Shown here piece by piece: positions 1-35,047 of a stretch of DNA of 35,047 nt. The position numbers were made by a program, and so were the translations under genes. The first letter of the stretch is position 1, and every line of letters begins with the position of its first letter. Source of the DNA: Bacteroidales bacterium (GTDB lineage Bacteria; Bacteroidota; Bacteroidia; Bacteroidales; VadinHA17); contig JADGPT010000007.1 of the NCBI GenBank assembly GCA_017882345.1, positions 1 to 35,047 on the forward strand, given 5' to 3'. Under the pieces are notes generated by a model. The model saw only the letters and a program-made list of their open reading frames with translations, had not been told where the DNA came from and made no database searches.

Positions 1-185
1 ATTGTGAATGTCCAGGCCTTTAAGTATCCGTTATCAACAAATTTTTCACGACTCGAAAGAATTTTCAGAAAAGTTTCCTGTACCAGATCCTTTGCATCAG
101 AATTACTTAACCTGAGATGATATGCATATTTCAGTAAACTTGGTTCAAGATCTAATAATTGATCACAAAATTCAATTGCTGTCAT
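1..185 (-). CDS. ECF-type RNA polymerase sigma factor, N-terminal part (cut by window edge)
   Basis: This reading frame is absent from the ORF track because it runs off the left edge. Translating the minus strand from the ATG at 185 gives about 61 residues beginning MTAIEFCDQLLDLEPSLLKY. The segment SDAKDLVQETFLKIL is typical of sigma-70 region 2 in ECF sigma factors, where the DLVQETF-type helix contacts core RNA polymerase and the -10 region. The family is normally about 170-190 residues, so region 4 lies outside the window. It sits 41 bp downstream of the glycosidase-like gene on the same strand and could be the last gene of that run or start a new unit. Function is assigned from the region 2 motif only; any anti-sigma partner would be outside the window. 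Confidence 0.8.
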   Translation of the reverse strand, partial: MTAIEFCDQLLDLEPSLLKYAYHLRLSNSDAKDLVQETFLKILSSREKFVDNGYLKAWTFT

Positions 186-226
186 ATACTTGGTTTTAAT
201 CAGATAAATTATTTGTCTTGTCTGGC

Positions 227-1405
227 TTAAGTTGGATAAATGCGCATCTCGTCAAAAAAAGGTGTTCGCTTTTCTTCAACACATTTTGCTGCATACAGAT
301 AAAGTGCAGCGCTCCATGTTTGCCAATCCTGTCCCATAGGTTTGCCGTCCTGAGCTTTTATCCACTCATTAAATCCAAAATTGACTTCTGCGGTACTGGA
401 AATCTTAATCAGATGAGTAAGCGCCACCAGTTTTTCCCTGGCAAGTGAATACTTTTTAGCCGCGACCAGAGCTGCCACATAAAACCCGCATACAAAAGGC
501 CATATACCTCCGTTATGATATTCTCCAGGGTTATTATAAATTGCATATCTTGGAAGCCAGTCAGGATCTTCAGGCTTAATATAAGGAAAGAAGTTAGGTG
601 GAAGATCGACTGCCAGGTCACCTCTTTTTTCCATTCCTTCACATTCCTCTTCGATCCATGAAATCATTTCTTCAGCTCTTGTGGGAGAAGCGATTCCGGA
701 AAGAATAGCAAGGCTGTTACCCAGAAGATCAAAACGTTCGCTGCTATGAATTTTATATGACCAGAAAGCATAGTATGGTTTATGTTTTACGACAAGACCT
801 TCGTGGACATGATGATGCATCGTTCCACAGGTAATCGTGAACCGGCTCATCTCGCTGTGCACTCTGTCGGCTTTTTCGTTCTTGCCCAGAAGCCGGAGAT
901 AGCTATAAACAAGCGTGTTAACAAATAGCCCATATCCTGTTACCCATTGTTCATCCCTCCAATCGCTGGTTGGCTGCTGGGCAACCAGATTCCTGTCAGA
1001 TGGACTTTGATACTCCATCCAGTTCAGGGCTTTCTCAACTGCATCATTAAGAAAATCAGGTTCACCGGATACCTTTCTGAAAATGCCAACCCCGAACAAA
1101 AACAAAGGAGTGGTATCGCTTGATCCCCGGTCCTCTTTGTCGTGTACCAGGGAAGGTATATGACCATGCATTGTCTGGTTTATTGCCAGAGTCTCCAAAA
1201 CCTTCCGGATACTCTCCAGCAGCTTTTTGTTCTCTGATGCCGCTATTCCCAAAATTGAAAACATCAAGTCTCTTGTATACGGTTCAGGATATCCCCAGCC
1301 GGCAGTGCGGGGCAGGCCACGAAATGGTCCGTGTGCATTAAAAAGCAGTACTTCAATCGCTGCCTTCCTTGCCTCTTCTATCTCTTGCCAGTTTTTAGTT
1401 TCCAT
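227..1405 (-). CDS. Six-hairpin glycosidase-like protein (amylo-alpha-1,6-glucosidase / GH100-like)
   Basis: The protein has about 392 residues and no signal peptide, so it is probably cytoplasmic. The segments GWGYPEPYTRDLMFSILGIA, SDWRDEQWVTGYGLF and YNNPGEYHNGGIWPFVCGF resemble the alpha/alpha six-hairpin fold of glycogen-debranching C-terminal domains and neutral invertase (GH100) relatives. The acidic and aromatic clusters YTRD, DWRDE and GFNEW are plausible active-site segments. The exact substrate cannot be read. I prefer the ATG at 1405 (METKNWQEIE) to the upstream ATG at 1432, because the extra nine residues (MIYNFQIKT) look like leader. It is the eighth gene of the co-directional GH130 cluster, 55 bp after the GT4 gene, which suggests that it trims or hydrolyses a glycan or glucoside made by the neighbours. 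Confidence 0.7.
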   Translation of the reverse strand: METKNWQEIEEARKAAIEVLLFNAHGPFRGLPRTAGWGYPEPYTRDLMFSILGIAASENKKLLESIRKVLETLAINQTMHGHIPSLVHDKEDRGSSDTTPLFLFGVGIFRKVSGEPDFLNDAVEKALNWMEYQSPSDRNLVAQQPTSDWRDEQWVTGYGLFVNTLVYSYLRLLGKNEKADRVHSEMSRFTITCGTMHHHVHEGLVVKHKPYYAFWSYKIHSSERFDLLGNSLAILSGIASPTRAEEMISWIEEECEGMEKRGDLAVDLPPNFFPYIKPEDPDWLPRYAIYNNPGEYHNGGIWPFVCGFYVAALVAAKKYSLAREKLVALTHLIKISSTAEVNFGFNEWIKAQDGKPMGQDWQTWSAALYLYAAKCVEEKRTPFFDEMRIYPT

Positions 1406-1460
1406 AGTTTTAATTTGAAAATTGTAAATCAATTAATAATTCGCACTTCTCATTTTCAAA

Positions 1461-2603
1461 TTATGTTATTCCCAATTTCTCGGTTATAATCTGAACAAAC
1501 CGTTTTGCAACAACACGGTAGTCAAAATACTCAACTACACGTTTCCTTGCGGCTTTGCCCATTTTTTCACGCAATGTCGCATCAGTCATAAGATCCATTA
1601 AATAGTTGGCAATATCATGAACACTTGCACGATAGTCCACTGTCCGTGGATCTTTAAATGCAACCCTGTGGTTGTCTTCAAAGCCTGATTCGTCACCAAG
1701 AATCACTTCGTTCACAATAATTTTCTGTGCTATATTTGCCAGGAATGCCGTTTCTCCATGTACAAGTGTATCGAGCATTCCCATGGCTTTAATACCTATA
1801 ACCGGTTTTCCACAAGCGCCTGCTTCCACCTGAGGCATACCAAAACCTTCAAGTCGCGAAGGTGCAGCGTATATATCGCAGGCGCCTATCAGGTAGGGCA
1901 TGAAATTACGTGAAATGATGTTTGTTGCATAGGTAACATTTTTTTCGATGCCTAAATGTGTCGCCAGTTCCAGATCAGTCAGGTTTTGAAGTTTGGTCCG
2001 TGGCTGGGGCCATACTTTGCAGACATATTTCCAATCGGGCGCTTTTGTATCAATGATGGCAAGGGCCTGCATTACCTCCTGTGCACCTTTTGATGCAGCA
2101 TCGCCTCCGACAGTAAGAATCATTATCTGATCCGGTGAAACCCCCAGCGCTTCGCGTACGGCCAGAATTTTCGGGTCGTCTTTATTACAAGGGGTAAAAG
2201 CATCTGTATCGCAGCCAACCGGCAGCACCTCAATTATATCACTATTTATCCCGTCGCGAACATACATTTCCTTTACCCAGTTCGATGTTACCATGATAAG
2301 TGGAAGGGCATTCAGCACCTCCTGGTAGTTTGCAATATAACCATCGGCAACCAGCCAGGGGACAGGCTGAACTCCATATCGTTGCGGATGAAGTACCAGA
2401 TGCGGTGTATGCCCCCAATAACCGACACCAACAACAATATCCGGCTCAAACCAGCGGTAGTACCATTCCTTTTCCTGGGGTGATTCGAGATTAACTGCAT
2501 GGGCATCAATTCCCATTTTAGTGAGGCCCCTGTATAGCAGATCTCCCTGGGTTGCAAGCCCCCCGGGGGAAGCAGGGTAGTCATATAATAATAATACTTT
2601 CAT
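1461..2603 (-). CDS. Glycosyltransferase family 4 (GT-B fold)
   Basis: A 380-residue GT-B glycosyltransferase without a signal peptide or membrane segment. The N-terminal Rossmann half begins MKVLLLYDYPASPGGLATQ, with the glycine-rich loop typical of the acceptor domain. The C-terminal half contains LEGFGMPQVEAGACGKPVIG, the GT4 E-x7-E donor-site motif (E252 and E260), and the preceding segment ACDIYAAPSR is also standard. The length is normal. The donor sugar and acceptor are unknown. It follows the PIG-L deacetylase by 21 bp and precedes the six-hairpin glycosidase-like gene. Deacetylase, GT4 and debranching-like enzyme are therefore probably co-expressed and act on one sugar conjugate. The N-terminus does not resemble BshA of bacillithiol synthesis. 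Confidence 0.88.
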   Translation of the reverse strand: MKVLLLYDYPASPGGLATQGDLLYRGLTKMGIDAHAVNLESPQEKEWYYRWFEPDIVVGVGYWGHTPHLVLHPQRYGVQPVPWLVADGYIANYQEVLNALPLIMVTSNWVKEMYVRDGINSDIIEVLPVGCDTDAFTPCNKDDPKILAVREALGVSPDQIMILTVGGDAASKGAQEVMQALAIIDTKAPDWKYVCKVWPQPRTKLQNLTDLELATHLGIEKNVTYATNIISRNFMPYLIGACDIYAAPSRLEGFGMPQVEAGACGKPVIGIKAMGMLDTLVHGETAFLANIAQKIIVNEVILGDESGFEDNHRVAFKDPRTVDYRASVHDIANYLMDLMTDATLREKMGKAARKRVVEYFDYRVVAKRFVQIITEKLGIT

Positions 2604-2624
2604 GATAAAATAATTTTCAAATTT

Positions 2625-3272
2625 TCATATCGGCTCATTTTCAAATTTATTAAGCCATCTTTTAGCATCACGGGGATCAGTAAATTGCCAGAATGATTCA
2701 GATCTTGGTGTGGTTTCTGCTTCAAAACCACTTTTTTCAAATCCATACGTTTCAGTAATTATACTATATTTTCGAAGCCATATCCGTTTCGAAAGTGACC
2801 GGTAGACACTGGCATTTTCCACAGCAACCGGATAGTGTTTTTTGTTATCGTCAGTATAAGCGAAGTTCCATAATTCGTTTGTTGAAATTCTACCCGTACT
2901 CCAGAGTTTAATTACTGCTTTACCTGTTTCCTCATGCCTGAGGTGTCGGGTGTATTCTCCGGTTGGATTATGAGAAATTATCAGGTCGAAATGTTTTGCA
3001 GGTAATAAGTTCAGGATAGTCTTTTCAACCTCATTTCCCATTAATGGCTTTTGTTCAGGGCCATCATCGAGGTCGCCCATAATCCCTTCAGATTTAAGAA
3101 TTTTTAATGCATTGTTAAACCTAAAGGAGCGATCTTTATCTTTTCCCCTGCAAAGACAGACAATAAACCATTTCCAGGCCGGGTGCCTCAGTATTGTCCC
3201 TCCGGCCCATAATGTTTCATCATCGGGGTGAGCTACTATAACTGCAACGGTCTTTGCGGAGAAGGGTGTCAT
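2625..3272 (-). CDS. PIG-L/LmbE-family zinc deacetylase
   Basis: The hallmark zinc-binding motif AHPDDETLWAGG lies near the N-terminus, and the later segment HNPTGEYTRHLRHEETGKAV supplies further histidines of the type that complete the metal site. Family members are Zn-dependent N-deacetylases acting on N-acetylglucosamine conjugates. The frame extends to a TTG at 3287, but the ATG at 3272 (MTPFSAKTVAV) leaves the first beta strand intact and a 16-nt gap after the OmpA gene, so I use it. There is no signal peptide, so it is probably cytoplasmic. Its position between an OmpA lipoprotein and a GT4 suggests that it deacetylates a sugar intermediate of the cluster. The actual substrate is unknown. 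Confidence 0.88.
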   Translation of the reverse strand: MTPFSAKTVAVIVAHPDDETLWAGGTILRHPAWKWFIVCLCRGKDKDRSFRFNNALKILKSEGIMGDLDDGPEQKPLMGNEVEKTILNLLPAKHFDLIISHNPTGEYTRHLRHEETGKAVIKLWSTGRISTNELWNFAYTDDNKKHYPVAVENASVYRSLSKRIWLRKYSIITETYGFEKSGFEAETTPRSESFWQFTDPRDAKRWLNKFENEPI

Positions 3273-3288
3273 GTGGACATCTTTCAAT

Positions 3289-4110
3289 CTACTGATATAA
3301 TAGCTTAAATATTTCGTTCAGGTCAGGAGACAGGATGATTTCAGTTCTGCGGTTGCCGGAACGACCTTCATCTGTTTCATTTGATTTTACGGGGTGAAAC
3401 TGGCCTTTGCCTGAAGCAGTGATACGGATTGGATCAAAACCGTTGTCTAAAGTCAAAATACGTACAATAGAAGTTGCGCGTGCTGTACTGAGATCCCAGT
3501 TGTCTTTAAACATATTGGTTTTAATGGGGATGTTATCCGTATGGCCCTCAATCATCACATTAATGTCTTTGGTATTGTTCAGAACCACGGCAAGAGATTT
3601 GAGCGCTTCTTTTCCTTTAGGATCAACCACATCACTGCCCGATTTGAACAGAAGCTTTTCTTCGAGAGCAACATAAACGTTTCCGTCTTTATTATAAACA
3701 TATAACTCATCGCTCTTATATTTCATCAGTGCATCGGCTATTGAATTTTTTAGTTTGGTCATTACATCCTTTTGGGATTGAATCATATCCTGAAGGGTTT
3801 TTAACCGTTTCGCCTGATCGGCAATAGTCATTTTTGATTCGGCAGAATTAATTTTTGAATCATTTTTAACTGTAGTATATTCATTTTGCAATGAGGTGTA
3901 TTCATTCTGCAATGATGCTTTAGTCAGATTAAGATTTTTTACCTTCTCATTACAATCGTTCAGTTGACTTTGTATATAGGTGCTGTCTCTTTGCAGTTTA
4001 TCAACTCTGGCTCGCGAACTTAAAAGCTTTTTACCAGGTCCGCATGACGTAAATATCAAACTAAGAATCAGGAATAAGAATGCTGGGATACGAAATGTTT
4101 TTTTCATCAT
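3289..4110 (-). CDS. OmpA-family outer-membrane lipoprotein with coiled-coil stalk
   Basis: A 273-residue exported lipoprotein. It has a basic N-terminus, a hydrophobic stretch FLFLILSLIF, and a lipobox ending in Cys23 (FTSC). Residues about 35-120 form a heptad-rich coiled coil, including the internal repeat LQNEYTSLQNEYTTV. The C-terminal OmpA/MotB peptidoglycan-binding domain (about 145-265) shows FKSGSDVVDPKG, IEGHTDNIPI, DLSTARATSIV and SGNRRTEI. It probably anchors the outer membrane to peptidoglycan. It has its own predicted promoter at 4137-4200, which carries the shared 64-nt module with the -7 box about 27 nt before the start codon. It can therefore be regulated together with the upstream GH130 operon while also leading the PIG-L/GT4/glycosidase run. 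Confidence 0.9.
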   Translation of the reverse strand: MMKKTFRIPAFLFLILSLIFTSCGPGKKLLSSRARVDKLQRDSTYIQSQLNDCNEKVKNLNLTKASLQNEYTSLQNEYTTVKNDSKINSAESKMTIADQAKRLKTLQDMIQSQKDVMTKLKNSIADALMKYKSDELYVYNKDGNVYVALEEKLLFKSGSDVVDPKGKEALKSLAVVLNNTKDINVMIEGHTDNIPIKTNMFKDNWDLSTARATSIVRILTLDNGFDPIRITASGKGQFHPVKSNETDEGRSGNRRTEIILSPDLNEIFKLLYQ

Positions 4111-4136
4111 GGTGGTATTAAGTGAATATTATTATA

Positions 4137-4200
4137 CAAAGATCAGTTACCTGAAAAGGGAAAACGTTACACAACTTTATTATTATTTTACATTATTCAC
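4137..4200 (-). promoter_or_regulatory. Shared 64-nt promoter module, copy 1 (upstream of the OmpA gene)
   Basis: On the minus strand this reads GTGAATAATGTAAA, then TGTAAC with GTAAA/GTAAC starting 21 nt apart, then 21 nt, then GATCTTTG as a TAnnTTTG-like -7 box at 4137-4144. The arrangement matches the other three copies position for position. The distal repeat ends in A instead of C and the -7 box begins with G instead of T, so this is the most degenerate copy. An extra GTAAC lies inside the 21-nt spacer. The start codon is about 27 nt downstream of the box. Confidence 0.65.
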
Positions 4201-4238
4201 ACATAATATCAGGTTACCTGATCCTAATCGGCCAGAAT

Positions 4239-5132
4239 TCAGGTTTTAATAGTTACAGCAACATCTGTCGCGGGAACGTCTCCTGTTAAATGATCAGCAG
4301 TGGCACGGGTAAATTCAGCGCCATAGAAAAAAATCATGGAAGAATAACTAACCCACAGAAGAATTAAAACAATTGAACCGGCTGCGCCGTAAGCAGATCC
4401 GGGATCTGTTTTAGTCAAATAAAATCCAATGGCAGTTTTCCCGACTATAAAAAGAAAAGCAGTTATTATTGAGCCGAGCCATAAATGTTTCCATTGAATT
4501 TTTGCGTCAGGTAATATTTTAAACATAAGTGCAAACAGGAACATGACAACCACAAACGAAATAATGAAATTAAGCACAAAAAAATTTGTGAGGACAAGTT
4601 TTGGCCAGTGATATAGGACCCATTCGCTCAGCGCTGCCAGAAGAGTGGTGATTACAAGTGAGATTAACATTAAAAAACCAACGGATACAATTAAACCAAA
4701 TGAAAATAGTCTTGTGCGTATTAGTGCTAAAATGGGTCTGCGTGGTCTGACTTTTACTTCCCAGATAATATTTAATGCTTTCTGTAATTCAACAAAAACT
4801 CCTGTTGCGCCCACAAGTATAGCAGCTAAACCAACGATAGTTGCAAATAATGATTTATTGGATTTGCTTACGCTGATGATTATATCCTGCACCTGCTTCG
4901 CTGTTTCCACGCCCATTATTGAGGATACCTGTTTATATATATTGCCTGTGATGACATCGCGCTGAAAAAAAAGGTTGGCAATAGAAAGAACCATAATAAG
5001 TAAACCAGGAATACTAAAAATGGCATAGTAAGCAATCACAGCACTTTGCATAAACGGATCTTTTTTCCACCAGCGTTTTGAGGCAGATCCGGCAATTTTA
5101 AAAAAGGATCTTATTTTTTTCTTATAAAACAT
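4239..5132 (-). CDS. YihY/BrkB-family inner-membrane protein
   Basis: A 297-residue polytopic membrane protein. The N-terminal segment SASKRWWKKDPFMQSAVIAYYAIFSIPGLLIM is the characteristic entry into the first transmembrane helix of the YihY/BrkB family. The segment GLAAILVGATGVFVELQKALNIIW is the conserved central stretch, and about six hydrophobic helices can be counted. The family was once annotated as ribonuclease BN, which is now considered wrong; its real role is unclear, with export or envelope functions proposed. It starts 21 bp downstream of the long GH130 gene on the same strand, consistent with co-transcription. It separates the sugar enzymes from the OmpA gene, which has its own promoter. 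Confidence 0.88.
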   Translation of the reverse strand: MFYKKKIRSFFKIAGSASKRWWKKDPFMQSAVIAYYAIFSIPGLLIMVLSIANLFFQRDVITGNIYKQVSSIMGVETAKQVQDIIISVSKSNKSLFATIVGLAAILVGATGVFVELQKALNIIWEVKVRPRRPILALIRTRLFSFGLIVSVGFLMLISLVITTLLAALSEWVLYHWPKLVLTNFFVLNFIISFVVVMFLFALMFKILPDAKIQWKHLWLGSIITAFLFIVGKTAIGFYLTKTDPGSAYGAAGSIVLILLWVSYSSMIFFYGAEFTRATADHLTGDVPATDVAVTIKT

Positions 5133-5153
5133 CCAATTTACGGATTAAAGGTT

Positions 5154-6626
5154 TTATCTGGAGTTTTTAAGTTCAGCCAGGAGTTCATTTAAATCAATGG
5201 TAGCGTAACTAGACGCGTAGTCTGACATGGCATAGGGAACAATAAGATCTCTATTGTGAATAATAGAACCACAGGAGTAAACTACATTTGGCACATAACC
5301 TTCTCTTTCTTCATTATTGGGAGCCAACAGGGGTGTCTTCAGCCTGCCAATTTCCAGTTCAGGATTATTAAGTTCATATAATGATGCTCCTAAAACGTAT
5401 TCTCTCATAGGCCCTACTCCATGTGTTATAACGAGCCAGCCCTCTTCCGTCTCAATAGGTGAGCCGCAATTTCCTACTTGCACCAGTTCCCAGGAATACT
5501 TTGGTTTCTGAATAACTTTGGCTTCGCGCCAGATATTGATATTCTCGGAAAAGGATATATAATTATTTATCCCGTCTATTCTGCAAAGAATGGCATATTT
5601 CCCGTTGATCTTTCTGGGAAACAATGCCATTCCTTTGTTCTGTGCGAGTTCCCCATGAATGGGTAGTCCTTTGAAGTTATAGAAATCTCTGGTTGAAAGT
5701 AACTTCGGTAAAATGGACATACCATCATAAGCAGTATAGGTGGCATAGTAAATAACTTCACCGTTTTCCTCTGTAAACTTAACAAAACGGGCATCTTCAA
5801 TACCATTTTTTTCAGTTTCAGAGATTGGGAATATTACTCTCTCGGAAATTGCCGAATCAAGAGAAAATTTAATTTCATAATGTGACAGAGCAAGCCACAT
5901 CATTTGATTAATGATTAATTCTTTAGCTGGTGTAAGTTGATGTGCTTTTCTTGTTTCTTCAACCGCCCTTTTCATTTCACCATAAGTAAATCTGTCACCC
6001 AGTTTTTCCAATACAAAAACGGGGGATAACTTATTGTCGAAATCACGCATTTCATCCAGCTTTTTAATAAATGATTTTTTATTGTAAATATGTCTTTTGA
6101 TTCGTTCAGCTTCTGCCAGCATATTACCGACAGGTTCAATAATCAGATTATTTTTCTTATCAATAATAGCTGAACGAAAAACTATGGATGAAATATGCCC
6201 TTCCCCGGTTGCCCTGAAACTAAAAATTACTCTTGTTGCATCCTTTCCTGTTTCTGATTGATCAGGATCTTCTACGATTGATGGATTAAAAAATGCTGCC
6301 GATTCAATTGAGAATTCCATTGTGAAATAGGATCCGATAAGCGCTTTACGTGATTGATTTAATTTGGCTGGTTTTAGTCCGAGTTCGCCAAACAAGTCAG
6401 ACAGTTTATTAAAATGTGTTTCAAATATCAGTGAAATATTTCTGTGACGTCTGGAAAACCCTCTCAGTACCTGACTTAATGCAATAAATACTTCATTATC
6501 AGACATAGCTAATACACCAAGTATAATACTTTTACCTCTTTCATTGGAAAAATAACAGAACCGGGCGATTACCCTGCTGGGATCAGGGGAAAATTTAATA
6601 TTCTTTCTGGTGACTGTAACCTGCAT
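5154..6626 (-). CDS. Long-form GH130 beta-mannoside phosphorylase/hydrolase-like protein
   Basis: A 490-residue protein whose C-terminal two thirds fit the GH130 five-bladed beta-propeller. The family signature region is NGIEDARFVKF (EDAR at 277-280), followed by YYATYTAYDGM, then MALFPRKINGKYAILCRID, NCGSPIETEEGWLVITHGVG and GYVPNVVYSCG. GH130 enzymes phosphorolyse or hydrolyse beta-mannosides. The extra residues before the EDAR motif make it longer than the usual 330-350 residues; AAFFNPSIVEDPD in that part resembles the first blade, and a helical stretch intervenes. There is no signal peptide. It lies 135 bp after the GT4 fusion gene, with a heptanucleotide repeat in the gap. Phosphorylase versus hydrolase cannot be decided here. 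Confidence 0.88.
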   Translation of the reverse strand: MQVTVTRKNIKFSPDPSRVIARFCYFSNERGKSIILGVLAMSDNEVFIALSQVLRGFSRRHRNISLIFETHFNKLSDLFGELGLKPAKLNQSRKALIGSYFTMEFSIESAAFFNPSIVEDPDQSETGKDATRVIFSFRATGEGHISSIVFRSAIIDKKNNLIIEPVGNMLAEAERIKRHIYNKKSFIKKLDEMRDFDNKLSPVFVLEKLGDRFTYGEMKRAVEETRKAHQLTPAKELIINQMMWLALSHYEIKFSLDSAISERVIFPISETEKNGIEDARFVKFTEENGEVIYYATYTAYDGMSILPKLLSTRDFYNFKGLPIHGELAQNKGMALFPRKINGKYAILCRIDGINNYISFSENINIWREAKVIQKPKYSWELVQVGNCGSPIETEEGWLVITHGVGPMREYVLGASLYELNNPELEIGRLKTPLLAPNNEEREGYVPNVVYSCGSIIHNRDLIVPYAMSDYASSYATIDLNELLAELKNSR

Positions 6627-6704
6627 TTTTCTGATTTTATTTTAACCTTAATAATGAAATAAAAACGATAAATCCTGATTCTATTAATCTGATAAATTAT
6701 AAAT

Positions 6705-6757
6705 CCTCACACCTCACACCTCACACCTCACACCTCACGCCTCATGCTCACACCTCA
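6705..6757. repeat. Heptanucleotide tandem repeat (CCTCACA)n in an intra-operon gap
   Basis: The 135-bp gap between the GT4-fusion stop and the long GH130 start contains about four perfect and then degenerate copies of CCTCACA, ending with CCTCACGCCTCATGCT and CACACCTCATT. It lies directly after the upstream stop codon. A 7-bp unit is prone to replication slippage. It does not change a reading frame here, but copy number would alter the spacing or mRNA structure between two co-transcribed genes. Confidence 0.85.
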
Positions 6758-6761
6758 TTCC

Positions 6762-9257
6762 TTAATACCATATTTTGTATCTCTTAGTATTTTTTTTGGT
6801 TATTCCGGAGGCATCTGCAAACTCCTTCGAATATCCTGGTGCTGATAAAACAATCGCTTCTTTTTTTATTGATTTCTTTTTAGAATCTTCCAGGAATTGA
6901 TTATCGGGTGTATTAGCCTGCTTTCTATACTTTTCAATCGTCAATCGTGCCATCAGATAACTTATTGTAGATTCTGCTCCCTGGTTGAGGTTCACATGAG
7001 TTTCTTCCAATCCATCATAACAGCCACCTGTACATGGATTATAAATTATCTGATGTAAGCGGTTGTTTCCCAAAAACCAGTTAAACGCGGTTTCCATTTT
7101 TATAAGGTATTCTTCATCAAAAAATGCATCATAAAATTTACTTAATGTCATAATTGTATAGGCAACATCAATCGGTTGCTCACCAAAATGACCGGCTACC
7201 TTACCCTTTTGCAGCCAGTTCCTATTTGATATTACTTCTATCCCGTTTTCATTAAAAGTTTTCGACAACAGGAAACGAAGCGAGGTTATGGCGATTTCTT
7301 TGTAAATTGTATCTCCTGATAACAACCAGGCATATAGCAAGGCTTCAGGTAGGATGCTGTTTGCATAAGTAAGATAACCCTCAAACCATTGCCATTTTTC
7401 GTTTGATTCATGTTTGTACATCTCAACCAATCTATTTGCCAGCGTTCTTATAAGGTCAAGGTTTTCTGACGATTTTATGGTTATGTAATAATAATACAAC
7501 CCCTTTATAGAGAAGGCCATTGCCCGCGTGGAATGTATCGTTTCAATATGAGGAATTCCTTTTTTAATGATTGCTAAAGCCTCTGAACTGGTTTTCGCGG
7601 GAAGCAAATGTTTCTTAGAGATTAAATAACCAAGGGACCAGACAGCCCTTCCATTCGCATCATCAAGATTTGCAGCTTTATTTTGACCGGTAAATTTATT
7701 TTCAATATCCAGATAGTTTAAAAAGTCACCTGCAGGTTGCTGACAAAGTTTAATAAAACTGAGATATTTATTTATGTACCAGATACTTTTGGTATCGCGG
7801 GTTAAGATGAAATGCATACATAGAGCTACCGCGGCTCTGGCGTTATCATCCAGTGTGTACCCTGTACAGAGATCAGGCTGATTGATTTTTGAAAACTGAA
7901 TGATCCCTGTATCGGTTGTCATTTGTTCTATATGGTCCAGATTAATGGGCGGGAGATTATATTGTAATGCAATTTTATCGCGAGCTATTTTTTTGAATAG
8001 TATAGTATGTTCAACAGCAGAATTTTCCCAGGATGTGGGAACAATTTTCTGTAAGGTATTTATTCTGATATTTCCTCTTAATTGAGTATCATTCAGTAAC
8101 CGGATAACTCCATCAGCTAATTGTTTTGAGTCCCGAAAATCAATAATAATTCCTGTATCTTCAGTCAGTAGTTCCTTCGCATGAGGAATAGGAGTTGATA
8201 TGATTGGACAGCCACAACTCATTGCATAGGCAAAAGTACCGCTTACAGCCTGGTTAGGATCGTTAGTGGTAAAAAGGTAAATATCTGTAAGCTGCAAATA
8301 TTCAAGCAAATCCGTTAATGTTAAATAGGTATTAATAAATTTAACATGTTGTGTTAAATTATATTGAATTACCATTGTTTCAAGACTTATCCGGTATTTT
8401 TCACCTTCCTCCTTTAAAACTTCAGGATGGGTTTTGCCTATGACGAGAAATAATACATCCGGATTAGTTTTTACTATAGCAGGTAATGCTTTTAATGTAG
8501 TTTCGATACTCTTTCCCGAACTCAGTAAGCCGAACGTTGTAAGTATTTTCCGTCCTTTGAATCTGTATTTTTTTTTCAAAAATTCTTTGCTTAAGTGAGG
8601 TACCAAATGAGTGCCATGGGCTATCACTGATATTTTTTCTTTTGGCAATCCATAATCGATAGTTAATATCCCGGCCGAATTATGAGTCATCACGATGATA
8701 GCTTCACATGCTGCTGCAATACTATTTATGTTAGATTTCAACTGTAGATCAGGATAAGGCAGCACAGTATGGAAAACAATAATAACAGGTTTTGTAAGTA
8801 AGTTTAAAAGTTGAAGAAACGCCTGTTCCTGTTTTTTAAAAAAGCCAAACTCATGCTGGATCAGGACAATTCTGATTCGATGGTCTTTATTAATCTGCAA
8901 GGCCAGTCTTTCGTATCTTTCAGCTAATGATGTCTTAAGAGTATACTTTACTTCCTCTGGATATTGAAAATCTGCATCTCCTGATTCCAGAGCACAGACT
9001 TTTATAGAAAAAGAATTGCTGAATTTATTATTAAGCGCTTTTATCAAATCCTGAGAATAGGTAGCGATACCGCATACCCTGGGTGGATATGATGTAATAA
9101 TCAATATTTCAGCCGGGTCATTGATTTTAGCTATCAGTGGTTTTTGTTTACTCATTAGCGGACTCACCGCGGGATATTCTGATTTTTCAAAGCTAAACAA
9201 CCCTTCGCGATCATAAGATTCCACAGTATTTTGCTTTGGGCCAGTTTTATTTTTCAT
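6762..9257 (-). CDS. GT4 glycosyltransferase fused to an alpha/alpha-barrel-like domain
   Basis: An 831-residue two-domain protein. Residues about 50-425 are a GT-B glycosyltransferase beginning ILIITSYPPRVCGIATYSQD, with ILTTFGLLSSGKSIET and a donor site reading QAVSGTFAYAMSCGCPIIST. That site lacks the usual E-x7-E acids of GT4. From about 455 to 795 follows a helical domain with TGYTLDDNARAAVALCMHF, ANLDDANGRAVWSLGYL, GHFGEQPIDVAYTIM and NLNQGAESTISYLMARL, which looks like an alpha/alpha toroid of glycosidase type. It overlaps the short GH130 gene by 11 bp, implying coupled translation. I infer that it builds or remodels a sugar polymer or conjugate that the two GH130 proteins also handle. 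No signal peptide is visible. Confidence 0.82.
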   Translation of the reverse strand: MKNKTGPKQNTVESYDREGLFSFEKSEYPAVSPLMSKQKPLIAKINDPAEILIITSYPPRVCGIATYSQDLIKALNNKFSNSFSIKVCALESGDADFQYPEEVKYTLKTSLAERYERLALQINKDHRIRIVLIQHEFGFFKKQEQAFLQLLNLLTKPVIIVFHTVLPYPDLQLKSNINSIAAACEAIIVMTHNSAGILTIDYGLPKEKISVIAHGTHLVPHLSKEFLKKKYRFKGRKILTTFGLLSSGKSIETTLKALPAIVKTNPDVLFLVIGKTHPEVLKEEGEKYRISLETMVIQYNLTQHVKFINTYLTLTDLLEYLQLTDIYLFTTNDPNQAVSGTFAYAMSCGCPIISTPIPHAKELLTEDTGIIIDFRDSKQLADGVIRLLNDTQLRGNIRINTLQKIVPTSWENSAVEHTILFKKIARDKIALQYNLPPINLDHIEQMTTDTGIIQFSKINQPDLCTGYTLDDNARAAVALCMHFILTRDTKSIWYINKYLSFIKLCQQPAGDFLNYLDIENKFTGQNKAANLDDANGRAVWSLGYLISKKHLLPAKTSSEALAIIKKGIPHIETIHSTRAMAFSIKGLYYYYITIKSSENLDLIRTLANRLVEMYKHESNEKWQWFEGYLTYANSILPEALLYAWLLSGDTIYKEIAITSLRFLLSKTFNENGIEVISNRNWLQKGKVAGHFGEQPIDVAYTIMTLSKFYDAFFDEEYLIKMETAFNWFLGNNRLHQIIYNPCTGGCYDGLEETHVNLNQGAESTISYLMARLTIEKYRKQANTPDNQFLEDSKKKSIKKEAIVLSAPGYSKEFADASGITKKNTKRYKIWY

Positions 9258-10290
9258 CTTTTGAACTATAAGTTAATAATTCGGCCATCAACTCATGTAA
9301 ATTCACTGAAGCGCAAGCTATCAGCGTATCGGCAGCTCCATAATAAATAAATAAAGTATCACCAAACACGGCAGTTCCGGTTGGGAATACCACATTATTT
9401 ACTTCTCCTTTTAATTCCCAATCATATTGAGGTGAGAAAAGAGCATAAGGTAATCTTGCAATTTCTTTTACAGGGTCATCTAAATCCAGTAAAGCAGCAC
9501 AGGCGGAATAAACGTGATCCGGACCAATATGTTCCACTCCATGGTAAATCAACAGCCAGCCATGTTCTGTTTCGATAGGAGGACATCCACTGCCAATATA
9601 GCTTGACTCATGGGCATGAACCGGGTCGAGTACAATATACTCCTGCAGATTGAGAAAATAATCATCCCAGAATTCTTTGGTGAGATCCTCTAAGCTTTTT
9701 ACCGATACAATTTGAATTCCAGGCCTTATCCTGTGTAGAAATACAAGATTGCCATCAATTCTCCTGGGAAAGAATACTACATTTTTATCCCACAGCATCA
9801 TCTTTTTTTCGGGATCTGCTGCATGAAAGTAAAATTTATGATTAAGGTAATAGTTCTCATTTACCTTTCCGGCAGATTCAGCAAGAAATACAAATTCCGC
9901 ATAAGTAATAGGAGGTACAATGATCCTTCGGTCTTTAAATTTTTTCAGATTTTTTGAGATAGCCAAAGACCCCCGTGCATTTATCCCATCGTATCCTGTA
10001 TATGTCAAATAATAAAGGTCATCTATCTTCACAATACGTGCATCTTCGACGCCATGGGATTCATATTCACATTCAGGAACAAGAATAGGTTTATCCCACC
10101 TTTCAACCACGGTTAAAGGGCCATCAAGTTTACAATAACCAATACTTGAATAGTTTCCTTGTTGTACTGCCCTGTAAAAAACATGAACACTGTCACCTTC
10201 GCGTATCACTGCAGGATTCAGCACGCCTTCATTCTCAAACTCGAGCTGGGTTTTCTCTAGTAATATACCTTCTTTTTTTACACCTATCAT
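9247..10290 (-). CDS. Short-form GH130 beta-mannoside phosphorylase/hydrolase-like protein
   Basis: A 347-residue protein of the normal GH130 length. The first blade carries GVLNPAVI and VHVFYRAV. The catalytic region is HGVEDARIVKI (EDAR at 82-85), followed by YYLTYTGYDGI, then VVFFPRRIDGNLVFLHRI, SGCPPIETEHGWLLIYHGV and VNNVVFPTGTAV. No signal peptide is present, so it is cytoplasmic. Known GH130 enzymes act on beta-1,4- or beta-1,2-mannosidic bonds, usually with phosphate. It is the first gene of the operon, has a clear ATG at 10290, and is preceded by the shared 64-nt promoter module at 10368-10431 and a leader of about 70 nt with a hairpin. The end of the gene overlaps the GT4 fusion start. 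Confidence 0.92.
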   Translation of the reverse strand: MIGVKKEGILLEKTQLEFENEGVLNPAVIREGDSVHVFYRAVQQGNYSSIGYCKLDGPLTVVERWDKPILVPECEYESHGVEDARIVKIDDLYYLTYTGYDGINARGSLAISKNLKKFKDRRIIVPPITYAEFVFLAESAGKVNENYYLNHKFYFHAADPEKKMMLWDKNVVFFPRRIDGNLVFLHRIRPGIQIVSVKSLEDLTKEFWDDYFLNLQEYIVLDPVHAHESSYIGSGCPPIETEHGWLLIYHGVEHIGPDHVYSACAALLDLDDPVKEIARLPYALFSPQYDWELKGEVNNVVFPTGTAVFGDTLFIYYGAADTLIACASVNLHELMAELLTYSSKDEK

Positions 10291-10323
10291 GGTTTATATA
10301 GTCCTTTTATTATATAAAATTCA

Positions 10324-10346
10324 CACCTGGACATATCAGCCAGGTG
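10324..10346 (-). other. Leader hairpin in the 5' UTR of the GH130 operon
   Basis: CACCTGG and CCAGGTG form a perfect 7-bp inverted repeat around a 9-nt loop, 34-56 nt upstream of the GH130 start codon and downstream of the predicted -7 box. There is no U-tract, so it is not an intrinsic terminator. It could be an mRNA-stabilising stem, a protein-binding leader element, or a DNA operator. Confidence 0.5.
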
Positions 10347-10367
10347 CAGTTTACATATTTCACAGTG

Positions 10368-10431
10368 CAAAGGTGAGGAACTAAAGCGCCATGAGTGTTA
10401 CAGAACTTCAGGAAAAAGTTACATGATTCAC
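10368..10431 (-). promoter_or_regulatory. Shared 64-nt promoter module, copy 2 (GH130/GT4 operon)
   Basis: Read on the minus strand: GTGAATCATGTAAC, then CTGTAAC with the two GTAAC cores 21 nt apart (10418-10422 and 10397-10401), then 21 nt, then CACCTTTG at 10368-10375 as a TAnnTTTG-like -7 box. Length and internal spacing are identical to the three other copies. The proximal GTAAC takes the place of the -33 box. This is the only promoter-like element seen between the response regulator gene and the GH130 gene. Confidence 0.72.
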
Positions 10432-10517
10432 ATATATCAATCCAGTGATATTCCCAGACTGTATTTGAAATAACAAAAAATAGTTTTGGAACCGGGGGAA
10501 AGCAGAAAAGAGTTACT

Positions 10518-10970
10518 CTAGAGTGATATGGATTTTGTATTCGCTATATACCATTCTAAGGTTTTTTCTAATTTCTGAGTATGAAAGATTGTGGCAATAA
10601 CCTTCTGTAATCTCATAAAAGCAGTTTCACTCTTAACAATATAATCATAAGCATTATGACGCATACAGTTTATAGCCACCTCAATTTTATCCTGTGCGGA
10701 TAACATCACTACCGGAATATTGGGATTGATTGCTTTTATTTTATCTAAGGTGTGTATTCCATTCATTGCAAATTTATCAACACTGTCGAGATGATAATCC
10801 AGGATGATCAGATCTGGATTATGTGACAAGTTCTCTACACAAAGCTCTCCCGTCGCGAATGTTTCAAGTTTAAAATCGGGATATTGGAGAAATTCAATTT
10901 CCACTAATTTTAAATACATTGCATCGTCTTCTACTATAAAAAGCGTTCTTTTATAATTGGAATTCATCAT
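10518..10970 (-). CDS. Single-domain response regulator (CheY-like receiver)
   Basis: A 150-residue protein consisting of one receiver domain. The acidic pocket is FIVEDD near residue 15. The phosphoacceptor is Asp58 in DLIILDYHLD. The switch residues are in VVMLSAQD, and the conserved Lys is in DYIVKSE. No DNA-binding output domain follows, only a short helical tail, so it must act by protein contact or as a phosphate carrier. The start overlaps the kinase stop by 4 nt (ATGA), which shows translational coupling with the hybrid kinase. It is probably a partner of the HPt domain of that kinase. A second ATG three bases downstream is possible but equivalent. Confidence 0.93.
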   Translation of the reverse strand: MMNSNYKRTLFIVEDDAMYLKLVEIEFLQYPDFKLETFATGELCVENLSHNPDLIILDYHLDSVDKFAMNGIHTLDKIKAINPNIPVVMLSAQDKIEVAINCMRHNAYDYIVKSETAFMRLQKVIATIFHTQKLEKTLEWYIANTKSISL

Positions 10971-13900
10971 TTAGTATTTTTAATCAGGTTAAACTCTTCC
11001 TCCAATTCATCGCATGCTCTATTACAAACATTTTCAACCTGTATAACCAAGTCGTGTATTTTATCTGTCTGTTTCCGGGTGCTGGCATATTCCTGAATTT
11101 TTTTTGCCATATTTTCGAAATCAGCGCTTATTCCCACAATTGAAAACGAGGGGATCATTTTATGTACTGTTGTGTATAATAAATTCCAGTCTTTAGAGAG
11201 TAAGCTTTGGTTCATAATTTTGATTAAAGCTGGAGTTTGTTCCAGATAAAGGGAAATCATCTCCATCATTAAGGAAGGATCGGACTTTGTACGCTGTTTT
11301 AAAAAATCCAGGTTAGTGCATTTTAACTTTATACTTTCATCGTTTAAGATTTCTGTATTTTCGTTTAAAACTATTGTTTTCTTTACAAACCCGACTATTT
11401 TACTATACAATAATCTTTCGTCTACGGGCTTGGCAATGTAATCATTCATACCAACAGCCTTACATTTTGCTAAATCTACGGTGGTTACATCAGCTGTCAG
11501 GGCAATTATGGGGATAACAGAATTCATCGTGTTCCTTATGTATTCTGTAGCTTCAAACCCATTCATTTCAGGCATCTGCAAGTCCATCAAAATAATATCG
11601 TAAGATTTGGCATGAAGCTTTTCGATAGCTATTTTCCCATTGGCAGCAATATCGCATTCAAATCCGAAATCATCCAGGAGTGTTCTCATTAATAATTGGT
11701 TGAGTGCAATATCTTCTACAACCAGCACTTTTACGTTTGTGATTTCAGTATCTAATTCAACTATTTCAGGTTCTATTTCAGCATCCGCTTTCGTTTGCCT
11801 GAAAGTCAAAATAAAACTAAAAGTGGAACCCTCGCCAATTTTACTTTTCACAGAAATGCTTCCACCCTGATGTTCCACTAATTGTTTGACAATGGCAAGT
11901 CCTAATCCTGTGCCACCGTACAGTCTGGCAGTACCGCTGGAAGCCTGCTGAAAGTTTTCAAAAATCTTATCTATTTTATCTACTGCTATTCCGATTCCTG
12001 TATCTGAAATGGAAAATTGAATTTTTACTTTCTCTTCATCTTCACTCAGCAATTGAATGCTGACCATAATTTTCCCTTTTGACGTAAATTTGACTGAATT
12101 GCTTACAAGATTTAGAATGATCTGGTGCAAGCGCACAGGATCGCCAATAAGTACCTCAGGAATCTTTTCATCATATTTTTTAACCAATATTAAATTCTTT
12201 TCCTGAATTTTTGTCTCAAACAAATGAAGCATTGCGGATATTGATAACGACATTTTGAAAGGAATCTGCTCAAATGTTATTTTACCGGCATCTACTTTTG
12301 CCAGGTCGAGAATGTCGTTAATGAGTACGATTAAAGAGTCGCCACTAATTTTAATGGCTGTTAGATATTCTTTTTGTTTTGCAGACAAATCTGTTTTCAT
12401 TAACACTTTTGTAAATCCGATAATCGCATTCATAGGAGTGCGGATTTCATGGCTCATATTTGACAGGAACTGTTGTTTCGCCTTCACTGCATTTTCTGCT
12501 ATCAGAGTGGCGTTTTCGGCTTTTATTTTTGCCTCCTCAGCTAATCCAGTTGCCAGTTCGGCAAATACAATCGCTTCTGTCAATTCAGTAGCAATTCTTT
12601 TTTGGTCGGTAATATCTCTGGCCACGACAACTGCGCCAAGTACATTTCCTCTGTCATCCTTATAAACTGATCCATTGAATAATACATCGGTAAGCTTGCC
12701 ATCCTTATGCCGAAGCGTAAGTGGAGAATCGGCTACAGAGCCATTTGCAAAAACTTCCTGATAAACTTCACGGGCTTTTTGCGGCTCGGTGAAATAATCA
12801 AAAAAGTCGGTATCTGTAAGTTTTTCGCGATTTATCCCCATAATATTAGCTGTTGCCTGATTCATATCAGTGATCTTACCTTTGGGGCTGATAGTAACCA
12901 ATGGATCCAGACTTGCTTCAATCAGACTCAGAGAATATTGTGAAGCTAATTTTAATGAATAGCTGATTTTTTCAAGTTCTTTATTTGCAACTGCCCGTTT
13001 TTCTTTTTCTTCGTTTTGATATACAAGTTCTTTGTCAGCAATGATTAACTCAGCTGCCCGTTTTTCTTTTTCTTCAGTTTGATAAATAAGCTCTTTATCA
13101 GCAATGATTAATTCTGCTGCCCGTTTTTCTTTTTCATCGTTTTGATAAATAAGCTCTTTGTCAGCAATGATTAATTCTGCTGCCCGTTTTTCTTTTTCTT
13201 CGTTTTGAAATACAAGTTCTTTGTTTGCAAGAATTAATTCTGCTGCCCGTTTTTCTTTTTCTTCGTTTTGAAATACAAGTTCCTTATTAGCAAGGATTAA
13301 CTCAGCTGCCCGTTTTTCTTTTTCTTCGTTTTGAAATATAAGTTCCTTATTAGCAAGGATTAACTCAGCTGCCCGTTTTTCTTTTTCTTCGTTTTGGAAA
13401 GCAAGTTCTGTATTCGCTATACTTAACTCAGCAGCCCGTTTTTCTTTTTCATCGTTTTGAAAAGCAAGTTCTTTATTAGCAAGTATTAACTCAGCAGCCC
13501 GTTTTTCTTTTTCATCGTTTTGAAAAGCAAGTTCTTTGTTAGCAAGTATTAACTCAGCTGCCCGTTTTTCTTTTTCATCGTTTTGAAAAGCAAGTTCTTT
13601 GTTTGCTATAATTAACTCTGCTGCCCGTTTTTCTTTTTCATCGTTTTGAAAAGCAAGTTCTTTGTTTGCCACTCTTAATTCAGTTGCCCATTTTTGCTCT
13701 GCAGTGTCTCTGGCCACCAATACAGCACCAAGCACTTTGCCACTTTCATCTTTATAAACAGATCCATTGAATAACACTTCGGTAAGCCTACCGTTTTTAT
13801 GGCGAAATGTAAGCGGAGAATCGGTAACAAATCCTTTTGCGAATACTTCCTGGTAAACCTCAAACGCTTTTTGTGGTTCCGTGAAATAATCAAAGAAATT

Positions 13901-14059
13901 TGTGCCAATAAGTTTTTTACGTTTAATACCTGTTATGTCCACTTTTGCCTGATTCATATCAGTAATTATGCCTTCAGTATTGAAAGCAATCAATGGGTCA
14001 AGACTTGCTTCTATTAAACTGCTGGCATATAGAGATTCATGTAACTTTGTTTTTTCCAT
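10967..14059 (-). CDS. Hybrid sensor histidine kinase: PAS, 11x21-residue repeats, PAS, HisKA, HATPase, REC, HPt
   Basis: A 1030-residue soluble kinase; no membrane segment is seen, so it senses in the cytoplasm. Domain order: PAS1 (about 15-123); eleven tandem copies of a unit like AAELILANKELAFQNDEKEKR (125-355), forming a long coiled coil; PAS2 (about 378-487), which is nearly a duplicate of PAS1 (both contain FFDYFTEPQKA); HisKA with His537 in SHEIRTPMNAIIGF; HATPase with N-box HQIILNLVSNSVKF, G1 DTGIGI and G2 GGTGLGLA; a receiver with Asp826 in ILMDLQMPEMNGFEA; and a C-terminal HPt with probable His966 in TTVHKMIPSF. It is therefore a complete four-step phosphorelay in one chain, coupled to the response regulator gene by a 4-nt overlap. 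It follows the AraC gene by 52 bp. Confidence 0.95.
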   Translation of the reverse strand: MEKTKLHESLYASSLIEASLDPLIAFNTEGIITDMNQAKVDITGIKRKKLIGTNFFDYFTEPQKAFEVYQEVFAKGFVTDSPLTFRHKNGRLTEVLFNGSVYKDESGKVLGAVLVARDTAEQKWATELRVANKELAFQNDEKEKRAAELIIANKELAFQNDEKEKRAAELILANKELAFQNDEKEKRAAELILANKELAFQNDEKEKRAAELSIANTELAFQNEEKEKRAAELILANKELIFQNEEKEKRAAELILANKELVFQNEEKEKRAAELILANKELVFQNEEKEKRAAELIIADKELIYQNDEKEKRAAELIIADKELIYQTEEKEKRAAELIIADKELVYQNEEKEKRAVANKELEKISYSLKLASQYSLSLIEASLDPLVTISPKGKITDMNQATANIMGINREKLTDTDFFDYFTEPQKAREVYQEVFANGSVADSPLTLRHKDGKLTDVLFNGSVYKDDRGNVLGAVVVARDITDQKRIATELTEAIVFAELATGLAEEAKIKAENATLIAENAVKAKQQFLSNMSHEIRTPMNAIIGFTKVLMKTDLSAKQKEYLTAIKISGDSLIVLINDILDLAKVDAGKITFEQIPFKMSLSISAMLHLFETKIQEKNLILVKKYDEKIPEVLIGDPVRLHQIILNLVSNSVKFTSKGKIMVSIQLLSEDEEKVKIQFSISDTGIGIAVDKIDKIFENFQQASSGTARLYGGTGLGLAIVKQLVEHQGGSISVKSKIGEGSTFSFILTFRQTKADAEIEPEIVELDTEITNVKVLVVEDIALNQLLMRTLLDDFGFECDIAANGKIAIEKLHAKSYDIILMDLQMPEMNGFEATEYIRNTMNSVIPIIALTADVTTVDLAKCKAVGMNDYIAKPVDERLLYSKIVGFVKKTIVLNENTEILNDESIKLKCTNLDFLKQRTKSDPSLMMEMISLYLEQTPALIKIMNQSLLSKDWNLLYTTVHKMIPSFSIVGISADFENMAKKIQEYASTRKQTDKIHDLVIQVENVCNRACDELEEEFNLIKNTK
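12995..13687 (-). repeat. 63-bp coding tandem repeat (11 copies) inside the histidine kinase
   Basis: Eleven consecutive 63-bp units encode 21-residue heptad-type repeats with the invariant core EKEKRAAEL, followed by a partial twelfth unit (AVANKEL). Neighbouring units are nearly identical in DNA, while units nearer PAS2 share IADKELIYQ variants. This shows expansion by unequal crossing-over or slippage rather than selection at protein level only. Because 21 is a multiple of seven, adding or removing a unit keeps the heptad phase of the coiled coil. Confidence 0.95.
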
Positions 14060-14111
14060 TTTATTTTAAAATTACGCTTTATAAAAGTTGATTGATTCAG
14101 TTTTTTCAATC

Positions 14112-14678
14112 TTAATTGCCAATTTCTTCAATCGGTTTTCGTCTTTTATATTTTAGATTTTTGAAATGTGATGGAGTGAGTCCCGTTATTTTTTTAAATT
14201 GAGTGGATAAGTGAGCTACGCTGCTGTAGTGCAACTTCCAGGCTATTTCTGTAAGGGTAAGTTCATGATAAATAATCAGTTCTTTTACACGTTCTATTTT
14301 ATGAGAAATGATGAATTTTTCGATGGTAGTTCCTTGAACTTCAGAAAATAAGTTAGCCAGATAAGTATAGTCGTAATCTAATTTTTCGCTTAAATAGTCA
14401 GAAAAATTAACTTTAGGTAATTCATCTGTATAATGAATCATCTCTATTATTACATTTTTTATCCTTTCAATGAGAACTGCTTTCTTGTCATCCATCAGCT
14501 CCAGTCCTGATCTTTGCAATGCAATTCTTATTTGCTCCCGCTGATCTGATGTGATATTTTCCATAATATCTACGACTCCCATATCAACGAGGATGAAATG
14601 CAGGCCGAGTTTTTTCAATTCTTCTTTCACCAGCATTTTGCATCGCATGCTGACCATATATTTGATAAAGATCTTCAA
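14112..14678 (-). CDS. AraC-type regulator with HMA-like N-terminal domain, degenerate metal motif
   Basis: A 188-residue regulator. Residues 1-65 have the beta-alpha-beta layout of a heavy-metal-associated domain (MKIFIKYMVSMRCKMLVKEELKKLGL), but the first metal-site Cys is Ser (VSMRC instead of CxxC). Residues about 85-180 form an AraC-type double helix-turn-helix with SDYLSEKLDYDYTYLANLF and LTEIAWKLHYSSVAHLSTQFKKITGLTPSHF. The start is TTG at 14678. A downstream ATG (codon 8) would remove the first beta strand, so TTG is preferred. A paralogue lies at 18194-18754. It sits between the AI-2E gene and the hybrid kinase. A single GTAAC half-site at 14729-14733 lies upstream. It is a candidate binder of the shared promoter module. 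Confidence 0.9.
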   Translation of the reverse strand: MKIFIKYMVSMRCKMLVKEELKKLGLHFILVDMGVVDIMENITSDQREQIRIALQRSGLELMDDKKAVLIERIKNVIIEMIHYTDELPKVNFSDYLSEKLDYDYTYLANLFSEVQGTTIEKFIISHKIERVKELIIYHELTLTEIAWKLHYSSVAHLSTQFKKITGLTPSHFKNLKYKRRKPIEEIGN

Positions 14679-14765
14679 AATGTAAATTGGTTTAGATTAT
14701 ATTGAGAAAAATTACTCCTTCAATAAAAGTTACATCAATTTCAGACAAAACTTCATTTTTTAAAA

Positions 14766-15872
14766 TTAGTTATTTATATCTGATTTTTTTGAAATCTTTT
14801 TTATTTTTAATATTGAGGGCATAGTATCGCCTAACAAGAATCCCCACGGCTTTAAGGGTTCTATATTGTCGCACATGAGTTTAACAATGGCAAGTAATGG
14901 CATGGAAAGAAACATACCAGGTATACCCCATAAAACATTTCCGGCAAGTACCACTATTATAGAGAATAGTGCATTGATTTTTACTTTTGAGGCAACAATG
15001 TAGGGAACGATATAATTATTGTCTATCAGCTGAATGACATAATAGGCTACAATAACATAAAAGGCGTACCATGGTGTTGATTTGGTAACCAGCGCAACCA
15101 TCATAGGCAATGCTACTGCAACGATTCCACCAATATACGGTATAACGTTAAGCAATGCTGCAAGAATTCCAAGAATGATAGCGTATTCAATGCCCAGTAT
15201 CAAAAGAGCTGCAGTATTCATTATTGCCATCAATCCTGCTTCAATAGCCAGTCCTACAAGATAGTGTTGAATAACAGTTTTGATCTGGGTAACTATTTCT
15301 TTCACCTTACTCTGGTGGTTCGGTCCAACAAGCCTTTGGATAGATTCGAGTAACAGAGGCTGATAAAATAATATCATAAAGATATAAAATGGAATTAAGA
15401 GCAGTATTACTAATCCATTGCCAAGGACGACGAGTGTTTGTCCGATTGCAGCGGTACTGGTGTTGATTAATTCACCCTGTGCTTTTGTAATCCATTCATG
15501 GATCTTTTGTGGGTCCTTATCGAAATAATCTGCAGCATCAGTAATGGTTTGGTTAAGTAAGGTGGTAAATTTTTCAACGAGTAGCGGCCATGAATCGCTG
15601 AACCGGCTTGCCTGCGAAAATAAAACAGCACCAAATGCGGCAATGACAAAAAAGGTAATTAACAGGGTAATTGTAATTGCAATTACCCTGTTAATTTTTA
15701 GCCTTACAAAAAAATTTACGACAGGGTGTAGTACTATTGCTAAGATTAAAGAGAAAACGATAGGAATAATAATACTTTTAGCGATGTACATTATTGCTAA
15801 TAAGGCAATAAAGCCCACTAAAAAGATAGTCACCTTTACATAAAAAGGTAATTTTAATTCTTCACCTGACAC
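14766..15872 (-). CDS. AI-2E/PerM-family membrane transporter
   Basis: A 368-residue polytopic protein. Paired hydrophobic helices open the protein (VTIFLVGFIALLAIMYIAKSI), a large soluble loop holds the segment with DPQKIHEWITKAQGEL, and the conserved C-terminal block reads ILGILAALLNVIPYIGGIVA followed by VIQLIDNNYIVPYIVASKV and WGIPGMFLSMPLLAIVK. These are hallmark stretches of the AI-2E transporter/PerM family, about eight membrane helices. Substrates in the family vary, and some members are Na+/H+ antiporters, so autoinducer export should not be assumed. It begins 4 bp after the preceding small gene and is probably part of the minus-strand stress-like operon started near 18046. Confidence 0.92.
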   Translation of the reverse strand: MSGEELKLPFYVKVTIFLVGFIALLAIMYIAKSIIIPIVFSLILAIVLHPVVNFFVRLKINRVIAITITLLITFFVIAAFGAVLFSQASRFSDSWPLLVEKFTTLLNQTITDAADYFDKDPQKIHEWITKAQGELINTSTAAIGQTLVVLGNGLVILLLIPFYIFMILFYQPLLLESIQRLVGPNHQSKVKEIVTQIKTVIQHYLVGLAIEAGLMAIMNTAALLILGIEYAIILGILAALLNVIPYIGGIVAVALPMMVALVTKSTPWYAFYVIVAYYVIQLIDNNYIVPYIVASKVKINALFSIIVVLAGNVLWGIPGMFLSMPLLAIVKLMCDNIEPLKPWGFLLGDTMPSILKIKKISKKSDINN

Positions 15873-15876
15873 AGCT

Positions 15877-16266
15877 TTAAGAGTTCATTTCTTTTTTGTG
15901 AAAAAAATGTTGAAATATGGCCTGACCGATGGATTTAATTATTTCAGAATTTTGAGCAACAATGTTTGTTACCCCAAACTGAAGGATAGAACCAATAAGT
16001 TTCCTAATCAGATTACCAGATGTTCCCACAAATATTTTTTTAGAAAGGAACCCGCCGGCTAAACCCATAGCTGTGCCTGAAATGTTATCGATCAGATACG
16101 GTGATGAAGAGATCTCCTTCAATGTATGCATTAGAAGATTGACAGGCTTTAAGCTTTCATAAGTAAGATAGAATTGATCTTTCAATAACTGGCCTTTTAT
16201 AACTTGTTCCGCTTCCAATAATTGAATTGCATCTTTAAGCCCGGGTTTGGAGGTTATGTTTTGCAT
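15877..16266 (-). CDS. Hypothetical protein with glycine-rich hydrophobic segment
   Basis: A 129-residue protein without a recognised domain. The N-terminal half is soluble and helical (LKDAIQLLEAEQVIKGQLLKDQF). The middle has a Gly-rich hydrophobic stretch (NISGTAMGLAGGFLSKKIFVG) and the C-terminal part is amphipathic (LIRKLIGSILQFGVTNIVAQ). No signal peptide is visible. It may associate with the membrane. It lies 6 bp after the holin-like gene and 4 bp before the AI-2E gene, so it is almost certainly co-transcribed with them. The context of YtxH, DUF5670 and holin-like proteins suggests an envelope-stress role, which is inference only. Confidence 0.75.
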   Translation of the reverse strand: MQNITSKPGLKDAIQLLEAEQVIKGQLLKDQFYLTYESLKPVNLLMHTLKEISSSPYLIDNISGTAMGLAGGFLSKKIFVGTSGNLIRKLIGSILQFGVTNIVAQNSEIIKSIGQAIFQHFFHKKEMNS

Positions 16267-16272
16267 ATATTC

Positions 16273-16614
16273 TTATTTAAGCATCAGTTTGATGAAATAA
16301 TTTCCAACAAGCTTCTTGATCCATTTATGCATAAAGAAATGAATGACAATACCTGCAAGAATATAAAAGGCAGCTACCACAAAAAATCCGTAGAATATTT
16401 TGCCAAGGATATCGCCCAACCATAAAGCTATTCCCAGATTTAAAAAAAGCATGAATGTTACAATAAGTACAAAGACAATTGAGTTCGGTACCAAAGAAGA
16501 TACAATATCGGTTGACTTGTCAAGAGTTTTTAGCTTAACTAACTCAAGACTTGTTTTCCCAAAATCAGTAGCTCTTTCCAGCAGCGATTCAAGTAATTTG
16601 GTATTATCTTCCAT
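16273..16614 (-). CDS. Holin-superfamily-like small membrane protein
   Basis: A 113-residue protein with an amphipathic N-terminus (LLESLLERATDFGKTSLELVKLKTLDK) and two strong hydrophobic segments (SIVFVLIVTFMLFLNLGIALWL and IFYGFFVVAAFYILAGIVIHFF) followed by a basic tail. This layout matches the chromosomal 'phage holin family / YqjE-like' proteins found in bacterial stress operons, not lysis cassettes; no endolysin or phage gene is nearby. It is preceded by the cupin gene (39-bp gap) on the same strand. The role is probably structural or membrane-protective. The family call rests on topology and the sequence flavour of the loop, not on catalytic residues. Confidence 0.7.
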   Translation of the reverse strand: MEDNTKLLESLLERATDFGKTSLELVKLKTLDKSTDIVSSLVPNSIVFVLIVTFMLFLNLGIALWLGDILGKIFYGFFVVAAFYILAGIVIHFFMHKWIKKLVGNYFIKLMLK

Positions 16615-16653
16615 ATCCTGAGTCTTGATAAAGTTGTACGACCAGCAGCATTA

Positions 16654-17067
16654 TCAATTACGTGAACCTTTTGTAATGCTATCTGAAATTGTTAAAAGGA
16701 ATACTGTTTCTTCCTGGGTTGTGAGACGATATTTTATGTTTTCATGGAGTGTCATCAACTGACCTTCATTAAGGGTCAAGATGTCCTTCCTGATATGAAA
16801 TCTAAGCCTGCCTTCAATTATCTGAAATGTGATTGAATCATTTGATTGAAAAGACTTTATTTCTGTTCCTACATGTATTGCAGTAAGGATAATCTGCTTT
16901 TCGGGACTTTTTAAAAGAATCAATGCATTAAGTTCCCCGTTTGCCCAGGTATAACTTTGCTTCATAGTTGCAATTAATGAGGGCAAATTAAATCCTAACA
17001 ATGTACAATCAGAGGATTTGTAAACTTTTGCATGAGGAATTATCTCATTTAATGTTTCCAGTACCAT
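16654..17067 (-). CDS. Cupin-fold protein
   Basis: A 137-residue protein. The C-terminal half fits a small single-domain cupin: IHVGTEIKSFQSNDSITFQIIEGRLRFHI followed by LNEGQLMTLHENIKYRLTTQEETVFLLTI, the two beta-hairpin motifs around the barrel. The canonical metal ligands are reduced, with no clear H-x-H, so it may be a ligand-binding or non-enzymatic cupin. It begins with ATG at 17067, 51 bp after the YtxH gene, and is followed by the holin-like gene. No substrate can be inferred. Membership in the stress-like operon is the best clue to its role. Confidence 0.78.
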   Translation of the reverse strand: MVLETLNEIIPHAKVYKSSDCTLLGFNLPSLIATMKQSYTWANGELNALILLKSPEKQIILTAIHVGTEIKSFQSNDSITFQIIEGRLRFHIRKDILTLNEGQLMTLHENIKYRLTTQEETVFLLTISDSITKGSRN

Positions 17068-17118
17068 GATTAATGTTTTTATTCCGCAATTTAATTTTTA
17101 AACCAGAATGATATCATT

Positions 17119-17397
17119 TCAGCGGGTTGCCGCTTTTACCTCTTTTTTAATTTCTGAAACTTTAGCTTTTGTTTGTTCGGTAATATCAGAAGCCTCTTCC
17201 TTTACCTCATTAAATTTGTCTGAAATGTTGTCAATAATTTCATCAAATTTTTCTTTTAATCCTTCCGCAAAATCTTCTCCCTTTTTAGAGATATTTTTAC
17301 GGGTATTCGAACCTTTTTCAGGGGCAAATAATATCCCTAAAAATGCACCGGCAGCAACACCGGCCAATACGCCTAGTAACACTTTTCCTGAGCTCAT
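17119..17397 (-). CDS. YtxH-domain protein
   Basis: A 92-residue protein with an N-terminal Gly/Ala-rich membrane segment (VLLGVLAGVAAGAFLGILFAPEKGSNTR) ending in the APEKG-S-TR signature of YtxH proteins. A charged amphipathic helix follows, with repeated Lys/Glu (ISDKFNEVKEEASDITEQTK), resembling LEA-like or apolipoprotein-like tails. YtxH proteins are general-stress-associated in Firmicutes and common in Bacteroidota stress clusters. It follows the DUF5670-like gene by 38 bp and precedes the cupin by 51 bp. It is probably anchored in the inner membrane with a cytoplasmic or periplasmic helical tail; the orientation is not known. Confidence 0.88.
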   Translation of the reverse strand: MSSGKVLLGVLAGVAAGAFLGILFAPEKGSNTRKNISKKGEDFAEGLKEKFDEIIDNISDKFNEVKEEASDITEQTKAKVSEIKKEVKAATR

Positions 17398-17435
17398 AAT
17401 TTTATTTATTAATTATTATTTTCAAAACGATGATT

Positions 17436-17591
17436 CTATAGAATTTTTCTTCCTTGTATGATCCTGAGAATTATTGCAATAAGTGCAATAACCAGGAGTA
17501 TATGTATAATTCCTCCGGCACTGTATCCGATAAATCCAATTGCCCAGGCAATAATCAAAATTACTGCGACGACATAAAGTAAATTTCCCAT
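17436..17591 (-). CDS. DUF5670/Lmo0937-like 51-residue membrane protein (copy A)
   Basis: This gene is too short for the ORF track. The ATG at 17591 opens a 51-codon frame beginning MGNLLYVVAVILIIAWAIGF, continuing with GYSAGGIIHILLVIALIAII and ending RIIQGRKIL. It has two hydrophobic helices around a YSAGGIIH turn. This is the pattern of the Lmo0937/DUF5670 family of tiny membrane proteins. Copy B at 22214-22372 differs at only a few residues, and both are paired with an exported single-TM protein, although gene order within the pair differs. The gap to the preceding gene is 18 bp, so co-transcription from the 18046-18109 promoter is likely. Confidence 0.88.
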   Translation of the reverse strand: MGNLLYVVAVILIIAWAIGFIGYSAGGIIHILLVIALIAIILRIIQGRKIL

Positions 17592-17609
17592 GATTTTGAT
17601 TTTAATTGT

Positions 17610-17924
17610 TTATAATAAAATAACAATCAATAAAATAATGAGAACAAGCGCACCGATTGAAATATAACCGTAACCATGGTGATGCCTTGTGGTTATTTCA
17701 ACCTGTTTATTTTTCTTATTGTTTGAACTCAATGTTGTCTTATCTACAGTGTTTAGTCCGTCCATTCTTTTGAGCATGGATCTGACTTCAACTGATTCAA
17801 CAGGTTCCGGTGCTTTTGTAACCGTTAAAGATGAAGGTTTCTCAGTAGTTGCAGCAACTGACTGAAGCGGTAGAAACGTAAATGATAAGCATGTTGCCAA
17901 TAAACAGTAGATAATTTTTTTCAT
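17610..17924 (-). CDS. Exported small protein with C-terminal membrane anchor (copy A)
   Basis: A 104-residue protein. The N-terminal signal peptide is MKKIIYCLLATCLSFTFLPLQSVAA. A low-complexity Pro/Thr/Ser linker (PSSLTVTKAPEPVESVEV) follows, then a charged region and a terminal hydrophobic helix, YISIGALVLIILLIVILL, after a His cluster (RHHHGYGY). It is a paralogue of the 109-residue protein at 22433-22762: both share the signal peptide, the PSSL-VTK-PE linker and the C-terminal anchor, while the middle diverges. It is the first gene after the shared promoter module at 18046-18109, with a leader of about 120 nt. The function is unknown; it is probably an inner-membrane envelope protein with a periplasmic domain. 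Confidence 0.82.
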   Translation of the reverse strand: MKKIIYCLLATCLSFTFLPLQSVAATTEKPSSLTVTKAPEPVESVEVRSMLKRMDGLNTVDKTTLSSNNKKNKQVEITTRHHHGYGYISIGALVLIILLIVILL

Positions 17925-18045
17925 TGTGTTTGAATTTAATATTAGTTTACTCGAAATGATAATATACTTTTTTCTAATATGATTTTTAGTGTGCTATTCG
18001 TAATCGCTGAATTACTCTCAATTTGTGAGCAAATCATTTCATTGA

Positions 18046-18109
18046 CAAAGTTAGACTCCTCCGTTCCCTTAACAGTTACATAATTTTTGGAATATGTTAC
18101 ATCATTCAC
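18046..18109 (-). promoter_or_regulatory. Shared 64-nt promoter module, copy 3 (minus-strand stress-like operon)
   Basis: On the minus strand: GTGAATGATGTAAC, then TTATGTAAC with GTAAC cores exactly 21 nt apart (18096-18100 and 18075-18079), 21 nt, then TAACTTTG at 18046-18053, which fits TAnnTTTG perfectly. The interval between repeats (AAAAATTATGTAAC) is also shared with copy 4. The AraC/HMA gene ends only 85 bp upstream, so a regulator gene lies next to its suspected operator. Confidence 0.78.
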
Positions 18110-18193
18110 GTATGTGGATAATAACCAAAAGAGGATACTATCGCCTCGGGAGGTGAGGGACCGGTGATTAGTTCAGGAAACAAGCAATATTAA

Positions 18194-18754
18194 TTACAGG
18201 TTTCCGAGAGAAATCCGTTTTTTATTCTTAAGATTTTTAAAGTGAGATGGTGTCAGCCCGGTCATTTTTTTAAACTGGTTTGACAGATGAGATACACTGC
18301 TGTAATGCAGTTTCCAGGCAATTTCGGTAAGATTGAGCTCATCATATACGAGAAGTTCTTTTACCTTTTCTATTTTATTAGCCAGGTAAAACTGCTCAAT
18401 TGTAGTTCCTTTAACTTCGGAAAAAAGATTGGAAAGGTATGTGTAATTATGATTGAGTTTTTCGCTCAGATAATCGGAAAGGTTTATTTTAATTTGTACA
18501 TCACTATAATGGATCAGCTCAATAATTATGGTTTTAATTTTCTCAACCAGTATTAAATTATTATCATCAATCAGTTCAAGACCGGTCAATTTCAGGGCGT
18601 CACTCAGATTGTCTAATTGATTTTTTGAAATTTTGTCTATTATTTCAACTTCACCCAATTCAACTCTGGTATTATTAATTCCAAGTTTATCAAGTTCGGA
18701 TTGAACTACCATCTTGCACCTGACGCAGACCATATTTTTAATATACAGTTTCAA
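18194..18754 (-). CDS. AraC-type regulator with HMA-like N-terminal domain (intact CxxC)
   Basis: A 186-residue paralogue of the regulator at 14112-14678, of the same length and layout. The N-terminal HMA-like domain reads MKLYIKNMVCVRCKMVVQSE, keeping the CxxC pair that the other copy has lost. The C-terminal AraC helix-turn-helix pair includes SDYLSEKLNHNYTYLSNLF and LTEIAWKLHYSSVSHLSNQF. The start is TTG at 18754, because the next in-frame ATG (codon 8) would delete the first beta strand. A TATATTTG box lies 37 nt upstream. The gene ends 85 bp before the shared promoter module of the next operon. Metal binding or redox sensing by the two cysteines is inference. It is the best candidate for the direct-repeat binding activator. 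Confidence 0.92.
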   Translation of the reverse strand: MKLYIKNMVCVRCKMVVQSELDKLGINNTRVELGEVEIIDKISKNQLDNLSDALKLTGLELIDDNNLILVEKIKTIIIELIHYSDVQIKINLSDYLSEKLNHNYTYLSNLFSEVKGTTIEQFYLANKIEKVKELLVYDELNLTEIAWKLHYSSVSHLSNQFKKMTGLTPSHFKNLKNKKRISLGNL

Positions 18755-18790
18755 TTATTCTTTTTTTCTGGTTTTATTATCTTTAAGAAA

Positions 18791-18798
18791 CAAATATA
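18791..18798 (-). promoter_or_regulatory. Candidate -7 box of the second AraC gene
   Basis: TATATTTG on the minus strand matches TAnnTTTG and lies 37 nt upstream of the TTG start of the AraC/HMA gene. No GTAAC repeats and no clear -33 TTTG are seen at the right distance, so this promoter would not be under the shared module. Confidence 0.4.
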
Positions 18799-19031
18799 CA
18801 ATTTTTTATTAGCGGGAAGATGAAAATTAATCTTTTGCAATAAAACTTTATTTTTGATAATAGTATTTCTGGCACTTTCACAAATTGATCGTACAAGCGC
18901 TGGTATTAAATACCATAGCGTGTCATAAATGCATCAATAAACTTTTCACAACAAGAAAACCCATGTTCAACCTGCATTGGTAAAAATTTCTTACTTTTAA
19001 TCCTTCAATATCAAAAACCTAACCTTTAATA

Positions 19032-19268
19032 ATGTCTGATAACAATAAAATTGAAACAACCCTCTGGAAAACAGCCGATAAGTTACGTAACAAAATGTAT
19101 GCCGCAGAGTACAAGAATATTGATTTTAAGGATGCGGTTGATAATGGGGAGGCTTTTGAAGAAAAGATGAAAAAACTGACTTTTGAGCTTAATGAACAGT
19201 TTGAAAAGTCTAATGAACTGCAAATCAAGATAAAAGAAAATCTCTCTAAGATTAAAATTAATATCTGA
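19032..19268 (+). pseudogene. hsdM scar: type I methylase start joined in frame to its end
   Basis: A 78-codon frame whose first third (KIETTLWKTADKLRNKMYAAEYK) matches the N-terminal helical region typical of type I restriction methylase HsdM, and whose last half (DNGEAFEEKMKKLTFELNEQ) matches the usual HsdM C-terminus. The whole SAM-binding core, with its DPACGSG-type and NPPF motifs, is absent. HsdM is normally about 500 residues, so this appears to be a large internal deletion that preserved frame. No hsdS or hsdR is visible. It lies 44 bp upstream of the Mrr-type gene on the same strand. Whether the short peptide is still made is unknown. The identification is from recognised family sequence, not a database search. 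Confidence 0.72.
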
Positions 19269-19312
19269 AGAAATGTCCAGATTTAAAATAACGATAACAA
19301 ATGCAACTACCA

Positions 19313-20239
19313 ATGGCAACAAAAAAAATTGCACCTTCCAGAATGTCTGCAGCAAAGACAATATTTGCCACTTTTCAAATTCTTAAAGATGAAGGAGGTC
19401 AATTGGCAGGTAGACAAGTAATTGAAAGGATAAGGAATACAATTAAGTTTACCGATTGGGAAAGAGAGATCTTAGAAAAATCAGGATATGTCAGATGGGA
19501 AGCAATTCTTCATTTTTATACAGTGGATTGTAATAAAGCTGGTTTCTTATTAAAAAAGAAGGGAATCTGGTACCTTACTGAGGAGGGTGAAAAAGCTATA
19601 GCACTTGGACCAGAAAAACTACTTGTTACAGTTTCAACGGCTTATAGGCACTGGGTTGCGGATAATAAAATTGAAAAAGGAAAAGAAGTGGAAATAGTCG
19701 AACCTACTGAAGTAAATGATTTTGAAGTAAACAGCACACAAACACAGAAAGCAAATATTGATTTACTTGAAGAGCAAGCAATTTCAGGGATAAAAGAATT
19801 CATTAAAAGTAAGAATGCATATGAATTCCAAGATATGGTAGCCGCTCTTTTAAGAGCAATGAATTACCACACACCTTTTATCTCTCCAAAAGGCAAAGAC
19901 GGTGGTCTTGATATTGTTGCGTATAATGATCCTTTAGGGGCAACATCCCCTAGGCTTAAAGTACAGGTAAAGCACAGACCAGAATATAGCGTTCCGGTTG
20001 ATGACATTAGAAGTTTAACAGGTTTGTTAAATAAAGATGGAGATGTTGGAGTATTTGTTACATCTGGATACTTTACCTCAGAAGCCGAGCGCTGCGCCAG
20101 AGAAAGTCATCGCCACATTAAATTATTGGATATTGATAGCTTTATTGGGCTCTGGCAAGAGCTCTACCTAAAACTTTCAGATGAAGATAAAAATATGCTT
20201 CCTTTACACCCAATATATTTTTTAGGCAGTAATGAATAG
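19313..20239 (+). CDS. mrr: Mrr-family type IV restriction endonuclease
   Basis: About 308 residues from the ATG at 19313 (MATKKIAPSR); the frame also offers an ATG at 19301. The N-terminal part (about 15-115) is a winged-helix Mrr_N-type DNA-binding domain with VRWEAILHFYTVDCNKAGFLLKK and GIWYLTEEGEKAI. The C-terminal Mrr catalytic domain shows YEFQDMVAALLRAMNYH, then PKGKDGGLDIVAYNDP and LKVQVKHR, giving the PD-(D/E)xK-type residues Asp204 and Gln-x-Lys (222-224 in 19301 numbering). Such enzymes cut modified, usually methylated, DNA. It follows the hsdM scar, a pairing that recalls defence loci where mrr adjoins hsd genes. All catalytic residues look intact. Confidence 0.92.
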   Translation: MATKKIAPSRMSAAKTIFATFQILKDEGGQLAGRQVIERIRNTIKFTDWEREILEKSGYVRWEAILHFYTVDCNKAGFLLKKKGIWYLTEEGEKAIALGPEKLLVTVSTAYRHWVADNKIEKGKEVEIVEPTEVNDFEVNSTQTQKANIDLLEEQAISGIKEFIKSKNAYEFQDMVAALLRAMNYHTPFISPKGKDGGLDIVAYNDPLGATSPRLKVQVKHRPEYSVPVDDIRSLTGLLNKDGDVGVFVTSGYFTSEAERCARESHRHIKLLDIDSFIGLWQELYLKLSDEDKNMLPLHPIYFLGSNE

Positions 20240-20475
20240 AAAAAGATTTGACGTTTTGTGTTAATAATTGACTGCCTCTTATAAATATTTTGTCTTTTTT
20301 AAACATTAGTGTAAACGGTAAATAACAATGCGAGATTTCGGTAAATAAGGATGCAGGTATTCGGTAAATAAGGATGCAAGTATTCGGTAAATAAGAATGC
20401 AAGTTACCGCTCTTCGTTAAGCTCCCTTTCAAAAGAAAAGTTGGAGGTTTAATAAAAAATAACCCCGCAGCGAGG
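20240..20475. other. Non-coding stretch after mrr
   Basis: No credible gene is seen between the mrr stop and the first terminator. The tandem repeats at 20316-20407 occupy most of it. The 96-aa minus-strand frame in the ORF track simply reads through these repeats and the 3' end of mrr. Confidence 0.6.
20316..20407. repeat. Four 23-bp tandem repeats
   Basis: Units start at 20316, 20339, 20362 and 20385, each exactly 23 bp, with core CGGTAAATAAGGATGCAAGT. The outer two copies are slightly degenerate (AACAATGCGAG; AAGAATGCAAG). There is no spacer between copies, so this is not a CRISPR array. The position in an accessory region 77 bp after mrr suggests a leftover end of a mobile element (IS21-type elements have multiple terminal repeats) or a protein-binding iteron-like array. 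No transposase is visible nearby. Confidence 0.9.
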
Positions 20476-20497
20476 CCCCCGGAAATCCGGGGGTTTT
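20476..20497 (+). terminator. Intrinsic terminator after mrr
   Basis: CCCCCGG and CCGGGGG form a 7-bp GC-only stem around an AAAT loop and are followed by TTTT. It is placed about 240 bp after the mrr stop and just before the small ORF at 20599. It could serve mrr on the plus strand. Confidence 0.8.
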
Positions 20498-20598
20498 ACT
20501 TTTAAAAATGACTTTGACTTTAAACAATGTAACTTTTTTATAATTGTTTCGTAAACATGAAGCATTGAACCAGTTACCATTTAAAAAATTAAAGCAAA

Positions 20599-20814
20599 TT
20601 GAAAACAATTAAATTAATCCCAATTAGCGTTTACTGTTTTTTACGATGTAAATTACTGGAGTGTAGAATCTCTACAATATATGAAAGAATAGATAAACTA
20701 CAAGATTTGAGTTTATACTTTCAAAGTAGATTCGATAAAGATAGGTCTGATAAGATTAACAATAAGATTGAATATCTCTCTAAAAGGAAAATGGACTTAG
20801 TGGCTATTGTTTAA
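20599..20814 (+). CDS. Possible small protein between two terminators
   Basis: A 71-codon frame with a TTG start (MKTIKLIPISVYCFLRCKLL) and no in-frame ATG near the beginning. The first 20 residues are hydrophobic. The rest is charged and helical (ISTIYERIDKLQDLSLYFQS, DKINNKIEYLSKRKMDL). I recognise no family. It is bracketed by a strong terminator 102 bp upstream and another 16 bp downstream of the stop, so it would form its own transcription unit. A GTAAC core at 20529 lies upstream, but the second repeat is at 22 nt and no -7 box fits the module. It could be real or accidental. Confidence 0.3.
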   Translation: MKTIKLIPISVYCFLRCKLLECRISTIYERIDKLQDLSLYFQSRFDKDRSDKINNKIEYLSKRKMDLVAIV

Positions 20815-20829
20815 TAAAACGGAGATTAA

Positions 20830-20854
20830 CCCCTGGAGAAATCCGGGGATTTTG
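20830..20854 (+). terminator. Intrinsic terminator with GNRA-like loop
   Basis: CCCC-T-GGA, GAAA loop, TCC-GGGG, followed by ATTTTG. The stem has seven pairs and one bulged T. It begins 16 bp after the stop of the small ORF at 20599-20814 and so supports transcription of that interval from the left. Confidence 0.65.
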
Positions 20855-21448
20855 CTTTGCCTTAAAGTCTCAAGACAGCTACTTTCAGCATTCACACCCG
20901 AATAAACTGATAACTATTGTTCCATGGTCAATTCAAACTATCAATCCGCTAAGGGAAATATGATTTTTAAGGGCAATCCGTCTTGGGAATATTGACCTAT
21001 TGGCTAAAGTTGATATCTACTTATCCTTTGAGGCAAATAGTAGCTTAAATCCTCAGCGAACAGACAGGTATGCAGGGAGTCAATATATCTTTAACAGGGT
21101 GTGTTATTTTTAAGGGAAATGAAAATAGTTCAACCCACCCGCCATATAAAAGCATTCCTTTTGATACCAAGGAATAAAAAGCTAAAGACAAACAGAGAAG
21201 GACGTTAAAGTTAGATACCGTCAAGGGTAAGTGAATGATGCTATTAATATATATATGTCAGTGCAGGTACAGTATATACCTCTAATCTGTTTCTGTTTCT
21301 GCCTTTGCTTTGTTTTAAGGATAGGATTAAGACCACAGTTTAAAGCCCTAAATCAATCAGTTATCATACCCGTTGGTACAATGGTTGCACATACAGGCTC
21401 GTTATCAATGGTTAATGCACTAACAGACAGCGCATCAACATTTTTAAA
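20855..21448. other. Gene-poor accessory stretch
   Basis: I see no convincing gene in these 594 bases. A GTG-started 73-codon frame (21231-21452) has a hydrophobic N-terminal half but no recognisable family, and its stop lies inside the tRNA-derived repeat. A 7-bp inverted repeat (ATTCCTT/AAGGAAT, 21154-21175) is the only stem of note. The stretch may be decayed mobile DNA beside tRNA-Cys. Confidence 0.5.
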
Positions 21449-21467
21449 TTGAGGTCGGTGGCGGATT
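21449..21467. repeat. 19-bp direct copy of the tRNA-Cys 3' end (att-like)
   Basis: TTGAGGTCGGTGGCGGATT occurs here and again at 21617-21635, where it is the T-arm/acceptor 3' part of tRNA-Cys plus its first flanking bases. The repeats are in the same orientation, 168 bp apart. Copies of a tRNA 3' end are the usual footprint of tyrosine-integrase attachment sites. Confidence 0.85.
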
Positions 21468-21497
21468 ATTTGCATGATCCGTTTTTGGGGAACCTTC

Positions 21498-21619
21498 CAA
21501 CAAAATCCCTGCTGCCTCCGGCAGCTACGGTCTTTTTTGTTTTAACCTCTCAGACCGACAAGTCGGCTTCGTGTTAAAACAAAAAATCCCTCGCACTTCG
21601 TGCTCAAGGGATTTTGTTG
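21498..21619. repeat. Nested inverted-repeat element next to tRNA-Cys
   Basis: An outer 13-bp inverted repeat (CAACAAAATCCCT at 21498-21510 and AGGGATTTTGTTG at 21607-21619) encloses a hairpin GCTGCC-TCC-GGCAGC (21511-21525). It also encloses a 14-bp inverted repeat (TTTTTTGTTTTAAC at 21533-21546, GTTAAAACAAAAAA at 21573-21586) with a CCGAC/GTCGG tip, and a GCAC/GTGC hairpin (21593-21603). Drawn fully paired it is a cloverleaf. Parts can also pair alternatively as terminators. It is bounded by the two 19-bp tRNA-derived direct repeats. Confidence 0.8.
21582..21616 (-). terminator. Likely terminator of tRNA-Cys
   Basis: Read on the minus strand, directly after tRNA-Cys: CAAAATCCCT pairs with AGGGATTTTTTG, with an inner GCAC-GAA-GTGC stem, and the 3' arm is itself a T-run. 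It is part of the nested inverted-repeat element, so the element may double as a terminator. Confidence 0.6.
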
Positions 21620-21690
21620 AGGTCGGTGGCGGATTCGAACCGCCGTAAACGGTTTTGCAGACCGCTACCTAGCCACTCGGTTAACCGACC
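21620..21690 (-). tRNA. tRNA-Cys (anticodon GCA)
   Basis: On the minus strand the acceptor arm GGTCGGT (21690-21684) pairs with ACCGACC (21627-21621). The anticodon loop is CTGCAAA with anticodon GCA, closed by a five-pair stem, and the T-loop is GGTTCGAATCC. The discriminator base is T, as expected for tRNA-Cys, and CCA is not encoded. The gene is 71 nt long. It is intact even though its 3' end is duplicated 168 bp away, as expected when an integrated element restores the tRNA. Confidence 0.96.
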
Positions 21691-22061
21691 GTAAGTTTCG
21701 GGTGCAAAAATAATAAATTTTGTGTTATTTGTTGCTTTTGATCCAATTCACCTGCATATTTTCTCCACCAGCCCGCCATCACCTTCCTATAAACAATAAG
21801 GCTGGAAGAGCTATTCTATTTATTTTCAATAATTTGAGCTATAGGCTCATCTATTATTTCATTTAAAGAAGCAATAACTGTTTTCATATAATTAAGTTCT
21901 TCATTTTGTTTGATATTAATGCTCAAAGCCTGAGTAGCCTGTAGAAATATGCAAAACGGAATATTTCTTACTGAAGATTAACAGCATACAAAATGATATT
22001 TTCATATTCCTAATTGTTTTAGGGTATATAGGTTCGTCCCATGTATTTGCAACTAAGATAT
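21691..22061. other. Intergenic stretch with a possible gene remnant
   Basis: Between tRNA-Cys and the promoter module no intact gene is seen. On the minus strand, roughly 21816-21966, a frame open to an upstream stop encodes IPFCIFLQATQALSINIKQN and continues to IIDEPIAQIIENK before TAG. It lacks a good start codon and looks like the tail of a decayed gene. I recognise no family. Confidence 0.4.
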
Positions 22062-22125
22062 GTAAATAATGTAACTTATTTCAAAAATTATGTAACAGCC
22101 CGGGTAACAAAGGGGCATATCTTTG
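22062..22125 (+). promoter_or_regulatory. Shared 64-nt promoter module, copy 4 (plus-strand duplicate pair)
   Basis: GTAAATAATGTAAC, then TTATGTAAC with GTAAC cores 21 nt apart (22071-22075 and 22092-22096), 21 nt, then TATCTTTG at 22118-22125, a perfect TAnnTTTG box. The 14 bases AAAAATTATGTAAC between and including the proximal repeat are identical in copy 3. An additional GTAAC at 22104-22108 lies in the spacer. The start codon of the DUF5670-like gene is about 90 nt downstream. Confidence 0.78.
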
Positions 22126-22213
22126 TATAAGAAAAATTTAGAGATACAGTTTAATTCTGGAGTAATGAAATTCATTTCTAATATAACATCATAAATTAAA
22201 TAAACTTACAGTT

Positions 22214-22372
22214 ATGGGAAATCTACTTTATGTCGTTGCAGTTATCCTCATTATCGGCTGGGCAATCGGATTTTTTGCCTACAGCGCCGGAGGCATAATA
22301 CATATTCTTCTTGTTATTGCAGTTATTGCAATATTATTCAGAATTATTTCTGGCAGAAAAATACTGGATTGA
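22214..22372 (+). CDS. DUF5670/Lmo0937-like 52-residue membrane protein (copy B)
   Basis: This gene is absent from the ORF track because of its size. The ATG at 22214 opens MGNLLYVVAVILIIGWAIGF, then AYSAGGIIHILLVIAVIAIL and RIISGRKILD. Two membrane helices flank the YSAGGIIH turn. It is nearly identical to copy A at 17436-17591, with changes mostly at hydrophobic positions, so the duplication is real and the protein is under constraint. It is the first gene after promoter module copy 4 and is followed 60 bp later by the exported single-TM paralogue. Its function is unknown; the family is small and often stress-associated. Confidence 0.88.
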   Translation: MGNLLYVVAVILIIGWAIGFFAYSAGGIIHILLVIAVIAILFRIISGRKILD

Positions 22373-22432
22373 TAATCCGGTTATTTTATAAAATAAATCA
22401 TTTTAAATCACTTAATTAATAAAATCAAAATT

Positions 22433-22762
22433 ATGAAAAAATTCATTTTTTGTTTTATGGCAACAATTTTGTCATTAACCTTCCTTCCTGTTCAGTCATT
22501 TGCTGCTATTAAAGAAGATCCTTCCTCTTTACCAGTTACAAAACCGCCTGAAACTACGGAATCAGCAGAAGCTAAAGCTTTGATGCTGAGATTAGACGAA
22601 ATTAAAGCGATGGATATGTCAAAATTGAAATCGACGGAAAAGAAAGATTTGCGTAAAGAAGTACGTTCAATAAAACGCGAGTTTAAAGCTATAAGTGGTG
22701 GCGTTTATATTTCAGCCGGATTATTAATTGTTATACTAATTATTCTTATTGTTTTATTATAA
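22433..22762 (+). CDS. Exported small protein with C-terminal membrane anchor (copy B)
   Basis: A 109-residue paralogue of the protein at 17610-17924. The signal peptide is MKKFIFCFMATILSLTFLPVQSFAA. The linker DPSSLPVTKPPETTESAEAK matches the other copy. A charged helix follows (LRLDEIKAMDMSKLKSTEKK) and then the terminal anchor YISAGLLIVILIILIVLL. The His cluster of copy A is missing here and the middle is more basic. It lies downstream of the DUF5670-like gene with the order of the pair reversed relative to copy A, and is followed by a terminator at 22792. It is probably anchored in the inner membrane with a periplasmic segment. Confidence 0.82.
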   Translation: MKKFIFCFMATILSLTFLPVQSFAAIKEDPSSLPVTKPPETTESAEAKALMLRLDEIKAMDMSKLKSTEKKDLRKEVRSIKREFKAISGGVYISAGLLIVILIILIVLL

Positions 22763-22791
22763 TCTGTAACAAATAATAAATTGCAAAAAAT

Positions 22792-22823
22792 CTGATTGTC
22801 GTAAAGGCAATCAGTTTTTTTTT
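22792..22823 (+). terminator. Intrinsic terminator after the duplicate pair
   Basis: CTGATTG and CAATCAG form a 7-bp stem around a 9-nt loop, followed by nine T residues. It lies 30 bp after the stop of the exported protein gene and between two convergent genes; the M1 peptidase ends at 22857. Confidence 0.88.
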
Positions 22824-22856
22824 GCTTCCTGTGTTAGTATGCGTCGGGTCAGAAAA

Positions 22857-25800
22857 CTAAGATTTTGATTTGAAAGGATTTAATTTATCCAGCCGGAATA
22901 TAAAACGGATTCTCTCTTTCAACGATCCCCTGATTACATTAATATTGTCAGAAACAATAAATGGGAAATAAACCTCAAAAAAGTCCCAGATACCTGCCTT
23001 TAAACCAGCTTCAAAGAATAGTGTTGATTTATTGATTGTGCCGAACCCATGATCATTAAGCAATAAATTAAAAAAGGGTTTTACCGGTATAATTGAGGCT
23101 TTTCCCGGAAGGCTGCTTGTCAGAGTGATTGAAAAAAGCCATCGGCTGTATCCAAGACTGTCATTTATTGTGGAGACAAGCCCGCCTTCTGACAATGTCA
23201 TCTGCCTGGAAAAGACGGTTTTCGGGAATTCGCTAAAACGATCAGGATACACTCCTTCATATAGATATTGTTCACGACCACTTCTGCCGCTTGCTGAAAA
23301 TGCATAGAATGGGTCTGAAGCATTGTTTTTAAGCATTGTTCCTGCAAACACTCTGAATTCCAGGCCGTTTTTCTTTCCTATATAACTATACTTATAATTA
23401 AGCTCAACTGATGTTTTCTGATACGACTTCCCTGATTCAAAAGAGGCAGACAGATTGAATGGATTTATTATTCCTGTCCTTTCCATCTGGTATCCGAATT
23501 GAAGGTAAGAAAGCATCCTGGCCGGCGTGAACGATTCAATCTGCCTGAGATCGGATGCTGTTGTATAATTCCCAAAGACTTTCTGATTGACAGGATTGTT
23601 CGCAGTATTGGTTCTCAGATAAAAATCTAATCCGATCTTCGCTTTATGATAGGCCTGAGTTCCCGGTCCCCCGAACTGTTCTCCTTCGAGTGTAAGTGAG
23701 GCAAGTCTGATAAAATTATCATAAGGAATTTTGTTGAACGAAACCTTTCCATAACCTGTAAGCGCCTGGTTGCGGAAAGTATAAAACGGCATGACAAAAT
23801 ATTCAAAAGGTTTTGGTATGAGTGCCCCATTTTGCAAAGCTACCCCGGCCATAAAGCCATCTGCACTTGTCCAGTTAACAGATGGGAAATAAATTAAATA
23901 TCGATTATCAGGATCCTCAATAGTATATATGAGCTGGAATTTAACAGGATCAGCCTTTCGGAAAACACCTGATGTCCGGATGTTGTCATTAAGCCTGAAC
24001 AATTCAGTCATCTTATGGTCAGGATCGATCCGGAACGTGGAAAAGTCCCCCGGTGGCAGGTCGATCCACTTACGGCCTTCAAAACCATCTTCCCATTTTT
24101 GTGAAATAATTGAATCTCCCTTTAATCCTGCAATTAACAATGGTGATCTTAATTCCCCAATATTTTTAACAAGCAATCTATGGTCCCTGATCTGAACAAC
24201 CTTATAATCAAGTCTTTTGGTTGTACCTAGAAAATCATCAAAAAACCATGACAGATCCTTATCTGTATGAGTTTCAAAGATTATCCTGAGATCATCTGGA
24301 TGCGGATGCTTACCTTCCCATGTACGGTAGTAAATATGCATTATTGAATCATATAGGGAATCTCCAAGATAAGCCCTGAGGTAGTTGAACCCCTGTGCGG
24401 CCTTACTGTAGATTATACTTGAGTAATTGCTGTAACTATATTCAGGAGCCGCAAGATTTATACTCTGTTCCAGGTTACCGCGGGCCCGAATAAGCCAATC
24501 GAGTTCCTGGATTCGTTGTACCGGCATTTTTAATATGTGGAAAAATGTTGCCATTTTCCTGTTTCTTAAACTTAATTCCCAAAGCTTCTTTCCGGGGTAT
24601 CGTTCATTCATATATCTCGATTCATTTGCAGTTGCGATACTCTCATCCATAAATGGGAATCTTCGTTCGTCAGATCCTAATGCTGAATAGAACCAGCTAT
24701 GGCAAATCTCATGGGCTATTACGTCATCGAGAAGGTAAGGATCGCCTGCCAGTCCAATTACTGTCAGCCCGGGATATTCCATTCCCGCACCCGAATTCAG
24801 AGCACTCTGAATTGCAGTAAAGTTGTTATAAGGATAGTCGCCGTTCCATTTTGAAAAATACCATAAAGCATTATTTATGTATGAAACAGCTTTTTTCCAG
24901 AGATATGCTTCCTGGTTTGTAAACATAGCCCAGGTGGTAACTTCCCTGCCTGATTCCGGGAGTCTGACTTTTCCTTTCAGTACATGAAATCTCTTATCGG
25001 CAAACCAAGCGAAATCATGAATATTATTCTCAGTATACCTTAACGTTTTCATCTGATTTGATGAGGGTGGAAAATCTCTCTCCAGGTAGTCTGGTATTTT
25101 TAACCAGGCGGTATCCGCAGACAGCTTATCAAGCCATTTCTTTTCCTCTCCATTTTGCAGGTTTCCTGTTGCACCAACTATATAATTATCAGGTAATGTG
25201 ATGCTTACGTCAAAGCTACCATATTCTGAATAGAATTCACCCTGATCGAGGTAGGGCATCTGATGCCAGCCTGACCTGTCATAGACTGCCGGTTTGGGAT
25301 ACCACTGTGAGATCTGATAAGATTCACCGATATGACCCAACCGCGATGTAACACCTTTTGGAATCTTCAGATGAAATGGTGTGGTTATATTAATTGTATC
25401 GCCGGGATGAAGCGGTTTATTAAGCATAAGCTTGCAGATATCAGGAAACCCTGTCAGAAGATTCCATGTAATACTTTGACCTCCGGCTTCGAAATTCAAA
25501 GAATCTATATATCCTTTTAACCCGGGATCATTGAACAATTTTGACTTTCCTTCTCTGTTTAATATTTCTTTGGCTAATGCTGTATTATTGCCGGAATATG
25601 CATTTGGCCAGAGATGAAAATATAAAAATCCCAGAGTATCCGGAGAATTGTTAATGTACTCTACAGACTCAAATCCAATCAATTCATGGTTCGTGTCATT
25701 AAGAGTAACATGAATTTCATAATTTACCTGCTGTTGAAAATAATCCTGTGATGATGCTTCCAGAAATGGACAGACTATTCCGAGACTGAAGAGCAGATAG

Positions 25801-25862
25801 TTCCTTAAAAAATATTTAATATGGAGTATTTGGAGACTGATCAGAAGTGAACCTTTCATCAA
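22857..25862 (-). CDS. Secreted M1-family metallopeptidase
   Basis: A 1001-residue protein with an N-terminal hydrophobic export segment (YLLFSLGIVCPFLEASSQ). The M1 catalytic unit is complete. GAGMEYPG (358-365) is the GAMEN-like substrate motif. HEICH (384-388) is the HExxH zinc site, with the third ligand Glu407 in FMDESIA, 18 residues after the second His as expected. After the helical segment the C-terminal part (about 640-1000) is rich in beta strands with alternating aromatic residues, as in outer-membrane or barrel-like domains. A second possible start is Met2. It is encoded 5 bp after the ABC permease gene, so it may be co-transcribed with the exporter. It probably acts on peptides at the cell surface. 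Confidence 0.9.
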   Translation of the reverse strand: MMKGSLLISLQILHIKYFLRNYLLFSLGIVCPFLEASSQDYFQQQVNYEIHVTLNDTNHELIGFESVEYINNSPDTLGFLYFHLWPNAYSGNNTALAKEILNREGKSKLFNDPGLKGYIDSLNFEAGGQSITWNLLTGFPDICKLMLNKPLHPGDTINITTPFHLKIPKGVTSRLGHIGESYQISQWYPKPAVYDRSGWHQMPYLDQGEFYSEYGSFDVSITLPDNYIVGATGNLQNGEEKKWLDKLSADTAWLKIPDYLERDFPPSSNQMKTLRYTENNIHDFAWFADKRFHVLKGKVRLPESGREVTTWAMFTNQEAYLWKKAVSYINNALWYFSKWNGDYPYNNFTAIQSALNSGAGMEYPGLTVIGLAGDPYLLDDVIAHEICHSWFYSALGSDERRFPFMDESIATANESRYMNERYPGKKLWELSLRNRKMATFFHILKMPVQRIQELDWLIRARGNLEQSINLAAPEYSYSNYSSIIYSKAAQGFNYLRAYLGDSLYDSIMHIYYRTWEGKHPHPDDLRIIFETHTDKDLSWFFDDFLGTTKRLDYKVVQIRDHRLLVKNIGELRSPLLIAGLKGDSIISQKWEDGFEGRKWIDLPPGDFSTFRIDPDHKMTELFRLNDNIRTSGVFRKADPVKFQLIYTIEDPDNRYLIYFPSVNWTSADGFMAGVALQNGALIPKPFEYFVMPFYTFRNQALTGYGKVSFNKIPYDNFIRLASLTLEGEQFGGPGTQAYHKAKIGLDFYLRTNTANNPVNQKVFGNYTTASDLRQIESFTPARMLSYLQFGYQMERTGIINPFNLSASFESGKSYQKTSVELNYKYSYIGKKNGLEFRVFAGTMLKNNASDPFYAFSASGRSGREQYLYEGVYPDRFSEFPKTVFSRQMTLSEGGLVSTINDSLGYSRWLFSITLTSSLPGKASIIPVKPFFNLLLNDHGFGTINKSTLFFEAGLKAGIWDFFEVYFPFIVSDNINVIRGSLKERIRFIFRLDKLNPFKSKS

Positions 25863-25867
25863 TGGGA

Positions 25868-27550
25868 TTATAACCTTTCTTCAATATTTCGCAAAGTTAC
25901 CCACCCTTTCGGAGATATCCAACTCTTTCTGATAAACCTTAATATCAAAACAATTAATCCGGCAACTAATCCGCATATCAGAATTGTTATCCATCCTGAA
26001 AGGAAAGAAGTTGCGTAGACAAATCCAACTAGCAAAAACATAAGTATCATGTTGAGAATTGCTCTTAAAGAATTTGTTCCTTTCTGATGCATTTCACGAA
26101 CCTGGGTAAAGGGCAATTCCATCTTCTGAAATATGATAGCAATTAATACAAGCAATACGTTTCCAAGACCGCTAAGGATTATCTGAGGAAAAACAGAGGA
26201 TCCCCAGAGCAGGATTGAAGGAATTGTAATTAAAAGATAAATGGGAATAATGAACCTAAACAGAATTGCTTTTACAGCACCGGTAAGTAAATGTCCGTGC
26301 TCTTTTAAGGGAAGAGCCTTGTAAATCCATGCTGCCTCAGGGGTATCTGTATAGGGGAGTTGGAGGATTGCAGTGCTCCCGGAAAACCCGCAAATAACAA
26401 TGAAGAAGTATTTACTTAATTCCCCATTTTCCTGTAAAGAGACAGCCAGATTGGTAAGGTCGGGCTTCAGAATTATAACGCCAAACACTATCATTATCCC
26501 GAAGAAAGGGTAAACCGACTGTTTAAACTTACGATCGCGGCTGGTTGTTGCCACAGCTAAATTCCATCCTGCCTTCTCAATCTCGGATATGCATAAGAAT
26601 TTATTAATTCTGCTGGTTAATCTGGTGTTCAGGGTTCTTATGTTTTTTGGTGAAACAGTTTCCGATGAGCCATCTGCAAGGATATTTCCAAATCCCTTTG
26701 ACATAGATCTTATAAGAAAGACGGCTCCTGTTATTGGTACAAATACAGCAAGAAATGAAAGCAACAAAAAGGGGGTTGTAACAGGCGTAAATAAACTCAA
26801 CTTTACCAGAGCAGCTAACCAGGCCGGAGGGAAGAAATAAGTCCACCAGTGGACTGACATTGTAACATTCTTAAGAACAGCAGCATCTATTAACCGGGGT
26901 ATAATCTGATAACTGCCGAAAATTATTATAGCAATTGCTATCTGTGCATAAGTAATAAGATCTTTAAACCGTTCACCATTTACTACTTTAGAGATCATGA
27001 GATAAATAAAAGTTGTAAATATTAATGTCATCCAGGTGCTTAGACCAACCGCGATAAAATAGATCAGTATTATTATCCCTTTATATTTAACAGCCACAAT
27101 TATACCTGTAGCGAGCGAGAGAGCAAGAGCAATAAAACCAATGTAAAACTGAATATGCACAAGACGTAACAGGAGAAGAGTCCGGTTACTGATGGGACGG
27201 GGAAGCAGAATATAATTATCACGCTGATCGAACAATACTGTTGTAAATTCACTAATAACGGTCATAGTCAGTGAAACCATGATAACTGTAAAAAATATTG
27301 TTAGACTCAGAATCAAATCACCGACAGAGAAAGCGGCAACACCAAAAAGCAGTCCAATTAATGAGAATGTTAGTAACTGATAAAGTAAAGTACTTTTTTT
27401 ACTGCCTGAAATCTGAAATCCGGTCGGGGAACTACGGAAATCCATCGTTAGTTTAGTACGTATAAGGATCTCGAATTGAGGATAATCAACTCCCAGCCAT
27501 TGAATAGGAGTCTTAAAAAGTCTTACAAGGAAAAGAGCAACTTGTACCAT
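25868..27550 (-). CDS. ABC exporter permease-like membrane protein
   Basis: A 560-residue protein with roughly a dozen hydrophobic helices (for example LLTFSLIGLLFGVAAFSVGD and IIVFGVIILKPDLTNLAVSL) and few long soluble regions. The amphipathic N-terminus VQVALFLVRLFKTPIQWLGV may dock at the membrane. The start immediately follows the ATPase stop (2-bp gap), which fits a permease of the same ABC system. The type resembles large Bacteroidota ABC-2-like permeases. No substrate can be inferred; the M1 peptidase downstream could be related. No motif specific for a named transporter was recognised. Confidence 0.82.
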   Translation of the reverse strand: MVQVALFLVRLFKTPIQWLGVDYPQFEILIRTKLTMDFRSSPTGFQISGSKKSTLLYQLLTFSLIGLLFGVAAFSVGDLILSLTIFFTVIMVSLTMTVISEFTTVLFDQRDNYILLPRPISNRTLLLLRLVHIQFYIGFIALALSLATGIIVAVKYKGIIILIYFIAVGLSTWMTLIFTTFIYLMISKVVNGERFKDLITYAQIAIAIIIFGSYQIIPRLIDAAVLKNVTMSVHWWTYFFPPAWLAALVKLSLFTPVTTPFLLLSFLAVFVPITGAVFLIRSMSKGFGNILADGSSETVSPKNIRTLNTRLTSRINKFLCISEIEKAGWNLAVATTSRDRKFKQSVYPFFGIMIVFGVIILKPDLTNLAVSLQENGELSKYFFIVICGFSGSTAILQLPYTDTPEAAWIYKALPLKEHGHLLTGAVKAILFRFIIPIYLLITIPSILLWGSSVFPQIILSGLGNVLLVLIAIIFQKMELPFTQVREMHQKGTNSLRAILNMILMFLLVGFVYATSFLSGWITILICGLVAGLIVLILRFIRKSWISPKGWVTLRNIEERL

Positions 27551-27552
27551 GA

Positions 27553-28341
27553 TTAATTCTTATGAGAGCCATTGAATAAATTTTCAGTATTAATCTCATT
27601 ATCTTTCCGGCCTGTTAATTGAGCAAAAAGCATCTCAAGGGTGCCGGCTTTTTCTGTTTTCAGTTCTTCAAAGGTGCCATCAGCCACTACAATTCCATTA
27701 TTTATCAGGATGATACGATCTGAAATCTTTTCAACAACATCCATAAGGTGTGAGCAGTAAAAGATGGTCTTTCCATCTTTTGCCAGCCGAATCAACAGGT
27801 CCTTAACGAGTATCACAGTGTTAGCATCCAGCCCCGACAGAGGCTCATCCAGAAAAATTATATCAGGATTATTGATTATTCCGGCCATGATCAGGATTTT
27901 TTGCTTCATTCCCTTAGAAAATGTATCCATTCGCTGATCAGAATGTTTTTCCATACCGAAAAATGAAAGCAAATTTCCAGCCCGTGATTCAAGTTTATCT
28001 TTATCAAGACCATATAATGTACCAATAAAACTCAGATACTCATTTGGTGTGAGCAGGTCATACAATGCACCCGTTTCGGGAACATAACCAATATGCTTTT
28101 TTATTTCCATACTTTCCGTTTTCAGATCTTTGCCAAAGATGGTTACTTCTCCTTCAAAGTCGGGCAGAATTCCGCATAAGATCTTGACAGTTGTACTTTT
28201 ACCTGCACCGTTAGGACCAATATATCCAATTATCTGACCGGGATGGATAACGAGGTTAATGCCTTTTAGCACTTCATTTTTGTAATCCCCTTTACCATAC
28301 GATTTCTTCAGGTTCCGAATGGTAATCTGTGAATTTTCCAT
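27553..28341 (-). CDS. ABC transporter ATP-binding protein
   Basis: A 262-residue ATPase. Walker A is GPNGAGKST (42-50). The Q-loop region contains GYVPETGALYDLLT. The signature is FSKGMKQ (141-147), a variant of LSGGQ typical of exporters of the ABC-2 type. Walker B is IIFLDEP (161-167), followed by the SGLD D-loop and His198 as the switch. The C-terminal tail (TEKAGTLEMLFAQLTG) fits the regulatory part common in such subunits. It is the first gene of a run with the permease 2 bp downstream and then the M1 peptidase. The upstream 388-bp intergenic region is shared with the divergent GH20-like gene. Confidence 0.95.
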   Translation of the reverse strand: MENSQITIRNLKKSYGKGDYKNEVLKGINLVIHPGQIIGYIGPNGAGKSTTVKILCGILPDFEGEVTIFGKDLKTESMEIKKHIGYVPETGALYDLLTPNEYLSFIGTLYGLDKDKLESRAGNLLSFFGMEKHSDQRMDTFSKGMKQKILIMAGIINNPDIIFLDEPLSGLDANTVILVKDLLIRLAKDGKTIFYCSHLMDVVEKISDRIILINNGIVVADGTFEELKTEKAGTLEMLFAQLTGRKDNEINTENLFNGSHKN

Positions 28342-28729
28342 AATGTAATCTTTAAAAACACTTAATATGAATATCGCAGGAATTATCCTGGCAGCAAGAC
28401 CATTATCAAATTTATCAAATTAATTTAAATAAGCATCCGTTATCAGTAATAAAATCGAATCTCCGCTACTTGCATCGTTGTTAGCTGGTACAAAATATAA
28501 AATTTCAAATTAGGGATCTCCTTCTTTCATTATGGCACTCCCAAAAGTTTTGTCATTACGAGGCCAAATACAAATATTCATGACAGACTTTATATTATAA
28601 ATCCAAACATCAGATAATGTTATACTTATGAAATATTGTCATTAGTAATGGAGAAGATTGAAAATTTGAAAATTTGAATAACTTTATCATTAAGATTTTT
28701 GCAGATTAAGAATTTATAAAATCACCCTT
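28342..28729. other. Divergent intergenic region (388 bp)
   Basis: This AT-rich region lies between the ABC operon (minus) and the GH20-like gene (plus). No gene or shared promoter module is seen. TTGAAAATTTGAAAATTTGAA at about 28658-28678 is a short tandem-like motif. TAACTTTA just after it is a possible weak -7 box for the plus-strand gene. Confidence 0.5.
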
Positions 28730-29848
28730 ATGAAACATATTATTATTCTACTACTACTGGCCATAAATTGCACTACATTTTCACAGGTGTCTGAAAAATC
28801 AAAAGCCATTCAGGCCAATGTACTTCCCGTTCGTGGTTTTTGTATTGCGGCTCCGCAACCAAAGGACCTCGATGAATTCATTAAATTCATTGATGAGGAA
28901 CTTGGACCAAGGTCGGTGAATACCCTTATTCTGAGGGTGGATTATAACTATCAGTATGAAAGCCATCCCGAACTGCGTGATTCAATAGCACTTTCAAAAA
29001 AGGATGTTAAAAGGCTGGTTGCGGTATGCAAAAAGAATAATATTCAGATTATCCCGCAGGTAAACCTTTTAGGACATCAGTCGTGGGCTGGAAAAACAGG
29101 AAATTTATTAAAGGTTTATCCACAGTTTGATGAGACACCAATGGTGAAGATGCCTGAGAAATATGTATGGCCCAATGCAGACGGACTATATTGCAAGAGC
29201 TATTGCCCCCTTCATCCTGATGTACACGGTATTGTATTTCAACTGGCAGATGAGATTTGCGATGTGTTTGAAGCTGAGGCATTCCATGCGGGGATGGATG
29301 AAGTCTTTTATATCGGGGAAGCACAATGTCCCCGTTGTTCCGGCAGAGATAAGGCAGAACTGTTTGCAGGGGAGGTGCGATCAATACGTGATCATCTGGC
29401 ATTGAAAGGTCGTAAGCTGTGGATTTGGGGCGACCGTCTGCTCGACGGGAAAACAACAGGATTAGGAGAGTGGGAGGCAAGCTATAATAATACCTTCAGG
29501 GCAGTAGATATGATTCCGAAAGATGTGGTAATATGTGACTGGCATTATGAACGTCCTGATCAGACCCCGGTTTATTTTGTAATGAAAGGCCTGAGTGTTA
29601 TAACCTGTCCATGGAGGAATCCGGGAAATGCAGTGCTTCAGGCGCAGGATATGGTCAGATTCAGAAAATCTGCCACACCTGAAATGAAAGATCGTTATTT
29701 GGGTATGGTACAAACAATCTGGTCAGGCGCCGGACAATTTCTTGATAATTACTATGGCAGGAAACCGGAAAATTCAGAGAATACACAGGTAATCTGTTTT
29801 AAAGCATTATTTACTGAGATTCAGAAAATGTCGGATAGTGTGTATTAG
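28730..29848 (+). CDS. GH20-like (beta-N-acetylhexosaminidase-type) exported protein
   Basis: A 372-residue protein with a signal peptide (MKHIIILLLLAINCTTFSQ). The body reads as a TIM-barrel GH20 domain. NTLILRVDYNYQYES is an early strand, IQIIPQVNLLGHQSW matches the usual QVNLLGHxS-type strand, and FHAGMDEVFYIG (Asp190-Glu191) gives the Asp-Glu catalytic pair expected for substrate-assisted retention. GRKLWIWGDRLLDG and VITCPWRNPGN are later strands. The CPRCSGRDK segment could bind a metal. It lacks an obvious N-terminal GH20b domain, so it is shorter than typical hexosaminidases. It is convergent with the DUF5916 gene (3-bp gap, no terminator between). The substrate, probably an N-acetylhexosamine-containing glycan, is inferred. 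Confidence 0.82.
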   Translation: MKHIIILLLLAINCTTFSQVSEKSKAIQANVLPVRGFCIAAPQPKDLDEFIKFIDEELGPRSVNTLILRVDYNYQYESHPELRDSIALSKKDVKRLVAVCKKNNIQIIPQVNLLGHQSWAGKTGNLLKVYPQFDETPMVKMPEKYVWPNADGLYCKSYCPLHPDVHGIVFQLADEICDVFEAEAFHAGMDEVFYIGEAQCPRCSGRDKAELFAGEVRSIRDHLALKGRKLWIWGDRLLDGKTTGLGEWEASYNNTFRAVDMIPKDVVICDWHYERPDQTPVYFVMKGLSVITCPWRNPGNAVLQAQDMVRFRKSATPEMKDRYLGMVQTIWSGAGQFLDNYYGRKPENSENTQVICFKALFTEIQKMSDSVY

Positions 29849-29851
29849 GTC

Positions 29852-32485
29852 TCATAAACCAAACCGATAGCTGAATTTAACAAGGAACACATTATGAGGA
29901 GTATTTTTACCTTTATTGAACAGATCGCCGATATTGTTGAAAAAATCCATCTGACCTGAATCGCTGTTATAACTTCTCGTCTGACTCCATACGAGGAAGA
30001 CCGTTGATCCCGGACTATATTCCCATCTTACCACAAGGTTTGAGAGGAACTGCTTCACGTTGAAATCACTTTTCCCTATTGTGTAATCGGTTTTTCCATC
30101 AACGTTTTCATCAACATTATAATGATCTCCACTGAGGCTGATCTGACTCTGGGAATATGTCTGGAAACGATCCTGGTATGAATTTGCCATAGGTGTCATG
30201 ATAAACTTATGATCGAAGTACTTACCTGTTGCAACAAATGGTTGTCCCCAGTACTGAAAAGTAAGATTTGGGCTAAGGTTCAGATTCACTCTGAAAGATG
30301 TACTTATGGTTTTCTGATTGATGCTTGCAAAAATATATCTGTTGCTGCCATTAAAGTCTGTCTGTGTTACATATTGAAGTTCTGAGTAAGACTTATTGTA
30401 TGACGGACTGACCGTAAAAAATATAAAATCAGATGGCTTGTAAGTTATGTCTATTTCGGTGTATAAGTTATTTGAGTTGTTTTCGAACCCTTTTGATCCA
30501 TTTGCAAAAACACTCAAGACCAGTTTCTTGCGATTATCTGTTGAGAAACCGATCCGTGAATTGACGCTGCCTGGTAATCTCATCATTGGTCCGCCACGAA
30601 GCATATCGGTTGATAGTGATGAAGTGTTGAGATTACCTCCGGTCCATGCATTCCAGAAATTTTTCAGATTTATATTTGCATTCCATTCATAACCTCCGCC
30701 AACCCAGTTACCACCAAAATTATTGATGGCAAAAAAATCAGAATTAATATTAAAACTCTTGTAAAACCCTTTTGGATTAAATTGATTGTATCCACCCCAA
30801 AGGACAGAAAGAATCTGATCTGTTACCAGCATATAACCCAGGTCGTTGGTCTCAAATCCGGGTGTTTTCCATAATACTGCACCCATAAAATTCCAGTGTC
30901 CGTTTTGTTTTACTATCTGCATTCTTCCTCCTGCTCCGTCAAGTGAAGTCCTGTTGGTATCCAGTAGAGCGTAATTTTTCCCTGGTCTCTGGAAATAATG
31001 TGCTGAAGATTCCTGTGTATTCGTTATTGCTTTTTTAGAACCCTCCACCAGGCTAAATGCTGTATTGAGGTTAAACATCCAGTTTTTATTCTTAAAGTAT
31101 TGAGTAAAATCAATTCCTCCTGTATATGCAGCCTTATGCAAAACGTCTCTTACATCATTATCAAGTTCCCTGTTTGTGCTGGTAAAAATCCCTCCGATTA
31201 ATGTGTTGCCATTATTAATGTCTTTCTGAATCCTTCCCACAAAATAATTAGTAAGTGGTTCAACTGTTGCATACTTTCTTCCTCCTATGGTATCAATTTC
31301 CGCCTTTACCTGAGCAGTCATTGCTTCAACTATTCCAATCGAAAGTCCGTTTTTAGTCTTTCCGGTCAGTTTAGCAGCACCCAGAATATCAGTTCTGGAA
31401 GGTATATCAGCATACCATCCATCTTTCATATCAGGATATCCTTGTGGCCGGCGGCCTATCCTCCGGGAATAAAAGAGATTATCATTTCCAACACCGCCAT
31501 CACCGATGCCTAAGCCAAAGTTTGTGATATTGTTACCTTCTATAAAGAATGGACGCTTCTCACTTAAAAAGGTTTCATAAGCCGAAAGGTTTACCACAGA
31601 CGGGTCAGCTTCAACCTGACCAAAATCGGGATTGATTGTCAGATCCATTGTCATATTATTTGTAAGACCAATCTTGGCGTCTATACCGCCATTCAGTTTT
31701 GACAGCTTCCCTTTTGCCTGGAAAGGATTTTCCGGTACTGACTTAAAGGTTTCGGTTTTAGCAACTCCATAAGGTGTAATATCAAAAATTTTTCGTGGTT
31801 TAATTTGCTCAAGTCCCTTCAATTCTCCAAACAGATGAACGATCCCCGGAGCGTCTCTGGGAATATGCTGCCAGAAAGTGGTTTCGTTCTTCCTGTATAA
31901 AATTCTTGCCACATCAATACCCCAGACATCTGCTGAATTTTTATCGAACCTTACCTGGCTGAAAGGAATTTTCATCTCGGCAACCCAGCCTTCCTTGTTG
32001 ATAGAGGTTTTAACCCACCAGTTTGGATCCCATGATGAGTCTCCGTTTCCGTTGTCATTGGTAAACATCTGGTCATACTTAACACCTGAAGAGCTCACTC
32101 CAAACAGGAACCCGGTGCGGAGGTCATGAAAACTATCGAAAATTATACCTACAAGGTCACCGTCAGTCTCATCTCGTCTTGTTAAGCGGTTCACAATACT
32201 ATCAGGACTTGTATCATAAGCTTTAATTGCTACATATAGATTATTCTCATCGAATAATATCTTGAATTCGGTTCTTTGAGTTTCCGGTCTGCCGTTGTAT
32301 GGTTGATTTTGAGTAAAGCCATCAGCCCATGTTCCGGATTGCCAGGATTCTTCATTGAGGATTCCGTCGATAACAGGTGGAATAGTTATCTGGGTTGCAG
32401 TATATTGTTTCTTTTCAGGATCCTGTCCAAAAATCACCGGAAGAAGCAAAAATATAAACTGGATAGTGATAATAATTCTTTTCAT
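29852..32485 (-). CDS. CBM9/DUF5916-family outer-membrane protein
   Basis: About 877 residues from the ATG at 32485 (MKRIIITIQFIFLLLPVIFG, a signal peptide). The track start at 32545 adds a 20-residue leader and is less likely. The N-terminal CBM9-type domain (about 25-210) contains PPVIDGILNEESW, FDENNLYVAIKAYD and WVAEMKIPFSQVRFDK. The rest is a DUF5916 barrel with SGVKYDQMF, the conserved LTINPDFGQVEADPSVVNLS, and FLSEKRPFFIEGNN, ending in the aromatic C-terminus KFSYRFGL typical of outer-membrane barrels. The family is widespread in Bacteroidota and its function is unknown. It ends 3 bp from the convergent GH20-like gene. Confidence 0.9.
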   Translation of the reverse strand: MKRIIITIQFIFLLLPVIFGQDPEKKQYTATQITIPPVIDGILNEESWQSGTWADGFTQNQPYNGRPETQRTEFKILFDENNLYVAIKAYDTSPDSIVNRLTRRDETDGDLVGIIFDSFHDLRTGFLFGVSSSGVKYDQMFTNDNGNGDSSWDPNWWVKTSINKEGWVAEMKIPFSQVRFDKNSADVWGIDVARILYRKNETTFWQHIPRDAPGIVHLFGELKGLEQIKPRKIFDITPYGVAKTETFKSVPENPFQAKGKLSKLNGGIDAKIGLTNNMTMDLTINPDFGQVEADPSVVNLSAYETFLSEKRPFFIEGNNITNFGLGIGDGGVGNDNLFYSRRIGRRPQGYPDMKDGWYADIPSRTDILGAAKLTGKTKNGLSIGIVEAMTAQVKAEIDTIGGRKYATVEPLTNYFVGRIQKDINNGNTLIGGIFTSTNRELDNDVRDVLHKAAYTGGIDFTQYFKNKNWMFNLNTAFSLVEGSKKAITNTQESSAHYFQRPGKNYALLDTNRTSLDGAGGRMQIVKQNGHWNFMGAVLWKTPGFETNDLGYMLVTDQILSVLWGGYNQFNPKGFYKSFNINSDFFAINNFGGNWVGGGYEWNANINLKNFWNAWTGGNLNTSSLSTDMLRGGPMMRLPGSVNSRIGFSTDNRKKLVLSVFANGSKGFENNSNNLYTEIDITYKPSDFIFFTVSPSYNKSYSELQYVTQTDFNGSNRYIFASINQKTISTSFRVNLNLSPNLTFQYWGQPFVATGKYFDHKFIMTPMANSYQDRFQTYSQSQISLSGDHYNVDENVDGKTDYTIGKSDFNVKQFLSNLVVRWEYSPGSTVFLVWSQTRSYNSDSGQMDFFNNIGDLFNKGKNTPHNVFLVKFSYRFGL

Positions 32486-32679
32486 GCAGGGCTTTATCTT
32501 TACGGTTTCCAGAATAAGGACGTACAGAAAAGGATTTTGATGCAATTTTTTTATTTTTTAAAAATTATTTAACTATCCCTAAATTCCTCCTTATTAATCC
32601 AACTTGAATACCTACTCGTAAAGCAGGATAAATTCATAAGTATTGCCAGTATGTTCAGGAAATTTCAGAAAGTCAGATT

Positions 32680-33156
32680 TTATAGTAACATATTATCCTC
32701 ATCTTCAGGGTTATAGCCGGTATCTTCACGGAGTTTACCTTTTGAAGCAGCTACTGCCAGCCGGTCACAAACCTCATTTTCAGTATTATTGGCATGCCCT
32801 TTTATCCAAACAATCCTGACATTATGTTTCCGGTATATCTTAAGAAACCTGATCCAGAGGTCAGGGTTTTTTTTCTTTTTGAAAGCTTTTGATTCCCATT
32901 GGAATACCCATCCTTTTTCGACGGAATCTGCAACATATTTTGAGTCGGTGTAGACGGCTACATTGCTACGCGGTATTTTCAGGGCTTCCAATCCTGCAAT
33001 AACTGCCATAAGTTCCATCCGGTTGTTTGTTGTAATCCTGAATCCTGCCGATTTTTCAAGCCTGTGTTTCCCCGATATAAGCACTACACCAAATCCTCCT
33101 GGACCCGGGTTTCCGCTGGAAGCTCCGTCGGCATATATGGTGATTTCACCTGGCAT
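32680..33156 (-). CDS. rnhA: Ribonuclease HI
   Basis: A 158-residue cytoplasmic RNase H1. The catalytic acids are all present: Asp10 in YADGASSGNPGPGG, Glu48 in NRMELMAVIAG, Asp71 in VYTDSKYVADSV and Asp131 in NEVCDRLA, with His121 in IKGHANN. It removes RNA from RNA-DNA hybrids. The basic handle (ESKAFKKKKNPDLW) is present. Translation begins inside the end of the upstream MarC gene (11-bp overlap), so the two are co-expressed. Confidence 0.97.
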   Translation of the reverse strand: MPGEITIYADGASSGNPGPGGFGVVLISGKHRLEKSAGFRITTNNRMELMAVIAGLEALKIPRSNVAVYTDSKYVADSVEKGWVFQWESKAFKKKKNPDLWIRFLKIYRKHNVRIVWIKGHANNTENEVCDRLAVAASKGKLREDTGYNPEDEDNMLL

Positions 33157-33730
33157 GATGCAGAATAATCCCTGTATTGGTAACGAAAAGCTTTATGGCA
33201 ATCGATAAAAGAATGACGCCAAAAACTTTTTTAAGGATTTGAAGTCCGCCAGCGCCTAGAATTTTTTCAAACAATGAAGTTAATCGTAAAACAAGATAAA
33301 TTACTACCATGTTTAGAATAAGGGCGATAAAAATATTAATTGTTTGATATTCAGCTTTCAGAGAAAGAATTGTAGTAATTGATCCGGCCCCGGCGATTAA
33401 CGGGAATGCTATTGGGAATATCGATCCTACGCCCTGCGAATCGGTTTTGAAGAGTTCGATGCCAAGAATCATTTCCATGGCTATCAAAAAAATGATAAAA
33501 GAACCGGCGATAGCAAAAGAAGATACATCTATACCGAAAATGCCAAGTAAAGGGTTCCCAATGAATAAAAAAGCCAGTAATATTAAGAATGAGACAAGAG
33601 TGACTTTAGCTGCTTTAATCTCACCCGATTTGGCTTTAATATCAATGATTATAGGTATTGACCCTGGTATGTCAATTATTGCGAAAAGCACCATAAAAGC
33701 AGCAAGAATCTCTATCAGGCTAAAATGCAT
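33146..33730 (-). CDS. MarC-family inner-membrane protein
   Basis: About 194 residues and six hydrophobic helices from the ATG at 33730 (MHFSLIEILAAFMVLFAIID). The segment FAIIDIPGSIPIII is the first signature of the MarC/NAAT family, repeated in the second half as PLIAGAGSITTILSLK. The track start at 33808 adds 26 soluble residues. I reject it because a TATCTTTG (-7 box) at 33747-33754 lies inside that extension and only 17 nt before 33730. The family was named for multiple antibiotic resistance but has no proven role in it. It overlaps rnhA by 11 bp. Confidence 0.88.
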   Translation of the reverse strand: MHFSLIEILAAFMVLFAIIDIPGSIPIIIDIKAKSGEIKAAKVTLVSFLILLAFLFIGNPLLGIFGIDVSSFAIAGSFIIFLIAMEMILGIELFKTDSQGVGSIFPIAFPLIAGAGSITTILSLKAEYQTINIFIALILNMVVIYLVLRLTSLFEKILGAGGLQILKKVFGVILLSIAIKLFVTNTGIILHHAR

Positions 33731-33746
33731 ATTTCCAAGTTTGATG

Positions 33747-33754
33747 CAAAGATA
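33747..33754 (-). promoter_or_regulatory. Candidate -7 box for marC-like/rnhA unit
   Basis: TATCTTTG on the minus strand fits TAnnTTTG and lies 17 nt upstream of the preferred ATG of the MarC gene, implying a very short leader. No GTAAC repeats precede it, so it is not part of the shared regulon. No clear -33 TTTG was found. Confidence 0.45.
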
Positions 33755-33803
33755 ATTAAATCCGCCTGTTTTTTGCGCCTTAACCCCCTGCATCTCCAAT
33801 GAA

Positions 33804-33830
33804 CTCACCCCACAGTGAAAAGGGGGTGAG
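33804..33830 (-). terminator. Possible terminator/stem after the S46 peptidase gene
   Basis: CTCACCCC and GGGGTGAG form an 8-bp stem around an 11-nt loop, 14 bp after the S46 peptidase stop. There is no T-run, so factor-independent termination is doubtful; it may stabilise the 3' end. Confidence 0.4.
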
Positions 33831-33843
33831 TACGTTGTAAATT

Positions 33844-35047
33844 TTACTGTACGATTGTCATCTCATCTACCAGATGTTTTGCACCGGCATAAACATCCAT
33901 TATCCAGAGCACATATCGGATATCGACTACGATTGTCCTTTGCAGTTCCGGTTCATAAGCGATATCACCACTCATTGATTCCCAGTTGCCATCAAATGCC
34001 AATCCAATCAGTTCCCCGTTGCCATTCATCACCGGACTACCGGAGTTACCTCCTGTAATATCATTTGTGGTCAGAAAGCAAACAGGCATATACCCTTTTG
34101 AAGATCCATATCTGCCATATTCTTTCTTATTATTCAGATCGATAAGTCTTTTTGGAAGGTCGAATTCATAATCACCTGGTTTGTACTTATCTACAACTCC
34201 CTGAAGGGTGGTGTAATACTTATAGGTAACCGCATCTCTTGGATCATAATCCTGGACAGTCCCGTACGATAGACGCATGGTTGAGTTTGCATCGGGATAC
34301 TGTGTTTTTTCGGGAGCCATCTCCATCAAAGCAGCAATCCAGAGTCTCTTTCCTGAGACAAGTGACGCATCAAACTGGCTGGATCCTTTTGAAATTTCTC
34401 CTCCGGTCTTATAAATCGATGTGGTTGTTAGGTAAACAGGATCAGTTTCGAGTGTTTTAAGAACAGGCTTATTGAGGAATGCATTCAGTTTTGTCTCACT
34501 GGCAAATACTGATTTAGCGAACATATTATCAACGAACTTATCAATGTCCCCTTTAAATTTCTTATCAACAACATTGGTATAAAAATCGGGATGGAACTTA
34601 GCAGGTACGTCTGCCCTGTAAAGCTTCAGCATAGCTTTCATCGATTTATTATCTGTGGAAGGATTATAATCCTTATAAAAGTCACTGCTGTTAGCTTTCA
34701 TCTGAGTGACAGCATCAGATATTTTCTGATTATCTTTTGATCTGAGTGCCGTGATCAATCCGGCAACCCCGCGGTTCAGACCGAAAAGTTCACAACCCTG
34801 TATGCATTCATTGAGATATTGAAGAGCATTGTAATATTCTGCTCTGCCTTCAATGGATGTTTTTATCATATTCAGAGCATCCCCGTATTTTGCTTTGCGC
34901 TCTGTAGTAGCTACTACCCATTTATTGAACTGGTTTTCAAGTTCTTCTTTTTTTGCTTTTACCTTTAATTTTTCAAGACTGCTTTTCTGGCCTATGGAAT
35001 ATTTCCAATAGTTTGAAGAGCCGGAATATTTTGCTGAATACTGAATA
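33844..35047 (-). CDS. S46-family dipeptidyl-peptidase, DPP7-like, C-terminal part (cut by window edge)
   Basis: The ORF track begins at Met 34869, but the frame stays open to the right edge (KYSGSSNYWKYSIGQKSSLE upstream), so this is a partial gene of at least 401 codons. The catalytic Ser is in TGGNSGSPVMNGNGELIGLA, the S46 serine-protease signature. The residue 18 positions after the Ser is Gly (FDGNWE), which in the DPP7/DPP11 pair of Porphyromonas corresponds to Gly673 of DPP7 (hydrophobic P1) rather than the Arg of DPP11 (acidic P1). The catalytic His and Asp lie outside the window. The enzyme is periplasmic and releases dipeptides. It is the only gene of its transcription unit visible here. 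Confidence 0.92.
   Translation of the reverse strand, partial: IQYSAKYSGSSNYWKYSIGQKSSLEKLKVKAKKEELENQFNKWVVATTERKAKYGDALNMIKTSIEGRAEYYNALQYLNECIQGCELFGLNRGVAGLITALRSKDNQKISDAVTQMKANSSDFYKDYNPSTDNKSMKAMLKLYRADVPAKFHPDFYTNVVDKKFKGDIDKFVDNMFAKSVFASETKLNAFLNKPVLKTLETDPVYLTTTSIYKTGGEISKGSSQFDASLVSGKRLWIAALMEMAPEKTQYPDANSTMRLSYGTVQDYDPRDAVTYKYYTTLQGVVDKYKPGDYEFDLPKRLIDLNNKKEYGRYGSSKGYMPVCFLTTNDITGGNSGSPVMNGNGELIGLAFDGNWESMSGDIAYEPELQRTIVVDIRYVLWIMDVYAGAKHLVDEMTIVQ

Follow-up and report, generated by a model that had tools for sequence, protein, structure and literature searches.

Type I restriction-modification systems offer the closest described counterparts of the locus considered here, and the contribution of the methylase C-terminus to their assembly has been worked out for PacII, in which the C-terminal tails of both M subunits combine with HsdS in a four-helix bundle and deletion of the tail abolishes assembly (PMC9613975). 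An intact HsdM of 508 aa is encoded in a genome of the same genus as ours (G001, contig C147) and serves here as the reference, and broken hsdM copies occur in several other genomes of the order. A literature search for in-frame hsdM scars returned nothing directly relevant.

The window, by which we mean the whole stretch of DNA analysed (35,047 nucleotides), contains an open reading frame at 19032-19268 on the plus strand, running from ATG to TGA and encoding 78 aa, that a preliminary description had read as the start of an HsdM joined directly to its end. Alignment with the full-length protein bears this out on both sides: residues 1-28 correspond to residues 1-28 of the reference with 23 of 28 identical, residues 29-78 correspond to residues 459-508 with 30 of 50 identical (60%), neither alignment contains a gap, and the frame stops at the native stop position. 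What is absent is residues 29-458, that is, 430 codons or 1290 bp, so that the loss itself was correctly recognised and the original figure of about 400 codons was too low. The C-terminal match is likewise genuine, and starts earlier than had been thought, at residue 29-30 of the mini-frame (NIDFKDAVDNGEAF, with YIDFKEEEDDGEVF as its counterpart in the reference). The features of the scar and its immediate neighbours are as follows.

18985-19031, plus strand: hsdM leader (18987-19114 is 79% identical to the reference locus); also found in a relic in G031 and before a different hsdM in G068
19032-19115, plus strand: HsdM residues 1-28, the start of the N-terminal domain
19113-19118, plus strand: deletion junction AAG/AAT, where two DNA matches to the reference meet and residues 29-458 are gone
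19116-19268, plus strand: last 50 residues of HsdM, the C-terminal tail, with the IDFK mark and the native stop position
19301-20239, plus strand: intact gene for an Mrr-type restriction endonuclease, an orphan neighbour (Pfam Mrr_cat 2.9e-20, Mrr_N 5.2e-12)
20310-20452, plus strand: truncated left end (first 143 bp) of an IS21-family element, 84-90% identical to copies in G001, G005 and G017, some of them at contig ends

Several further comparisons agree with this alignment. The scores against the reference protein are 122 for the N-terminal part and 138 for the C-terminal part, against maxima of 49 and 60 in 1000 shuffles; the N-terminal part has no second-codon-position differences from the reference; and DNA identity is 79% on either side of the join (window 18987-19114 against positions 3910-3783 of G001:C147, and 19113-19189 against 2495-2418). 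The PADLOC type I methylase model recognises the mini-frame in two separate stretches (E=5e-11), and the Pfam HsdM_N profile (PF12161) scores 16.9 bits, which is under its cut-off of 24.5 because just 23 of 135 profile positions are left. Chance resemblance is ruled out by the shuffles and by a two-sided ungapped match to an intact gene. A PDB hit (3khk) raised the alternative of an HsdM N-terminus with a diverged middle, and this too is ruled out, the segment IDFK...EEKMKKLT aligning without gaps to the C-terminus. The junction falls after codon 28, at 19115/19116, and the two DNA matches meet at 19113-19114, the exact base being uncertain for want of the ancestral sequence. No clear long repeat lies at the join. 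Microhomology was considered, but a join at AAGA would throw the frame out and only the ancestor could settle the matter; we therefore claim no mechanism of deletion.

Both ends derive from one gene. The IDFK at residues 30-33 marks a single HsdM subfamily, represented by the reference and three genomes of the order (L064, L065 and L066); the mini-frame has this mark in common with L024, L064, L065 and L066, and within the same comparison set its N-terminal end is closest to the reference. In addition, the leader of the reference hsdM is matched over some 45 bp 5' of the start codon. Since both ends belong to one subfamily and the upstream leader matches, the frame represents one gene with an internal deletion, and a fusion of ends from two hsdM genes is ruled out. 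The scar thus shares its start, C-terminal tail, stop position and a homologous leader with the intact IDFK-subfamily gene, but differs from it in lacking 430 codons, all SAM-binding and NPPF catalytic motifs, and any adjoining hsdS or hsdR; searching 18851-22600 by tblastn with proteins of related loci, we recognised no remnant of either. The leader has a wider distribution as well, in that window 18951-19039 shares 78% identity with the leader preceding the different-subfamily hsdM in G068 (L042, 7914-7999), as if unrelated type I operons in the genus had an upstream segment in common.

The preliminary description held that all SAM motifs had gone while the frame stayed open, and this is what we find: the NPP[FY] catalytic motif and the SAM-binding motif (Pfam N6_Mtase, PF02384) are absent from the 78 residues, and the frame is intact from ATG to TGA. 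Without these motifs the remnant cannot methylate. Homology to an intact gene combined with the loss of essential motifs identifies a pseudogene, and the mini-frame is very probably just that, an ordinary in-frame deletion remnant of hsdM and not a new small protein. We propose that a type I restriction-modification hsdM, with the leader common to its relatives in the genus, was acquired, probably horizontally; that a deletion, by chance in frame, then removed 1290 bp from between its codons 28 and 459; and that the remnant is most likely inert, remaining open since drift would not yet have reached its few stop-accessible positions. Of the two readings first offered, the in-frame decay product is the one that has gained support, from the intact gene in a relative of the genus, from ends belonging to one subfamily, from broken relics in other relatives and from the debris of mobile DNA around it.

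Broken hsdM copies are found repeatedly. In a genome of the same genus (G031), an N-terminal relic behind the same leader is interrupted by five in-frame stops; G255 retains an N-terminal stub of 33 residues; G254 carries two degraded copies of an internal-deletion relic that ends at a stop; and the copies in G170 and G158 are interrupted. Decay of hsdM, sometimes by internal deletion, is therefore recurrent in the order; some of these breaks are possibly assembly errors, which could not easily be said of the relics with multiple stops. The scar resembles these pseudogenes, some of them internally deleted, in being a broken remnant of an hsdM gene, but those are closed by stops or retain one end, whereas the scar is in frame and has both. 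The relic in G254 apparently lies on the same contig as L012 (JAUWKH010000069.1), a Bacteroidota MAG in which two degraded internal-deletion copies stand near each other at about position 3244.

A conserved small anti-restriction protein would be marked by retention as the same short gene across relatives. No such recurrence is seen: a search of 62 genus genomes and 393 order genomes gave no other equally short frame with both HsdM ends. Two candidates of 51-58 aa, in G224 and G254, were ruled out, the first being cut by a contig end and the second being the stop-containing relic described above. Viral contigs gave no match, matches in a phage collection were few, partial and unannotated, and those on plasmids mostly span one end and largely lie beneath annotated methyltransferases. 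A widespread mini-gene is thus rejected in the genus, order, plasmid, phage and viral-contig searches alike.

The open frame might itself be taken as a sign of function, but it is weak evidence. One in three random deletions preserves the frame, and substitutions are slow to close one of this length: just 34 of the 702 possible single substitutions in the 78 codons create a stop, and in simulated drift a median of 15 changes was needed before the frame closed when substitutions alone were allowed (5 events with 10% indels). With respect to sequence conservation, 25 columns reach at least 85% conservation in intact relatives, and the mini-frame departs at 5 of them, where intact proteins depart at 0-4 of about 20; its profile score is the second-lowest of 24, near the range of intact proteins. 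These departures, barely beyond the intact-protein range, hint that constraint has relaxed and that the deletion is fairly recent. Values of dN/dS against the reference are low (0.077/1.09 for the N-terminal part and 0.37/2.05 for the C-terminal part), but with synonymous sites close to saturation these ratios cannot separate time before the deletion from time after it and would mainly reflect the former. Scans for promoters found no more sites than in shuffles.

Set against decay are the intact frame, the retained leader and the fact that most retained residues are HsdM-like, which leave some function conceivable. The first description had suggested that a peptide for the HsdM dimer or the HsdS contact survives, for example as a decoy, and the strongest form of this idea is a small protein whose C-terminal tail binds HsdS and so acts as a dominant-negative inhibitor of type I systems. 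By analogy with PacII this is chemically conceivable, in that the retained tail corresponds to the segment anchoring M to S (PMC9613975), and its sequence and predicted helix would suit packing on the HsdS coiled coil; a single-sequence AlphaFold model places helices at 3-27 and 32-77 with high local confidence (mean pLDDT 79.5), but a pTM of only 0.44. The leader, too, has been kept. However, the mini-frame has no second copy among the genus and order genomes searched, it has changed at sites that intact HsdM proteins conserve, a G near the C-terminus among them, with no sign of constraint following the deletion, and its own assembly contains no other HsdM of the subfamily: the only other HsdM and HsdS found lie on contig C252 (the only contig of this genome with PF02384), and the HsdM there is of a different subfamily. 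We consider the decoy very unlikely on these grounds. A more elaborate version, in which the HsdS-anchoring tail borne on a short N-terminal helix would poison the assembly of foreign type I enzymes, as a domesticated dominant-negative beside the intact Mrr nuclease, has scarcely any probability in our estimation. Were the peptide made and found to interfere with type I enzymes, it would show one way in which a decaying gene can give rise to an anti-restriction protein.

An assembly artefact, in which a misjoin or a mixture of strains conceals a full-length hsdM, has the fragmentation of the genome in its favour (301 contigs, 87% complete) but is highly improbable, because the remnant is internal to a contig of 35 kb, the assembly has no second hsdM of its subfamily, and otherwise conserved sites are substituted in it, which would not follow from merely misjoining an intact gene.

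The pseudogene scar stands in what looks like mobile-DNA debris, comprising the intact Mrr gene, the truncated IS21-family end and a duplicated tRNA-Cys 3' end, and it is most likely a fairly young gene ruin in decaying mobile DNA. As such, it is a commonplace example of the gain and loss of restriction-modification genes in hypervariable spots rich in mobile elements. The Mrr-type gene was not found in 115 relatives at E<=1e-20 and has one relative, at 54%, among 392 other genomes of the order; its best relatives elsewhere adjoin a helicase-type restriction gene or occupy the end of a restriction-modification operon. A fuller form of the IS21-type element in G005:C44 (L044) combines the same left end with two frames, of 522 and 255 aa, read here as putative istA and istB; the family was assigned by inspection and not by profile search. 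Beyond the IS21-type stub, the tRNA-Cys 3' end is repeated 168 bp from the tRNA itself, as an exact direct repeat of 19 bp (21449-21467 and 21617-21635) that resembles the scar of an integration site; comparable short matches are present in G025:C24 and G034:C14. An empty site was sought in the closest relative (G019), whose contig ends just before the island.

Other features of the region may be recorded here. A stretch of 393 bp (20461-20853), 85-90% identical in G006:C122 and partially present in G005:C203, has terminator-like G-rich ends (20482-20502 and 20838-20858) and is possibly a small non-autonomous mobile element. The island is flanked by an inverted duplicated block of small genes (17440-18113 and 22058-22571), and an AraC-type gene that adjoins tRNA-Cys in G006 and G068 is missing on that side here. 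Two similar short proteins are encoded at 14112-14678 and 18194-18754, and related copies number several per genome within the genus; the second has a DNA-binding domain of AraC type, and its N-terminus gives a weak HMA-like match. Finally, the protein encoded at 10967-14059, which is PAS/histidine-kinase-like, contains about 12 near-identical repeats of 21 residues (AAELILANKELAFQNDEKEKR) in its first half.
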